A stretch of DNA of 64,000 nt from contig JAATFL010000016.1 of assembly GCA_015655215.1 (NCBI GenBank), forward strand, positions 1 through 64,000, written 5' to 3'. The stretch's first letter is position 1; each line of letters starts with the position of its first letter. The translations under genes and the position numbers were made by a program. This stretch comes from Coriobacteriia bacterium. Lineage in GTDB: Bacteria; Actinomycetota; Coriobacteriia; Coriobacteriales; RUG033. The notes beneath the pieces are model-generated. The model had not been told where the DNA came from, did not search any database, and saw only the letters and a list, made by a program, of their open reading frames with translations. Positions 1 to 64,000 of the stretch are shown here, piece by piece.

Positions 1-304
1 CAGGTGCCTGTGCGGCTGCCACCTCGGGAGCGATCATGATGTCGCCGATGAGGACCTCGTCGGCGTTCTCGGGGACGTCCCAGGCATCATCGCAGGGAAA
101 CGACAGGACGTCGGTGGGGCGGTCCACGCCACGATACCCGAGATTGAGCTGGTGCATCTCCTCCGGCGAGACGAGTGAGACGCTCACTTCGCAGCCGTGT
201 GGAGCGCTCATCTCGTCCAATGCAAACGTGGCGAGCTCAACAGCCCGTTCCTCATCCCATCCCGCGGGCTCGAAACCCTCTCCGATATCCACGATGACGT
301 TCAT
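1..304 (-). CDS. ybeY: Endoribonuclease YbeY (16S rRNA maturation), N-terminal part only
   Basis: The first about 101 codons are present and the gene runs off the left edge. The visible protein begins MNVIVDIGEGFE and contains the family's LNLxYRGVDRPTDVLSFP stretch and the GDIMIAPE segment. The zinc-binding triple-histidine motif would lie beyond the window. YbeY is a metal-dependent RNase needed for 16S rRNA 3'-end maturation and 70S quality control. Its ATG overlaps the phoH stop in an ATGA junction, which implies translational coupling. The phoH-ybeY pair is a widely conserved arrangement. Identity is secure from motif and context; catalytic residues cannot be checked. Confidence 0.9.
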   Translation of the reverse strand, partial: MNVIVDIGEGFEPAGWDEERAVELATFALDEMSAPHGCEVSVSLVSPEEMHQLNLGYRGVDRPTDVLSFPCDDAWDVPENADEVLIGDIMIAPEVAAAQAP

Positions 305-1389
305 CGACGCGCCTCCTCCCGGTCTACCTGCACCCGTGTCATCCCCTCATCCTCGCAGACGGCATCCGGCCCCAGACCACGGGCATCGTCGTCCCCGCCA
401 CGCCCTGCGCCGGACTCATCCACGGGGAAGGGAAGGTGCGGTTGCCGATCGGCGGCATCGTACGCTCCCACGATTCGCGCGACGAGCGAATGGCGTACCA
501 CGTCCTTTGCCGTAAGGTCGGTGAAGGTGATGTCATCGATACCCGTGAGGATGGTGCGTACGGCGCGAAGGCCCGAACGCGATCCGGGGAGATCGGTCTG
601 CGTGATGTCGCCGGTGATGACCATCTTGGAGCCGAATCCCAGACGTGTGAGGAACATCTTCATCTGGTCGGGGGTGGTGTTCTGAGCCTCGTCGAGGATG
701 ATGAAGCTGTCGTTGAGCGTGCGTCCCCGCATGAAGGCGAGAGGGGCGATCTCTATGATGCCCGACTCGATGAGCTGGTTGCCCTTCTCGGCATCGGTCA
801 TGTCGTACAGGGCGTCGTACAGGGGACGGATGTAGGGATCGACCTTCTCTGAAAGCGTGCCGGGCAGAAAGCCGAGCGACTCACCCGCCTCGACGATGGG
901 GCGCGTGAGGACGATGCGACCGACCTCCTTGCGCTTGAGGGCCGCCACGGCGAGCGCCATCGCGAGATAGGTCTTTCCGGATCCGGCAGGACCCGTGCAA
1001 AACGTGATCACGTTGCCTCGGACCGCATCCACGTACCGCTTCTGTCCAAGCGTCTTGGGGCGGATCGCCTTTCCGCGGAAGGTGAGCAGCACGTCATCGC
1101 GCAAGGCGGAGGGCGCGAACTCGCCCTCACGAACCAGCGAGATGGCATGGATGAGATAGTCGCGCGTCGTACGCTCGCCCGCTTGCGCTCGTTTGAGCAG
1201 GTCGGCGAGGAGCGAGGTGATCTCCTGCACCTCGATGGCATCGCCACGTACCTCTATGCCATCGCCGCGCACGGTTATGCGTGCCTCGAACGCATCCTCG
1301 ACGACATGGAGCAACTCGTCGTTGACACCCGTGACCGACGAAGGGTCGGTATCGGTCGGTATGGTGAAACGCACTTGAGCGGTTTCCAA
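301..1389 (-). CDS. phoH: PhoH-family ATPase
   Basis: This 362-residue protein has Walker A GPAGSGKT at about residues 133-140 and Walker B ILDEAQN at about 231-237, as in the PhoH/PhoL family of predicted RNA-associated ATPases. About 110 N-terminal residues resemble the usual PhoH leader domain. It sits directly upstream of ybeY with an ATGA overlap, and the two probably act together in rRNA processing or quality control (known association, precise role unsettled). Upstream, 112 bp separate it from mtaB. The length is typical (about 320-360), so nothing suggests truncation. Confidence 0.95.
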   Translation of the reverse strand: METAQVRFTIPTDTDPSSVTGVNDELLHVVEDAFEARITVRGDGIEVRGDAIEVQEITSLLADLLKRAQAGERTTRDYLIHAISLVREGEFAPSALRDDVLLTFRGKAIRPKTLGQKRYVDAVRGNVITFCTGPAGSGKTYLAMALAVAALKRKEVGRIVLTRPIVEAGESLGFLPGTLSEKVDPYIRPLYDALYDMTDAEKGNQLIESGIIEIAPLAFMRGRTLNDSFIILDEAQNTTPDQMKMFLTRLGFGSKMVITGDITQTDLPGSRSGLRAVRTILTGIDDITFTDLTAKDVVRHSLVARIVGAYDAADRQPHLPFPVDESGAGRGGDDDARGLGPDAVCEDEGMTRVQVDREEARR

Positions 1390-1501
1390 ACGATGAGCCC
1401 CTTCTCAGAGAGAATGACCATAAGTGCGAGGTGCCGTTGAGGTCCGACGGGGAGAGGGCGACGTCAAACGCACCCTGGCAACCGTGTCCGTACGTATCCT
1501 A

Positions 1502-2956
1502 TCACGCCCCGGCCGTCCAGGCCCCCTCGCGGCGAAGGTAAGCTGCCGCCTGCAGGGACCGTGGAGGGACGGTGCCACGTGCCCGCGCAAAGGTATCGTG
1601 CGCCGCGATGGAATCGATCTCGCCGAGGAGCGCACCCGAGGAGAGCACCCTGACCAGACGTACCGGGACGAGCTGGCCGACGAGCCCATCGGCCCCTGGG
1701 ACCTCGACATCGTGATAGCTGCCCGAGGTGCCCACGCCCCGTCGCTCGACGAGAACCAGCTCCAGACCCCCGACGCGCGCGCGCGCGTCATCCTCCCGCA
1801 TCCGCGCGGACAGCGCACGCAGGCGGGCTGCGCGCAGGGAGGCCACCTCGGTGGGGATCTGGTCGTCTCGGAGGGCAGCGGGCGTGCCCTCGCGACGCGA
1901 GTATCGGAAGACGTGGATCTTGGCGAAGCGCATCCTCTGGCAGAAGTCGAGGGATGTCGAGAAATCCTCGTCCGTCTCACCGGGAAAGCCAGCTATCGCA
2001 TCGGTCGTGAGCGCGATGTCCGGCATCGCCGCACGAACCCGGGCGACCGTATCCGCATAGTACGACGTGCCATATCCCCGCCCCATCTGGATGAGCGTGG
2101 CATCGCACCCAGACTGCAACGGTAGATGAAGGTGATGGGCGACGCGCTCGCCACCCGTGACCATCGCCTCGATGAGACGGGGCGTCACATCCGGCGGCTC
2201 GACGGAAGAAAGGCGGATGCGGGCGATATCGGTGTGCCCGAGGAGGAGGGTGACAAGCCCGGCCAGGTCGATGCACCCCGAACCGCGCGAACCCTCGGCC
2301 AGCAGCTCCTCGGGAAGACCGGAGGTGGGAAGACGGTACCTGCCGAGGTTGATCCCCGTGAGCACCACCTCGCGGACACCGGCGGCGGACGCTCGCCGCA
2401 CCTCGTCGATCACCGAGACGATGTCCCTGCTGACCGCCCCACCGCGGGCCACGTGCACGATGCAATACGTGCACGCGTTGTCGCAACCGTCCTGCACCTT
2501 GACGCCCATGCGCGTGGGAAACCCCTCCCCCTCGCGTAGAGGTGGTGCAAAGGGTTCCAGGGCATCGGCCCCACCGGGACCCTCGGGGAGATGGGGGTCC
2601 AGACCGAGGAGGTCGGCGACGCGCGCGGGCACGGCCAGACGGTCCGGCTCCACGACCACGCGTGAGCCGAGGAGGGCGAACGAGTCGGGGTCGATGGCGG
2701 TGGCGCAACCGGTGACGACGACCATCGGAACCATACGTGCGGACAAGGCCCGGCGCACGGCCTTCCTCGCCTTCTTGTCGGCCTGTGCGGTCACCGTGCA
2801 CGTGTTGATCACGATGACGCCGGCCTCATCCTCGCGTCCGGGATGCGCCCCCGACGCGATCAGCTGCACGGCGATCGCATCCGTCTCGACACGGTTCACC
2901 TTGCATCCGAGATTCTGCATATGGAACAGAGGGGATGTCGGGATATCGGAAGTCAC
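1502..2956 (-). CDS. mtaB: tRNA ms2t6A37 methylthiotransferase MtaB
   Basis: This 484-residue radical SAM methylthiotransferase begins at a GTG. The N-terminal UPF0004 domain carries cluster cysteines near residues 18, 53 and 84. The radical SAM CxxxCxxC is C158-C162-C165 (GCDNACTYC), and a C-terminal TRAM-like segment follows. MtaB adds a methylthio group to t6A37 of ANN-decoding tRNAs. The GTG overlaps the stop of the RsmE-like gene (GTGA), so the two are probably co-translated. The length is somewhat above the usual 430-450. The MtaB rather than MiaB assignment rests on the N-terminal LGCKVNxxE pattern. Confidence 0.9.
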   Translation of the reverse strand: MTSDIPTSPLFHMQNLGCKVNRVETDAIAVQLIASGAHPGREDEAGVIVINTCTVTAQADKKARKAVRRALSARMVPMVVVTGCATAIDPDSFALLGSRVVVEPDRLAVPARVADLLGLDPHLPEGPGGADALEPFAPPLREGEGFPTRMGVKVQDGCDNACTYCIVHVARGGAVSRDIVSVIDEVRRASAAGVREVVLTGINLGRYRLPTSGLPEELLAEGSRGSGCIDLAGLVTLLLGHTDIARIRLSSVEPPDVTPRLIEAMVTGGERVAHHLHLPLQSGCDATLIQMGRGYGTSYYADTVARVRAAMPDIALTTDAIAGFPGETDEDFSTSLDFCQRMRFAKIHVFRYSRREGTPAALRDDQIPTEVASLRAARLRALSARMREDDARARVGGLELVLVERRGVGTSGSYHDVEVPGADGLVGQLVPVRLVRVLSSGALLGEIDSIAAHDTFARARGTVPPRSLQAAAYLRREGAWTAGA

Positions 2957-3585
2957 GGCTCGACAGTCCCCGACACCTGCTCATCGCAACCGAGGCCGCC
3001 AAGGGTCGAGACGGCGAGCGCCACCGCGGCGGCGGTGGCGGGCTCGGCGTCGAGGGTCAGGTGGCCCAGCGTCACGATCATCCCCCCACGTGACCGGATC
3101 AGGTCCACCTCATCGGCCGAGAGTCCGTCCTCTCCACCCACGATGAGGACCAGCGATGACACGGTACGTCCCCTCGCGCCGGATCGGGCACGCAGGGCCG
3201 CCGGAAGCGAGAGGGCCTGCGTTGGCGACTGCTCCCAACAGGCTATGACACAGGGGTCCGAGACATCCTCGGCGCCGTCGGAGGGCTGCAGAGCCAGGTC
3301 GAGGGCCTCGGCGAGCGTGCATGGACGTCCGATGGGGACATCCGCACGTCCGAGACGACGAGCCGTCGTCGCAGACGTGCCCTCGAGCAGTTCCTCCACC
3401 TCGTCGCATTCGAACTGCTTGGAAGGCGGGACACGGCACAGGGCTCCGACGAACGGTTGGATGCGATCGACGCCCAGCTCGACGGCGAGTCCCACGCACG
3501 TCTCGGTGCGCGGTGAAGCCGAGATGCCGAGGAGAAGGTCGACGTGGACCCGTGCCGCCCCCTTGGTCGGTGCGCTGGCCGACAT
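2953..3585 (-). CDS. rsmE: RsmE-like SPOUT methyltransferase lacking the N-terminal PUA domain
   Basis: The 210 residues from the ATG at 3585 align only with the SPOUT part of RsmE (16S rRNA m3U1498 methyltransferase, normally about 240-250 residues). The usual AxELGV element is present at about 35-40. The GPEGG loop appears as GGEDG (about 150-154), and the normally conserved LGxRILRTETA segment has become LGHLTLDAEPA (about 173-183). The reading frame stays open upstream, but only as a shadow of dnaJ with no PUA-like sequence, so the start two bases after the dnaJ stop is the sensible one. Context (hrcA-dnaJ-rsmE) supports the family. Catalytic competence is doubtful. Confidence 0.75.
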   Translation of the reverse strand: MSASAPTKGAARVHVDLLLGISASPRTETCVGLAVELGVDRIQPFVGALCRVPPSKQFECDEVEELLEGTSATTARRLGRADVPIGRPCTLAEALDLALQPSDGAEDVSDPCVIACWEQSPTQALSLPAALRARSGARGRTVSSLVLIVGGEDGLSADEVDLIRSRGGMIVTLGHLTLDAEPATAAAVALAVSTLGGLGCDEQVSGTVEP

Positions 3586-3587
3586 CG

Positions 3588-4724
3588 CTAGGAGAGGGCG
3601 TCGCGCAGGCGTTGGAAGGGTGTGCGCTTGGCCGAAACCTGGGAGCCGAGTTCGACGGCAAGCTGCTCCAGCAGGGAGCGCTGAGCGGCCGTGAGGTTGC
3701 GGGGGACGACGACGTCGACGTGGATGAGAAGGTCGCCGCGGTTGTCCGAACGGAATCGTGGCATGCCCTTGGAGCGGGCACGTACGATCTGGTCGTCCTG
3801 GCATCCCTCGGGGATGTGGACGTCGACCAGTTCCTCGGGAAGGATGCCGGGTACCTGGATGTCGGCACCGAGCGAGGCCTGGGCGATGGAGACCGATGCG
3901 CGAGTGTGCAGGTTGTCCCCCTCGCGTTGGAAGAACTCGTGCTCGGCGATGCGGACCGTGACGATGAGATTTCCCGCCGGAGACCCGTTGAGACCCGCCT
4001 CGCCATATCCGGTGAGGCGTAGTTGCTGGCCGTCGCGGATACCGGCCGGAACCTCCACCGTGACATGTTGCCGGTCGGGTACGCGCCCTTGGCCCTCGCA
4101 CTCGGGGCACGGGTTGTCGATGCGGGATCCCGCGCCACCGCACGACGGGCAGGTGGTGGCCGTCTGCATGTCTCCCAGGATGGTACGCTGCACGGTCACG
4201 ACACGACCCGTGCCGTGGCATGTGGCGCAGTCGGTCATATGGCCACCCGCCGCAGCGCCCGTGCCGTGGCAGTCCTCGCAAGGCGCGAGGCGATCGTAGA
4301 CGATCTCCTTCTTCACGCCCGCCGCAACCTCTTCGAGGGTGAGTCGAAGGCCGACGCCCATGTCACGTCCCTCTCGCCGCACAGCCGCGCGGCGATTCCC
4401 ACCGCCACCGCCCATGCCACCGAAGAAGGTGGAGAAGATATCACCCATCCCGAAGCCGCCGCCGAACAGGTCGTCGAAGTCGACGCTCTGGTAGCCGCCT
4501 CCCCCGGCTCCCGGCACCGACCCGAAGCGGTCGTACTGGGAGCGCTTCCCCCGATCGGAGAGCACGTCATAGGCTTCGTTGAGTTCCTTGAAGCGCTCCT
4601 CGGCATCCGGAGCCTTGTTGACATCAGGGTGCAGGGTGCGCGCCTTGTGGCGAAAGGCCTTCTTAACGTCCTCCTCGGTTGCATCATGCGCAACGCCGAG
4701 CACCTCGTAATAATCCTTCGACAA
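3588..4724 (-). CDS. dnaJ: Type I co-chaperone DnaJ
   Basis: This 378-residue J-protein has the HPD motif at 32-34, a Gly/Phe-rich region at about 70-110, four CxxCxGxG-type zinc repeats between about 149 and 213, and the C-terminal substrate-binding domains. It stimulates DnaK ATPase and delivers unfolded clients. The start is a TTG at 4724, preceded by a GGAGGGG ribosome-binding sequence. It lies downstream of hrcA without grpE or dnaK, which is the actinobacterial DnaJ2 arrangement, so another dnaJ may sit with dnaK elsewhere (inference). The RsmE-like gene follows after 2 bp. Confidence 0.95.
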
Positions 4725-4801
4725 CGCTGTGTCCCCTCCATGAAACGTCTCTTACACACACGGCCGTATATTGTACCTCGATGTCAACGGACGACATCGA
4801 A

Positions 4802-4824
4802 AATTCCACGTAGAATTCCACGTA
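4802..4824. repeat. Tandem 11-bp direct repeat upstream of dnaJ
   Basis: AATTCCACGTA occurs twice, at 4802-4812 and 4814-4824, spaced one 12-bp period apart. It lies in the 153-bp gap between hrcA and dnaJ, about 80-100 bp upstream of the dnaJ start. A TTGACA hexamer and AT-rich TATAC sequences lie between the repeat and the gene. The repeat could be an operator. I found no CIRCE (TTAGCACTC) or HAIR (CTTGAGT) box in this gap. Confidence 0.5.
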
Positions 4825-4877
4825 AGGGGACATGGTAGCGACGTAATCCCCGAATCGTCGCCGGCGATTCCATGTGG

Positions 4878-5987
4878 TTACGAAAGCGTCTCTTCCATGG
4901 TGCCGGCGGCAACGCGAACGGCAGCGATGGCACGCCCATAGTCCATCCGCGTGGGTCCCACGACGGCCACCAGACCGTTGGCGGCGCCCATACGATACCC
5001 CTCGGCCACCACGCTCACATCCAGTGGGGCCGCGACGCCGTTCTCGTGGCCGATGCGCACCACCGTCCCCTCGGCGTCGGCGACACCGTCGAGGAGGCTT
5101 GCCAGTCCCATCCCACCCTCCACCATCCGCGCAAGGGGTATCGCCGCAGCGGCGTCGCGGAACTCCGGTTGCGAGAGGAGCGCATCCATCCCCTGATGAT
5201 GGGCGCGGTCGGCATCGGAGTCGGCATCAGCCAGGCAAGCGGCGATCTCGGTGATGAGCCGATAGGAAAGAGGGTCATCCCCCAGGGCCGCCGCGACGTC
5301 ATCGAACCCCCGGTTGGCATAGAACGAGGCATCGACGCTGGGATCGTCGACGAGCAGTGCGTTGAGGCGTACCTCCCTGGTGGCAAGATTCTCAAGTGCC
5401 TGGGGCATGTCGACGGCGACATGGCGGTTGAGGACGGTGCCCTCCCTGGTGACCAACACGATCAGACATTCCCTCGGCCCCAGGGCAACGAGGGATATGC
5501 GCCGCAGGGAGGCACGTGCGACACTCGGTGCAATGACGATGGCGAGGCAGTTGGTGAAATGCGAGAGGGCGATCGAGACCTGCCCGATGAGGTCATCGAA
5601 CTCGGTCGCCTGCGCCTGCAGGTGAAACGGCGGAAGGCTGCCAGGCACCTCGTACAGCCGATCTTCCGGGCGCCCGGCGATGGCGAGGACCCGTCCCTCC
5701 TTGCGTCCGGGTATCGCAAGGGGCCGTCCGGCCTCATCGGCTGGAAGGCCGAGAAGGACGTCCACGAAGCTGCGGTAGCCGTAATCGGTGGGAATCCGCC
5801 CCGCACTCACGTGGGGCGAGACGACGTATCCACCTTCCTCGAGTGCGGAAAGCTCGCTGCGGATGGTGGCCGGGCTCACGTTGAAGCCGTGACGCTCCAC
5901 GAGCGTCTGACTGCCGACGGGTACGGCGGTGCCGACGTACTCGTCGATGAGCGCGGCCAATATCCGCTGCCTCCTGTCATTGAGCAC
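4878..5987 (-). CDS. hrcA: Heat-inducible transcription repressor HrcA
   Basis: This 369-residue protein starts at a GTG. The N-terminal winged helix (residues about 1-75, with VGSQTL and SPATIRSELSALEExGYV) is diagnostic of HrcA. A GAF-like and dimerisation region follows and ends near LGPTRMDYGRAI. HrcA represses chaperone genes by binding CIRCE operators. No CIRCE inverted repeat is visible upstream of hrcA (5988-6115) or of dnaJ, so its targets (groESL or others) probably lie elsewhere. dnaJ follows after 153 bp. Confidence 0.95.
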   Translation of the reverse strand: MLNDRRQRILAALIDEYVGTAVPVGSQTLVERHGFNVSPATIRSELSALEEGGYVVSPHVSAGRIPTDYGYRSFVDVLLGLPADEAGRPLAIPGRKEGRVLAIAGRPEDRLYEVPGSLPPFHLQAQATEFDDLIGQVSIALSHFTNCLAIVIAPSVARASLRRISLVALGPRECLIVLVTREGTVLNRHVAVDMPQALENLATREVRLNALLVDDPSVDASFYANRGFDDVAAALGDDPLSYRLITEIAACLADADSDADRAHHQGMDALLSQPEFRDAAAAIPLARMVEGGMGLASLLDGVADAEGTVVRIGHENGVAAPLDVSVVAEGYRMGAANGLVAVVGPTRMDYGRAIAAVRVAAGTMEETLS

Positions 5988-6115
5988 CTCTCCACACCAC
6001 CCTTCGCGCGCATCTCATCGTGCCGACCCTTGGACCCGGGCGCGTCTTTCTCGCCATACTATAGAACCCAGCCCACCCATGCCGGCCATTCGTGGGCGAA
6101 CCCGTTTTCGTGATG

Positions 6116-7357
6116 TCATCTGGAGAGCCCCCAGAGGCGTCCGTAGAGCTCGTTGCCGAGCAGCCACCCCCGGTCGGTGGGTTGGTATCCACCGTCCGAC
6201 GTGACGGTGGCGAGACCATCGCGCACGAGCGATGCGAACACCTCGTCGAGACCCGGCACCGTCTCCCGTGCCGTCGCGACCACCCTGCCCTCAACGCCAC
6301 GCACCAGGCGCATCCCCAGCATGAGGTCCTCGCAGGCCGCCGCGCGGGCGTCGAGCAGCTCCACCTCCACGTCCACCAGGCCCTCCTCTGCGTACGAGAC
6401 GATGGCCTCGTGCATCCTGGTGGTCCTCGGCGAGATCCTGACGCGCGCGCAATCCGACATCCCCTCCGCAGGCGCAGCGTCGCCGGGACGCCAGAGTCCC
6501 AGTTCCTCGACCCCGCGGTACAGGTCGACGGGCATCATGCTCGCCGCACCCGGACCGAGTCCCAGGTACGGTACACCCGTCCAATACGCGGAGTTGTGAC
6601 GAGACTCCTGTCCAAGACGAGCGTAGCTCGCCACCTCGTAGCGCATGAGACCCGACCCCTCGAGGACGTCCCGGGCGTCGAGCATCATGTCGGCCTGCTC
6701 GTCGTCGGGCGCATCCACCGTGTTCGCGGCGACCCTCTCGGACAGGGGCGTACCCTCGTCCACCGTGAGCGGGTAGACGCTCACGTGCCCGACGCCACTC
6801 GCGACCACCGCCTCGAGGTCACGGTGCCACTGCTCGCGAGTCTGCCCAAGGCCGCCGCAGATGAGGTCGACCGAGCAGGCGGCGCCTCGGTCCTGGAGGA
6901 TGTCGATGGCCCGTCGCGCCTGGGCCGCATCGTGCACGCGGCCCAACGCGCCCAGGCGCGCATCGTCGAAGCTCTGCACGCCGAGCGAGAAGCGCGTGAC
7001 TCCAAGGGCGAAGAGGTCGCGAGCGAGGCGCTCGTCCACCGAGTCGGGGTTGCATTCCACCGTGAGCTCGAAGCGGCCCTCCTCGCGAGGTACCATGACG
7101 TCGAGAAGGTAGATCAGGCTGGCGAGGCGCTTGCCCCCGAGAAACGAGGGGGTCCCGCCGCCAAGGTAGGCAGAGGAGACGTGCGAGAGCACCCCCGAGC
7201 GCGCCGCACGGTGCACCGAGCGGGTCAGGGCATCGACGTAGGCATCGACGAGCGGGTCGTCTGACCGGATCGCACAGCTGGGAAACGAGCAGTACGCGCA
7301 GCGGCGTGGGCAGAAGGGGAGATGGAGGTACAGGGCACCGAACTCGCCGTCAGCCAT
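6116..7357 (-). CDS. hemW: HemW-like radical SAM protein (heme chaperone family)
   Basis: This 413-residue protein runs from the ATG at 7357; an in-frame upstream extension exists but only shadows dusB. The radical SAM motif CPRRCAYC gives C16, C20 and C23, followed by the GGGTPS and ECNPDS segments typical of the HemN/HemW superfamily. It lacks the extra N-terminal cysteine layout of the oxidase HemN, so HemW (heme insertion/trafficking) is preferred. The start lies 8 bp inside the end of dusB, giving tight coupling. The HemW-HrcA neighbourhood is common in Gram-positive genomes. Confidence 0.88.
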   Translation of the reverse strand: MADGEFGALYLHLPFCPRRCAYCSFPSCAIRSDDPLVDAYVDALTRSVHRAARSGVLSHVSSAYLGGGTPSFLGGKRLASLIYLLDVMVPREEGRFELTVECNPDSVDERLARDLFALGVTRFSLGVQSFDDARLGALGRVHDAAQARRAIDILQDRGAACSVDLICGGLGQTREQWHRDLEAVVASGVGHVSVYPLTVDEGTPLSERVAANTVDAPDDEQADMMLDARDVLEGSGLMRYEVASYARLGQESRHNSAYWTGVPYLGLGPGAASMMPVDLYRGVEELGLWRPGDAAPAEGMSDCARVRISPRTTRMHEAIVSYAEEGLVDVEVELLDARAAACEDLMLGMRLVRGVEGRVVATARETVPGLDEVFASLVRDGLATVTSDGGYQPTDRGWLLGNELYGRLWGLSR

Positions 7358-8417
7358 CGTACCCGACCCCGGTGCGCTCGCGTGCCCGCTCGAGGAACGC
7401 GATGAAATCCGCCTCGGTGGTGCACCCGTTGACCTGGTGCCGCAGCGCCGCGGCACCAGGAAGACCGGCGAGGTACCACATCATGTTCTTGCGCAGCGCG
7501 CTGCAGCGGGTGGGGTCGCCCATCACGGCCGCATAGCGGCGGACGTGCTCGCGCGCAAGCGAGAACCGATCGTCGCGCGTCGGGATCATCGGCACCCGCC
7601 CCGCCTGCACGTCCCGTATCTGGGCGAATATCCAGGGATTGCCGCGAACCGCCCGGCCGATGAGCACCCCATCCACGCCAGTCTGCCCCATACGCTCCAG
7701 CACGTCGCAAGCCGAGGTGATGTCGCCGTTGCCGAGCACCGGGATGTCGAGCGCCCGCTTGACGTCGGCGATGCAGCCCCAATCCGCCACACCACGGTAA
7801 AGCTGCCCCGCGGTGCGTCCGTGCACGGCCACCAGGGCGGCACCTGCACCCTGCACCACGCGACCGAAATCGACGGCGTTCGCCTCCTCGAGGTTCCACC
7901 CGCGGCGGAACTTGACGGAGACGGGTACCGAGACCGCATGGTCGACGGCGGTCACGATGGCCGCCGCGCGCACGGGGTCACGCATGAGGGCCGACCCCTC
8001 ACCCTTACGCGTCACCTTGGGGACGGGACATCCCATGTTGATGTCGACGAAGGCGAGGCGATCGCCCAGGTCGCCCTCGATGCGGGCGGCCGCGGCGGCC
8101 ATGCGTGCCGGGTCGGAACCGAATATCTGCACGGCGAGGAGCCTTTCGCCAGCGCCCGGCTGATAGAGACGGGTGGAAGCCACCGAGCCATAGGCCATGC
8201 CCGTTGCCGAGACCATCTCGGAGTACGCGAGCGGGCAGCCCTGCTCCTCGACGATGCTCCGGAACACCGCGTCTCCCACGCCGGCCATGGGCGCGAGCCA
8301 TGCGGTGCCCTCCGCGAGCAACGAGTGGATGCGCGCCACCTTGTCGGTTGACGAGCGCGCCGTGGCGAGCCCTCCTGCCGTGCGTGCAGACCCACCGACG
8401 CGGGCCATCGCCTCCAT
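7350..8417 (-). CDS. dusB: tRNA-dihydrouridine synthase (DusB-like)
   Basis: This 355-residue FMN enzyme reduces uridine in tRNA D-loops. The FMN/substrate signatures LAPMAGVGDAVFR (near residue 41), the DINMGCPVPKVTRKGEGSALM-type active-site region with its catalytic cysteine, and the HGRTAGQLYRGxADW segment are present. About 35 residues precede the usual N terminus, so a start slightly downstream is possible. It follows lepA after 7 bp and overlaps hemW by 8 bp. Confidence 0.92.
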   Translation of the reverse strand: MEAMARVGGSARTAGGLATARSSTDKVARIHSLLAEGTAWLAPMAGVGDAVFRSIVEEQGCPLAYSEMVSATGMAYGSVASTRLYQPGAGERLLAVQIFGSDPARMAAAAARIEGDLGDRLAFVDINMGCPVPKVTRKGEGSALMRDPVRAAAIVTAVDHAVSVPVSVKFRRGWNLEEANAVDFGRVVQGAGAALVAVHGRTAGQLYRGVADWGCIADVKRALDIPVLGNGDITSACDVLERMGQTGVDGVLIGRAVRGNPWIFAQIRDVQAGRVPMIPTRDDRFSLAREHVRRYAAVMGDPTRCSALRKNMMWYLAGLPGAAALRHQVNGCTTEADFIAFLERARERTGVGYDG

Positions 8418-8424
8418 GCGGGCA

Positions 8425-10230
8425 TCACCCGTCCACTTTCAGGATGGCCATGAAGGCCTCCTGGGGTATCTCGACCGATCCGATGGACTTCATGCGCTTC
8501 TTTCCCGCCTTCTGCTTCTCGAGCAACTTGTGCTTGCGCGAGATGTCGCCGCCATAGCACTTGGCGAGCACGTCCTTGCGCATGGCCTTGACGTTGGTGC
8601 GCGCCAGCACGCGTCCGCCCACCGCCGCCTGGATGGGGACCTCGAAGAGCTGGCGCGGGATGATCTCCTTGAGCTTGACGGCAAGGCCCTGCCCGCGCGC
8701 ATAGGCCGCATCCTCGTACACGATGGCGGAAAGGGCGTCGACCGCCTCGCCGGCGAGGAGTATGTCGAGCTTGACGAGCTTGGAGACCCGGTAGTCGAGG
8801 ATATCGTAGTCAAGCGAGGCGTATCCGCGGGTGCGGCTCTTGAGTTGATCGTAGTAATCCATGATCAACTCCGAGAGGGGCATCTCCCAACTCATCTCGA
8901 CCGTCGTGGGCGAAAGGTACTGCATGTCCCGAAACGTACCGCGCCGGCTTACGGTGAGGTCCATGACGGCACCTACGTAGTCGGGCGGGACGATGACGGT
9001 GACGGAGAGGTAGGGCTCCTCGATGTGGTCGAGTCGCGAGGGTTCGGGCATATCCTGCGGCGACCGCACCACCCTCATGGTACGGTCCGTGAGATAGGCG
9101 TGGTATTCCACGGACGGTGCCGTGGCGAGGAGGTCGAGGCCGAACTCACGCTCGAGTCGCTCCTTGACCACCTCGAGGTGAAGCAGACCGAGGAACCCGA
9201 CGCGAAATCCAAACCCGAGCGCATGGCTCGTCTCAGGCTCGTAGACGAGGGCGGGATCGTTGAGGGTGAGCTTGTCAAGCGCATCCCGTAGCTCCGGGTA
9301 CGCATCGGTTTCGATGGGGAACAACCCGGTGAACACCATCGGCTTGACCTCGCGGTAGCCAGGAAGCGGGGTGAGGGCACCCCCACGCGCAAGCGTGACC
9401 GTATCGCCGACCTTCACCTCCGAGGGCTCCTTGAGACCGGTGACCAGATACCCGACCTCTCCGACCGAGAGGTCGTCGACGGGGATCTCCTTGGGGCGGC
9501 GGATGCCCACCTCCTCCACGTCGGTGACCACGTCGGTCGCCATCAACCTGATGCGATCGCCCTTGGAGATATGGCCGTCCACCACGCGCAGGAGCGCGAC
9601 CACGCCGCGATAGGCGTCGAAGTAGGAGTCGAAGATGAGCGCGCGCAAGGGGGCGTCGACGCTACCCGTGGGGGCCGGCACCTTGCGCACGACCGCCTCG
9701 AGCATCTCATGGACGCCCTGACCCGTCTTGCCCGAGGCGAGGATGGCCTCGTCGGCGGGGATGGCCAGACCCTCCTCGATCTCGGCGCGCACTCGCTCGG
9801 GGTCCGCCGAGGGGAGATCGATCTTGTTGATGAGCGGGATGATGGCGAGGCCGGCGTTCATGGCGAGCAGGGCGTTTGCGGAGGTCTGCGCCTGCACGCC
9901 CTGGGTGGCGTCCACCACGAGGACCGCACCCTCGCACGCGGCGAGCGAGCGCGAGACCTCGTAGGAGAAGTCCACATGTCCGGGGGTGTCGATGAGGTTG
10001 AAGTGATAGGTCTCCCCGTCGTCCGCCGCGTAGAGCACACGCACGGCTTGCGACTTGATCGTGATGCCACGCTCGCGCTCGATGTCCATGGAGTCAAGCA
10101 CCTGGTCGACCATCTCTCGGTCCTCGATGGTATGGGTGAGCTGCAGCACGCGATCGGCCAGGGTGGATTTACCATGGTCGATGTGCGCGATGATGGAGAA
10201 GTTCCGTATGAGGCGAGTTTCCGTTGGCAT
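8425..10230 (-). CDS. lepA: Elongation factor 4 (LepA) GTPase
   Basis: The ATG at 10230 gives 601 residues, the normal LepA length; the open frame extends further upstream without homology. It has the GTPase P-loop AHIDHGKST, the DTPGHVDF and NKID motifs, EF-G-like domains and the LepA-specific C-terminal domain ending [14 protein letters not shown]. LepA binds ribosomes and promotes back-translocation or assists initiation and biogenesis (function debated). It is divergent from rpsT, with 196 bp between, an arrangement seen in many bacteria. Confidence 0.97.
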
Positions 10231-10426
10231 GATCCCGTAATGATACCAGACGTCGCACCCATCTCCTCCCCTTCCCGGCCGCAGGCGTGCCCGCTTACCG
10301 TCAGGTACGCGGGCTGGCGCGCCGAGCGGTGACACGTCTCCGCCCCCGTGTTACTATCTGTTGGTTACGCCTGCAACCCCACTGCGGCGGGTATCATATT
10401 CGTATGTTTGAGAGGACGAACGAAAC

Positions 10427-10690
10427 GTGGCAAACATCAAGAGTCAGAAGAAGCGCATCCTCACCAACGAGAAGGCGCGAATCCGCAACAAGGCCGTCAG
10501 GTCCGAGCTCAAGACGGCCATCAAGCGCGTGACCGAGGCCGTCGCCGCCGGAGAGGCCGAGAAGGCCAACACCTCCGCACTGGCCGCCTGCCGCCTCCTG
10601 GACCGGGCCGCTTCCAAGGGGATCATCCACAAGAACCAGGCCGCTAACCGCAAGTCGGGTGTCATGAAGCTGGCTAACTCCGCAAAGTAG
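10427..10690 (+). CDS. rpsT: 30S ribosomal protein S20
   Basis: This 87-residue basic protein begins at a GTG and has the classic [12 protein letters not shown] terminus. S20 binds 16S rRNA early in 30S assembly. A GAGAGGACGAA sequence just upstream serves as the ribosome-binding site. It is monocistronic, divergent from lepA and convergent with holA, and is closed by an intrinsic terminator 30 bp downstream. The use of GTG is consistent with the low-efficiency starts often linked to S20 autoregulation (inference only). Confidence 0.97.
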
Positions 10691-10718
10691 TCCCACCGGA
10701 CAGCCGGGTTCGCACATG

Positions 10719-10749
10719 AAGGAGACCGGTTCACCCCGGCCTCCTTTTT
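10719..10749 (+). terminator. Intrinsic terminator of rpsT
   Basis: The arms AAGGAGACCGG (10719-10729) and CCGGCCTCCTT (10736-10746) pair with one mismatch around a 6-nt loop and run into a T-tract. This is a convincing rho-independent terminator just downstream of the rpsT stop. Confidence 0.85.
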
Positions 10750-10775
10750 CGCGTGTTCACGAGACGGCCTTGCAG

Positions 10776-11840
10776 CTACCGTTCATCACCATGTCCGCAA
10801 ACGTCGAGAACCCACATCTCAAAAACCCTCGTCTGGTCCCCCCCCGACTTCATCGCCATCTCCGCCTCCGCGGCACCGGAAAGTGCTCTGGATAGACTCT
10901 CGGCCGAGAAGCGCGAGGCCCATCGACGATGGTTCTTCACGCGCCACTCGTTCAACCCCAACGTGGATGCCAGCAGCGCACCCTGCCCCCGGGATTCAAG
11001 CGCCTTCGCGCAGATGAGCTCGCGCAGACGCGTCACGGACAGAGCGAGAAGACCGAGGCGTGACTGGCTCGGCATCCGCGCGAGCAGAAGGGTGCAGGTT
11101 CGCGCATCGCGGTCGCACAGGGAATCGAGGAAATCCCATGGTTTGGGCTCGGCGGTTCGCGCGACCAGTTGCTCGACGTCGGAGACCTTGATGGTATCGT
11201 CCCCCCGTGCCCCCAACACCTCGCCGATCTTGGCGAGTTCCGCGTCCATGCGCATCGACGAGGCTCCCCCGAGGTCGATGAGCTTCTGTGCGGCAAGACC
11301 ATCGATCTTCATACCATGCGCGGCGGCGATGGAGCGAACGAGCGACGGCAGCTCACGCGCCTTCTTGGGCGTGCAGTCGATGAGCACGGAGGGACCGACC
11401 TTCACGGCGGCCTTGTAGAGACGCGACGTCTTGAGGAGCTTGGGGGCGACGAGGGCGAGGACGGTCGTCGGGTTGGGATTGCCGAGATAGGCGATGAGCA
11501 GTTCGGCGTCCGGCTTGGAGAGCCTCTCGACGTTCTTGACCACGACGAGGCGGATATCGGCTGCAAAGGGAAGCGTGTCCGCGGCATCGATGATCGCCCG
11601 GGCGCTTGCACCCAGCTCGGCATCGAACACCTCGGAGTTGAAATCCAGGTCCCCGCGTTTCGCGCAGGCCGCACGAAGGCGGCGCAGGGCCGTCTCCCGC
11701 TTCAGGTCATCCTCACCTGCGAAGAGGTAAACGGGGAGAAGGGGCTTCGCGCGCACGGCATCCGCGTCGCCTCCGATCGAGGCACCCTCAGACGCCGACG
11801 ACCTCTTTGCAGATGCAGACCCACGTGCCGTACCAGCCAT
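10776..11840 (-). CDS. holA: DNA polymerase III subunit delta
   Basis: The 354 residues from the ATG at 11840 carry the YLFAGEDDLKRE opening, the VVVKNVERLSKPDAELL segment and the C-terminal helical domain of HolA. Delta opens the beta clamp within the clamp loader. A GGAAGGGG ribosome-binding sequence lies 8 nt before this ATG and only 2 nt before an in-frame ATG at 11846, so the downstream start is preferred. It follows comEC after 20 bp and converges on rpsT. The linkage comEA-comEC-holA-rpsT is common in Gram-positive genomes. Confidence 0.9.
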   Translation of the reverse strand: MAGTARGSASAKRSSASEGASIGGDADAVRAKPLLPVYLFAGEDDLKRETALRRLRAACAKRGDLDFNSEVFDAELGASARAIIDAADTLPFAADIRLVVVKNVERLSKPDAELLIAYLGNPNPTTVLALVAPKLLKTSRLYKAAVKVGPSVLIDCTPKKARELPSLVRSIAAAHGMKIDGLAAQKLIDLGGASSMRMDAELAKIGEVLGARGDDTIKVSDVEQLVARTAEPKPWDFLDSLCDRDARTCTLLLARMPSQSRLGLLALSVTRLRELICAKALESRGQGALLASTLGLNEWRVKNHRRWASRFSAESLSRALSGAAEAEMAMKSGGDQTRVFEMWVLDVCGHGDER

Positions 11841-11860
11841 ACCCATCCCCTTCCACACCG

Positions 11861-14407
11861 TCAGGCAGCCGACATCGTAGCACAGGTCACCTCCGGACCC
11901 GTCACCTTCAGGTCGACCGTCACATCTGAGCGAAGGTCGGTGCGGTACACGGATGCTCCGAGTGCCTCGAGCGCGTCGAGGCACTCTTGGGTTGGATGCC
12001 CGTATCGATTCCCGGCTCCACATGAGATGAGCGCGACCTCCGGGTCGAGTACGGCGGCCACCCTCTCGTCGACCGAGGCGCGTGATCCATGGTGTCCCAC
12101 CTTGAGCACGTCGACGTCTCCGACGAGACCCGATGCGATGAGCGGCCCCGTCACGTCGCTCTCGCCATCCCCGGTGAGCAGGATCGTATCATCCACGGAT
12201 CCGTTCCCGTCCGCATCGCAACGCCCCAGCAGGATGAGGCTGTCCGCATTGCCCCCCTGTTCCACGAACGAGTCCGGGGCAAGCACGGTGAGGGAGATGG
12301 AGCCCACGTTGAGCACGTCGCCAGGGTCGACGCCGACGACCCCCTCTCCCCCGACGACGCGACGCGCGATGTCGAGCACCGTCTGCGCACGCTCGGCTGC
12401 GCTTTGGGACGAATCCGGATAGGAGACACCCTCGGAGCGGTCATCGAGACCTGCATCGTCGTCGTCGTCGTCGGCGGCTTGCTCGAGCACTCCCCGTGCG
12501 AAGACGACCTTCCCGATGGGCACCGTACCGTACAACGACGCGAGGGAGCCGTAGTGGTCATCGTGTAGATGGGTGATCACCACCGCATCCAGCCTACGGA
12601 TGCCGTTACGGGCCAGTGCCGCGCGCAGGTCCCCGTCCTCGGGACCCGTGTCCACCAGCACCGTCGTGCCGCCATCCCTGATGACGATGGCATCACCTTG
12701 TCCCACGTCGAGCATGACGAGCTGCGCCCCGGTGGTTCTCTGCCCCATGGGCACGACGATGCACAGCCCCACGAGCGAAAGCGCCAGCGCGCAGCGCGCC
12801 AGGCGCGGTCGTGGGTGCGGCCAAAGCGCCCAGAGCAGGACGACCGCTAGAAGGCAGCCGAGGAAGAGCAGCCCTTGCGGGGCCTGGACGGCGATCGAGG
12901 CGTACGGGATATGCGCCATGGACGAGGCGAAGGACGCCGACAGGTTACCCATCGCCCCGACCACGCCGAGTGCCAACCCAGCAGCGGCCTCGATGGGTGG
13001 CAGGGGTATCAGCCCCATCACCACGGCCGGCAGCCCGAGGGCGATCATGACGGTGACGAGGGGCGCGCATACGATGTTCGCGAGCGGTGCGACGAGCGAT
13101 ATGGAGGAGAAGACGGGTACCGTGAGCGGTATCGTCACGAACTGCGCCGCCAACGTCATGCCCAGCGGCTCGGCAAGGCCGTGGACCACCGGCGGCAACG
13201 CCGTGCGCAACCAGGCGGCCAGCAACGGGGAGAGGATGATGAGCCCACCCACCGCGGCGACCGACAGCGAGAAACCGAGCGAGAAGGCGCATGTCGGGTC
13301 AATCGAGATCAGCACGACCGTGCAGGCGCACAGAGCCGATGCCGCGTCCCGCCTCCGTCCCGCAAGCGGTGCCGCCATCCCCACCGACGTCATGACGAGG
13401 GCGCGCACCGCAGAGTCCTGCAATCCGGTGAGCACGGTGTAGGTGGTAAGCAGGACGATGAGAAGGACCGCACCCGCCCATCGCGACCATCGCAGGGACC
13501 TCAGTGCCCAGAGGACGAGGGCGGCGACCACGACGAGATGGCTGCCGGACACCGCCACGAGATGGGCAAGCCCGCACACGGCGAAGTCCTCGTCGAGCTC
13601 GGACCCGTCGATGCGCGTGCGGTCTCCGAGCACCACGGCGGTGGTGAGGGCACCACCGCTACCGGGGATCATGGCGAGGCGGTCGATGGCCGCCGAGCGG
13701 ATGCGGCCGATGGTGCCGAGCATCCCAGCTCCCCACCCCACATCCTCGACGCCACGTACCGACACCGAGGCGACGATGCCGTTGCGATGCATCCACCTGG
13801 CCGCTCCTCCCCCCACCGTCGGAGTGGCCGTCACCGGAGTGCCGTATGCCCTGAACCGCTGTCCGATCTCCAACGGATCCCGGTCCGCCGCCCACCGAAC
13901 CCGCACGAGGCAGGCACTCCCATCCGGAAGCGTCAGGTACGCCTCGCTCGTCATCCCATACGACCCCTCCGTGGGATCGGAGATGACCTCGTAGGCGCGC
14001 TGGGCCCCACCGGAGGCGTCGAGCACGACGACTTGGTGCGTCCATCTGGCCCAATAGAGTCCGCCGCAGACGAACCCGACGGCGAGGGCGCACGCCAGGA
14101 CGATGAGCAGCGACGCGACGCGCGGTTGACGGCGTCGCACCATGGAGCCGATCGAGGCGACGATGATGGCAGGGAGTGTCGCGACCACCAGGATCGACGT
14201 CGCATCCACGCCACAGGCCAGCCGCCAGCCAACCTCCTCGGCGACGGCGGTGCCCGTCCACGTGGCAAGTGCGACGGGGAGCAGCATGGGAAGCGAGGGA
14301 CGGGGAGGAAACCCGTCACGACCCGCGGTGTCGATGGGCGCGACCTCGCGTGCGCACGCGAGCACGCCCCGAGCCAGCTTGCCATCCGCCGACCTTTCGC
14401 TAAACAC
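11861..14407 (-). CDS. comEC: ComEC/Rec2 DNA-uptake channel with C-terminal metallo-beta-lactamase domain
   Basis: This 848-residue protein starts at a GTG overlapping the end of comEA by 8 bp. The N-terminal part has hydrophobic segments and an OB-like soluble region. The central Competence domain (GGALTTAVVLGDRTR, then multiple membrane helices) forms the predicted ssDNA channel. The C-terminal part is a metallo-beta-lactamase fold with THLHDDHYGSL and HHGSRAS metal motifs, proposed to degrade the non-transported strand. A run of six aspartates lies in this domain, encoded by a GTC/TCG microsatellite near 12456-12473. With comEA it implies natural transformability, though pili genes are not in this window. 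Confidence 0.95.
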   Translation of the reverse strand: MFSERSADGKLARGVLACAREVAPIDTAGRDGFPPRPSLPMLLPVALATWTGTAVAEEVGWRLACGVDATSILVVATLPAIIVASIGSMVRRRQPRVASLLIVLACALAVGFVCGGLYWARWTHQVVVLDASGGAQRAYEVISDPTEGSYGMTSEAYLTLPDGSACLVRVRWAADRDPLEIGQRFRAYGTPVTATPTVGGGAARWMHRNGIVASVSVRGVEDVGWGAGMLGTIGRIRSAAIDRLAMIPGSGGALTTAVVLGDRTRIDGSELDEDFAVCGLAHLVAVSGSHLVVVAALVLWALRSLRWSRWAGAVLLIVLLTTYTVLTGLQDSAVRALVMTSVGMAAPLAGRRRDAASALCACTVVLISIDPTCAFSLGFSLSVAAVGGLIILSPLLAAWLRTALPPVVHGLAEPLGMTLAAQFVTIPLTVPVFSSISLVAPLANIVCAPLVTVMIALGLPAVVMGLIPLPPIEAAAGLALGVVGAMGNLSASFASSMAHIPYASIAVQAPQGLLFLGCLLAVVLLWALWPHPRPRLARCALALSLVGLCIVVPMGQRTTGAQLVMLDVGQGDAIVIRDGGTTVLVDTGPEDGDLRAALARNGIRRLDAVVITHLHDDHYGSLASLYGTVPIGKVVFARGVLEQAADDDDDDAGLDDRSEGVSYPDSSQSAAERAQTVLDIARRVVGGEGVVGVDPGDVLNVGSISLTVLAPDSFVEQGGNADSLILLGRCDADGNGSVDDTILLTGDGESDVTGPLIASGLVGDVDVLKVGHHGSRASVDERVAAVLDPEVALISCGAGNRYGHPTQECLDALEALGASVYRTDLRSDVTVDLKVTGPEVTCATMSAA

Positions 14408-15185
14408 AGATCAGGTCCGCGAGGGACGCATACCTCTTCTCTCCGATCCCACTCACCCTTTGAAGGTCCTTCGTGCTAGAGAAGGGACCATTCGTCTCCC
14501 GGTCGTCGACGATCCTCTGAGCGATCGATGGGCCCACGCCCGGGAGCGATTCGAGTTGCTCGAGGGTGGCGGTGTTGATATTCACCGAAGCGGTCTGGTC
14601 CGACGGGGTCGTCGACGAGGCATTGCCGGACCCAGCCGATACGCCCGATCCGATGGCGGAGAGCCCCGTTGACCCCGACGACCCCTGCGCGTTCCCTGCG
14701 GTCAGCTCCAGGGCCGTTGGGATGTATATCTGCTCGGCGTCGACGAGGACGCGTGCGAGGTTGACCGAGGAGAGCGCGGCACCCTCGACCGCTCCTCCCG
14801 CCGCCTCGACCGCATCGACGACACGCGCACCCTCGTCGACCTGATAGACACCCGGATTGGCGACCGCACCGGCTACATGGACGGTGACGGGGTGGGTCAC
14901 ATCCACGTCGGACGTCCCGGCGCTCGCCTGCAGCGCATCCGCGTCGGCCGCCCTCTCGGTTGCGACTGGCGACGGGGATGTCGTGGCCGTCGCCGATTCG
15001 AGCGAGAAGCCCGACTGCTCCCCAAACGGCCACCATCGGATGAGCGCGACGAGCACGAGCGTCACGGAAAGGACGCTCAGTGCGAGGGCGACTCCCCGTG
15101 GTACATGGGAGAGAGGAGAGCGACGCAGCAGTTCGATGGCCCTTTCACGCAGCGCCCTACCGAGACTCTCGAGCGTACCGCTCAT
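14400..15185 (-). CDS. comEA: ComEA DNA receptor for transformation
   Basis: This 261-residue protein has one N-terminal membrane helix (about residues 32-50), a low-complexity Ser/Thr/Ala linker, an SLBB domain (VHVAGAVANPGVYQV, about 100-155), another Gly/Ser-rich linker, and a C-terminal pair of helix-hairpin-helix motifs (VNINTATLEQLESLPGVGPSIAQRI). It binds incoming dsDNA at the outer face of the membrane and hands it to ComEC. It is the first gene of the comEA-comEC-holA cluster. SLBB plus HhH architecture is usual for Gram-positive ComEA. Confidence 0.93.
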   Translation of the reverse strand: MSGTLESLGRALRERAIELLRRSPLSHVPRGVALALSVLSVTLVLVALIRWWPFGEQSGFSLESATATTSPSPVATERAADADALQASAGTSDVDVTHPVTVHVAGAVANPGVYQVDEGARVVDAVEAAGGAVEGAALSSVNLARVLVDAEQIYIPTALELTAGNAQGSSGSTGLSAIGSGVSAGSGNASSTTPSDQTASVNINTATLEQLESLPGVGPSIAQRIVDDRETNGPFSSTKDLQRVSGIGEKRYASLADLICV

Positions 15186-15361
15186 CTCCCCCCCTCTCTC
15201 TCACCGTGCGGGTGAGTTTAAGGGAGTTCTCGTGCACGTGGCACTCCAGGTTCATGCCGAAGCGCTGCGGTTATCCGACGACGTGTCTTTCGGGGAGGTG
15301 CCCGGATCTTCGGTGCCCGACGGCGGCTGGCCCGCATGCGCCCCCTCGCGGGAAAGAGGAG

Positions 15362-16201
15362 CTATCCGTCGAGAAGTCCCGCACCGTGGCGCTTGCGTAC
15401 GGCAAGGCGGATGACCATCAAAAGGCAGACCGCTGCGCACGCGATGGGGAGAAGCCATCCCTGGTCGAGCGCGAGGGCACCCATGGCACCGGCGGGCTGC
15501 AGTGCGGTTACGGTGACCACGACGGGAGTCGCTTCGGGGAGGGTGACCACGCCAAGCCCCATCCCACCCACCAGGTAGAGGGTGAAGCGGATGGCGGCCG
15601 GGCATGCGACCCCACCCCACGCGCTGGTGGCCAGCGCGAGTGTGGCGGCAAGAACCGCTGCATCCGCGATCCCCCACGGCGTCTTCGGCACCATGCCCGA
15701 GAACCAGCTGAGACCAAGGAAGACGAGCGCCGAGGCGATGAGGGCGAAAGGCGCGTTGTGACGAGAGCGGACAAGCGAGTAGACGTATCCATAGGCGTAC
15801 AGCGTCTGCGTCGCGGCGATCAGCGCCACCACGGCGACCCACGGCCAGAACCCGTCGGGCAGCACGGGCGTCCCGAGGGCGATGTAGCCTTGGGACACGA
15901 GGTAGGCGATCGGTGCACCCACCAGCAGGACGCCGATGAGCAGGCCCGAGAGAAGGCCGGCGACGGGGGCATGCGCAAACCCGACACGTACGGAACGGTC
16001 ATCGACCAGCAGTGCGAACACGATGGTCGCCAGGATGACGGCACCAAGGCGACAGCACCAGTCGAGGAGGATCGACGTGGTTCCCTGCACCTGTGCGAAG
16101 TACCCGATATGCGGGACCAGGGAGACGGCAAGCCGTCCCAGGACGATGCTCGCCGCGAGGAAGAGCCCGATGCGCAACAAGGTCACCAGCGACTTGAGCA
16201 T
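15362..16201 (-). CDS. Polytopic membrane protein, degenerate CPBP-like
   Basis: These 279 residues contain about eight hydrophobic segments. Residues about 125-170 resemble the core of CPBP (Abi/Rce1) intramembrane proteases. Where active members have EExxxR, this protein has QTxxxA (Q132, T133, A136), and the later FxxxH motif reads FLGLS, so the catalytic residues are missing. A non-proteolytic CPBP-fold protein is the best guess; an unrelated permease-like protein is the alternative. It is separated from comEA by 176 bp with no gene and from thiI by 71 bp. The function is unknown. Confidence 0.6.
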   Translation of the reverse strand: MLKSLVTLLRIGLFLAASIVLGRLAVSLVPHIGYFAQVQGTTSILLDWCCRLGAVILATIVFALLVDDRSVRVGFAHAPVAGLLSGLLIGVLLVGAPIAYLVSQGYIALGTPVLPDGFWPWVAVVALIAATQTLYAYGYVYSLVRSRHNAPFALIASALVFLGLSWFSGMVPKTPWGIADAAVLAATLALATSAWGGVACPAAIRFTLYLVGGMGLGVVTLPEATPVVVTVTALQPAGAMGALALDQGWLLPIACAAVCLLMVIRLAVRKRHGAGLLDG

Positions 16202-16272
16202 GGCGCTACCCCCTCTTCCGTATGCCCATTCTCACACACCCCGCCAGCAGGATGCCCTCCCCCTACGTCGCT

Positions 16273-17571
16273 TCAGGCACCCAGCGAATCCGCCAGGTCC
16301 CCGTCCTGTCCGATGCGCTGGGGGGCCCTGAACCGCTTGGGCGCCCGATACGCCGGGCATGTGTAGGTATGGTACTCGACATCGCGCACGATCCGCTCGA
16401 CCCAGTCTTCGTGCGGTAGCGCCTCCCAGGCCTCGATGAGTCGGGGAAGCGCGACGTGGGTCTCCGGATGGCGCGGCATGAAGAGGGTGCAGCAGTCGGC
16501 ATGGTCCTGCGTCGATATCGCGAACGTGCGCAAACGCTTGGCTTCCTCGATGATCTCCTGCTTGTCGTCTCCTATGAGGGGCCTGAAGATGGGAAGCTCC
16601 GCCACCTCGTCGACGGCGAGGATGTTCTCCAGCGTCTGACTCGCCACCTGTCCGAGGCTCTCCCCCGTCACGAGCGCCATCGCGCCCTCGATGCGCGCGA
16701 TGCGCTCCGCGACGGCGAACATGAGACGCCGGTAGAGCAGCACACGCAGGTCAGGGTCGCACTGCGCCGCGACGGCGCGCTGGTAATCGCCGAAGGCGAC
16801 CACGTAGACGCGTCCGATGCCCGCACAGGGTGCCAGTGCCTCCACGAGTTGGGAGACGACCTCCTCGGAGGAGGACGAGGTCTGCGGACGTCCCGAGAAA
16901 TGCACGCCCACCGCCACCGCCCCACGTCGGATGAGACGCCATGCCGCCACGGGTGAGTCGATGCCACCGGAGAGCAGGCACACCACCTTGCCGGCGCTCC
17001 CCACGGGCAGACCTCCCACGCCGCGCTCGCTGCGCGCGTACACGTAGGCACTGCCCTGCACCACGTCCACGTGGACGCTTGCCTCCGGGTCGACCATCTG
17101 CACGGCCTTCTCGGGAAACGTCTCATGGAGATGGGCGCCGATCCGGACGTTCATCTCCCGGGAGTCGACCTCGAAATCGGTGTTCGAGCGGTGCGCGATG
17201 ACCTTGAAGCTGACGCAGGGCTCGCAATCGCGCAGGGCAAGCTCGGCAACCTGGCCCATCGAGTCGAGGTCGCGCTCGGTGCGCCACCCACTCGACACAC
17301 GCGCCACCCCGGGCATCTGCCGGATCACCTCGGCGACGGAGGCGACCATCTCCGCCTGTCGCCTGAAGGCGGCACCCATGGCACCGTAGGCGACCGGATC
17401 CGGCCCGTCCACCATCACCAGCAGGTGCCCGGATATGCGGGTCACGTCGGAGACGGGATAAGACGACAGAGCCGCCTTGAGGTTGTCGACAAGACGACGC
17501 TCGAAGACGGCTCGGTTGTGACCCTTAAGCCCCAGTTCATGGTAGTGGACCAGACAGACGCGCTCGAACAA
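16273..17571 (-). CDS. thiI: tRNA 4-thiouridine synthetase ThiI
   Basis: This 432-residue protein has an N-terminal ferredoxin-like and THUMP region (about 1-180) and a PP-loop ATPase with SGGIDSP at 201-207. There is no C-terminal rhodanese domain, which is the short form common in Gram-positives. It makes s4U8 in tRNA and may provide sulfur for thiamine. A conserved cysteine pair (HADCCTLF) near 365 may substitute for the rhodanese cysteine. The only fitting start is a TTG two bases after the rpoZ stop, so translation is probably coupled. Sulfur would come from a cysteine desulfurase such as the one at 51888-53042 (inference). Confidence 0.92.
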   Translation of the reverse strand: MFERVCLVHYHELGLKGHNRAVFERRLVDNLKAALSSYPVSDVTRISGHLLVMVDGPDPVAYGAMGAAFRRQAEMVASVAEVIRQMPGVARVSSGWRTERDLDSMGQVAELALRDCEPCVSFKVIAHRSNTDFEVDSREMNVRIGAHLHETFPEKAVQMVDPEASVHVDVVQGSAYVYARSERGVGGLPVGSAGKVVCLLSGGIDSPVAAWRLIRRGAVAVGVHFSGRPQTSSSSEEVVSQLVEALAPCAGIGRVYVVAFGDYQRAVAAQCDPDLRVLLYRRLMFAVAERIARIEGAMALVTGESLGQVASQTLENILAVDEVAELPIFRPLIGDDKQEIIEEAKRLRTFAISTQDHADCCTLFMPRHPETHVALPRLIEAWEALPHEDWVERIVRDVEYHTYTCPAYRAPKRFRAPQRIGQDGDLADSLGA

Positions 17572-17573
17572 GC

Positions 17574-17834
17574 TTAGAGTCCCTCTGAATGGAAGGTCTC
17601 CCCGTCGAAGGAGACCTCGCCACGCGCGATCTCCTCCATGGCCAAGGTCAAGGGCTTCTGCGCGGAGAGCTGGGCGATCTCGCTCACGCTCTGAAGGGCG
17701 ACGGCACGCTCGTGCTGACCACGCATCATGTCGTTGATGTCGCGGGCGCGCTTGTACGCGATGGCGCAGAGCAAAAACCGGTCCTGTTCGGTGCGGTCGA
17801 GAAGTTCATTGATGTTAGGATCGACGATTGACAT
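17574..17834 (-). CDS. rpoZ: RNA polymerase omega subunit
   Basis: This 86-residue protein has the omega core NINELLDRTEQDRFLLCAIAYKRARDIN. Omega helps beta-prime folding and RNA polymerase assembly. It lies 3 bp after gmk in the usual gmk-rpoZ order, with thiI following after 2 bp. The length and sequence are normal. Confidence 0.93.
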   Translation of the reverse strand: MSIVDPNINELLDRTEQDRFLLCAIAYKRARDINDMMRGQHERAVALQSVSEIAQLSAQKPLTLAMEEIARGEVSFDGETFHSEGL

Positions 17835-17837
17835 ATA

Positions 17838-18461
17838 TCAGGAATCCTTTCGACTACCTTGGGCACGCTGCCCGATCGCTGCTACGAGCCGGTCGGTGGC
17901 AGCGTCGATATCATCGTTGACGATCACGCAATCATACTCCCCCTGCTGCGAAAGCTCCACGCCCGCCGTGGTGAGACGCCTCGACACCTCGGCCGACGTC
18001 TCGGTCCCCCTACCCCGGAGCCGTCGGTCGAGCTCATCGAGGGAGGGAGGTGCGATGAAGATGAGATAGGCGGACGGGAAGCTTTCGCGAACCTGCAGGG
18101 CACCCTGGACGTCGATCTCGAGGATGACCTGGTATCCCGCCTCCACATGGGAGGCCACCTGGTCACGAGGCGTGCCATAGGAATGCCCATGGACCGTTGC
18201 CCATTCGAGGAGACCGCCCTGGTCGCGCAAGGCGGCGAACTCGTCGGCCGTCTTGAAGTGATACGACAGGCCGTCGACCTCTCCTGGTCGAGGCGCACGG
18301 GTCGTGACCGAAACGGACACCCAGGCATCGGGGATGCGTGGAAGCGCCCGCGAGAGCAGCAGACCCTTGCCGGCACCCGAGGGCCCCGATATGACGAAAA
18401 GATTTCCAACCCGTCGCCTTCGGTTCGCGACGGGTTGGAAGTCGACCTGTTCCTGTGACAA
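17838..18461 (-). CDS. gmk: Guanylate kinase
   Basis: This protein phosphorylates GMP to GDP. It has the P-loop SGPSGAGKG near the N terminus, the TTRAPRPGEVDGLSYHF nucleotide-binding segment, and about 207 residues if translation begins at the TTG at 18461, matching the family length (about 205). No ATG or GTG lies between the mihF stop and the P-loop, so the TTG is favoured but not certain. It immediately follows mihF, giving the conserved actinobacterial mihF-gmk-rpoZ block. Confidence 0.9.
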   Translation of the reverse strand: MSQEQVDFQPVANRRRRVGNLFVISGPSGAGKGLLLSRALPRIPDAWVSVSVTTRAPRPGEVDGLSYHFKTADEFAALRDQGGLLEWATVHGHSYGTPRDQVASHVEAGYQVILEIDVQGALQVRESFPSAYLIFIAPPSLDELDRRLRGRGTETSAEVSRRLTTAGVELSQQGEYDCVIVNDDIDAATDRLVAAIGQRAQGSRKDS

Positions 18462-18462
18462 G

Positions 18463-18771
18463 CTACTGGCCAAACCGCTCAAGCAACTGCTCGCGCTGGC
18501 GCTTCCCCAGCCCACGGATGCGACGGCTCTCCGAGATCTCAAGCTCGACCATGATCTTGGCGGCTTTGGCCTTGCCATAGCCGGGGAGGCTCTCGAGGAG
18601 CGTCGTGACCTTCATGCGCTCGGCCACGGGGTTTTGAGAGGCGATGACCTCGGCGACGGTGACCTCGCCGCTCTTGATCTGGTCGCGCAGGATAGCACGC
18701 TCGTGACGCGCTGCGGCGGCCTTCTCAAGAGCCTTCTTGCGATCAGCATCAGAAAGATTTGGCAGTGCCAT
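18463..18771 (-). CDS. mihF: Actinobacterial integration host factor (mIHF)
   Basis: This 102-residue basic protein matches the mycobacterial/streptomycete IHF family: an N-terminal helix rich in Lys/Arg and the H2TH-like DNA-binding region containing LESLPGYGKAKAAKIMVELEI. It is an essential nucleoid protein that bends DNA, unrelated to proteobacterial IHF. Its place before gmk is conserved in actinobacteria and is one of the strongest taxonomic markers in this window. The ribosome-binding sequence AAAGGAGAGGTC precedes the ATG. Confidence 0.93.
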   Translation of the reverse strand: MALPNLSDADRKKALEKAAAARHERAILRDQIKSGEVTVAEVIASQNPVAERMKVTTLLESLPGYGKAKAAKIMVELEISESRRIRGLGKRQREQLLERFGQ

Positions 18772-18891
18772 GACCTCTCCTTTTCCATTCTCGAGGACGC
18801 TCCCCGAATCCTACTGGTCCATGCCAGCCTTTACCTGCGCCTATCCTACTCTTTCATAACGTCAGACGCGATGAAAACGGCAGGATTTTGA

Positions 18892-18913
18892 GGAAATTCG
18901 CTTAAAAATTTCC
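18892..18913. repeat. AT-rich inverted repeat between pyrE and mihF
   Basis: GGAAATT (18892-18898) and AATTTCC (18907-18913) form a perfect 7-bp inverted repeat around 8 nt in the 178-bp gap upstream of mihF and just past the end of the pyr operon. It could be an operator for mihF or part of the pyr terminator. No U-tract follows on the minus strand, so I cannot decide. Confidence 0.4.
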
Positions 18914-18949
18914 ACATCGTCCCCTGAATGGAGCACCGACGGCCGCTTC

Positions 18950-19564
18950 CTACTTCGTTGCGGTGAGGCGACGACTACCCGGGGAGGTGATGGGCTCGTC
19001 CCGCTTGCACAGGAGGCAGTCCTCAGGGTCCCACGAGGCGACATCGAGGGCGAGAAGCGGATAATACGGATAATCGAACGCACGTGAGCCACCACGCGAG
19101 ATCATCGAGGTGACGGCGACCACGGTGCCACCAGCCGCCTCGACAAGGTCGCAGACCTCCTTGACGGACCCACCGGTGGTGACCACGTCCTCCGAGACGA
19201 GAACGCGCTCGCCGGGATGGACCTCGAAGTTGCGGCGAAACACCATCTTACCGTCCACCCTCTCCGAGAAGAGATAACGGCAGCCAAGCGCATTGGCGAT
19301 GGCGAAGCCGTAGAGGATCCCCCCCACCGCCGGAGCGGCCACGAGGTCGATCGAGTCACGCACCTCGACAGGGAGTCGGCGCACCGCTTCGGCACCGAGA
19401 CGGTTGGTGAGTTGCGGCGACTCGTTGATGCGGGCGCACTGCACGTAGGTGTCGGAGTGACGCCCGCTCGTGAGCTTGAAATGCCCATGTCGCACCGCCT
19501 CGGTGTCCTGGAGGGCCTCCAGGACGTCCTCGTCGCTCATGGGCTCGTAATCGTTGTAATCCAT
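18950..19564 (-). CDS. pyrE: Orotate phosphoribosyltransferase
   Basis: This 204-residue enzyme converts orotate and PRPP to OMP. It shows the LTSGRHSDTYVQ opening and the PRPP-binding VLVSEDVVTTGGSV motif. A cysteine pair near the C terminus (CLLCK) is seen in some Gram-positive PyrE proteins. It is the last gene of the pyrimidine operon; its ATG overlaps the pyrF stop as TGATG. Confidence 0.95.
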   Translation of the reverse strand: MDYNDYEPMSDEDVLEALQDTEAVRHGHFKLTSGRHSDTYVQCARINESPQLTNRLGAEAVRRLPVEVRDSIDLVAAPAVGGILYGFAIANALGCRYLFSERVDGKMVFRRNFEVHPGERVLVSEDVVTTGGSVKEVCDLVEAAGGTVVAVTSMISRGGSRAFDYPYYPLLALDVASWDPEDCLLCKRDEPITSPGSRRLTATK

Positions 19565-20298
19565 CAGTGGACCTCCATGATCTCGTGGACGATAGCCTCA
19601 AAGGCTGCTGTGGGGTCGCCGGATCGCGTGATGGGACGGCCGATGACCACGTGGGAGGCACCGGCTCGCAGCGCGGTCGCCGGGGTCGCCATGCGCGCCT
19701 GGTCATCGCCGGCACTCCCCGTCGGCCGCACGCCGGGGGTGACGACGAGGCGGTCCCGACCCAGGGCACCCCGCATCGCCGCGGCCTCGCGCGGAGAGCA
19801 GACGATGCCGTCGAGTCCGGATGCGATGGCCTGCTCGGCGAGGGCTGTGGCTTGCTCGGGAAGGGCACGTGTCACGCCCATCGTGGCGAGGGCGGCCGCG
19901 TCGATGCTGGTGAGCACGGTGACGGCGATGAGCCGGGGACGCTCGGCGTCAGGGATGATGGCGGCGGCGCACGCCTCGTCGACCCCTGCGCGAGCCGCGT
20001 CCATCATGGCCTTCCCACCAAGGGCGTGGACGGTCATCATGCTTGCACCGCCCGTGGCGAGCGCGGCTGCCGCACCGTGCACCTGATGCGGGATATCGTG
20101 CAACTTGAGGTCCACGAACACCTTGAAGCCCGCGTCGGCGAACTCCCTCACGATGCTCGGACCGGCTTGGTAGAAGAGCGTCATGCCCACCTTGAGCCAG
20201 GTCGCATGCCCGGAGAGCTGGTCGGCGAGCGCACGGGCGCGGGCCGCGTCGCAGTCGAGCGCGACGATCACGCGAGATGCCGCGTCGGACCTCAGCAC
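19564..20298 (-). CDS. pyrF: Orotidine 5'-phosphate decarboxylase
   Basis: This 244-residue TIM-barrel enzyme (class I) has the catalytic DLKLHDIP motif near residue 63 and the C-terminal VTPGVRPTGSAGDDQAR phosphate-binding region. It produces UMP. The start is a GTG that overlaps the last codons of pyrD by 7 bp. Confidence 0.95.
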   Translation of the reverse strand: MLRSDAASRVIVALDCDAARARALADQLSGHATWLKVGMTLFYQAGPSIVREFADAGFKVFVDLKLHDIPHQVHGAAAALATGGASMMTVHALGGKAMMDAARAGVDEACAAAIIPDAERPRLIAVTVLTSIDAAALATMGVTRALPEQATALAEQAIASGLDGIVCSPREAAAMRGALGRDRLVVTPGVRPTGSAGDDQARMATPATALRAGASHVVIGRPITRSGDPTAAFEAIVHEIMEVH

Positions 20299-21245
20299 TG
20301 CACGCCCCCTATCAACTCGTTCACGTCACGCACGCCCTCGTCGGCGCAGAAGGCGGCGATGCCGGAGATGACGTCGATGGTGGCACGTGGGTTCATGAAG
20401 TTGGCCGTACCCACCGAGACGGCCGTGGCGCCGGCGAGGAGGAACTCGACGGCGTCCTCACCCGTCACGATGCCCCCCATCCCGAGGAGGGGGATGCCCA
20501 CCGCCTTGGAGACCTGCCACACCATGCGCAGCGCGATGGGCTTTATCGCCGGACCCGAGAGGCCGGCGACGGGACGCGAGAGCCTCGATCGGCGACGGTG
20601 GGCGTCGATCGCCATTCCCTGCACCGTGTTGATGAGCGAGACGGCATCGGCGCCCGCGGCCTCGACGGCACGGGCGATGTCGGCCACGTTCGTCACGTTG
20701 GGGGTGAGCTTGACGATGAGCGGTCGCGAGGTGAGCGCGCGACAGGCACGGGTGACCGCCGCCGCGCAGGCGGGGTCGGTTCCCATGGCCATGCCGCCGG
20801 CGTCGACGTTGGGACACGAGATGTTCACCTCGTAGGCATCGACGCGAGTCTCGCGTTCCAGACGCTCGATGACCGTCGTGTACTCCGAGAGGGCGTGCCC
20901 CACCACGTTCACGATGAGCGGCACCCCATAGCTCGCAAGCCAGGGGAGCTTGTGGGTGCAGAAATACTCCATGCCCGGGTTCTGCAAGCCGATGCAGTTG
21001 AGCATGCCGGAGGGCGTCTCGCATATGCGTGGTGCCGCATTGCCCGTCCATGGTGCCGGGGACACCCCCTTCGCGGTGAGCGCGCCGAGCGCATCGAGGT
21101 CGATGAAGTCGCCGTATTCCTCGCCGCACCCGAAGGTGCCCGACGCGTCGGTCACGGGGTTTCGCATCTTGAGACCCCCGAGGTCGACGGCCAGTTCGAC
21201 GCCCGCGGGTATCACGGGGACCGCGCGCCTCACGTCAGAGCTCAT
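20292..21245 (-). CDS. pyrD: Dihydroorotate dehydrogenase B, catalytic subunit
   Basis: The 317 residues from the ATG at 21245 match the class 1B FMN subunit. They include the GLQNPGMEYF segment, the catalytic cysteine in VNISCPNVDAGG and the C-terminal GMGGIVTGEDAVEFLLAGA phosphate-binding loop. It oxidises dihydroorotate and passes electrons through PyrK to NAD. It overlaps pyrK by 11 bp, as expected for a heterotetramer. Confidence 0.95.
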   Translation of the reverse strand: MSSDVRRAVPVIPAGVELAVDLGGLKMRNPVTDASGTFGCGEEYGDFIDLDALGALTAKGVSPAPWTGNAAPRICETPSGMLNCIGLQNPGMEYFCTHKLPWLASYGVPLIVNVVGHALSEYTTVIERLERETRVDAYEVNISCPNVDAGGMAMGTDPACAAAVTRACRALTSRPLIVKLTPNVTNVADIARAVEAAGADAVSLINTVQGMAIDAHRRRSRLSRPVAGLSGPAIKPIALRMVWQVSKAVGIPLLGMGGIVTGEDAVEFLLAGATAVSVGTANFMNPRATIDVISGIAAFCADEGVRDVNELIGGVQC

Positions 21246-22133
21246 CCCAGACCACCTCCTCCACCGAGAAGACCGGCCCCTCGACGCAGGAACGCACCAG
21301 GCCCCGGGTCGTGGGGACCACGCACGAGAGGCACGCCCCCACGCCGCAGGCCATGAGCCGCTCCGTGGAGACCTCCGCGTAGATGCCGGTCCCCTGGACG
21401 AGGTGCGCCGCGGCGACCTCCATGGGGGCGGGCCCGCAGATGGCGCAGTAGTCGTAGGGGTCCTCCGGCACGTGGGTGGCGAGCCTCTCGGAGACCAGAT
21501 GGGTGATGAGACCGTGATATCCCTCGCTGCCGTCGTCGGTCGCGATGGAAAGATCGGGACACACGGTCTCCAGACGCTCGCGGGCGGCGATGCGCGATGT
21601 GGTGCGCGCACCCACCACCACATCGACCCGGCACCCGGTGGCGGCGAGGTTCTCGGCAAGGGTCGCCAAGGGTGCCACGCCCAGACCACCGGCGACGAGA
21701 ATCGCACGGCGCGGTTCGAAGATGGTGGCGGCCGGGGCGCGACGATCGAGCCAACCCCGCCCGATGGGGCCGATGAGGTCGCACGCCTCACCCCGACGCA
21801 TCTGCGACATGAGGCGTGTCGAGGCGCCGAGCACCTGGTAGAGCAGGGAGATGGTCCCCTCGGACGGGGTGGCGGCGAAGAACGAGAGCGGCACGCGCAG
21901 GACGCTGTCGCGCTCCTGCGAGAGACGTACGTGCGCGAACTGGCCCGGACGCGCCGTCGCCGCGGTGCGCGGGGCGGAGAGCCGCATGAGCCAGACATCG
22001 TCGGCGACGGGCTCGTTCGAGAGCACGTTCGCGTCCTCGAGGGCCGGTGGTACCCGGTCGGTCCCATCCCCGCGGGGATGGGAACCGTGCAAAGGCTCGC
22101 AGACGTACGGGTCGTCGCTCGGATTCTCGTCCA

Positions 22134-22134
<1 letters not shown>
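21235..22134 (-). CDS. pyrK: Dihydroorotate dehydrogenase B, electron-transfer subunit
   Basis: The ATG at 22134 forms a TGATG junction with carB and gives 299 residues. It has a ferredoxin-reductase FAD domain (PGQFAHVR, RVPLSFF), an NAD domain (GGLGVAPLATL) and a C-terminal [2Fe-2S] motif with C263, C268, C271 and C283. It accepts electrons from PyrD and reduces NAD. An N-terminal extension of about 30 residues is longer than in Bacillus PyrK. Confidence 0.94.
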
Positions 22135-25385
<3,251 letters not shown>

Positions 25386-26735
25386 CTATGCCACCCCCTC
25401 TCCGTGAGTGCCCGGGCCACCAGGGCCTGTGGTTGGGCGGATGTCGGGAACCCCGCCCTCGGCCCCTGGCATGCCGAGCCGATGTGCCGTCATGTCGATG
25501 TCGAGAAAATCGTCGCGCCCGTCCATCAAGCGCGTGAACGCCTCGAACAGGTACGCCGCATCGTGTGGTCCGGGGCTGGCCTCGGGATGGTACTGGACCG
25601 AGAAGGCCGGCACGTCGAGAAAGGCCATGCCCTCGGGCGTGCCGTCGTTCAGGTTGACGTGCGTGAGCTGGATGCGCCCGAAGCGGGCGTTGCGCACGAC
25701 GGGGGTGACGTGGAGGGTCGACCATTCCCTCAGGTCATCGAAGTGCGCGTCGATGCCGCCGCTCTCCTCGGGGACCAGGTCGCCCAAGCTCGGGAACACG
25801 AGCCCGAACCCGTGGTTCTGGGCCGTGATCTCCACCACGCCCGTGCGCAGGTTCATCACCGGTTGGTTGCCACCGTGATGCCCGAAGGGCAGCTTCTCGA
25901 TACGGGCTCCCGCGGCGATGCTCATCATCTGATGCCCTAGGCAGATGCCGAAGAGGGGCACCTTGCCGAGAAGGGCAGCCACGCGGTCGCTCGTCTCGGA
26001 CACCGATCCGGGGTCACCGGGGCCGTTGGAGAAGAACACGCCGTCGATGCCCCCGTCGGTGGCACGCGCCGCCAGCACCTCGCTTGCCGGATGGTCCCAG
26101 GGCACGCGCGTGACCGCGCAGCCGGCCCGCTGCAGGCCGGTGATGATGGAGCGCTTGGCGCCGCAGTCATATGCGATGACGCGATAGCGCGCGGCGACGG
26201 GGTCTCCCTTCGCGTCGAGGGCGGGAAAGCCGACGATGTCCGGGTGCGACACGTCGCGTACGAGATTGACCCCCACGATGCTCTGCGAGGCCCGCACCTT
26301 CGCCAACAGCGACGGCTCGTCGCCATCGACGGTCGACAGGATCGCCCTCATCGCACCGTGGTCGCGCAGATGGCGGGTGAGCGCGCGCGTATCGATCCCC
26401 TCGATGGCCACGATGCCCCGCTCGAAGAGCAGATGGGGCAGACTTTCCTCGGCACGCCAGTTCGAGGGCGTCCAGCACATGTCACGCACCACGAGACCCC
26501 GCAGGTGCAGTTCGTCGTTTTGCAGGTCCGCGGCGTTGACACCGTAATTGCCGATGTGCGGGTAGGTCATCGCAACGATCTGACCAGCGTATGAGGGGTC
26601 GGAGATGATCTCCTCGTAGCCGGTCATGGACGTGTTGAAGCATATCTCTCCGCAGGTCTCTCCCAAGGCTCCGCAGGCGGTGCCGTGAAACACGGTGCCG
26701 TCCTCGAGGAGCAGTGTCGCCGGAGTCGAAGCCAT
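25386..26735 (-). CDS. carA: Carbamoyl-phosphate synthase small subunit (glutaminase)
   Basis: The ATG at 26735 (a TGATG junction with pyrC) gives 449 residues against about 360-380 in most species. The N-terminal CPSase domain is followed by a class I glutamine amidotransferase domain with the nucleophile in FGICLGHQ and the His/Glu pair in VQYHPEAS. The extra length comes from an insertion after QNHGF (about 35 residues, acidic) and a Gly/Pro-rich C-terminal tail of about 45 residues. It supplies ammonia to CarB. Confidence 0.95.
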   Translation of the reverse strand: MASTPATLLLEDGTVFHGTACGALGETCGEICFNTSMTGYEEIISDPSYAGQIVAMTYPHIGNYGVNAADLQNDELHLRGLVVRDMCWTPSNWRAEESLPHLLFERGIVAIEGIDTRALTRHLRDHGAMRAILSTVDGDEPSLLAKVRASQSIVGVNLVRDVSHPDIVGFPALDAKGDPVAARYRVIAYDCGAKRSIITGLQRAGCAVTRVPWDHPASEVLAARATDGGIDGVFFSNGPGDPGSVSETSDRVAALLGKVPLFGICLGHQMMSIAAGARIEKLPFGHHGGNQPVMNLRTGVVEITAQNHGFGLVFPSLGDLVPEESGGIDAHFDDLREWSTLHVTPVVRNARFGRIQLTHVNLNDGTPEGMAFLDVPAFSVQYHPEASPGPHDAAYLFEAFTRLMDGRDDFLDIDMTAHRLGMPGAEGGVPDIRPTTGPGGPGTHGEGVA

Positions 26736-28039
26736 CACTGGTCGACCACCTCGCCATCGAGAAGGGCGGCATACCCTTCGATGAAGACGGCGGTGGCGCA
26801 GCCGATGAGCTCTTGACCCAGAAACGCGCTGTTGTCGGCCGCGGACTCGAACCAATCCGCCGTCACGCTCACGTGCCTATCGGGATCGATGACCGTGAGA
26901 TCGGCCATGGAGCCGGGCTGCAGGGAGACCGGGTCGATGCCCAGTATCTGGCGCGGGAGGATGGACATGACCTCGACGAGCCTTTCCCAGGAGAGCTTCC
27001 CCGTGCTGACGAGACCGGTGAGCACGAGGGGCAGTGCCGTCTCCAGGCCCGTGGTGCCGAAGGGAGCCAACTCGAACTCCCTGGCCTTCTCGTGCTTCGC
27101 GTGGGGGGCATGGTCGGTGGCGATGGCGTCGATGGTGCCATCGGCGAGCGCATCTGCGAGGGCGATGCAATCGGTCTTGGTGCGCAGCGGCGGGTTCATC
27201 TTGAAGTTGGTGTCGTACGACGAGGTCACGTCGTCCTCGCACAGGAAGAGATGGTGCGGGGTGACCTCGCACGTGACGGGCAGGCCCTCCTTCTTGGCGG
27301 CGCGCACCAGCTCGACGCCACGAGCGGTGGTGATGTGCTGCACGTGCAGGGCGCAGCCGGTGAGTCGGCACAGCGCGATATCGCGGGCTATCATGACCTC
27401 CTCGCCCTCCGCGGGCCAGGCCACCAGGCCCAGCTTCGTGGAGACGGGACCCTCGTTCACGATGCCGCAACCCACCAGGCCGTCGTCCTGCTCGTGAGCC
27501 ATGACCACCTTGCCAAACATCTTGGCGTAATCCATCACGCGCCGCATCATGCCGGCGTCCTGGATGCCCTTGCCGTCGTCCGAGAAGGCCACCGCACCGG
27601 CGGCGACCATGTCACCCATCTCGGCGAGCTCGGTGCCCATGAGCCTCTTGGTGCAGGCACCAACGGGATACACGTGGCAGAAGGCGGACTCGTCGGCCTT
27701 CTCGATCAGGCCGCGCACCTTGGTCCCATCCTCGATGGCCGGGTTGGTGTTGGCCATCGGGGCGACACCGGTGAAACCACCGTGCACCGCGGCACGCGTG
27801 CCGCTCTCGATGGTCTCCTTGTACTCATAGCCAGGCTCGCGCAGATGCACGTGCATGTCGACGAGCCCCGGAACGACCACCTTGCCGGTGAGGTCGTGCA
27901 CCTCGCCCGCGTCGACGTCCAGGTCGGGACCAATCTCGATGACCTCGCCGTGCCTGACGTGGATGTCGACGATCGCGTCGAGACCCGTCTCGCCTGCCGC
28001 CGGGTCGATGGCGCGTACGTTCTTAAGCAACAGTGACAT
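26735..28039 (-). CDS. pyrC: Dihydroorotase
   Basis: The 434 residues from the ATG at 28039 form a class I dihydroorotase. They have the HxH metal motif in DMHVHLREPG, metal-ligand histidines in VTPHHL and the aspartate in ATDHAPH. It cyclises carbamoyl aspartate to dihydroorotate. It overlaps pyrB by 17 bp. Confidence 0.95.
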   Translation of the reverse strand: MSLLLKNVRAIDPAAGETGLDAIVDIHVRHGEVIEIGPDLDVDAGEVHDLTGKVVVPGLVDMHVHLREPGYEYKETIESGTRAAVHGGFTGVAPMANTNPAIEDGTKVRGLIEKADESAFCHVYPVGACTKRLMGTELAEMGDMVAAGAVAFSDDGKGIQDAGMMRRVMDYAKMFGKVVMAHEQDDGLVGCGIVNEGPVSTKLGLVAWPAEGEEVMIARDIALCRLTGCALHVQHITTARGVELVRAAKKEGLPVTCEVTPHHLFLCEDDVTSSYDTNFKMNPPLRTKTDCIALADALADGTIDAIATDHAPHAKHEKAREFELAPFGTTGLETALPLVLTGLVSTGKLSWERLVEVMSILPRQILGIDPVSLQPGSMADLTVIDPDRHVSVTADWFESAADNSAFLGQELIGCATAVFIEGYAALLDGEVVDQ

Positions 28040-28973
28040 TCTCGTCTCCTCCCAGAAGCAGGTACAGGACCGCCATGCGAACGCAGACACCGGAGTTGAC
28101 CTGGTCGAGGATGAGGTTGCGCGGCGAGTCGACCGCATCGGAGGTGAGCTCGACGCCCCGGTTCACGGGGCCGGGGTGCATGAGGAACGCCTCGGGCCTC
28201 ATCATCGCCATGCGCTCCTTGCCGATGCCGTAGAGCGCCGCGTACTCGCGTAGGCTGGGCAGCGGGGCACCGTCCAAACGCTCCATCTGGATGCGCAGCA
28301 TGTAGACGATGTCGAACGTGGGAAGCACCGGGTCGAGGTCGTAGACGTGGGAGACCCCCCAGACGGACGGGTCGGCGGGCATGAGCGTGGGGGGTGCGAC
28401 GACGGTCACGGTGGCGCCAAGGCGTACGAGGAGCGGGGCGAGCGATCCCACGACACGGGAGTGCCCGACGTCGCCGACGATACCCACGTTGAGGCCCTTG
28501 AACCCCTCGAGACCGTCGAAGTGCAGGTTCTCGCGCATCGAGAAGACGTCGAGCAGGGCCTGCGTGGGATGACGGTGCTTGCCATCCCCGCCGTTGATGA
28601 TGTGCGCGTCCATGTTGTTGGCCAGTATCAAGGGGCTGCCAGCCTGCTTGCAGCGTACGACGACGGCATCGCAGCGCATGGCATCGAGCGTCTTGGCGGT
28701 GTCGACGAGCGACTCGCCCTTCACCGTCGAGCTCGATGAGCCGGAGAGGCCCTGGACGTCGGCGGAAAGACGCTTGCCGGCGATCTCGAAACTCGACTTC
28801 GTGCGCGTGGAAGGCTCGAGGAAAAGCGTGACCACCGTGCGTCCGCGCAACGTGGGGAGCTTCTTGATGGTGCGGGTGTTGACCTCCTTGAACGAGCGCG
28901 CGGTGTCCAGGATGAGCTGCACATCCTCCAGCGTGAGGTCCTCGGTGTCGATCAGGTGCTTGGTCGAGAGCAT
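28023..28973 (-). CDS. pyrB: Aspartate carbamoyltransferase, catalytic subunit
   Basis: This 316-residue enzyme has the carbamoyl-phosphate site FLEPSTRTKSSFE near residue 51 and the HPTQALLD motif. It condenses carbamoyl phosphate with aspartate. No pyrI is present, so it is probably an unregulated catalytic trimer, as in Gram-positives. Its ATG immediately follows the pyrR stop. Confidence 0.96.
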   Translation of the reverse strand: MLSTKHLIDTEDLTLEDVQLILDTARSFKEVNTRTIKKLPTLRGRTVVTLFLEPSTRTKSSFEIAGKRLSADVQGLSGSSSSTVKGESLVDTAKTLDAMRCDAVVVRCKQAGSPLILANNMDAHIINGGDGKHRHPTQALLDVFSMRENLHFDGLEGFKGLNVGIVGDVGHSRVVGSLAPLLVRLGATVTVVAPPTLMPADPSVWGVSHVYDLDPVLPTFDIVYMLRIQMERLDGAPLPSLREYAALYGIGKERMAMMRPEAFLMHPGPVNRGVELTSDAVDSPRNLILDQVNSGVCVRMAVLYLLLGGDENVTVA

Positions 28974-29800
<827 letters not shown>

Positions 29801-29809
29801 GTCGTGATG

Positions 29810-29838
29810 ATGATAGCGGGGGACCGTTCGAATGACAA
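29810..29838 (-). promoter_or_regulatory. Promoter of the pyr operon
   Basis: On the minus strand TTGTCA (29833-29838) and TATCAT (29810-29815) are separated by exactly 17 bp, each with one mismatch to the sigma-70/SigA consensus. Transcription would start near 29803, just ahead of the PyrR-binding hairpin. Confidence 0.8.
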
Positions 29839-30027
29839 CCCCTCCCATCTGGAGAGGGGAAGGGAACCCTTGGACGGCATGTCTGCGGCTCACCGACGAC
29901 GTGCCGTCGACATCCCCATGGCATCGTATCCCGATGTCCTCCTCGCATCACCCATCGGGTTCGCATCGCGAGGTCGCCCGGCCGATGGGGCAGGCTGCGC
30001 CACCTGGATGAGATCCGCCGAGCGCCA

Positions 30028-30059
30028 GACCGGGGCATCGACTTCGCGATGCCCCGGTC
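30028..30059. terminator. Perfect 13-bp hairpin downstream of the radical SAM gene
   Basis: GACCGGGGCATCG (30028-30040) and CGATGCCCCGGTC (30047-30059) pair perfectly around a 6-nt loop, 85 bp past the radical SAM stop. No U-tract follows on either strand, so termination is plausible but not proven. The rest of the 29839-30144 gap shows no convincing gene. Confidence 0.45.
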
Positions 30060-30144
30060 ACGAACAACTTCCCTGTGCGCGAATGGGTGGCGGGCGTGCC
30101 GCGTGCCCACGTCTCGAGGTGCCCCCCGCGCATCGTACGAGACG

Positions 30145-31647
30145 CTACTTACCGGCTCGTGCCACGACCTTCCTCTCGAACTCGCCATGGTCGACCGAGA
30201 CGCCCGTGGCGGTCTCGGGGACCTCGGTGTTGTAGTCGGCACGCACCTGGAGCTGGTTCTCATGCAGGATGGTGTCCTTGAAGCCGGAGCCCTTGTGCAG
30301 GTCCCTTCCGTTCTCGGTGGCCCAGAGGCGATCGGCCGTCTTCTTCCAGGCTTCGGCCGTGGGAGCACATTTGGCGCACAGCTCCTCGGCGGACTCGGCA
30401 CCGGAGAGGTCCGTCGACTTCGCGTCGGTCTTGGCGACCATCTCGGCCAGCTTGCCCGCGTTGTCGAGCATGGGACATGGGCGGAGCAAGTTGCCCGAGA
30501 AGGGCTGGTTCTCGTGGTACTGCATGAAGAGCGGCGAAGTGTAGGCCTCGATCAGGGTCTTCTCGCGAATGTTCGAGTCGCTGTAGTGGGCGAAGACACA
30601 GGGCTCGATGTCGCCGTTCGCGTTGATGTGCAGGTAGTAGCGACCACCGGCCACGCACCCGTACACGAACTCCCCGTCGTTCCAGAAGTCCATCGTGAAC
30701 AGGGGCTTCGTCTTGCGCAGCGCGCGGATCTGGTGGAACATGAACTCGCGCTGCTCTGGCGTGTTCATCAGCTCGACCGGTGCGTCCTTGCCGATGGGCA
30801 TGTAGGTGAAGAACCACGCGAAGTAGGATCCCATCTCGACGAGCTTGTCGAAGAACTTCTCGGAGCACACGGCATCGACGTTGACGCTCGTGGTGCAGCA
30901 GCTCACGCCAAACGGGAGCCGGTGCTCGCGCAGGATGTCCATGGCATCCATGATGCGCTGATACGTGCCTTGGCCTCGGCGAGAATCGGTGGTCTCCTCG
31001 CTGCCCTCCACGGAGATGGCCGGCACGAAGTTCTTCACGCGCAGCATCTCATCGGCGAAGGCATCGTCGATCAGGGTCGCATTGGTGAAGGACAGGAAGA
31101 TGCAGTCCTTGTGGGCCTCGCACAGACGGATGATGTCCTTCTTGCGCACCAGCGGCTCACCGCCGGTGTAGATGTACATGTACGTGCCCATCTCAGTGCC
31201 CTGGTTGATGATGTCGTCGATCTCCTCGTAGCTGAGATTGAGGTTATGACCGTAATCGGCGGCCCAGCAACCCGTGCAGTGGAGGTTGCAGGCGGATGTG
31301 GGGTCGAGCAGGATGGCCCATGGTATGTTGCAGTCGTACTTCGCGCGAAACTCCTTCTGCTTCTTGGTCCCGACCATCGCTGAGTTGAGGAAGAAGTTCA
31401 TGAAGAACGCCTCGATGACGCCGGAGTCGACCTGGGTCAGAAGCTTCATGATGAGCTGGTACCAGTTGTTGTCCTTGTCGGAGAGGATGCTGCGGAACAG
31501 GGTGCGCTGCGCCTCCCACTTGTTCTCTCCGTCGAACCGGTCCACCCAATCGAGCAGAGTGAGCAGATTGTGCTCGGGATCCCTCAGCGCATAGCGCATT
31601 GCCTGCCGTGCACCGAATTCCGTCAGCGATTCCTTGATTCCAGCCAT
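30145..31647 (-). CDS. Radical SAM protein with SPASM-like C terminus, function unknown
   Basis: This is a 500-residue protein. An N-terminal helical region (1-105) precedes a radical SAM core with C120, C124 and C127 (SACNLHCTGC), followed by YTGGEPL and a NAT/SVEG segment. The C-terminal part has further cysteines (GCVAGG, EPC, RPCP, CAKC) that could hold auxiliary clusters as in SPASM/Twitch proteins. It is divergent from a TetR regulator, so it is probably that regulator's target. No small precursor-peptide gene is seen next to it. The substrate is unknown; I do not assign one. The ribosome-binding sequence AGGAGGAAACG is strong. Confidence 0.85.
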   Translation of the reverse strand: MAGIKESLTEFGARQAMRYALRDPEHNLLTLLDWVDRFDGENKWEAQRTLFRSILSDKDNNWYQLIMKLLTQVDSGVIEAFFMNFFLNSAMVGTKKQKEFRAKYDCNIPWAILLDPTSACNLHCTGCWAADYGHNLNLSYEEIDDIINQGTEMGTYMYIYTGGEPLVRKKDIIRLCEAHKDCIFLSFTNATLIDDAFADEMLRVKNFVPAISVEGSEETTDSRRGQGTYQRIMDAMDILREHRLPFGVSCCTTSVNVDAVCSEKFFDKLVEMGSYFAWFFTYMPIGKDAPVELMNTPEQREFMFHQIRALRKTKPLFTMDFWNDGEFVYGCVAGGRYYLHINANGDIEPCVFAHYSDSNIREKTLIEAYTSPLFMQYHENQPFSGNLLRPCPMLDNAGKLAEMVAKTDAKSTDLSGAESAEELCAKCAPTAEAWKKTADRLWATENGRDLHKGSGFKDTILHENQLQVRADYNTEVPETATGVSVDHGEFERKVVARAGK

Positions 31648-31782
31648 CGTTTCCTCCTGTCATCGACCCTCACGTCATCCAGAGTCCCCTGCGTGACACG
31701 AACACACCCGTGAATCCGCTGGATTCGAAGTGCCTGCATTCACTCAACAACGTGTTGACTAGCATAAGGAAGACTCTAATGA

Positions 31783-31819
31783 ACCGGTTTGAAAAATGCA
31801 AGCGTCAATTAGCAGACGC
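31783..31819. promoter_or_regulatory. Candidate operator region between the radical SAM gene and tetR
   Basis: Within the 291-bp divergent gap there is a perfect AACCGGTT palindrome at about 31783-31790. A GCGTC (31802-31806) / GACGC (31815-31819) inverted repeat spaced by 8 nt lies close by. A TTGACT hexamer at 31755-31760 with a TAAT-containing element about 16 bp on may be the tetR promoter. TetR proteins usually bind such palindromes near their own promoter; the assignment is inference. Confidence 0.4.
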
Positions 31820-31938
31820 AACTTGCTTGCCAAGAGATGTTTATCCGTTGTTTCTTCTCCACCGACCCCCTCGCAACTGTCATAATCGATCGCAATGGCT
31901 TTACGGGCCTTGCAGAGGAGAAGGGGCAGACGGCTACC

Positions 31939-32514
31939 ATGACAAGTCAAGTCAAACTTGAAACGATATCGCGTATCAAGGATGCCTTCTGGGACCTGTA
32001 CGAGCACAAGGCCCTTTCGGAGATCTCCGTGAAGGAGATAACCAACGCCGCTGGGTACAACCGCGGCACGTTCTACCTCTACTTCGACAACACGAACCAG
32101 GTGCTTGGGCAGATCGAGGATGACGTGATAGAGCAGATCATCGGTGAACGCAACCTCGAGGAGATGCTCATGTTCCTCCTCATCAAACGTCCTCTCGGAG
32201 AGGAGATCGAATCCTTCGCGGAGTTGTTCGAGACGCACAAGCGCTTCCTTCTCGCCCTGTTTGGAGACAGGGGCGACCCTTCGTTCGCACGGAAGCTCAA
32301 ATCCGCCATCAAGTCGAAGCTCATCCCCGAAGTCAAGCGTATGACCGTCTCCTCCGATACGGTCATCGACCTCACCCTCGAGTACATCCTGTCCGCCGAG
32401 ATCGGCCTGCTCACCTACGTCTTTGGCGAGATGAAGGGTGTCCTCCCCAGCGAGGAGGACCTCATCGAGGCGTTCAGCCTGGTGCGCGTGGTCACCTCGA
32501 TGCCGGAGGCGTAG
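31939..32514 (+). CDS. TetR/AcrR-family transcriptional regulator
   Basis: This 191-residue protein has an N-terminal helix-turn-helix (LSEISVKEITNAAGYNRGTFYLYFDN, about residues 22-47) typical of TetR, and an all-helical ligand domain. The ATG at 31939 is preferred; the frame is open further upstream with no domain there. It is divergent from the radical SAM gene and probably controls it. Its 3' end overlaps the 3' end of znuB by 23 bp in convergent orientation. Confidence 0.9.
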   Translation: MTSQVKLETISRIKDAFWDLYEHKALSEISVKEITNAAGYNRGTFYLYFDNTNQVLGQIEDDVIEQIIGERNLEEMLMFLLIKRPLGEEIESFAELFETHKRFLLALFGDRGDPSFARKLKSAIKSKLIPEVKRMTVSSDTVIDLTLEYILSAEIGLLTYVFGEMKGVLPSEEDLIEAFSLVRVVTSMPEA

Positions 32515-33586
32515 CCTGCCCGTCGTCCGCCTCATCGCCACGGGGCGCCGCCGCGCAGGTGTCCTCCCCGTCCGCATGCCCGCCAGGGGAATGGTACCCG
32601 GCGGCCTCCTCGGACAGGGACGCATCGACCCACTGCAGACACGGGTCGCAGGCGCCTTCCTCGGCATCCTCCGTGAGGTGCACGCACGCCACGCAGGGCT
32701 CACCCGGTGATTCGTGATGGTGCCGCAAGGGGTCGTCTCGCCCTTCGCCCATCGCCTTGCGCCGCCCCAGGCGCGCACGCGCCCTCTCGACGGCGAACAC
32801 CACGATGAGTAACGCGACGGCGGACAGCACCATGGTGCCGCCGGGCTTGAGGCCGAAGAGGTAGGCGGTCGTCAGGCCGACGACCGTCGAGAGCACCGCA
32901 TAGACGGTCGACCAGATCACGGTCTGCCGATAGCTTCGCCCCGTCTGCATCCCCGCGGCGACGGGCACGACGAGCATCGAGCTCACGATGAGCGCGCCCA
33001 CCGTACGTGCGGCGACGGCAACCGTGAGCGCGGTGAGCACGGTGAAGATGACGTTGATCACGTTGACCGACACACCCGAAAGACGGGCGAGCTGCTCGTC
33101 GAAGGCCAACGACATGAGCTGACGGTAGAGTATCCCGAAGACGAGCATCACCGCCAGGGAAACCACCACCACCAAACGCAGCTCGAAGTCGCTGATGGCG
33201 ACGATCGACCCGAAGAGAAAGCTGTTGAAATCCGCCGCGTTCTTGACGAAGCCCGAGAGCACGCCGGCCAAGCCGACGCCCACCGAAAGCACGATGGCGA
33301 TGGATATCTCGGAGTAATGGGGTATCCGTCGTCGGATCCAATCGACCGAGAAGCCCGCGACGACGCATGCGATGATGGACCCCACCACGGGGTTGACGCC
33401 GGCGACCAGGCCGGCGGCGACGCCGGCGAGCGAGACATGGGACAGAGCATCACCGATCATCGAGAGTCGACGCAGCACGGTCACCGTGCCGATGCACGGG
33501 ATGATGAGGGCAAGCAGCAGGCCGACGATGAAGGCGCGCTGCATGAACGCATAGGTGAGCATGCTCGAGAGCGGCAAGACGGTCAT
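32492..33586 (-). CDS. znuB: Zinc/manganese ABC transporter permease with His/Cys-rich tail
   Basis: This 364-residue protein of the ABC-3 permease family has about eight membrane helices in residues 1-268 and the GDALSHVSLAG coupling motif near 45-55. Residues about 270-364 form an unusual hydrophilic tail with HHH (289-291), CVAC (298-301), H303, CDPC (313-316), H332, H337 and C344, well suited to metal binding. The tail is read in a frame that converges with tetR. znuC-znuB overlap as ATGA. Zinc is the likely substrate, given the Fur/Zur gene next door. Confidence 0.88.
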   Translation of the reverse strand: MTVLPLSSMLTYAFMQRAFIVGLLLALIIPCIGTVTVLRRLSMIGDALSHVSLAGVAAGLVAGVNPVVGSIIACVVAGFSVDWIRRRIPHYSEISIAIVLSVGVGLAGVLSGFVKNAADFNSFLFGSIVAISDFELRLVVVVSLAVMLVFGILYRQLMSLAFDEQLARLSGVSVNVINVIFTVLTALTVAVAARTVGALIVSSMLVVPVAAGMQTGRSYRQTVIWSTVYAVLSTVVGLTTAYLFGLKPGGTMVLSAVALLIVVFAVERARARLGRRKAMGEGRDDPLRHHHESPGEPCVACVHLTEDAEEGACDPCLQWVDASLSEEAAGYHSPGGHADGEDTCAAAPRGDEADDGQATPPASR

Positions 33587-34308
33587 GCCCGCACCTCCGG
33601 CTTGCGCGGGTCCTCGGGTTCGCGCCTCTGCGCGCCCCGCGTCTCAAGCTGGCCCGATTGCAGCCTCACGACCATGGTCGAGAACGGCTCGGCCTCACCG
33701 ATGTCATGGGTGACCATGAGAATCGTGACCCCGTCCCTCTCGTTCAACTTCCCAAGCGTCCCATAGAGGGCACGTCGGCTCACCGCGTCCAAGCCACCCG
33801 TCGGTTCATCGAGGAGCAGAAGCCGGGGATGGCTCACCAACGCCCGCGCGAGCATGACCCGCTGCAGCTGGCCGCCGGAAAGCCCCGAGATGAGACGGCC
33901 GGCACAATGGGACATTCCCACCTCGGAGAGCGCCTGGGCCGCAGCGTCCCGTGCCGCGCGATGGGAGAGCCGCGCGCGACCATAGGGAAGGTTCATCTCG
34001 ACCACCTCGGTCGCCGACGCGGGAAAGTTCGGATTGCTCGCCCGCTGCGCGAGGTAGCCGATATCGCGCCAACCGGTGCGACTCGAGACCGGCTTCCCAA
34101 ACACCGAGACACAGCCGGACATCACCGACACCTCATGTAGGATGAGCCTGAGCATGGTGGACTTACCGGCCCCGTTCTCACCGGTGAGCAGTGCGAACTC
34201 GCCTGCGGGTATGAGAAGCGAAGCGGCGTCGAGCACCGGCTCACCCGAGTAGGCGAAGCTCACCGCATCAAAGCTGACCGCTGGTATGGGCAAGACTTGG
34301 ACGGGCAT
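33583..34308 (-). CDS. znuC: Zinc ABC transporter ATP-binding protein
   Basis: This 241-residue ATPase has Walker A GENGAGKST, the signature LSGGQLQRV, Walker B LLLLDEPTGGLD and the switch histidine in VTHD. It powers uptake through ZnuB. It lies between znuA (no gap) and znuB (4-bp overlap). Confidence 0.92.
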   Translation of the reverse strand: MPVQVLPIPAVSFDAVSFAYSGEPVLDAASLLIPAGEFALLTGENGAGKSTMLRLILHEVSVMSGCVSVFGKPVSSRTGWRDIGYLAQRASNPNFPASATEVVEMNLPYGRARLSHRAARDAAAQALSEVGMSHCAGRLISGLSGGQLQRVMLARALVSHPRLLLLDEPTGGLDAVSRRALYGTLGKLNERDGVTILMVTHDIGEAEPFSTMVVRLQSGQLETRGAQRREPEDPRKPEVRA

Positions 34309-35271
34309 CTAGGCAAGCGCCTCCACGAGGGTCGAGAGGTTGTCGTACATCACCGAGAAGTAATCGTCCCCAGCCGCCACCTGCGCGTCGGTGAGCCCCT
34401 CGAGCGGATTGATCGTGGCGGTCGTCGCACCGGTATCGCTTGCGATCGCCTGGGCCACCTTGGGACTTACCAGGTCCTCGAAGAAGATGGTGGTCACGTG
34501 GTTCTCCCCGACATACTCCTCGATCTGGACCATACGGGCCGGATCGGGCTCCGCATCGGCCTCGAGGCCTTCGATGCCCATCTGCGTGAGGCCGTAGGCG
34601 TTGCACAGATAGCCATACGCCTCATGGGCGGCGACGATGTCGTGCTTGGAGCAGGCGGCGAGCTGCGCGGAGAACGCCCCGTCGAGCGCATCGAAATCAT
34701 CGTCGTAGGAGGCGCGGTTCGCCTCGTACACGGCCGCATCGCCGGAGTCGACACGCGACAGGGCTTGGGCGATGGTCGCCATCTCCTGCTGAGCGTTGCG
34801 GGGAGCCAGCCATACGTGGGGGTCGTACGCCTGCCCCCCGTCGGCATCGGGACTGTCGAGCAACGTGATACCGTCGCTGGCCACCACCACCGTGAGCTTG
34901 TCGTTCGCCAGGGAGGAGACGAGGTCGTCCGACCATGTCTCCATCTGGACGCCGTTCAAGATCAGCACGTCGGCCTCCTCGAGCGCGGCGATATCCGTCG
35001 TCGTGGGCTCCCACTCGTGCGGCTCCGTACCGTTGGGCACGAGGACCTGCACGTCGAAAAGGTCGCCGGCGACCTTTTGCGTCAGATCGTACAGAGCGTA
35101 GAAGCTCGCATACACCTTGAGTCCCACCCCGTTCGATCCATCGGTAGCCATGCAACCCGTCAGCGCCGCGATGGCACCCGTCGCACCGAGGGTCGCCGCC
35201 AGGGCGATGAAGGAACGTCGGCTCACGCCGGGGGGCGGAAAGGTGGCGTCGTCTGTTGCGAGGTCGTCCAT
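34309..35271 (-). CDS. znuA: Zinc ABC transporter substrate-binding lipoprotein
   Basis: This 320-residue cluster A-I binding protein has a twin-arginine-like signal (SRRSF, 17-21), a hydrophobic stretch and a lipobox LTGC with C40 as the probable lipidated residue. Metal-ligand histidines appear in TEPHEWEP, DPHVWLAP and AAHEAYGYL. The His-rich loop of classical ZnuA is short. It is the first gene of znuACB, divergent from the Fur-family gene. A twin-arginine lipoprotein is slightly unusual for this family. Confidence 0.9.
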   Translation of the reverse strand: MDDLATDDATFPPPGVSRRSFIALAATLGATGAIAALTGCMATDGSNGVGLKVYASFYALYDLTQKVAGDLFDVQVLVPNGTEPHEWEPTTTDIAALEEADVLILNGVQMETWSDDLVSSLANDKLTVVVASDGITLLDSPDADGGQAYDPHVWLAPRNAQQEMATIAQALSRVDSGDAAVYEANRASYDDDFDALDGAFSAQLAACSKHDIVAAHEAYGYLCNAYGLTQMGIEGLEADAEPDPARMVQIEEYVGENHVTTIFFEDLVSPKVAQAIASDTGATTATINPLEGLTDAQVAAGDDYFSVMYDNLSTLVEALA

Positions 35272-35345
35272 TTGACATGCTCCCTAGCTCGCGCACCTGG
35301 TCGAAGCGCTCGAATCATGCCGTGGTCCACGACACAGGATGTTTA

Positions 35346-35370
35346 TGAGAATGCGAATCATTTGCATTCA
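35346..35370. promoter_or_regulatory. Candidate Zur/Fur box between znuA and zur
   Basis: The half-sites GAATGC (35349-35354) and GCATTC (35364-35369) form a perfect inverted repeat around 9 nt, inside a longer imperfect palindrome from TGAGAATGC to GCATTCA. It overlaps the proposed -35 of the fur-family gene and lies just downstream of the proposed znuA start point, so bound repressor would block both. The shape fits Zur/Fur-type operators of Gram-positives. Confidence 0.7.
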
Positions 35371-35389
35371 GATGGCGATGTGATAGTAT
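35362..35389 (+). promoter_or_regulatory. Promoter of the fur-family gene
   Basis: TTGCAT (35362-35367) and TAGTAT (35384-35389) are spaced by 16 bp. Its -10 occupies the same bases as the opposing znuA -10, and its -35 lies inside the palindrome, so mutual exclusion and autoregulation are expected. Confidence 0.55.
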
Positions 35390-35410
35390 CAGTCCCAGAT
35401 TTGCTGTCAA
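35383..35410 (-). promoter_or_regulatory. Promoter of znuACB
   Basis: On the minus strand TTGACA (35405-35410) and TACTAT (35383-35388) are spaced by 16 bp. The -35 is a perfect consensus. The transcript would begin near 35376 and run through the candidate Zur box. Confidence 0.7.
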
Positions 35411-35465
35411 CCGTCGATAGGGCGGATGAGGGCATCGAGGGCGACGAGTACGGAAGGAGGCGGCG

Positions 35466-35927
35466 ATGACAGGGGACACGCTCAGGTCGACACGCGGACG
35501 TGAAGCCGTCAAGCGGGCCTTCGACCATGCCACGCATCCCCTCACGGCCGACGAGGTCCTCGCCACCGTCAGGGCCGAGGACGATGGCACCACGACCAGC
35601 CTTGCGACCGTCTATCGCACCCTCGCGGCGCTTGCGACGCATGGGTACCTTCTCAAGGACGTGGGAATCGATGGCAAGGCCCGCTACCAGCAAAGCGAGC
35701 ACGGGCACGTTCACTACCTTCGCTGTTCGGTCTGCGGAGAGGTGCAACCCCTCTCCTTCTGCCCGCTTGAGGGTATCGAGGAGCGACTTTCCCGTGAGTC
35801 GGGCTATGTGATCACCGGGCACCGGATCGAGGTGACCGGGGTATGCCCCTCGTGCGTCGCCGCACAACGCGACGTGGACCATCCGATGGCAGGTCAGCTT
35901 AGCGACACGCCGCCACGAACCCCTTGA
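35466..35927 (+). CDS. zur: Fur-family metal-responsive repressor, probably Zur
   Basis: This 153-residue protein has an N-terminal winged helix (TADEVLATV, SLATVYRTLAAL), the regulatory histidine cluster HGHVHYLRC (H79, H81, H83) and the structural zinc site C87-C90 / C127-C130. Its position divergent from znuACB across a shared palindrome indicates Zur rather than Fur or PerR. An AAGGAGGCGGCG ribosome-binding region precedes the ATG. The 3' end overlaps the convergent amidotransferase gene by 29 bp. Confidence 0.88.
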   Translation: MTGDTLRSTRGREAVKRAFDHATHPLTADEVLATVRAEDDGTTTSLATVYRTLAALATHGYLLKDVGIDGKARYQQSEHGHVHYLRCSVCGEVQPLSFCPLEGIEERLSRESGYVITGHRIEVTGVCPSCVAAQRDVDHPMAGQLSDTPPRTP

Positions 35928-36612
35928 ACAGCCCCAGTTGCGCCGCGCGGGTGGGCCAGAGGTACTCAGGATGCCATTGCACGCCCAGCACGAAGCGCAT
36001 CCCGGGCATCTCGATACCCTCGACCACGCCGTCGGGTGAGAATGCGGAGATGACGAACCCCTCGGCGATGTCGAACGCGCTCTGATGGTGGATCGAGTTC
36101 ACCTCGAGCTCGCTCGCTCCGGTAACGCGCGAGAGCAGGCTTGCCGGGTTGATGTCGACCGCATGGACCACCGTCGTGTACGGTGGTCCTTGGTAATGAT
36201 CGATCGGGTTCTCGATGAACGACGTGGTCGCCAGGTCTTGGAGGAGCGTACCACCCATCGATACGTTGATCATCTGAAGACCTCGGCACACGCCGAACAG
36301 CGGTTTGTCCGCGGCGATGATCTTGGGGGCGAGATAATACTCCATATCGTCACGCTGCGGCGAGACCTCCTCGAGGTTGGGGCTGGGCATCTGCCCATAG
36401 GCACCTGGATCGATGTCCTGACCCCCTGGGATGATAAACCCATCGTAGTCGTCGACGAGTTGGTCAAGAAGATCGCGGTCGCTGGTGAGCGGCATGATCG
36501 ACGGCATGCCACCGGCGGCAAGCGTGCCGTCGGTGTAGCCCGATCCCAAGGTGATGTTTCTCAACGAGGCGTCGTAGCGAGGGAAGATGCCTATGCGTGG
36601 ACGGGGAGGCAT
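35899..36612 (-). CDS. Class I glutamine amidotransferase / gamma-glutamyl hydrolase (peptidase C26)
   Basis: The 237 residues from the ATG at 36612 match the PuuD/peptidase C26 family. They have the nucleophile C109 in FGVCRGLQ, H214 and E216 in QWHPEY, and an N-terminal GGQDIDPGAYG segment. Such enzymes hydrolyse gamma-glutamyl amide bonds, for example gamma-glutamyl-GABA. No polyamine pathway genes are adjacent, so the substrate is open. It follows the nitroreductase by 7 bp and is probably co-transcribed. Confidence 0.85.
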   Translation of the reverse strand: MPPRPRIGIFPRYDASLRNITLGSGYTDGTLAAGGMPSIMPLTSDRDLLDQLVDDYDGFIIPGGQDIDPGAYGQMPSPNLEEVSPQRDDMEYYLAPKIIAADKPLFGVCRGLQMINVSMGGTLLQDLATTSFIENPIDHYQGPPYTTVVHAVDINPASLLSRVTGASELEVNSIHHQSAFDIAEGFVISAFSPDGVVEGIEMPGMRFVLGVQWHPEYLWPTRAAQLGLFKGFVAACR

Positions 36613-36619
36613 CGTCGCC

Positions 36620-37150
36620 TTAGCACCCGACCCTGACGAGCCGACCAGGCTCGCGCGACGGTGCGAGGGGTGGTTGCCGCTCCGGATAGCCCAAGGTGCA
36701 ATGCCCCACCGCGACGTACCCCTCGGGGATGCCCCATGCAAAGAGAAGCTCGGCTCCCCCGGCAAGGCCGAACTCCTGCTGGGCTCGATAGATGTAGCAG
36801 GATGCCACGCCCAATGACCATGCGGCGTTCATCAGGTTACCGAGCACGAGCGCCGCGTCCTCGCGATAGAACGGTGTCGATGCATCGGCGAAGACGACGA
36901 TGACCGTGGGCGCACCGTAGAACGGACGCGCTTCGGGCTTACCCATCGCGCTCGCGTTGAGATGCTCGAGTCGGGCGATGGTCGCAGGGTCCTGGAGGGA
37001 TACGAGTATGGTGCCCTGCTTTCCCATGCCGCTGGGCGCGTAGAGCCCTGTCTCCAGGATGGAGTCGAGGATATCGTCGGGAATCTGATGGTCCTGCTGA
37101 TATGCACGCACGCTGCGACGACCGAGCAGGACTTCGACGGTGGAACCCAT
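36620..37150 (-). CDS. Nitroreductase-family FMN oxidoreductase
   Basis: This 176-residue protein begins with the RRSVRAY phosphate-binding motif typical of the family and has the APSGMGKQG and AAWSLGVASCYI segments. It binds FMN as a dimer and reduces nitro or quinone substrates with NAD(P)H. The ATG at 37150 follows GAAAGGAAG. It is the first gene of a two-gene unit with the amidotransferase. Confidence 0.88.
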   Translation of the reverse strand: MGSTVEVLLGRRSVRAYQQDHQIPDDILDSILETGLYAPSGMGKQGTILVSLQDPATIARLEHLNASAMGKPEARPFYGAPTVIVVFADASTPFYREDAALVLGNLMNAAWSLGVASCYIYRAQQEFGLAGGAELLFAWGIPEGYVAVGHCTLGYPERQPPLAPSREPGRLVRVGC

Positions 37151-37231
37151 GGCAGACTTCCTTTCACGAGATATACCATGCATCGTACAGCAAGACGGAC
37201 CACCACCGAGGACATGATAGCCACTTCGGGG

Positions 37232-37348
37232 CCCCGGCACCGCTCGGTGCCGGGGATTCTCGACGGTGGCGATGGAGGTGGCGCGCATGCCGGGACGATG
37301 CGATAGGAAGACACCGCCCCTTCGAACAGGTTCCGAAGGGGCGGTGTC
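37232..37348. terminator. Two strong GC-rich hairpins downstream of the surface-protein gene
   Basis: GACACCGCCCCTTCG (37310-37324) pairs perfectly over 15 bp with 37334-37348 around a 9-nt loop. A second hairpin, CCCCGGCAC (37232-37240) with GTGCCGGGG (37247-37255), lies 55 bp further on. They sit between the nitroreductase start and the end of the gene at 37406-38518, whose transcripts they probably end. Neither has a U-tract. Confidence 0.5.
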
Positions 37349-37405
37349 GATTCGGTGCAGGTGGCGTGGACACCGTGGCTCTTCACCACGTGCACGCGGA
37401 TGTCG

Positions 37406-38518
37406 TTAGTATTTGAGCGAGTAGATCGTGATGCTCGTGCTGGTGAAGATGCTCTCGAGATACTGCTTCCACGTTGCGGTCGCAGTGGAGGATTGCGTCT
37501 CGTAATCCGATTCGGCGACGTTATAGGCTGCCGTCGCGCACGCATATGAATACGTGCTGGCGCTGAGGTCGTAGCTTGACAGTGCGGTGTAGTACTCGCT
37601 GTCGGTGTTGCTCCACTTGTTGTTCGTGAAATCGTAATCGACGCCCACGAGATTCTTGACGTAGGTCTTGTAGTCAGCCGACGTCACGTCGTTGGCGGCG
37701 GTGCCATCGGCGGTTTGATCGGAGGTGGGTGCCGTGGGAGCGGTGGGAGCGGTTCCCGAGTAGGACGTGACGGAGGACTCGAGCTTGCTGAGACGCACCG
37801 ACTGCTGGACGATGGCCGTGAGTTCGTCGGAGGTGAGTCCATAGGAGGACGCGGTGTTGTCGACCGTGGCGCTCGAACTGCCGGTGATCGACACCAGGTA
37901 CTCCGTTATCTCGTCGTCGCTGGCGGTCAAGCCCTGGTCCTGGGCGATCTGATCGAGGACGCAGCTGCGCACGTACGAGAGTACGTTATCGGCCGTAGGG
38001 AGGTCGTACAGGCTGGAATCGGAGCTGTCGACCGCATTGCTGATACCGGTGTAAAGCGAGATGACATCGAGGGCCGTCACGTCCGTGGTCTTGCCATCAT
38101 ACGTGTAGGACGCGACCACGGTCGTGCCGAGCTTGTCTTGCGCAACCGCCGATGTACCCGTCTGCGACGTGTTGTCGACCTTGACGCCGGGGGCGGCGGA
38201 GGTCACCGTGGAGGTGAGGCTGGCATGCCCGGTCGCCGTGAGAGCGAGGATGGTGATCGCGATGGCGGCGACGCCCACGACCACGGCGGCGATGATGGCC
38301 ACGGGACGGGACACGCTTCTCTTGGTGGGAGTCGACCCCCCGCTCACCGCGCGGGCATGCTCCGCGGCGATATCACGCTTCTCGGTGGGTTTGACGGCGG
38401 TGTGACGCTGCTTGTCCTCGCGGATATCGGCGACTTCGGACACCTTGCCAGTCGCCGGTTCTCTCTCTTCCTCTGGCGACGTCCCCGATAGCTTCTTGTC
38501 TTCTGGATTCTGCACCAT
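37406..38518 (-). CDS. Membrane-anchored extracellular protein, SurA/PpiC-chaperone-like region
   Basis: This is a 370-residue protein. A charged cytoplasmic N terminus (1-71, Glu/Lys/Arg-rich) is followed by one membrane helix at about 72-95, a Ser/Thr/Val linker, and an extracellular helical region (about 130-370) rich in Ser, Thr, Asp and Tyr. Residues about 150-250 are reminiscent of SurA N-terminal chaperone domains, but without a visible PPIase domain. A TAP-repeat linker (APTAPTAPT) lies near 286. I do not recognise a precise family. It stands alone between hairpins and its own 206-bp upstream gap. Confidence 0.65.
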   Translation of the reverse strand: MVQNPEDKKLSGTSPEEEREPATGKVSEVADIREDKQRHTAVKPTEKRDIAAEHARAVSGGSTPTKRSVSRPVAIIAAVVVGVAAIAITILALTATGHASLTSTVTSAAPGVKVDNTSQTGTSAVAQDKLGTTVVASYTYDGKTTDVTALDVISLYTGISNAVDSSDSSLYDLPTADNVLSYVRSCVLDQIAQDQGLTASDDEITEYLVSITGSSSATVDNTASSYGLTSDELTAIVQQSVRLSKLESSVTSYSGTAPTAPTAPTSDQTADGTAANDVTSADYKTYVKNLVGVDYDFTNNKWSNTDSEYYTALSSYDLSASTYSYACATAAYNVAESDYETQSSTATATWKQYLESIFTSTSITIYSLKY

Positions 38519-38724
38519 ACGAACCTCCCTGTGGGTCTCGTTCTGAGAATAAACGAAGTATGAACGCAATTGTGCGCGTTAAGGCATGGTAGCGGCAATA
38601 TGATGCCAGAGGTGGGAAAACACCTTGATGGAGGGTAACCTCCATGTAAGAAACGTATTAGAGCCGGTGAATGCCAGGTTCCGCACGCTGGGCGACACGT
38701 CGTCCGAGGCAGAAAGCGAAAACC

Positions 38725-39780
38725 TCACCAGCGGTAATGATTGTCCTCGACGGCCCCCGGGAGGTTCTCGAAGCGCAGTACCGAACCGTCATCGAGAACG
38801 ACCGCACCGGTGAACGAGCCGAACACCTGGTGCATGTCGGCGCTCATGATGCCCGCATGCGTCTCGTTCGCACGCTCGTGGATCGGGGTGAACGTCGCGT
38901 TGAGGCGATCGTCTGCCGTGGTGAGATCCCATGGTTCCATACGGAGGAGACGACCGTCGAGATCGTGCTCGCGCTCGAAGCGCGCAAGTTGCAGCTTGTG
39001 CAAGACGCCATCGACGAACACTCCCGCCTCGACGGCGGGCATCGGGTCGCCGAACCCATAGCCGACATCGAGGCAGAGGTCGTGCCCGTCGACTCGACCC
39101 ATCGCCTCTCCCCATATCCAACGCGTGTCGCGCGGCCACACGCCACGACCCCAGTCGAGCAGGCCAAACGACGAGGAGTCCTCGAACTCGTGTTCGCCGA
39201 ATGCGCACGAGACCACCCCGGAGACGCGATAGCCCAACGTCTTTCGGTTGTAGTAGAAATGGCGGGGCAGGCCCTTGAAGGGCGTGACCATGACGAGGGA
39301 GTCCCGTGGCGGTCGGGAGAGACGGACGTCGATGTCGAACGGCATGCCCTCGAGGAAGTCGTCCCGATGCAGATGAAGGGATATCCCGTCGTCGGCGGAG
39401 CCACCCACGTCGAGGAGGCAGATGTTGGAGAGATGATGGAACCCGAGGTCGCCCGATGACTCACCCAGATGGATATCGCGCTTCCCATGGGGGAATATCG
39501 GATAGCTGCCCTGGCCGCGTGCCGACGCGCGATCCGTGTAGCTCACCGCCAGCGTACCGATGAACCCGATGCGCATGATGGTGATGGCGACGGCGACGGC
39601 ACCGTCGTCGAAGAGATAGTAATCCCATTCCTTCATGCGTGCAGAAGGCGTCTTGAGAGCGGAGCGTCGATACGAGAGCAAGGGGCTCCTCGCCCAGCCC
39701 TTCTCCGCGAGAAACCCGTGATCGTCGTGGAGTGGCCCCGGGTTGACGATCTCATGCTCGACGTTCTGGTTGCGCTTCAT
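38725..39780 (-). CDS. DUF2804 family protein
   Basis: The 351 residues from the ATG at 39780 carry the DUF2804 hallmarks: an N-terminal EHEIVNPGPL, a FHHLSNI segment, YNRKTLGYRVSG, and DWGRGVWP with WIWGEAMG. Members are thought to be beta-sandwich proteins related to lipocalin-like or diterpene-modifying folds, but no activity is established. Neighbours (surface protein downstream, rluD upstream) give no functional clue. An upstream in-frame extension has no similarity and was left out. Confidence 0.8.
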   Translation of the reverse strand: MKRNQNVEHEIVNPGPLHDDHGFLAEKGWARSPLLSYRRSALKTPSARMKEWDYYLFDDGAVAVAITIMRIGFIGTLAVSYTDRASARGQGSYPIFPHGKRDIHLGESSGDLGFHHLSNICLLDVGGSADDGISLHLHRDDFLEGMPFDIDVRLSRPPRDSLVMVTPFKGLPRHFYYNRKTLGYRVSGVVSCAFGEHEFEDSSSFGLLDWGRGVWPRDTRWIWGEAMGRVDGHDLCLDVGYGFGDPMPAVEAGVFVDGVLHKLQLARFEREHDLDGRLLRMEPWDLTTADDRLNATFTPIHERANETHAGIMSADMHQVFGSFTGAVVLDDGSVLRFENLPGAVEDNHYRW

Positions 39781-40064
39781 ATACGACCTCCTCGGACGAC
39801 ATGCATGCCTCACAAGCGTATCCCCACCGACCCCATACCGCAGGCGCAAAGGCGCGATCGCCCCCGGTGCCGAAACCATGCGAATGTTCGCTGCCCATGA
39901 TATCGCACACATGGGGGTCATGGACCGACATCTTGCGCCCCCTTCGGCAGTCACGCCCACCAGCCCATGTCAGCACGTAGGGAGATGCGAGGACACGAGG
40001 TCGGCGACGCCGGACGCGACAGAAGCGATGCGGTCGCCGCAAGGCTGGCCCGTGGATCGCGCCC

Positions 40065-41105
40065 TCAATCCTGTTCGCCCGCGGCAGCCAACTCCTCGAG
40101 GATGCGGACGCCCGCCACCGTACGCCCCATGGAGGATGGCGCGAGCGCCGCAAGCGGCCTGGCGAGATCGTCGGGCAAGGGGTCGATGAAGGCGAGGTGC
40201 TCGCCGGTGACGGGATGGTCGAACTCGAGACGGTAGGAGTGCAGGAACTGCCGGTCGAGACCCATCTCGCATCGCAGGTCGGGGCGTCCGCCGCGAGTGC
40301 CGATGCCATAGAGGGGGTCACCCACGCACGGATGGTTGATGTAGGCCATGTGCACGCGTATCTGATGGGTCCGTCCCGTGTAGAGCTTGCACTCGATGAG
40401 CGTGTATCCGTCGTCGAAGCGGCCCGCCTCGAATCGCTCGAGCACCGTGAACGTCGTCACGGAGCTGCGCGCGCCCGTCTCGTCCGAGACGGCCATGCGC
40501 AAGCGGTCGCGCACGTCACGGGCGATGGGAGCGTCGATAAGTCCGGTATCGGGTGCGACGTACCCATGGACGAGCGTGAGATAGCGCCGATCGACCACGC
40601 GCATGCGAATGGCGTCCTGTAGCGACGCCTGCACCGCATCGCTCTTGGCGGCGAGCATGAGCCCCGTCGTGTCCCGGTCCAGCCGGTGCACGATGCCAGG
40701 GCGGTCCTCGCCCTGCAGCATCCCGAGGTGGTCGGCCCCGCAGTGTGCGAGCAAGGCGTTCGCGAGCGTGCCCGATTCATGTCCAGGCGAGGGATGGCAC
40801 ACGAGGTCGGCCTGCTTGGAGAGCACCATGAGGTGCTCGTCCTCGAAGCGGATGTCGAGCGGGATGTACTGTGGTACCAAGGTGGATGCGTCCTCCTTGA
40901 TCACCGGTGGGACATACGAGACGAGATCGCCGGCGAGGACGATGCGCTTCTTGGCGGTGGATGCCCCGTTGAGCAACACCTCACCGGCCTCGATGAGCCG
41001 GACCGCCTCCGAACGGCTTCCGATACCCGGCAGACCTGCCGCGAACACGTCGAGTCGCACGCCCTGCTCAGCGGACGAGACCCGATATTCGGACCCGTCG
41101 CTCAT
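40065..41105 (-). CDS. rluD: Ribosomal large subunit pseudouridine synthase RluD-like
   Basis: This 346-residue protein has an N-terminal S4 RNA-binding domain (RLDVFAAGLP to about 65) and a pseudouridine synthase core with the catalytic aspartate in HRLDRDTTGLM and the GRTHQIRVH motif. It isomerises uridines in 23S rRNA. The ATG overlaps the lspA stop in an ATGA junction; lspA-rluD is a classic pair. The exact target sites (RluD-like) are inferred from family. Confidence 0.92.
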   Translation of the reverse strand: MSDGSEYRVSSAEQGVRLDVFAAGLPGIGSRSEAVRLIEAGEVLLNGASTAKKRIVLAGDLVSYVPPVIKEDASTLVPQYIPLDIRFEDEHLMVLSKQADLVCHPSPGHESGTLANALLAHCGADHLGMLQGEDRPGIVHRLDRDTTGLMLAAKSDAVQASLQDAIRMRVVDRRYLTLVHGYVAPDTGLIDAPIARDVRDRLRMAVSDETGARSSVTTFTVLERFEAGRFDDGYTLIECKLYTGRTHQIRVHMAYINHPCVGDPLYGIGTRGGRPDLRCEMGLDRQFLHSYRLEFDHPVTGEHLAFIDPLPDDLARPLAALAPSSMGRTVAGVRILEELAAAGEQD

Positions 41106-41725
41106 CGGGTGTCGCCCGTATCCCCATGGGTGGCATCGTGGGGCCGACGCGTGCCCGTGGCACCTGTCGGCCTATCGACCATCTCCCCGGCCGCAGGCCG
41201 GTTCCCCAGGACGAACGCAAGCACGAACAGGACGCATCCGACGGTTATGGCGCAATCGGCGACGTTGAAGACGGGGAAGTCGATGAACGTCGTGGCGATG
41301 AAGTCGGTCACGTAGCCACGTGCGATACGGTCGATCACGTTGCCGATGGCGCCCGACACGATGAGCGCCAAGGTGACCGTCTCGAACGCCGAATGGTGAT
41401 GAGACATGACGAGATAGGCGATGATGAGGCACGATATCACCGCGGCCATGGCGATGAAGTAGGCTTGGTGGCCGGAAAGGACGCCAAACGCGGCGCCCAT
41501 GTTGTGCACCAGCTGGAAGTCGAAGAGGCCGGGGATCACGACGACGGAGTCGCCCGCATGGGCGAAGTTCGCCCGTACCAGGGCCTTCGTCACCTGGTCG
41601 AACGCGATGATGGCGATGACTACGGCGGCGAAGAGCCCACAGGCAGCCTTGGTCGAAAGCGGCGTGGACGTGTGTCGCCTGCCCTTGCCGACCTCTTGTA
41701 CGCGTCCATCGCCTTGAGCGTGCAT
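41102..41725 (-). CDS. lspA: Lipoprotein signal peptidase
   Basis: This membrane aspartyl protease has four helices and the catalytic aspartates in GNVIDRI and FNVADCAI. It removes signal peptides of prolipoproteins such as ZnuA. From the ATG at 41725 it has 207 residues; a GTG at 41758 would add 11. The C-terminal tail after the last helix is long and His/Thr/Gly-rich. It lies 91 bp after ileS. Confidence 0.93.
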   Translation of the reverse strand: MHAQGDGRVQEVGKGRRHTSTPLSTKAACGLFAAVVIAIIAFDQVTKALVRANFAHAGDSVVVIPGLFDFQLVHNMGAAFGVLSGHQAYFIAMAAVISCLIIAYLVMSHHHSAFETVTLALIVSGAIGNVIDRIARGYVTDFIATTFIDFPVFNVADCAITVGCVLFVLAFVLGNRPAAGEMVDRPTGATGTRRPHDATHGDTGDTR

Positions 41726-41816
41726 GTCCTCCACGTGCCCTCTTCTCCTCGTGTGCACTGACGTATGCCGGCCGAGCGACGTGGAAACGACGACGCGTCG
41801 GCCCTTCGCGACGGCG

Positions 41817-44693
<2,877 letters not shown>

Positions 44694-44935
44694 GGTGCTC
44701 CTCTCGCATGTCCACGTACGGTACGTGGACACAAAACGCCTATCGCCCCCTGTGTGCCGGGACGAAGCGCGTCTCGTGGGGAGAGGCCCTCCGCGGTACC
44801 ACCCAGCTTGCGACCCATGGGATGGTCCGACATCTCCCGTGTCATGACACGACGGTTCGATGCGAACGCCGCCCCGGGCGACGCCACTCGGTTGGCCCGA
44901 TAACCGAAGCCGCCGGTTGGAGTCTACTGACACGC
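44694..44935 (-). promoter_or_regulatory. T-box leader of ileS, probably translational
   Basis: The minus strand carries the T-box sequence TGGGTGGTACCGCG (rc of 44792-44805). Its UGGU bulge expects discriminator base A, correct for tRNA-Ile. Upstream, CGGTT/AACCG (44902-44906 and 44889-44893) forms a short hairpin with ATC in its loop (44901-44899), which would be an isoleucine specifier in an ultrashort Stem I. Directly after the T-box, CCTCTC (44786-44781) can pair with the ileS ribosome-binding site GAGAGG (44705-44700). No U-tract follows the 10-bp hairpin before the start. This matches the actinobacterial translational ileS T-box class. Confidence 0.8.
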
Positions 44936-45226
44936 AATGGGACCGCACTCCCCCACCCCGTGCGTTGGGTCCAAGGCTCAGAGGTGATGTTCGACCGGTT
45001 CCGCCTGCGGGCTTTCACCAACCCCGCTCGCTTGGAGGGGTATCGCCGACCTACTCGTCCTCATCAGCGCCGCACACCCTCTCGGGTGCCTTGCACGCAT
45101 CTGCCAGCCTACCCACCGCGCAGGGCAACGGCAACGGTGAGAACGCGAATGCGCGCGCCGGATGCGCCGGGCGGCCACTCGTCAACTCCAGCACCCCCCA
45201 CCCGCGCGCGTTGGGATGGATCGCCC

Positions 45227-45643
45227 TCACTCGGGAGCGGACCCACCCGCATGGGCGGTCAGCAGGAACGCGATGAGCATCAGCAACAACCCCGCCCCGT
45301 CGAACAGGGCGAAGCGGCCGATGCTCGCCTGCAGCACGGCATGCCCGGTTCCGATGGTGGTCGCAAGCCATATCTCTCCGACGAATCCGATGAGCTGCTG
45401 CACGATGACCACCCCGAAGAGCACCCGCTGTCGCACGGGCGAGACCACGACGAGCGGATACGTGGCGTTCCACATGAGGAAAGCGATGCCGAGACCGCGT
45501 ACCGCGACACGACCCGCCGCACCGGAGAGCTCGAAGCCTGCCATATATGGACTCGGGTCGACGATGAACGACACCGCGCACTGCATGTTGACGAGAAAGA
45601 CGACGGCGACGACGACGCGCGCGAACCAGGTCAGCACCCTCAT
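45227..45643 (-). CDS. Small four-helix integral membrane protein
   Basis: The 138 residues from the ATG at 45643 hold four hydrophobic segments (about 5-25, 45-65, 75-95, 108-130). GGAGGGGAG precedes the start. It resembles DoxX-like or DUF4345-type small membrane proteins, but no diagnostic motif lets me name it. Its ATG overlaps the stop of the small ORF upstream (ATGA). The 291 bp between it and the ileS leader contain no further gene I can support. Confidence 0.6.
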   Translation of the reverse strand: MRVLTWFARVVVAVVFLVNMQCAVSFIVDPSPYMAGFELSGAAGRVAVRGLGIAFLMWNATYPLVVVSPVRQRVLFGVVIVQQLIGFVGEIWLATTIGTGHAVLQASIGRFALFDGAGLLLMLIAFLLTAHAGGSAPE

Positions 45644-45819
45644 GCCACTCCCCTCCACCACACGATGTCCGCATACCGGACGACCTCACGACAAGAGACC
45701 GGCATGAGTTCGGCATCGCCGCCCATCTGCTGGGTCATGGTGAACGACGACACCACGACGGGGCTCGCGCTCGCCGCGAGGAGCGTGCCCGACACGGACG
45801 CATCGATGAGGGGGTTCAT
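45640..45819 (-). CDS. Small hypothetical ORF coupled to the membrane-protein gene
   Basis: Fifty-nine codons run from an ATG at 45819 to a TGA that overlaps the next gene's ATG (ATGA). The translation begins MNPLIDASVSGTLL and ends with VRYADIVWWRGVA. Codon use is like its neighbours, and the frame is open further back to a TGA near 45905, so it may be the remnant of a longer gene. No ribosome-binding site is evident. I recognise no family. Its only support is the overlap and coding-like composition. Confidence 0.35.
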   Translation of the reverse strand: MNPLIDASVSGTLLAASASPVVVSSFTMTQQMGGDAELMPVSCREVVRYADIVWWRGVA

Positions 45820-45967
45820 CGCGATCTGGATGAGGACTCCGCACCGAGCGGACGTCTCGACGCCATGCGGGATGGGCGCTTGCTGACACGGAGGTTCAGC
45901 CTCTCATGGGAACGCGTCGGAGGCGGGCGTCCGACGGTTGGATGGCAGATGCGCGAACCCGAGATTC

Positions 45968-47254
45968 CTAGAAGATCGTCTCCAGCTGCTCGTCGATCTT
46001 CGCGACATGCCGCACGGAGGGATGCTCGAACAGGGTACCGCGCGCCATCACGGTGCGCACCGTGGCGAGCGCCCCCAGGTTGTCGAGCGGATTCTCGTCC
46101 ACCACGATCATGTCGGCACACTTGCCCAACTCGATGGAGCCGGTCACCTCGCCCACCCCCAGGAGCCGTGCGTTGACCTGCGTGGCGGTATGAAGGGCGA
46201 AGGCGTTCGAGACGCCCACGTAGCGGGCGAAGCTGACCACCTCGCGCCACATGTCGTACTGCGAGATGAACGGACAGGCCGAATCGGTGCCCAGACCAAC
46301 CGGGATACCGGCGACAAGGGCTTGCTTGGATGCCTCGGCGATGCCGTCGAAGACGACGTTCGCGTTGAAACGGACGATGTCGGAGGTCTTGGTGACCTCC
46401 GGTGGGAGCTTTGCCATCGGCATCCCGGCAGAGAGGGTCGTGGTGAGGGACGAACCCTTCTCCTTGAAGAGGGCGATGATCTCGTCGTCGAGGTGGGCGC
46501 CGTGCTCAATCGTGTTGACACCCGCCTTGAGTGCCATGCGAACGCCCTCGGTGCTCTCCACGTGCGCGGCAGTGGGTAGGCCCTTGGCACGCGCCTCGGC
46601 GGTCGCGGCATCGGCCATCTCCTGGGACATGCGCACCACGCCCGGCTCGCCCTTGACGGTCGCGTCATAGACGCCGCCGGTTATGAACAGCTTGATGAGG
46701 TCGACACCCGCAGCCGCCATGTCGTCGACGAGTGCGACCGCGTCGTCGGGAGTCTCGCATACCTTGGCCATGATGTTGGCGGCATGCCCGTTCGGTGGCG
46801 TCACACCGTCACCCGCGACGAGCATGCGCGGGCCGATGGCCTTGCCGTGGTTGACGAGGTTGCGCACGTACAGGTCGCCAAGGCCCACCTCCCCCACGCT
46901 GCGCAGCGTCGTCACCCCCGAGTACAGCTGGTTGCGCACGCTTCCCTTGACGAGCCTGTGCAGGAACGCGCGGCCGATGGCCGTACCGGTGATGCGCTTC
47001 ACCGTCTTGGCCACATCACCGGGCTTCTCCTTCGGTTCGCCCGTACCGGCGAGGTGCACGTGCATGTTGACGAGTCCGGGGAGAAGGTACGAGCCGGTCA
47101 AGTCGATCTTGCGGTAGCCACGGGGCACCCCGGTGACGCCCTGTGATATCCCGACGATCCTGTCGCCCTCCACGAGTACCGTCGAATCGTGCTTGACGTG
47201 CATGTCATCCGTACCGTCGAGTAGGTTCGCGTTGATGAACGCATAGCGTCTCAT
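45968..47254 (-). CDS. Metal-dependent amidohydrolase (imidazolonepropionase/prolidase-like)
   Basis: The 428 residues from the ATG at 47254 (AGGAGG 6 nt upstream) form an amidohydrolase-superfamily barrel. It has HxH at 65 and 67 (NMHVHL), a probable carboxylated lysine in DLIKLF, histidines in AAHVES and IEHGAHL, and the aspartate in GTDSACPF. This subgroup includes Xaa-Pro dipeptidases and imidazolonepropionase-like enzymes. The true substrate is unknown. It is divergent from femX across 273 bp in which I see no clear signal. Confidence 0.85.
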   Translation of the reverse strand: MRRYAFINANLLDGTDDMHVKHDSTVLVEGDRIVGISQGVTGVPRGYRKIDLTGSYLLPGLVNMHVHLAGTGEPKEKPGDVAKTVKRITGTAIGRAFLHRLVKGSVRNQLYSGVTTLRSVGEVGLGDLYVRNLVNHGKAIGPRMLVAGDGVTPPNGHAANIMAKVCETPDDAVALVDDMAAAGVDLIKLFITGGVYDATVKGEPGVVRMSQEMADAATAEARAKGLPTAAHVESTEGVRMALKAGVNTIEHGAHLDDEIIALFKEKGSSLTTTLSAGMPMAKLPPEVTKTSDIVRFNANVVFDGIAEASKQALVAGIPVGLGTDSACPFISQYDMWREVVSFARYVGVSNAFALHTATQVNARLLGVGEVTGSIELGKCADMIVVDENPLDNLGALATVRTVMARGTLFEHPSVRHVAKIDEQLETIF

Positions 47255-47527
47255 GGGTTCCTCCTGTCGCATGCCGGGAAATGCACCGCCATCCCTCTGT
47301 GACGTTCCTGCAGCAGCATAGTCCCACTTCCCCACCCCTGTCGATGGTATGATTGGATCCATCCTCGTGACGGCGAATGGCAGGGTACCTCTTGCGCGGG
47401 GAGGGCATGAAGCCCCCCCGCATTCGAATGCCGGATACCATCTCGGGGTTTCAGATCACCCGCATGTTCATGGGTTATGCTTCCGAAGCCCACCGAGGTA
47501 CCGACCAAAGACCTAAGGAGTCATTGC

Positions 47528-48532
47528 ATGCTGACGTTTCACCCGGTTGACCTGACGCGCATGGAGATGGAAGCCGCTCGGTGCAACATCGACCTTCCTA
47601 TCGAACAGACGGCCGCATGGGCCGCTTATGACGAGGAGATCGATGGCCGAGAGCCATGGGGAGCCTTTCTGGTCAAACGTGACGACGTGCTCGTCGCGCT
47701 CATCTCCCTCACCCGCAATTCGACGCATGGCTTCGATTTTCTCTGGGCACATCATGCACCCGTTTGGCTCGCACCCCCCACGCCCGGCGAGGAAGAGGAG
47801 TTCTGCAGAGCACTCAGCACGATGGTGCGTGGACGCGACTCGAGGATCGTCTTCGCGCGGCTTGCCCTGATGGCCGAAACCCCTTCGTCGACGCAGGTCT
47901 TGACCACCATCCCCTATGACACCACCGTCATCGTCGACTTGACGGGCACCCCCGAGGACATCCTCTCGCGCATGAAGACGCGTGGACGACGTGACGTGCG
48001 CAAGGCGATTCGGGAATCGGGTCTCACCTGCGCAGACGAGACCGAGAGGGCCCTCGTCTCGTTTTCCGAGTACTATCAGGTCATGGAGGACACCGCGAAG
48101 CGCGATGGGTTCGTCCCCCATCCACTCTCGCATTACGAGGCGATGGTCAATGCCCTAGGGACTCGTCATTGCCGCATATTCGCCGGTCGGGTCGATGGGG
48201 ACGTGGTCTGCTGGACGCTCGCGACGATATCAGGCACGGTCGCGACACGCTATTACGCCGCATTGTCGACCGATGCCATGCGTCGACATGCCGCAGACAC
48301 GCTCATGCTCTACGAGTGCACCAGCCTTGGCGAAGCCGGATGCACCAGCTACGACCTCATGGCCATCGGCTCGCCCTTCTCGCCCACGCTCAACGGACTC
48401 AACGTCTTCAAGACCAAGTTCGCCAAGGAGGTGACCCCCGTGGCGCCGGATAGGGATATCGCCATACGACCCGTGCTCTACGGCTCGCTGAAGGCAGCAC
48501 GCACGGTGCAACATTGGCTCAGACGCGCGTAG
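47528..48532 (+). CDS. FemAB/MurM-like peptidoglycan cross-bridge aminoacyltransferase
   Basis: The 334 residues from the ATG at 47528 follow AAGGAG by 7 nt. The sequence shows the GNAT-fold pattern of Fem transferases: QTAAWAAYDEE near the N terminus, MKTRGRRDVRKAIRESG in the middle, and YYAALSTDAMRRHAADTLMLYECTSLGEAGCTSYDLMAIG in the C-terminal half, where the family conserves a substrate-binding region. Such enzymes add amino acids from aminoacyl-tRNA to lipid II. The protein is shorter than MurM (about 400), consistent with no coiled-coil arm. Its closeness to an ATP-grasp ligase at 50383 suggests cell-wall work (inference). Confidence 0.82.
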   Translation: MLTFHPVDLTRMEMEAARCNIDLPIEQTAAWAAYDEEIDGREPWGAFLVKRDDVLVALISLTRNSTHGFDFLWAHHAPVWLAPPTPGEEEEFCRALSTMVRGRDSRIVFARLALMAETPSSTQVLTTIPYDTTVIVDLTGTPEDILSRMKTRGRRDVRKAIRESGLTCADETERALVSFSEYYQVMEDTAKRDGFVPHPLSHYEAMVNALGTRHCRIFAGRVDGDVVCWTLATISGTVATRYYAALSTDAMRRHAADTLMLYECTSLGEAGCTSYDLMAIGSPFSPTLNGLNVFKTKFAKEVTPVAPDRDIAIRPVLYGSLKAARTVQHWLRRA

Positions 48533-48684
48533 TCTCCCCTCGATGCCGCGCCTGCGGGAGAGATGACGGTCCCATCGTCTCGACCACGGAAGCCGCCTCG
48601 CCATCGCACCGGACAACTCGAAGCTTGTACAATGGATCGACATCGCGGTGACCATGTGCGATGCGTCGGCGAAGGAGGCCCTTC

Positions 48685-49287
48685 ATGGCAAAGCTCCTCT
48701 ATCAGGGACATGGCAGCTATCGCATCACCGCCGTATCCGGCGCCGTCGCATACGTCGACCCGTATGCGGGGACCGGATACGATCCTCCCGCGGACCTCGT
48801 CCTCATCACGCATGAGCACTATGATCACAACAAGCTCGAACTCGTCACCTTGGCACCCGATGCCAAGGTGGTGCGCGCGGCTGACGTGCTGAGCCATGGC
48901 GTCTACCGAGGCGGCTGCGTGGCAGGGTATGCGTACCGCGCCGTGCCCGCCTATAACGACAGCCATCCTCCCGACGAGTGCGTGGGATTCGTCCTCGTGG
49001 TGGATGACGTGCGCATCTACGCGGCGGGTGACACCTCGACGACCTCGTACATGGCCGACACGCTCGCCCGCGAGCACCTCGATTACGCCCTGATCCCCTG
49101 CGACGGCATCTTCAACATGGATGTGCACGAGGCATCGCAGTGCGCCCTGACCATCGGGGCGACGCACTCGATCCCCGTCCACACCAAGCCCGGAGAGCTT
49201 TTCGGACCGGAGGTGGCGGCAGCGTTCGACGTGCCCGGGAAGCTCGTGCTGCTCCCTGGCGATGAGATCGACCTCAGCGACCGATAG
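48685..49287 (+). CDS. UlaG-like metallo-beta-lactamase-fold hydrolase
   Basis: This 200-residue protein has the metal motif HEHYDHN with H43, H45, D47 and H48, an aspartate in YAAGDTS and a late histidine in SIPVHTKPG. This is the pattern of the L-ascorbate-6-phosphate lactonase-like branch of the superfamily (single-domain, no lactamase). GAAGGAGG precedes the ATG at 48685. The substrate cannot be told. It follows femX by 152 bp. Confidence 0.82.
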   Translation: MAKLLYQGHGSYRITAVSGAVAYVDPYAGTGYDPPADLVLITHEHYDHNKLELVTLAPDAKVVRAADVLSHGVYRGGCVAGYAYRAVPAYNDSHPPDECVGFVLVVDDVRIYAAGDTSTTSYMADTLAREHLDYALIPCDGIFNMDVHEASQCALTIGATHSIPVHTKPGELFGPEVAAAFDVPGKLVLLPGDEIDLSDR

Positions 49288-49390
49288 ACGACCGCCATCG
49301 AGGTCGTCGGAAGACGGAGAGAGACCCTCCCATGGAACGTCTCCCGAAACGGTTCCGATGGGATGACGAGCCCGAAGAGCACGTCATCGG

Positions 49391-50308
49391 TCAGTAGGCG
49401 GCCTCGATCTTCCCTATGCGGTCGTGGAGCCAGCGGTTCTGGGGCACGTCCATCCCGTGCCTCTCGGCAAGGCGGATCATCGTGCCGGAGAAGAGTTCCA
49501 CCTCGCTGGGGCGTCGCGCGAGACCGTCCTGCCCCATCGAGGGACGTCCCATGGGGTCGAGCGTGGCGAGCACGTCGATATCGGCGTCGAGGTCTTCGCG
49601 GGTGAGCACGACCCCTTCGGCCGCCGCCACGCCGATGACCTCGCCCATGGCACCACGCATCCGCTCGTTGACGGGCCCCGGGGCCAACGCCTCGCCATAG
49701 GTGGCCCCGTAGGCGAGACACACCTGGTTGATCCCCACGTTCATCATGAACTTCGCCCATATCCGATGGGTGATGTCCTCGTCGATCGCGAAGGGGATGC
49801 CCGCACGCCCGAAGAAGTCCGCAAGGCCATCGACGAGCACGTCCTGTTCGGGGACACGTGAGCCGAAGCGAACCATCCCCGGATGCGAATACGTGAGGGC
49901 TCCATCGACATGCATCGCATCCATTCCCTGGGCGACGCAGGCGATCACGTTTCGCTCGCCATAGCGCGAGGCGATGGTCTGTTCGCTCACGATGCCGTTC
50001 ATCACCGAGATGATGATGGTGTGCGAGTCCACGCACCGTGCCATCTCGTCGAGTGCCGATGCAAGTCCACGCTCCTTGACGGCGATGATGACGAGGTCCG
50101 CGGGGTGGGTGTCGATGGCGTTGGTGCACGTGAACTTGCGAGATTGCCCGTTGACGGTGGACGTGCGCTTCCGATAGCGCTCGAACCGTTCGTCGTCCAC
50201 GAGGAAGTCGACGGCCATGTGCCCGAGGTTACGTTGGATGGCATCGGCGAGGAGTAGGCCCAGCGCGCCCATGCCCACGATGGTGACATGTCGTATCGCA
50301 TGGTCCAC
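49391..50308 (-). CDS. panE: 2-Dehydropantoate 2-reductase-like (ApbA/PanE family)
   Basis: The 305 residues start at a GTG with GGAAGGGGG 6 nt upstream. The Rossmann motif GMGALGLLLADAI, the catalytic lysine in FMMNVGINQVCL (preceded by WAK) and the C-terminal helical domain ending near SMGQDGLARRPSEVE identify the ketopantoate reductase family, which uses NADPH. No panB, panC or panD lies nearby, so either pantothenate synthesis is dispersed or this is a family paralogue. Confidence 0.82.
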   Translation of the reverse strand: MDHAIRHVTIVGMGALGLLLADAIQRNLGHMAVDFLVDDERFERYRKRTSTVNGQSRKFTCTNAIDTHPADLVIIAVKERGLASALDEMARCVDSHTIIISVMNGIVSEQTIASRYGERNVIACVAQGMDAMHVDGALTYSHPGMVRFGSRVPEQDVLVDGLADFFGRAGIPFAIDEDITHRIWAKFMMNVGINQVCLAYGATYGEALAPGPVNERMRGAMGEVIGVAAAEGVVLTREDLDADIDVLATLDPMGRPSMGQDGLARRPSEVELFSGTMIRLAERHGMDVPQNRWLHDRIGKIEAAY

Positions 50309-50382
50309 GGTGCACCCCCTTCCCGCATGCTCCACCATCCACTTCCCCATATGGGGCTCGGGGGTCCGACTGTCCCTGCGAC

Positions 50383-51612
50383 CTAGAACGAGGTTTTGGT
50401 GGGTCTTGGATAGTACCGGTCGAATTTACGATATTGGTTCATGGTCGTGAGCCAGACCTTGAGACGGCGTATGGGCCCGCTGTCGTCCGAGGTGAGTTGG
50501 GGGTTCACCACGCGTCCCTGGGAGACGAGCCGCTCGACCCGGGCGAGAAGCGGGGCGGCGCACACGTACCGACGCAGCAGTCTTACCGGGACCAGCGTGT
50601 ACAGGACCTCGGACCCGGCAACCACGAGTCGGTGAGGTGCGGCGTCGACGAGGTCCTCCACCACCGCCTTCGCCGGATTGGCCCCACCCGCCGTGCAATA
50701 GTACGAGTTGCGCCCGATACGTGGATTCACCTCGAGCAGGAGGGCGAGGCCCGTCTTGGGGTCCACCTTGACGTCGAAGTTGGCGAAGCCGCGGTATCCG
50801 GTCCCCTCGAGCAACCTCGTCGCCTGATCCGCGATCTCCTCGCAGGGTTGCACGATCATCGCCACCGGGTTGCCCAGCATCGTGGGCGAGTGGTCCTCGA
50901 GCAGCACGTGAGCCGATGCGAGCATCGAGACCTTGCCTGTCCGGTCGACGTATGCCGTGATCGAGTGCATCTGGGTGTCATCACCGGAGATAAGCTCTTG
51001 GACCACGAAGGTTCCCGAGAACCCCGCCTCGCGCAGCTTGCGCCACACGTCATCGAGCTCGGCCTGGGTGGTGACGTACCACACCTTCTTCATCCCCCGG
51101 GAGAGCATGGCCTGGTACTGGGCGGAGACCGCCGGCTTCGCGATCACGGGAAACGGCATCGTCGTGGGCGGGATGGGGGCGTCGCCCGCCAGTTCGACGA
51201 CCTCCGTCTGGGGGGTGGGGGCCCCGTAGCGCCCGCAGAGCTTGGCGAACTCGACCTTGTTCGACACCTGCTCGATGAGTGCGGCCGGGGGGATCGGCAT
51301 GATGATGCCGCCGGGCAGGTCCACCGCGATGCGGGCCAGCTGGAATATCTGGCGGTCCGTGTTGCTCATCAGGATGACCGTACGGCCAGGATTATCCGAA
51401 GCCACCTTGCTCACCGCCTCGACGATCAGCCCATCGTCGTCGCCGTCGGCGACGTGGGATACCGAGAAAAGGGATGAGTCGACGATGGCGGCGATGGGGG
51501 CCGGGGCGATGCAAACCGATTTCACCCCATACGCCTCGTAGAATGAACGACCGAGCGCATAGATTCCGATATCGCCACCGAGCAATACGGGAAGGATGTC
51601 CTCTCTGGGCAT
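50383..51612 (-). CDS. ATP-grasp carboxylate-amine ligase, possibly D-aspartate ligase-like
   Basis: The 409 residues from the ATG at 51612 form an ATP-grasp enzyme. The N terminus PVLLGGDIGIYALGRSFYEAYG resembles the pre-ATP-grasp domain of ligases related to the enterococcal D-Asp ligase (Asl). The metal and nucleotide region has FDVKVDPKTG and LLEVNPRIGRNSYYC. It would join a carboxylate to an amine with ATP hydrolysis, for instance in a peptidoglycan side chain. The frame is open upstream as a shadow of the desulfurase. The role in cell wall is inference from resemblance and the FemAB-like gene 2 kb away. Confidence 0.75.
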   Translation of the reverse strand: MPREDILPVLLGGDIGIYALGRSFYEAYGVKSVCIAPAPIAAIVDSSLFSVSHVADGDDDGLIVEAVSKVASDNPGRTVILMSNTDRQIFQLARIAVDLPGGIIMPIPPAALIEQVSNKVEFAKLCGRYGAPTPQTEVVELAGDAPIPPTTMPFPVIAKPAVSAQYQAMLSRGMKKVWYVTTQAELDDVWRKLREAGFSGTFVVQELISGDDTQMHSITAYVDRTGKVSMLASAHVLLEDHSPTMLGNPVAMIVQPCEEIADQATRLLEGTGYRGFANFDVKVDPKTGLALLLEVNPRIGRNSYYCTAGGANPAKAVVEDLVDAAPHRLVVAGSEVLYTLVPVRLLRRYVCAAPLLARVERLVSQGRVVNPQLTSDDSGPIRRLKVWLTTMNQYRKFDRYYPRPTKTSF

Positions 51613-51734
51613 CTGGCAACGTTCCTTTCCGATGAGGACCGTAGGTATCGACGTGTCCGTTCCCTTAGACCATGTGCCCAAAGGACCATGGGGTGAATCC
51701 GAAACGTGCTCACGGACATATGCCGATGCAGGCA

Positions 51735-51790
51735 CCCGACCAACCGACAGGGTCGGGTAACATGGCGTTTGCCATGGTACCACGGCAAAC
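51735..51790. repeat. Cluster of palindromes upstream of the ATP-grasp gene
   Basis: A hairpin CCCGAC/GTCGGG (51735-51740 with 51752-51757) is followed by GTTTGCCATGG (51767-51777), which mirrors CCACGGCAAAC (51780-51790) with one mismatch. Together they fill most of the 275-bp gap that also holds the end of the desulfurase unit. They may be terminator, operator or leader structures for the ATP-grasp gene. Confidence 0.45.
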
Positions 51791-51887
51791 GGGCTCCTGC
51801 ATTTCACGGCACTCCCCACTCGTCTGAGGGGTGGGATGCCGACGGAGGGGTGAACGTACCCTGCTACCATACCCCTGGCACGATCCC

Positions 51888-53042
51888 CTATCCGAAGTTC
51901 CCCCGTATCTCTCGGACGGCCGAGACCAACCGTGCCACATCCTCCTCGGAGTTGCTCCACCCCACGCTCGCCCGCACCGTCCCCTCGGGGAAGGTGCCGA
52001 GGGCCCGGTGGGCCAAGGGTGCACAGTGCAGACCTGACCTCGTGTAGATACCGTATGCCTGGTCGAGGAAGTTGCCCACCTCCTCGGAGGTGAGCCCGTC
52101 CATGGTGAACGAGACGATACCGGTGCCGCACGCGGCATCCGAGAGAACACGCACGCCATCGATCGTCGCGAGTCCCTCGATGAGCCGCGCGGCACACGCG
52201 CGCTCGTGGGCCGCGACACGTTCCACCCCCACCTCGGAGAGCCAGTCGATACCGGCGGAGAGACCGGCGATGCCAGGCAGGTTGTGCGTACCGGCTTCGA
52301 GGCGACAGGTCGGCTCGAGGGGCATGTCGGGGTCCTCGGAATGCACGCCGGTCCCCCCTGCGCGCAATGGGTCGAGCGGTATGGTGCGCGGCACGATGAC
52401 GATCCCCGTACCCATAGGCCCCAGAAGTCCCTTGTGGCCAGGGCAAACGAAGATGTCAGCGCCCAGTTCCTGCAGGTCGATGGGGATGTGTCCGGCACTC
52501 TGCGCCCCATCGACGACGAGTATGCCGCCGCAACGATGAACGATACGGGCTATCTCCGGGACGGGGCTGCGGGCCCCCGTCACGTTCGATGCATGCGCCA
52601 CGACCGCGAAGTCGACGCCCTGTGCACATCGTGCGGCGAAGTCGTCGAGGTCGATTCGCCCGTCAGGTGTCGCCCTTGCGACCGCAAGCTCGAGACCGCG
52701 GGTCTGCAGGGCGTAGAGGGGTCGATAGACCGCGTTGTGTTCGAATGGCCCGATGACCGCCCGGTGCCCACGGCCGGCGAGGGACTTCAGAACGAGGTTC
52801 AACCCGTCGGTGCAACTGTAGGTGAAGATGGTGTCGGTGTCCTTTCCTGCAGAAAGGAGGCGCGCTACGTTCGCTCGCGCGCGCAGCACGATCTCATCGG
52901 CTGCGCGCGCGAGCGCGTGCGACCCACGACCGGGATTCGCACCGCTGCGTCGCATCGCATCATCCACGGCGGCATAGACGCCTTCTGGCTTGGGAAACGA
53001 GGTCGCGGCGTTGTCGAGGTAGAGTGGGCTATCGGATGCCAT
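51888..53042 (-). CDS. Cysteine desulfurase-family aminotransferase (class V)
   Basis: This 384-residue PLP enzyme has the Schiff-base lysine K204 (CPGHKGLLGP), an aspartate in VVDGAQSAGH and the catalytic-loop cysteine in RSGLHCAP, as in CsdB/SufS-like desulfurases and selenocysteine lyases. It overlaps fdhD by 14 bp, so the pair is co-expressed; it probably supplies sulfur for FdhD-mediated maturation of a formate dehydrogenase, by analogy with E. coli IscS and FdhD. It could also serve ThiI. Confidence 0.85.
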   Translation of the reverse strand: MASDSPLYLDNAATSFPKPEGVYAAVDDAMRRSGANPGRGSHALARAADEIVLRARANVARLLSAGKDTDTIFTYSCTDGLNLVLKSLAGRGHRAVIGPFEHNAVYRPLYALQTRGLELAVARATPDGRIDLDDFAARCAQGVDFAVVAHASNVTGARSPVPEIARIVHRCGGILVVDGAQSAGHIPIDLQELGADIFVCPGHKGLLGPMGTGIVIVPRTIPLDPLRAGGTGVHSEDPDMPLEPTCRLEAGTHNLPGIAGLSAGIDWLSEVGVERVAAHERACAARLIEGLATIDGVRVLSDAACGTGIVSFTMDGLTSEEVGNFLDQAYGIYTRSGLHCAPLAHRALGTFPEGTVRASVGWSNSEEDVARLVSAVREIRGNFG

Positions 53043-53868
53043 CGGGAAGACCCTCCATCCGTTCCACGTGGGTGTAGAGGTTGAGCCTGTTTCCGCGAGT
53101 GAACCCCATGATCGTTATCCCGAGCTCATCCGCAAGCTCAAGGGCGAGGTCGGTGGGTGCGGAGCGGGCGATGAGGATGGGGATGCGCATCTTCGAGATC
53201 TTCAACACGATCTCCGAGGAGATGCGCCCGCTAAAGGCGACGGTCTTGCCATCGGGATCGATACCATCGAGGAGGCATTGCCCCATGATGCGATCGAGGA
53301 CGTTGTTGCGCCCGATGTCCTCGTGGAAGGCCAGCACCCTGTCGCCCTGTGCCAGCAGGGCGACATGAACGCCCCCCGTTTGCCTGAACACGTCGGATTT
53401 CCTCATGAGGGTGTTCATGAGCAGGACGGCGGTTCGAGCCTCGATACGCGCCGTGGAGGTCACTGTCCTGCAGAGCATCGCATCGGTGGAGTAGTAGAAC
53501 GAGGCGCGGCTGCGGCCACAGCAGGAGTTGATGTAGCGTTTGAGGAACACCTTTCCCGCCAAGCTCTCCTCATAACCCTCGACGGTGACATGCACCGTCC
53601 CCTTCTCGTAGTCGATGACGGGGACGTCCGGCTTCGACTCGCCACGGAGGATGCCTTCCGAGCGGAGAAACCCGATCACCATGTAGTCAAGATCCCAGGG
53701 AGAGCAGACGATGGTGGCGAACTCGGAGCCGTTGATGTAAACGGTGACCGCCTTCTCGGAGGTGACCAGTTCATCCCGCATGCTCCACCCATCAGAGGAT
53801 GTCCAACGATATGCCCTGTGGGTGGTAGGCGTACGGGTCCCGGATGCGGCAGACTCATTCATGGTCAT
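53029..53868 (-). CDS. fdhD: Formate dehydrogenase accessory sulfur carrier FdhD
   Basis: The 279 residues contain FdhD's VYINGSEFATIVCSPWDLDYMVIGFL, the MNTLMRKSDVFRQTGGVHVALL and FHEDIGRNNVLD motifs, and FSGRISSEIVLK. FdhD passes sulfur to the molybdenum cofactor of formate dehydrogenase. The expected CxxC is replaced by adjacent cysteines (C116, C117 in NSCCGRS), with no second cysteine three residues on. No formate dehydrogenase structural gene is in the window. The ATG at 53868 follows AGGAG. Confidence 0.9.
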   Translation of the reverse strand: MTMNESAASGTRTPTTHRAYRWTSSDGWSMRDELVTSEKAVTVYINGSEFATIVCSPWDLDYMVIGFLRSEGILRGESKPDVPVIDYEKGTVHVTVEGYEESLAGKVFLKRYINSCCGRSRASFYYSTDAMLCRTVTSTARIEARTAVLLMNTLMRKSDVFRQTGGVHVALLAQGDRVLAFHEDIGRNNVLDRIMGQCLLDGIDPDGKTVAFSGRISSEIVLKISKMRIPILIARSAPTDLALELADELGITIMGFTRGNRLNLYTHVERMEGLPDGIR

Positions 53869-53906
53869 GTTCTCCTAGAGGCATGGTAGGTTTTAACTAC
53901 CGTGCC

Positions 53907-53912
53907 ATTATA
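53907..53912 (-). promoter_or_regulatory. Perfect -10 box upstream of fdhD
   Basis: TATAAT occurs on the minus strand 38 bp upstream of the fdhD start, but no good -35 lies at 15-18 bp. It may be an activator-dependent promoter for fdhD and the desulfurase. The 230 bp between here and the T-box promoter contain no gene I can support. Confidence 0.45.
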
Positions 53913-54144
53913 TGACCTTCCCTCGGACAGGGGATGACCGATGGCGAACGGCGAATGGGACGACGACTATCGCATCGATGGGATGTGAAGGAGCCCATCT
54001 CCCCGAAACTGCCGCGCAAGGCCCCGTCGAGGGGCGACCTCCCATGCCCTTGCACCGACGGGCACGTGGATAGGCCCCGGGACCCACCGATGCGACCCGC
54101 ATGGAGTTCCTGGTCCATTTGCACCCACTCACACGTATTACGAC

Positions 54145-54173
54145 TTGACGTGCGGGTGACTCCATGCTCAAAT
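54145..54173 (+). promoter_or_regulatory. Promoter of the T-box-controlled symporter
   Basis: TTGACG (54145-54150) and TCAAAT (54168-54173) are spaced by 17 bp, about 30 bp before the conserved AGTA of the T-box Stem I. The -10 is a weak match. Confidence 0.5.
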
Positions 54174-54179
54174 ACGCCT

Positions 54180-54473
54180 ATCAAAGGCAGGGAACGGGAT
54201 CCAGTAGGCAGCGGACGAGAGCACAGAGAGCCATCGGTTGGTGCAAGATGGACTTTCGACCGCACGTGCCGAATTACACCCCGGGAGCTGCGCACCCAAA
54301 GGCATTCGTGCCGAGTAGGCTGCGACGGGAACGCCCGTTACCGCGTACGGACTCTAACCGTCGAAGGTTGCAGCCCAAAGGTCGCCACCGTGAGGTGACG
54401 ATGAAAAGAGGTGGTACCGCGGATACCCGCCCCTGGGGTTCGCCCTCTGACAACATTGGCAGGGGGCTTTTTT
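54180..54473 (+). promoter_or_regulatory. Transcriptional T-box riboswitch (tyrosine or leucine) before a symporter gene
   Basis: Full-length Stem I is recognisable: AGTA at 54203-54206, GGCA-GCGG pairing with CCGC-TGCC (54260-54270), the AG-rich AGAGAG (54225-54230), and the GGTTGGTGCAAG distal segment. The specifier loop reads GAATTACA at 54271-54278. TAC (54275-54277, followed by A) would mean tyrosine; TTA (54274-54276, directly after GAA) would mean leucine. The T-box AGAGGTGGTACCGCGG (54407-54422) has UGGU, expecting discriminator A, which suits both. A terminator follows: GCCCTCTG (54442-54449) pairs with CAGGGGGC (54460-54467), then six T. Confidence 0.85.
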
Positions 54474-54531
54474 GTGCCCTCGACCGCCGGGATGTTCCAG
54501 GAACTCCCGCACAGCGAAGGAGGGGCAAGGT

Positions 54532-56106
54532 ATGGCCGTCAAGATTGCCATGATCGTACTGTTCATCTGCGTGACGGTGGCCATCGGGTTGTATGCCCGG
54601 CACCACGCAGGCAACGTCACGGACTTCGTGCTCGGTGGTCGCAGCGTGGGACCCTGGCTCTCGGCGTTCGCCTACGGGACGACGTACTTCTCGGCGGTGA
54701 TCTTCGTCGGATACGCCGGGCAGTTCGGATGGAGGTTCGGGTTGTCGTCGACGTGGATCGGCGTTGGGAACGCCCTTCTCGGAAGCCTTCTAGCCTGGGT
54801 GGTCCTCGGACGTCGTACGCGCCGCATGACGCAGGCGCTCGACGCCAAGACGATGCCCGAGTTCTTCGGCAAGCGGTTTGACAGCCGGCCGCTTCGTATC
54901 ACCGCCGCGCTCATCGTCTTCGTCTTCCTCATCCCCTACACCGCATCGGTGTACAACGGGCTCTCTCGCCTCTTCGAGATGGCGTTTGGAATGCCGTACA
55001 GCGTGTGCATCATCGGCATGGCCATCGTCACCTGCGTCTACGTCGTGCTCGGAGGATACATGGCCACCGCACTCAACGACGCGTTCCAGGGCATCATCAT
55101 GCTCCTCGGCATCATCGCGGTCATCGGTGCCGTGCTTGTCTCAAACGGTGGGCTCACCCAGGCGGTTCAATCCCTCGCGTCGATCGGTGCGGATGGCACG
55201 GCGACGACAGGGGTCTTCACCTCGCTTTTCGGACCCGACGGCCTCGCGTTGCTCAGCGTCATCGTCCTCACCTCCTTTGGCACGTGGGGCCTTCCCCAGA
55301 TGGTTCAGAAGTTCTATGCCATCAAGGACGACCGCTCCATCCGCATCGGCACGATCATCTCGACGGTCTTCGCCATCGTCGTCGCCGGTGGGAGCTACTT
55401 CCTTGGCGGGTTTGGGCGCCTCTACGCCTCGCAGATATCCTTCCTGCCCTCAGGGGCAGGGGTACCCGTATATGACTCCATCATCCCCACGATGCTCTCG
55501 ACGCTACCCGACCTGCTCATCGGCCTCGTGGTGATCCTCGTGCTCTCCGCTTCGATGTCGACCCTCTCCTCGCTCGTGCTCACCTCCTCGTCCACCCTCA
55601 CCATCGACTTCATCGACGGCAACCTCATCAAGGGCATGTCGCAGAAGAGCCAGGTGCATTGGATACGCAGCCTGCTCGTCGTCTTCGTCATCATCTCGGC
55701 CCTTATCGCATTGGTGCAGTACAACTCCTCCATCACGTTCATCGCCCAGCTCATGGGCATCTCATGGGGCGCCCTCGCCGGAGCGTTCCTCGCTCCGTTC
55801 CTCTACGGCCTGTACTGGAAGCGGACCACGCCGGCAGCGGTATGGGCGAGCTTCGTCTTCGCAATCGCCCTCACCGTCAGCAACATGGCGTGGGGCTACC
55901 TCGGCTCCTCCATCGTCGCCGGGGCGCTGGCGATGGTGGGAGGACTCGTCATCGTCCCCGTGGTGAGCCTTCTCACACATCCTCGGCCCGCAGAGCAGGT
56001 CGAGAGGATGTTTGCCTGCTACGATGCGGTCGGTGACGATATGCTCTCAGGCGATGGGATGTCCCCGTGCTCGGTGGATGACACCGTCTCCAAACAGACC
56101 GTCTGA
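54532..56106 (+). CDS. Sodium:solute symporter (SSS family)
   Basis: The 524 residues from the ATG at 54532 (AGGAGGGG upstream) form about 13 membrane helices with SSS-family features: GGRSVGPWLSAFAYGTTYFSA near the N terminus, a helix with GGYMATALNDAFQG, and the Ser/Thr-rich SASMSTLSSLVLTSSSTLTID region that lines the sodium site in this family. Control by an amino-acid T-box implies that the substrate is that amino acid or a precursor, probably tyrosine or leucine (inference). A Cys/Asp-rich cytoplasmic tail ends the protein. Confidence 0.88.
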   Translation: MAVKIAMIVLFICVTVAIGLYARHHAGNVTDFVLGGRSVGPWLSAFAYGTTYFSAVIFVGYAGQFGWRFGLSSTWIGVGNALLGSLLAWVVLGRRTRRMTQALDAKTMPEFFGKRFDSRPLRITAALIVFVFLIPYTASVYNGLSRLFEMAFGMPYSVCIIGMAIVTCVYVVLGGYMATALNDAFQGIIMLLGIIAVIGAVLVSNGGLTQAVQSLASIGADGTATTGVFTSLFGPDGLALLSVIVLTSFGTWGLPQMVQKFYAIKDDRSIRIGTIISTVFAIVVAGGSYFLGGFGRLYASQISFLPSGAGVPVYDSIIPTMLSTLPDLLIGLVVILVLSASMSTLSSLVLTSSSTLTIDFIDGNLIKGMSQKSQVHWIRSLLVVFVIISALIALVQYNSSITFIAQLMGISWGALAGAFLAPFLYGLYWKRTTPAAVWASFVFAIALTVSNMAWGYLGSSIVAGALAMVGGLVIVPVVSLLTHPRPAEQVERMFACYDAVGDDMLSGDGMSPCSVDDTVSKQTV

Positions 56107-56158
56107 CACCCGGACACCTCGGGCCGCACGGCATGATGACGTGGTGCCATCAGGATAC

Positions 56159-56193
56159 GGCTGCGCCCGTGGATTCGAGCCACGGACGCAGCC
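56159..56193. terminator. Hairpin between the symporter and HD-domain genes
   Basis: GGCTGCG-C-CCGTGG (56159-56172) pairs with CCACGG-A-CGCAGCC (56180-56193) with one mismatch around 7 nt, 50 bp after the symporter stop and between convergent genes. It is probably a bidirectional terminator, although U-tracts are absent. Confidence 0.55.
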
Positions 56194-56228
56194 TTCCAAC
56201 CTGCAAGCGATCGTGCGATCGCATCGAC

Positions 56229-56828
56229 TCACTCCGACAGCTGGAACGTGTCCCTATCAGGGGCAAACGACTGCATCGCCTTGATGACGCGGTCGAACAG
56301 CACATCCAGGTCCCAGTCGAGCATCTCGGCCCCGCTGGAGATGACCTCACGAGAGCACCCTGCGGCGAAGGCTTTCGTCTTGAACTTCTTCTTGAGCGAC
56401 TTGACGTTGAAGTCCATCACGCTTTGCGAGGGACGCATGGCGACCGCGGCACCGATGAGCCCCGTGAGCTCGTCGGTTGCGAAGAGGATCTTCTCCATCT
56501 GGGATTCGGGCTTTGGGCAGAGAGCGTTCATATCCGAGTTATGCGTTTGGATCGCATGGACGAGCTCGTCGGTGCCGCCTGCCGCCTTGATCATCCTAGC
56601 ACCCTCGACGGTGTGCTCCTCGATCGTCGGATATTCCTCCCAGTCAACATCGTGCAGCAAGCCGGCGATACCCCAGAAATCGACGTTCTCGGGGTCGTAC
56701 TCTTCGGCGAAGTACCGCATCGCCTTCCCGACGGTATCACCATGTTCGATATGGAAGGGGTCCTCGTTGTGCTCTCTGAGAAGTGCGAGTGCCTCATCCC
56801 ATGTCATTCCAGCATCACGCGTTGCCAT
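56229..56828 (-). CDS. HD-domain hydrolase-like protein
   Basis: The 199 residues from the ATG at 56828 (GGGAGG site) carry an HD motif at H59-D60 (GLLHDVDW) with a preceding histidine (HIEHG) and later HTVEGARM and ATDELTGL elements, fitting metal-dependent phosphohydrolases of the HDIG type. It resembles stand-alone HD proteins of anaerobes; the substrate is unknown. It converges with the symporter gene. Confidence 0.8.
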   Translation of the reverse strand: MATRDAGMTWDEALALLREHNEDPFHIEHGDTVGKAMRYFAEEYDPENVDFWGIAGLLHDVDWEEYPTIEEHTVEGARMIKAAGGTDELVHAIQTHNSDMNALCPKPESQMEKILFATDELTGLIGAAVAMRPSQSVMDFNVKSLKKKFKTKAFAAGCSREVISSGAEMLDWDLDVLFDRVIKAMQSFAPDRDTFQLSE

Positions 56829-56973
56829 CGTTTCCTCCCTAGCAGCCAACCATCGTATGCGTGCTTTCGCAACCCCTCTCGAAAGGTGCGGTTCACGCTT
56901 CCTCTCCATCGTATCGCATCACGTGCCCGGCAGCGGACCCCACGTCGTGGATGCCCTGCCGTGACGTTCGACC

Positions 56974-57834
56974 CTAGGAGGTCGCTTCACATAATATGCC
57001 CTGATAGATGGCGTAGTCCTCATCCTTGAACACATCGAAGATGACGCGAAGCGTTCCGGGGTGGTCGATGAGCCAACCACGCACCGCCGCCACGGCGATC
57101 TGTGCCGCCTCTTGACGGGGAAAGCCGAACACGCCGGTCGAGATGCAGCAAAACGCCACCTCGTGGATGTCGTCATGCTGCAGGCTGATGTCCAGGCACG
57201 ACGTGTAGCAACGCGCCAGCGTCGTGCGGGAGAGCTTCGTGGGGGTACCGTCGACGATAGGGCCCACGGTATGCAGCACGTACGTGGAAGGCAGGTTGAA
57301 CGCGGGGGTTATCTTGGCATACCCGGTATGCTCACGCTCTCCCTGCCGTTCCATCAGGTCGCTGCAGTAAAGACGCAACTGGACCCCCGCGTAAGTGTGA
57401 ATCGCGTTGTCGATGCAGAAGTGCCCTGGCACGAAGCAGCCAAGCAACGAGTTGTTCGCCGCGTTCACGATGGTGTCAGCGCCCAGGCGGGTGATGTCAC
57501 CGCGGATGAGAAACGTGCGGTCATCGGGAGGCCGTGACCCGATGGGTACGAGGTTCCCGGTGGCGATCACGTCGCCACGCTCCCTGAGACGACGTCGCAG
57601 ATACGCTCCCTCGATGGCAAGGTACTCATCCGAGACAGGCTCGGGAGGGCGTGTGTTGACGAGATCCTGATAGACTCGTCGGGCACCCTCCAGTGTTTCG
57701 GGCATCTCGGGGTTCATCACCGCGCCACGCACGACCCGCTCCTTGGAAAGCACGTCGATGAGGTACGAGAGCTGCTCGCGTTCGGATAGGGCATCCGGGT
57801 TGGACAGGGTGTCGGAATCCAGGGCGTCATACAC
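56974..57834 (-). CDS. Zinc-containing macrodomain protein-ADP-ribose hydrolase
   Basis: This 286-residue protein is read from a GTG. An N-terminal helical region (1-100) precedes a macrodomain with GDITRLGADTIVNAANNSLLG and a zinc site C133, H138 and C140 (GCFVPGHFCIDNAIH), then HTVGP and the STGVFGFP loop. This matches Zn-macrodomains of the SAV0325 type, which remove ADP-ribose added by SirTM sirtuins in Staphylococcus and Streptococcus. No SirTM, GcvH-L or LplA2 is adjacent here, so it stands alone. Confidence 0.87.
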   Translation of the reverse strand: MYDALDSDTLSNPDALSEREQLSYLIDVLSKERVVRGAVMNPEMPETLEGARRVYQDLVNTRPPEPVSDEYLAIEGAYLRRRLRERGDVIATGNLVPIGSRPPDDRTFLIRGDITRLGADTIVNAANNSLLGCFVPGHFCIDNAIHTYAGVQLRLYCSDLMERQGEREHTGYAKITPAFNLPSTYVLHTVGPIVDGTPTKLSRTTLARCYTSCLDISLQHDDIHEVAFCCISTGVFGFPRQEAAQIAVAAVRGWLIDHPGTLRVIFDVFKDEDYAIYQGILCEATS

Positions 57835-57969
57835 GAGATCACATCCAATCAGCTGAGGTGGCCTCTATCAGCATACGATAAACGAAGGCCCTCTGCCTAT
57901 GCGATTTCGCGTCGCGGGTGACTTCCCACGAGAATGTGCTCGAACCTTGACGAGACGGAAAGCACCCGA

Positions 57970-59325
57970 CTACTCGATGTCCGTCTCGTCGGGTTCATCG
58001 GCCATCTCGATGGAGATGCCCTTCTTCCGATAGTACAGGAACATGCAGAGACCCACGAAAATCCAGATACCACCTGCGATGTGCGCCGGCGTCCCCGCGT
58101 TGATGAGCACGTAGGTGATGATGACGAAACCGATGAGAGGTGAGATGAGGTGCAGGAAGAAACTCCTGGACTTCTCCTTCACCGTGTAGAAGTAGATCAC
58201 GGAGATGTGCAGGAGGATGAAGCCGGACAACGCGCCGAAGTTCACCATCGACGAGAGCGTGTTGAGCTGACCTACGAAGAACAGCACGAGGACCGCCGAA
58301 ATGACGCCCACGAGCAAGATGGCGTTGCCAGGGACCTTCCTCTTGTTGATGCTGCACAGGAAATGGGGAAGTTGCCTATCGCGAGCCATGGAGTAGAGCA
58401 AGCGAGAGGTGGCGGCCTGCGCGGCCATGGCGTTGGCGATGCCCACCGCAAGCACGTTGCAGATGTAGAACGCGGTGACGACGCCGGAGCTCGAGGCCTT
58501 GCGAATGGCATCGAAGAACGCGGTGTTGACCGCGTCGTCGCCGACGATCTCCGAGAAGGGACCGGAAACCATGCAGGCGAGCCATGTCTGGATGATGAAC
58601 AGGACCCCGACGATGACGAGCGCGACGATCATGGCACGTCCGGCTGTGGAACGCCCGCCCTTCGTCTCCTCGGCCAGCGTGGAGATACCGTCGAAGCCAA
58701 GGAAGCTGAGCACGGCGACGGAAAGTGCGGCGGCGAGCATGGCAGGGGTCATCACCTCGGGATCCCAGATGGGCTGGATGGACCAGGCCGCACCGGGAAC
58801 GGAGCCCGTGACGATGGCCGACCCGAAGATGTAGATGAGCACCACGAGGAAGACGAGCTCCATGATGAGGAAGATGCGGTTCATCCACTTGAGCGAGCTG
58901 ACGCCCCTGATGTTGATGATGACGTTTATCGCCACGAAGATGAGCGCCCACATCCACTGCGGCGTTCCGGGGAAGATTCCCGCCATCGAGACCGCGGCCA
59001 TGACGTAGAGCAGCGTGGGGACCAACAGGTAATCGAGCAGCATGAGCCAGCCAGCGAAGAACCCGAGGGTTGGATGCAGCCCCTTCCCCACGTAGTTATA
59101 GACGGATCCCGCCATGGGGATGGCCTTTGCCATCTGGGAATACGACAGGGCCGTGAACACCATCGCCACCATGCCGATGAGGTATACCAGCGGAACCATG
59201 CCGTTGGAGAGGTTGTACACCGTGCCGAAGATGGTCCAGGGCGCGATGGGCACCATGAAGATCAGACCGTAGATGAGAAGGTCCATAAAGGTCAGGGAGC
59301 GATTGAGTTCCTGCTTGTACCCCAT
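57970..59325 (-). CDS. APC-superfamily amino acid/polyamine permease (body of the gene)
   Basis: These 451 residues from the ATG at 59325 span about 12 membrane helices. They include LIYGLIFMVPIAPW, GSVYNYVGKGLHPTLGFFAGW and FLGFDGISTLAEE, typical of the APC/PuuP group. No ribosome-binding site precedes this ATG. The same frame continues upstream through a TAG (59341-59343) to a well-placed ATG at 59421, so the normal start may be lost. The permease could be made by re-initiation or readthrough, or the gene could be a recent amber mutant. Confidence 0.8.
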   Translation of the reverse strand: MGYKQELNRSLTFMDLLIYGLIFMVPIAPWTIFGTVYNLSNGMVPLVYLIGMVAMVFTALSYSQMAKAIPMAGSVYNYVGKGLHPTLGFFAGWLMLLDYLLVPTLLYVMAAVSMAGIFPGTPQWMWALIFVAINVIINIRGVSSLKWMNRIFLIMELVFLVVLIYIFGSAIVTGSVPGAAWSIQPIWDPEVMTPAMLAAALSVAVLSFLGFDGISTLAEETKGGRSTAGRAMIVALVIVGVLFIIQTWLACMVSGPFSEIVGDDAVNTAFFDAIRKASSSGVVTAFYICNVLAVGIANAMAAQAATSRLLYSMARDRQLPHFLCSINKRKVPGNAILLVGVISAVLVLFFVGQLNTLSSMVNFGALSGFILLHISVIYFYTVKEKSRSFFLHLISPLIGFVIITYVLINAGTPAHIAGGIWIFVGLCMFLYYRKKGISIEMADEPDETDIE

Positions 59326-59340
59326 CTTGTTGAGCTGCTG

Positions 59341-59421
59341 CTAGGGCGTCAGGTCCTGCATCGCCTCGATGGCGTCCTGCCTGCTCTGAGGTGCACCACC
59401 CGTTTGCGAAGTCTCGGTCAT
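59341..59421 (-). other. Twenty-six-codon upstream reading frame ending in an in-frame amber codon
   Basis: The ATG at 59421 follows AAGGAGAG by 4 nt and encodes MTETSQTGG to DLTP before a TAG at 59343-59341. It is in the same frame as the permease, with only five sense codons (QQLNK) between the TAG and its ATG. The residues look like the cytoplasmic N terminus of the permease. A CAG to TAG change in a run of CAG codons would explain it, as would sequencing error. Confidence 0.65.
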
Positions 59422-59514
59422 AGCTCTCTCCTTGTCGTGTTTGTACGCTTACAGCCACCCGTACGCGCGTACGGACATCCCCTACTGCACGCCGCCCGCC
59501 GTGGGACGGCACCT

Positions 59515-60456
59515 CTATCGACACGTACCGGTAGCTGGGTCATCGTGTGCGGCAAGGAAACGGCCGACGATGCGGAAGAACTCCTCCGGCTTCTCGAGAT
59601 GCGAGCAATGGCTGCAGCCCTCCATGACCACCGATCGAACGTCGCTGATCTTGTCGACGAATGGCTGCCAGCAGAGAGGGGTGGCCTCATCGAACTCGCC
59701 GGCAAGCACCAAGGTGGAAGCCTGGATGAGGGAGATGCGGTCCTCGATGGTCCAATCCTTGAGCGTCCCGATGACATGGAACTCGTTGGGGCCGTTCATC
59801 GTGTTGTAGACGGTCGGGTCGACGGCGATGGCCGCTTCGGAGTCCACGTACTCCTTGGGTTCGACGGCCATTCGGTGCACGTGAAGCGTGTCGTACACCT
59901 TCGTGGCCCACACGTACTCGGGGTCGCCGTAGGTTCCGTCGGCCTCATGACGGGCCAGAGCGTCCCGGACGTCACCGGGCAGTTCGGCGAGGAGGGTGTT
60001 CGCAGCGGTTATCCAGCGCTCCATGGAGGCGAGCGTGTTGCAGAGTGAGAGCGAGACGAGGCCCACGGGTTGCGTGACGGCTATCTCGCTGCCGAGCATG
60101 CCACCCCACGACTGGCCAAGCAGATGGTAGGTCTCGAACTCACCGGGAAAGCGTGTCTGGAACGCGTCGAGCAGGTTGAAGAACTCCCGCACGAACAGCT
60201 CGGGGGTCCAAAACCCGACGGGGGCGTCGGGACGCTTCGTCGAGTTACCGCAGCCATACTGGTCGTAGAGCACGACGGCACGACCCGTGCGATCGGCCAG
60301 CTCGGCGAGGTTATCCACGTAGTTATGGCAGAATCCGGGACCGCCGTGCAAGACGATGAGCGGGTAGGCACCCGCACGTGGGACGTCGGGCCGAGTCACC
60401 TTGACCCAGGTGACGCCGCATTCAAAGGGGATGTGCATGATGGTCTCGCTTGACAT
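59515..60456 (-). CDS. Alpha/beta hydrolase, proline iminopeptidase family
   Basis: The 313 residues from the ATG at 60456 (GGAGGG site) contain the HGGPG oxyanion motif at 37-41, the nucleophile S116 in GQSWGGM, and a late aspartate/histidine pair (GEFDEATP, CSHCSHLE). The family removes N-terminal proline or hydrolyses proline amides. It lies 93 bp after the permease gene start, in the same direction but upstream of it, so the two may serve peptide or amino acid use (inference). Confidence 0.87.
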   Translation of the reverse strand: MSSETIMHIPFECGVTWVKVTRPDVPRAGAYPLIVLHGGPGFCHNYVDNLAELADRTGRAVVLYDQYGCGNSTKRPDAPVGFWTPELFVREFFNLLDAFQTRFPGEFETYHLLGQSWGGMLGSEIAVTQPVGLVSLSLCNTLASMERWITAANTLLAELPGDVRDALARHEADGTYGDPEYVWATKVYDTLHVHRMAVEPKEYVDSEAAIAVDPTVYNTMNGPNEFHVIGTLKDWTIEDRISLIQASTLVLAGEFDEATPLCWQPFVDKISDVRSVVMEGCSHCSHLEKPEEFFRIVGRFLAAHDDPATGTCR

Positions 60457-60631
60457 GGACCCTCCAATTCCTCGACATTCCGCCGTCGAAATTCGAATCG
60501 CCCTATCGTATCCCAAAAAACCTTGAACATGTTTACTAACCGTAACTTTTCGACAACAGGCAGGGACTGCGGGCGAGGTGCAGGCGAACCGATCGGAGAG
60601 ATCGCCGTAGAAGCGACGATGGTCTGCATAT

Positions 60632-60666
60632 GAAACCGCCAGGCACCCATAGGGCTACCTGGCGGT
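60632..60666 (-). terminator. Terminator after tRNA-Asn
   Basis: On the minus strand ACCGCCAGG (60666-60658) pairs with CCTGGCGGT (60643-60635), with further pairing inside, and is followed by TTTC. It lies 10 bp past the tRNA 3' end. Confidence 0.65.
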
Positions 60667-60675
60667 GTTGTATCT

Positions 60676-60750
60676 TGGCTCCCCGGGCTGGACTCGAACC
60701 AGCAACCCTCCGATTAACAGTCGGATGCTCTGCCATTGAGCTACCGAGGA
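60676..60750 (-). tRNA. tRNA-Asn(GTT)
   Basis: This is a 75-nt cloverleaf. Acceptor TCCTCGG pairs with CCGGGGA, followed by discriminator G and an encoded CCA. The anticodon loop CTGTTAA gives anticodon GTT, and the T-arm reads CTGG-TTCGAGT-CCAG. The discriminator G is right for tRNA-Asn. Confidence 0.96.
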
Positions 60751-60803
60751 ATTTTACGACGCGATGCGGTCGGCATGCAATCCGTCCGACGACGCAAGTG
60801 GGT

Positions 60804-60831
60804 ATTATACGACAACCTTCGGACAAGACAA
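60804..60831 (-). promoter_or_regulatory. Promoter of tRNA-Asn
   Basis: A perfect TATAAT (60804-60809) lies 16 bp from TTGTCT (60826-60831) on the minus strand, 54 bp before the tRNA. The rest of the gap to the sigma-factor gene (60832-60999) has no feature I can support. Confidence 0.75.
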
Positions 60832-60999
60832 GAACAAACACACGTCATGCTGAAACTCGTAGGTGGTCTTCCGGTCAACGGCATCCACGAAGACGTTGCG
60901 CTTGAGCGGATGTCCAGGCCCGCTAGCTGCACAAACATCAGACATCCCACGTCTTGCCCACAGGCCCATCATCGGCACAGGGCGACGAGCACGCGGCCC

Positions 61000-62436
61000 T
61001 TACTCGTCGAGATAGCCCTTGAGCTTGCTCGAACGAGATGGATGGCGCAGTTTGGCGAGCGTCTTGCTCTCGATCTGACGGATGCGCTCCCGAGTGACCC
61101 CGAACTCGCGCCCCACCTCCTCGAGCGTGTGCGGATGCCCGTCGGTGAGACCGAAGCGCAACTCGATGACCTTGCGCTCTCGTTCGGCAAGCCCATCGAG
61201 CACCTTCGCGAGCTGCTCTTGGAGCATCAGGAAGCTTGCGGCGTCGGGCGGGACGACGGCATCGGTGTCCTCGATGAAGTCGCCGAGCTGGGAATCCTCC
61301 TCCTCCCCGATGGGAGTCTCGAGCGAGACGGGCTCCTGCGAGATCTTCTTGATCTCACGCACGCGCTCCGCGCTCATGTCCATGCACGCGCCGATCTCCT
61401 CTGGCGTGGGCTCACGCCCCAGCTCCTGCAGAAGCTGCCGCTGGATGCGAACGAGCTTGTTGATCGTCTCCACCATGTGCACCGGGATGCGGATGGTGCG
61501 CGCCTGGTCGGCGATGGCACGGGTGATGGCCTGCCGTATCCACCAAGTGGCGTACGTCGAGAACTTGAACCCCTTCGTGTAGTCGAATTTCTCGACCGCG
61601 CGGATCAGCCCGAGGTTGCCCTCCTGGATAAGGTCGAGGAAGAGCATGCCGCGACCCACGTAGCGCTTGGCGATGGAGACCACCAGACGCAGGTTGGCCT
61701 CGATGAGCTGGGACTTCGCATCGATGCCCACCTGCTCGATACGGGTGAGACGGCGGCGTTCGCGACGTTCGATCGTGATGCCCTCGTCCTCGGCCCGCTC
61801 AAGCTCGGCCGTCGCCGCGAGACCCGCTTCGATCTTCATCGCGAGGTCGATCTCCTCGGATGCGGTGAGCAGGGGTACCTTGCCGATCTCCTTGAGGTAC
61901 ATCCGCACCGGGTCACCGGTCAGCATCGTGACCGATGAGTTGTCGACACGCTTCTTCTTGGTCTTCTTCGTGGAGCGGGAGACCTTGGGAAGTATGATGT
62001 CGACCTGTTCGACGGCGGCGTTGAGCTCGTCTTCCGGGATGTCATCGATCAGGCCGCCCTCCTCGGCCCCGTCGTCATCGCCCACCACGTCGTCGACCGG
62101 GGAAGCGACGATGCTCTCGTCGTCGACCTCTATCTCGTCGACCGGGACGTCGTCGTCCTCCTTGTCCTGCTCATCGACGGGCAGATCATGCGGGATGTCA
62201 TCCTCGGCGATGTCGATCTCGTCTTCGATGTCGATTCCGGAATCCCGCAAGTAGTCATATGCGGCCTCGATCTGATCGTCGTCGAGCTCGGCGTCCCCGA
62301 TCACGGTCTGGAGGTCGTCCTGTGAGATCGTGCCGTTTGACTCCTTCCCCCGGCTTATCAACGCGGTAAGTTGCACCATGAACTGTGCGGCGATGGCGTC
62401 TTGCTTTTCGGTCTGAGCGCTCTTCTCTTCTGCCAC
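61000..62436 (-). CDS. rpoD: Primary sigma factor SigA/RpoD
   Basis: This is a 478-residue protein starting at a GTG after AAAGGACG. Region 1.1-like sequence is followed by a very acidic stretch (about 60-150, Asp/Glu-rich). Region 2 ([36 protein letters not shown]) matches housekeeping sigma factors, as do region 3 and region 4 ([18 protein letters not shown]). It directs RNA polymerase to TTGACA/TATAAT promoters like those seen in this window. It lies downstream of dnaG, the conserved dnaG-rpoD order. Confidence 0.96.
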
Positions 62437-62525
62437 GTTCGTCCTTTCGATGTTTGTCTCATGAAGTTGGCAGGGGTGGCGGTTGCCAGATGCCCACATG
62501 GGCTTTCAGCGATGCATCGAACCCG

Positions 62526-64000
62526 TTATGATGGTCTTCGCAATTCGCTGAGTTCTCGTTGCAGCTCCGCCACGCTTTTGAACAATTCATCATACGCTTC
62601 CCCGCCCGTCAAAGCAGCCCTCTTGAGGGTTGAGTTCGCGTAGCGTATCCGTTTTTCCAGGTCAATCTCGCGCAATCTCCTCAAAAACGTCGCAATGGTC
62701 GCATTCACCCCTCCTAGTTGCTCGGGATCGATGGCGCCAGCCGAAAGATACGAAGCCGACCCCGGTATCGCTGCCTCGAGGTCAGCCACCAGCGCAGCGG
62801 GCGTGACCCCCTCGGGTTCGGCAAGCATCGCTCGCGCACGGGCGGAGACCTCCTCCGAGGTCCACGGCGTCCGGGCGAACGCATCGTCGAGACGCTGCAG
62901 CGAGGAAGGTCGTGTTGCGACGAGCGAAAGGAGCTCCCGCTCGGTCTGCTGCGCCTCGGAGTCCACGGACGGGGTGGGCAATGTCGTCCCAGCGTCGCCC
63001 ACGGAATCCTTCGCGGCAACAAAGCGCGAGGTGGCATCCGCAGCGGCCACGGCCCCGACGTCCGAAGGGACGCCCGCTTCCTTGGGGCCTGGCGTCACGT
63101 CACCGACGCCCCGATTGGCAAAGCCGTCAGGGAGCTTTCGGGTCACCGACGCGTCCTGGCGTCCGTCATCGGCATGCGGGTGCGGTGCGGGGCGGGCCTT
63201 GCCAAAGGCATTGGAGACCACGTCGTAGCTGGTGAGCAACGCATCTGCCACGTAGTTGGCGTAGTCGTCGGCCATCAGCGTTCCCTTGATGGGGGCAAGC
63301 AGCACGGCGATGTCGTTGAGGGCGTGCGTACGCACCTCGGGCGAGGCATGGACGAGGTCGGCCTCCCCCAGCCGTCGGTAGATGGCGAACCGGATCAATG
63401 GCGAGGCGGAGGCGATGACGTGCTCCATGCCCTCCTTGCCCGCGACGGCGACGTACTCCGCGGGGTCAGCGCCACCGGGGATGATCGAGACGAGCAGTTC
63501 AACGTACTCGGAACCAGCCTCGAGGGTGGCGGAGTAATCGATGAACTCGACCGCCCTGTCGGCGGCACGTTGACCAGCGTCGTCGCCGTCGAAGAGATAG
63601 ACGATGCGGCGTGGTCTGAAACGCCGCAGGAGCCTCAGATGCTCGGGGGTGAGCGCCGTCCCCAGGGTGGCGACCACGTTGGTGATGTTCGCCTCGTGGA
63701 GGGCGATGACGTCCGTATACCCTTCGACGATCACCGCCGTGCCGGTCGTGGTGATCGAGGCCTTGGCTCGGTCGATGGCGAAGAGGTTGTACTTCTTCTT
63801 GAACACGGGCGTATCGGCTGTGTTGATGTACTTGCCGGTATGGGGTGGGGTCGGCCCGATCACCCTACCGCCAAACGCGATGGCGTTGCCATCCTTGTCG
63901 TGGATGGGGAACATGATCCGCTCGAAGAAGCGGTCTCGCACAACGCCACCATCAGCCGCCAGGCACATGTTCGAGGCGAGAAGCTCGTCCCGCACGAACC
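62526..64000 (-). CDS. dnaG: DNA primase, C-terminal part
   Basis: About 490 residues are present and the N terminus with its zinc-binding domain lies beyond the right edge. Visible are the end of the RNA polymerase core (RIMFPIHDKDGNAIAFGGRVIG), the Toprim motif VIVEGYTDVIALHEA and LFDGDDAGQRAADRA. An Ala/Pro/Asp-rich linker (about 270-350 of the visible part) and a C-terminal helicase-binding helical domain follow. It makes RNA primers for replication. rpoD follows after 89 bp. Confidence 0.94.
   Translation of the reverse strand, partial: FVRDELLASNMCLAADGGVVRDRFFERIMFPIHDKDGNAIAFGGRVIGPTPPHTGKYINTADTPVFKKKYNLFAIDRAKASITTTGTAVIVEGYTDVIALHEANITNVVATLGTALTPEHLRLLRRFRPRRIVYLFDGDDAGQRAADRAVEFIDYSATLEAGSEYVELLVSIIPGGADPAEYVAVAGKEGMEHVIASASPLIRFAIYRRLGEADLVHASPEVRTHALNDIAVLLAPIKGTLMADDYANYVADALLTSYDVVSNAFGKARPAPHPHADDGRQDASVTRKLPDGFANRGVGDVTPGPKEAGVPSDVGAVAAADATSRFVAAKDSVGDAGTTLPTPSVDSEAQQTERELLSLVATRPSSLQRLDDAFARTPWTSEEVSARARAMLAEPEGVTPAALVADLEAAIPGSASYLSAGAIDPEQLGGVNATIATFLRRLREIDLEKRIRYANSTLKRAALTGGEAYDELFKSVAELQRELSELRRPS

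Follow-up and report, generated by a model that had tools for sequence, protein, structure and literature searches.

An APC-family amino acid permease gene on the minus strand of the window (the whole stretch of 64,000 nucleotides that was analysed) is interrupted by an in-frame amber codon in its N-terminal tail. This interruption is best read as a nonsense change confined to this lineage, or else as a one-base error in the draft assembly, and the tail that it falls in is cytosolic and variable. The finding is an ordinary one, a private nonsense mutation or a base error and not recoding. We consider it probable that a private single-base nonsense change arose in the tail and that the permease is probably still made, through reinitiation at the ATG at 59325; that the change is a mutation rather than a base error, and that reinitiation rescues the gene, are points that we infer. 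The features concerned are as follows.

59425 to 59434, minus strand: Shine-Dalgarno (SD) region of the ATG at 59421 (-8.3 kcal/mol).
59341 to 59421, minus strand: severed N-terminal tail of 26 codons (the apparent 'leader' ORF) plus the stop, from the original start codon; aligns collinearly with the tail of L026, the closest relative.
59341 to 59343, minus strand: in-frame TAG (amber) in the permease N-terminal tail, read from the sequence and aligned to a Glu codon in L026.
59323 to 59325, minus strand: candidate restart codon ATG, 15 nt past the stop and without an SD, as judged from sequence and SD energy; its Met is an internal residue in 8 of 29 relatives.
57970 to 59325, minus strand: body of the APC-family amino acid permease, intact, 451 aa from the internal ATG (PF13520, E 6.7e-35; PF00324, E 1.3e-34).
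59515 to 60516, minus strand: proline iminopeptidase-family hydrolase, intact, the upstream neighbour outside the feature (TIGR01250, 216 bits, cut-off 168).

Read on the minus strand from 59421 to 57970, the frame gives MTETSQTGGAPQSRQDAIEAMQDLTP, the stop and then QQLNKMGYKQELNRSL..., with 26 codons between the SD-preceded ATG and the TAG at 59343-59341. Past the TAG, the frame continues as QQLNK-MGYKQELNR... and meets no further stop until the permease's own TAG at 57972-57970. The first ATG after the interruption is that at 59325-59323. The codon before the TAG is CCC and those after it are CAG CAG, so the CAG CAG context given for both flanks in an earlier note on this DNA holds for the 3' side only. 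The site is not a homopolymer, and the base directly after the stop is C.

The two candidate start sites differ strongly. The SD of the ATG at 59421 (AAGGAGAGAGCT) has an energy that only about 5% of internal ATGs match, while the ATG at 59325 has no SD (+0.3 kcal/mol), a value that 83% of internal ATGs match or beat; these energies were computed against a generic anti-SD, which may differ from the genome's own 16S tail. It had been claimed earlier that a well-served ATG is cut off from the permease body by the TAG and that the downstream ATG has no ribosome-binding site, and both statements are confirmed.

From its match to PF13520 (121 bits, cut-off 27), which covers residues 17-409, the product that begins at 59325 belongs to the APC amino acid permeases; a search against NCBIfam reached no cut-off, and no substrate is assigned. 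The body forms an uninterrupted frame of 451 codons with no frameshift and carries a strong coding signal. Since the Pfam AA_permease_2 match begins at residue 17 of this product and the PDB matches 5oqt and 6f34 begin at residue 7, the transporter core is kept; the best matches to solved relatives as a whole begin at residues 4-7, and the transporter domain therefore does not extend into the tail that precedes the ATG at 59325. The gene thus has the whole intact core of APC superfamily amino acid permeases (PF13520/PF00324; TIGR00909; 5oqt/6f34; CAT-type transporters), but it differs from them in that its variable cytosolic tail is severed by an amber codon and that no NCBIfam cut-off is reached.

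The origin of the stop was examined by comparison with L026, whose permease is 69% identical. The window's QSRQDAIEAMQDLTP-stop-QQLNK-MGY aligns with MAGEKDIAALQNLTP-E-EQLKA-MGY of L026 without gaps and in register on both sides of the stop. When the 26-codon leader was shuffled, 2 of 100,000 shuffled versions scored as well against the L026 tail, and the leader is therefore not a chance open stretch. At the position of the stop L026 has a glutamate codon, not the CAG for which a comparison with relatives had been suggested. Six identical residues precede the stop, and at five of them the two genes use different synonymous codons; most of the identical residues after the stop also differ by synonymous codons. 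Such differences at identical residues indicate that the protein sequence of the tail was constrained both before and after the stop position until recently. Together with the alignment, this constraint implies that the gene in the window was recently one frame, and a tail kept as protein until recently makes a leader peptide arisen de novo, or an ancestral stop, implausible.

In the wider comparison, the window genome is the only one of its genus in the comparison set, and the single other genome of the family yielded no ortholog at the threshold. Across the order, a relative of the permease was found in 85 of 399 genomes, and 29 of these loci were read. A class-wide search for closer relatives added none, and scans of genome_contigs and viral_contigs returned remote matches or nothing. 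In all 29 relatives the tail is unbroken and begins at an ATG that follows an SD and lies 14-57 codons ahead of the aligned start of the body (the start codons were chosen by SD energy and are in that sense inferred); three stops flagged as internal among the relatives proved to be terminators at gene ends. The tails vary in length and sequence, with greater similarity in the few residues that directly precede GYKQEL. The relatives in which the methionine of the ATG at 59325 is an internal residue are L026-L032 and L052. The ATG at 59325 was rejected as an inherited start, since an open tail with a better upstream start is present in each relative sampled; relatives that begin at this ATG with a conserved ribosome-binding site, which had been named as a result that would overturn the idea of an interrupted gene, are thus absent from the sample. 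The relevance of the finding is mainly to annotation, in that gene callers will place the permease start at 59325 and miss the inherited start at 59421.

On the explanation that we favour, a single-base change in the window lineage only would have created the TAG from a sense codon, probably one for Glu, within the variable cytosolic tail. Ribosomes recruited by the strong SD of the ATG at 59421 would terminate at the TAG after 26 codons and then reinitiate at the ATG at 59325. The restart product would lack only the variable tail and keep the whole transporter domain, probably at a lower yield. The severed tail looks dispensable. It is established, according to work cited in PMC6728339, that ribosomes can reinitiate at an ORF-internal methionine once they have terminated at an ORF-internal stop. 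In the same study, loss of the SD cut reinitiation by 20-80% in six of the seven gene pairs tested and increased it in the seventh, which predicts that the missing SD at 59325 would reduce expression and not necessarily abolish it. The window shares with termination-reinitiation after a 5'-proximal nonsense codon (PMC6728339 and work cited there) a good upstream initiation site, an early stop and, close to that stop, an in-frame ATG within 15 nt; it differs in that reinitiation here is a prediction from sequence and that the restart codon has no SD. If the change is real, it adds a further natural case of a 5'-proximal nonsense codon that the cell probably tolerates through restart. Of the four options raised in the earlier note, a nonsense mutation or a base-call error fits the comparative evidence and re-initiation is retained as the likely rescue, whereas programmed readthrough and a functional leader peptide find no support.

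A single-base consensus error, which would leave the real gene uninterrupted and ordinary, is a possibility to be taken seriously, though we hold it to be unlikely. The genome is a draft in 38 contigs that is 79% complete, the interruption is known from a single record, and all 29 relatives are uninterrupted. However, the site is not of the homopolymer type, and no second clear stop inside a gene came up among the 224 called genes of a 264 kb scan. The cases flagged in that scan were attributed by eye to gene boundaries or to antisense frames, and the assembly thus shows no obvious excess of errors.

It is doubtful that the stop abolishes useful expression and that the gene is a very young pseudogene. 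The stop sits past the sole good initiation site, and since the restart ATG has no SD, restart may be inefficient, and the gene could in effect be silent. Against this, the 451-codon frame is otherwise undamaged and has its strong coding signal, the restart ATG follows the stop by just 15 nt, and the part that would be missing is the variable tail.

We regard it as very improbable that the TAG is read through, by a programmed mechanism or a suppressor, to yield the full-length permease, and equally so that readthrough of a lineage-specific amber codon occurs often enough, perhaps under regulation, to give long and short permease forms. Sense sequence lies in frame on both sides of the stop, and a C directly after a stop codon is a comparatively leaky context. 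The earlier suggestion of programmed readthrough is nevertheless at odds with the relatives, 0 of 29 of which carry a stop at the corresponding position. In a codon-usage scan of the window and 200 kb of sampled stretches (L059-L068), the terminators of 218 called genes were TAG in 105, TGA in 88 and TAA in 25; within the window alone, TAG ends 22 of 53 genes, including the permease and the upstream hydrolase. Release factor RF1 is present (487.7 bits, cut-off 423). A reassigned UAG would be expected to be rare as a terminator, to go with loss of RF1, or both, and neither is seen here. The checks for pyrrolysine and suppressor genes proposed earlier gave, in this 79% complete genome, a best match to pyrrolysyl-tRNA synthetase (PylS) of 20.9 bits against a cut-off of 178, and no CUA-anticodon tRNA among the 30 tRNAs identified; weak PylS matches below the cut-off also occur in 12 control genomes. 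The heavy use of TAG as a terminator argues strongly against efficient amber suppression, and with RF1 present, PylS below its cut-off and no UAG-reading tRNA found, recoding and programmed readthrough are both unlikely. Amber reassignment and pyrrolysine use were rejected on these grounds. With pyrrolysine-using or amber-suppressing organisms the window shares an in-frame TAG inside a gene; unlike them, its genome shows no PylS above the cut-off and no CUA-anticodon tRNA among those found, and it has RF1 and TAG as a common terminator. The TAG in the window therefore lends no support to amber recoding in the lineage. As a separate observation, TAG as the commonest terminator in the sampled stretches is unexpected in a genome of 63% GC, as TGA is usually favoured at such composition.

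A role for the 26-codon ORF as a regulatory leader peptide that acts on the permease through coupling or attenuation is scarcely credible: the ORF has its own SD and ATG and lies directly upstream of a transporter ORF, but it is homologous and in register to the L026 permease tail and so is the severed tail itself, the RNA fold around both starts has no excess structure (z 1.05), and none of the 29 relatives has a separate leader, and the leader or attenuator was rejected on the homology and the unremarkable fold.

As for the neighbourhood, the hydrolase ends 93 nt before the ATG at 59421 on the same strand. A hydrolase of this kind also lies next to the permease in two, and only two, more distant relatives (L037, L048), which hints at a pair for peptide or proline use. 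Directly downstream of the permease lies a macro-domain protein-ADP-ribose hydrolase (NF003163, over the cut-off; 56974-57834, minus strand). Elsewhere in the window, a TAG at 34309-34311 (minus strand) is directly followed by an in-frame ATG whose SD (-9.3 kcal/mol) lies inside the preceding gene, which looks like a normal pair of adjacent genes rather than an interrupted one.
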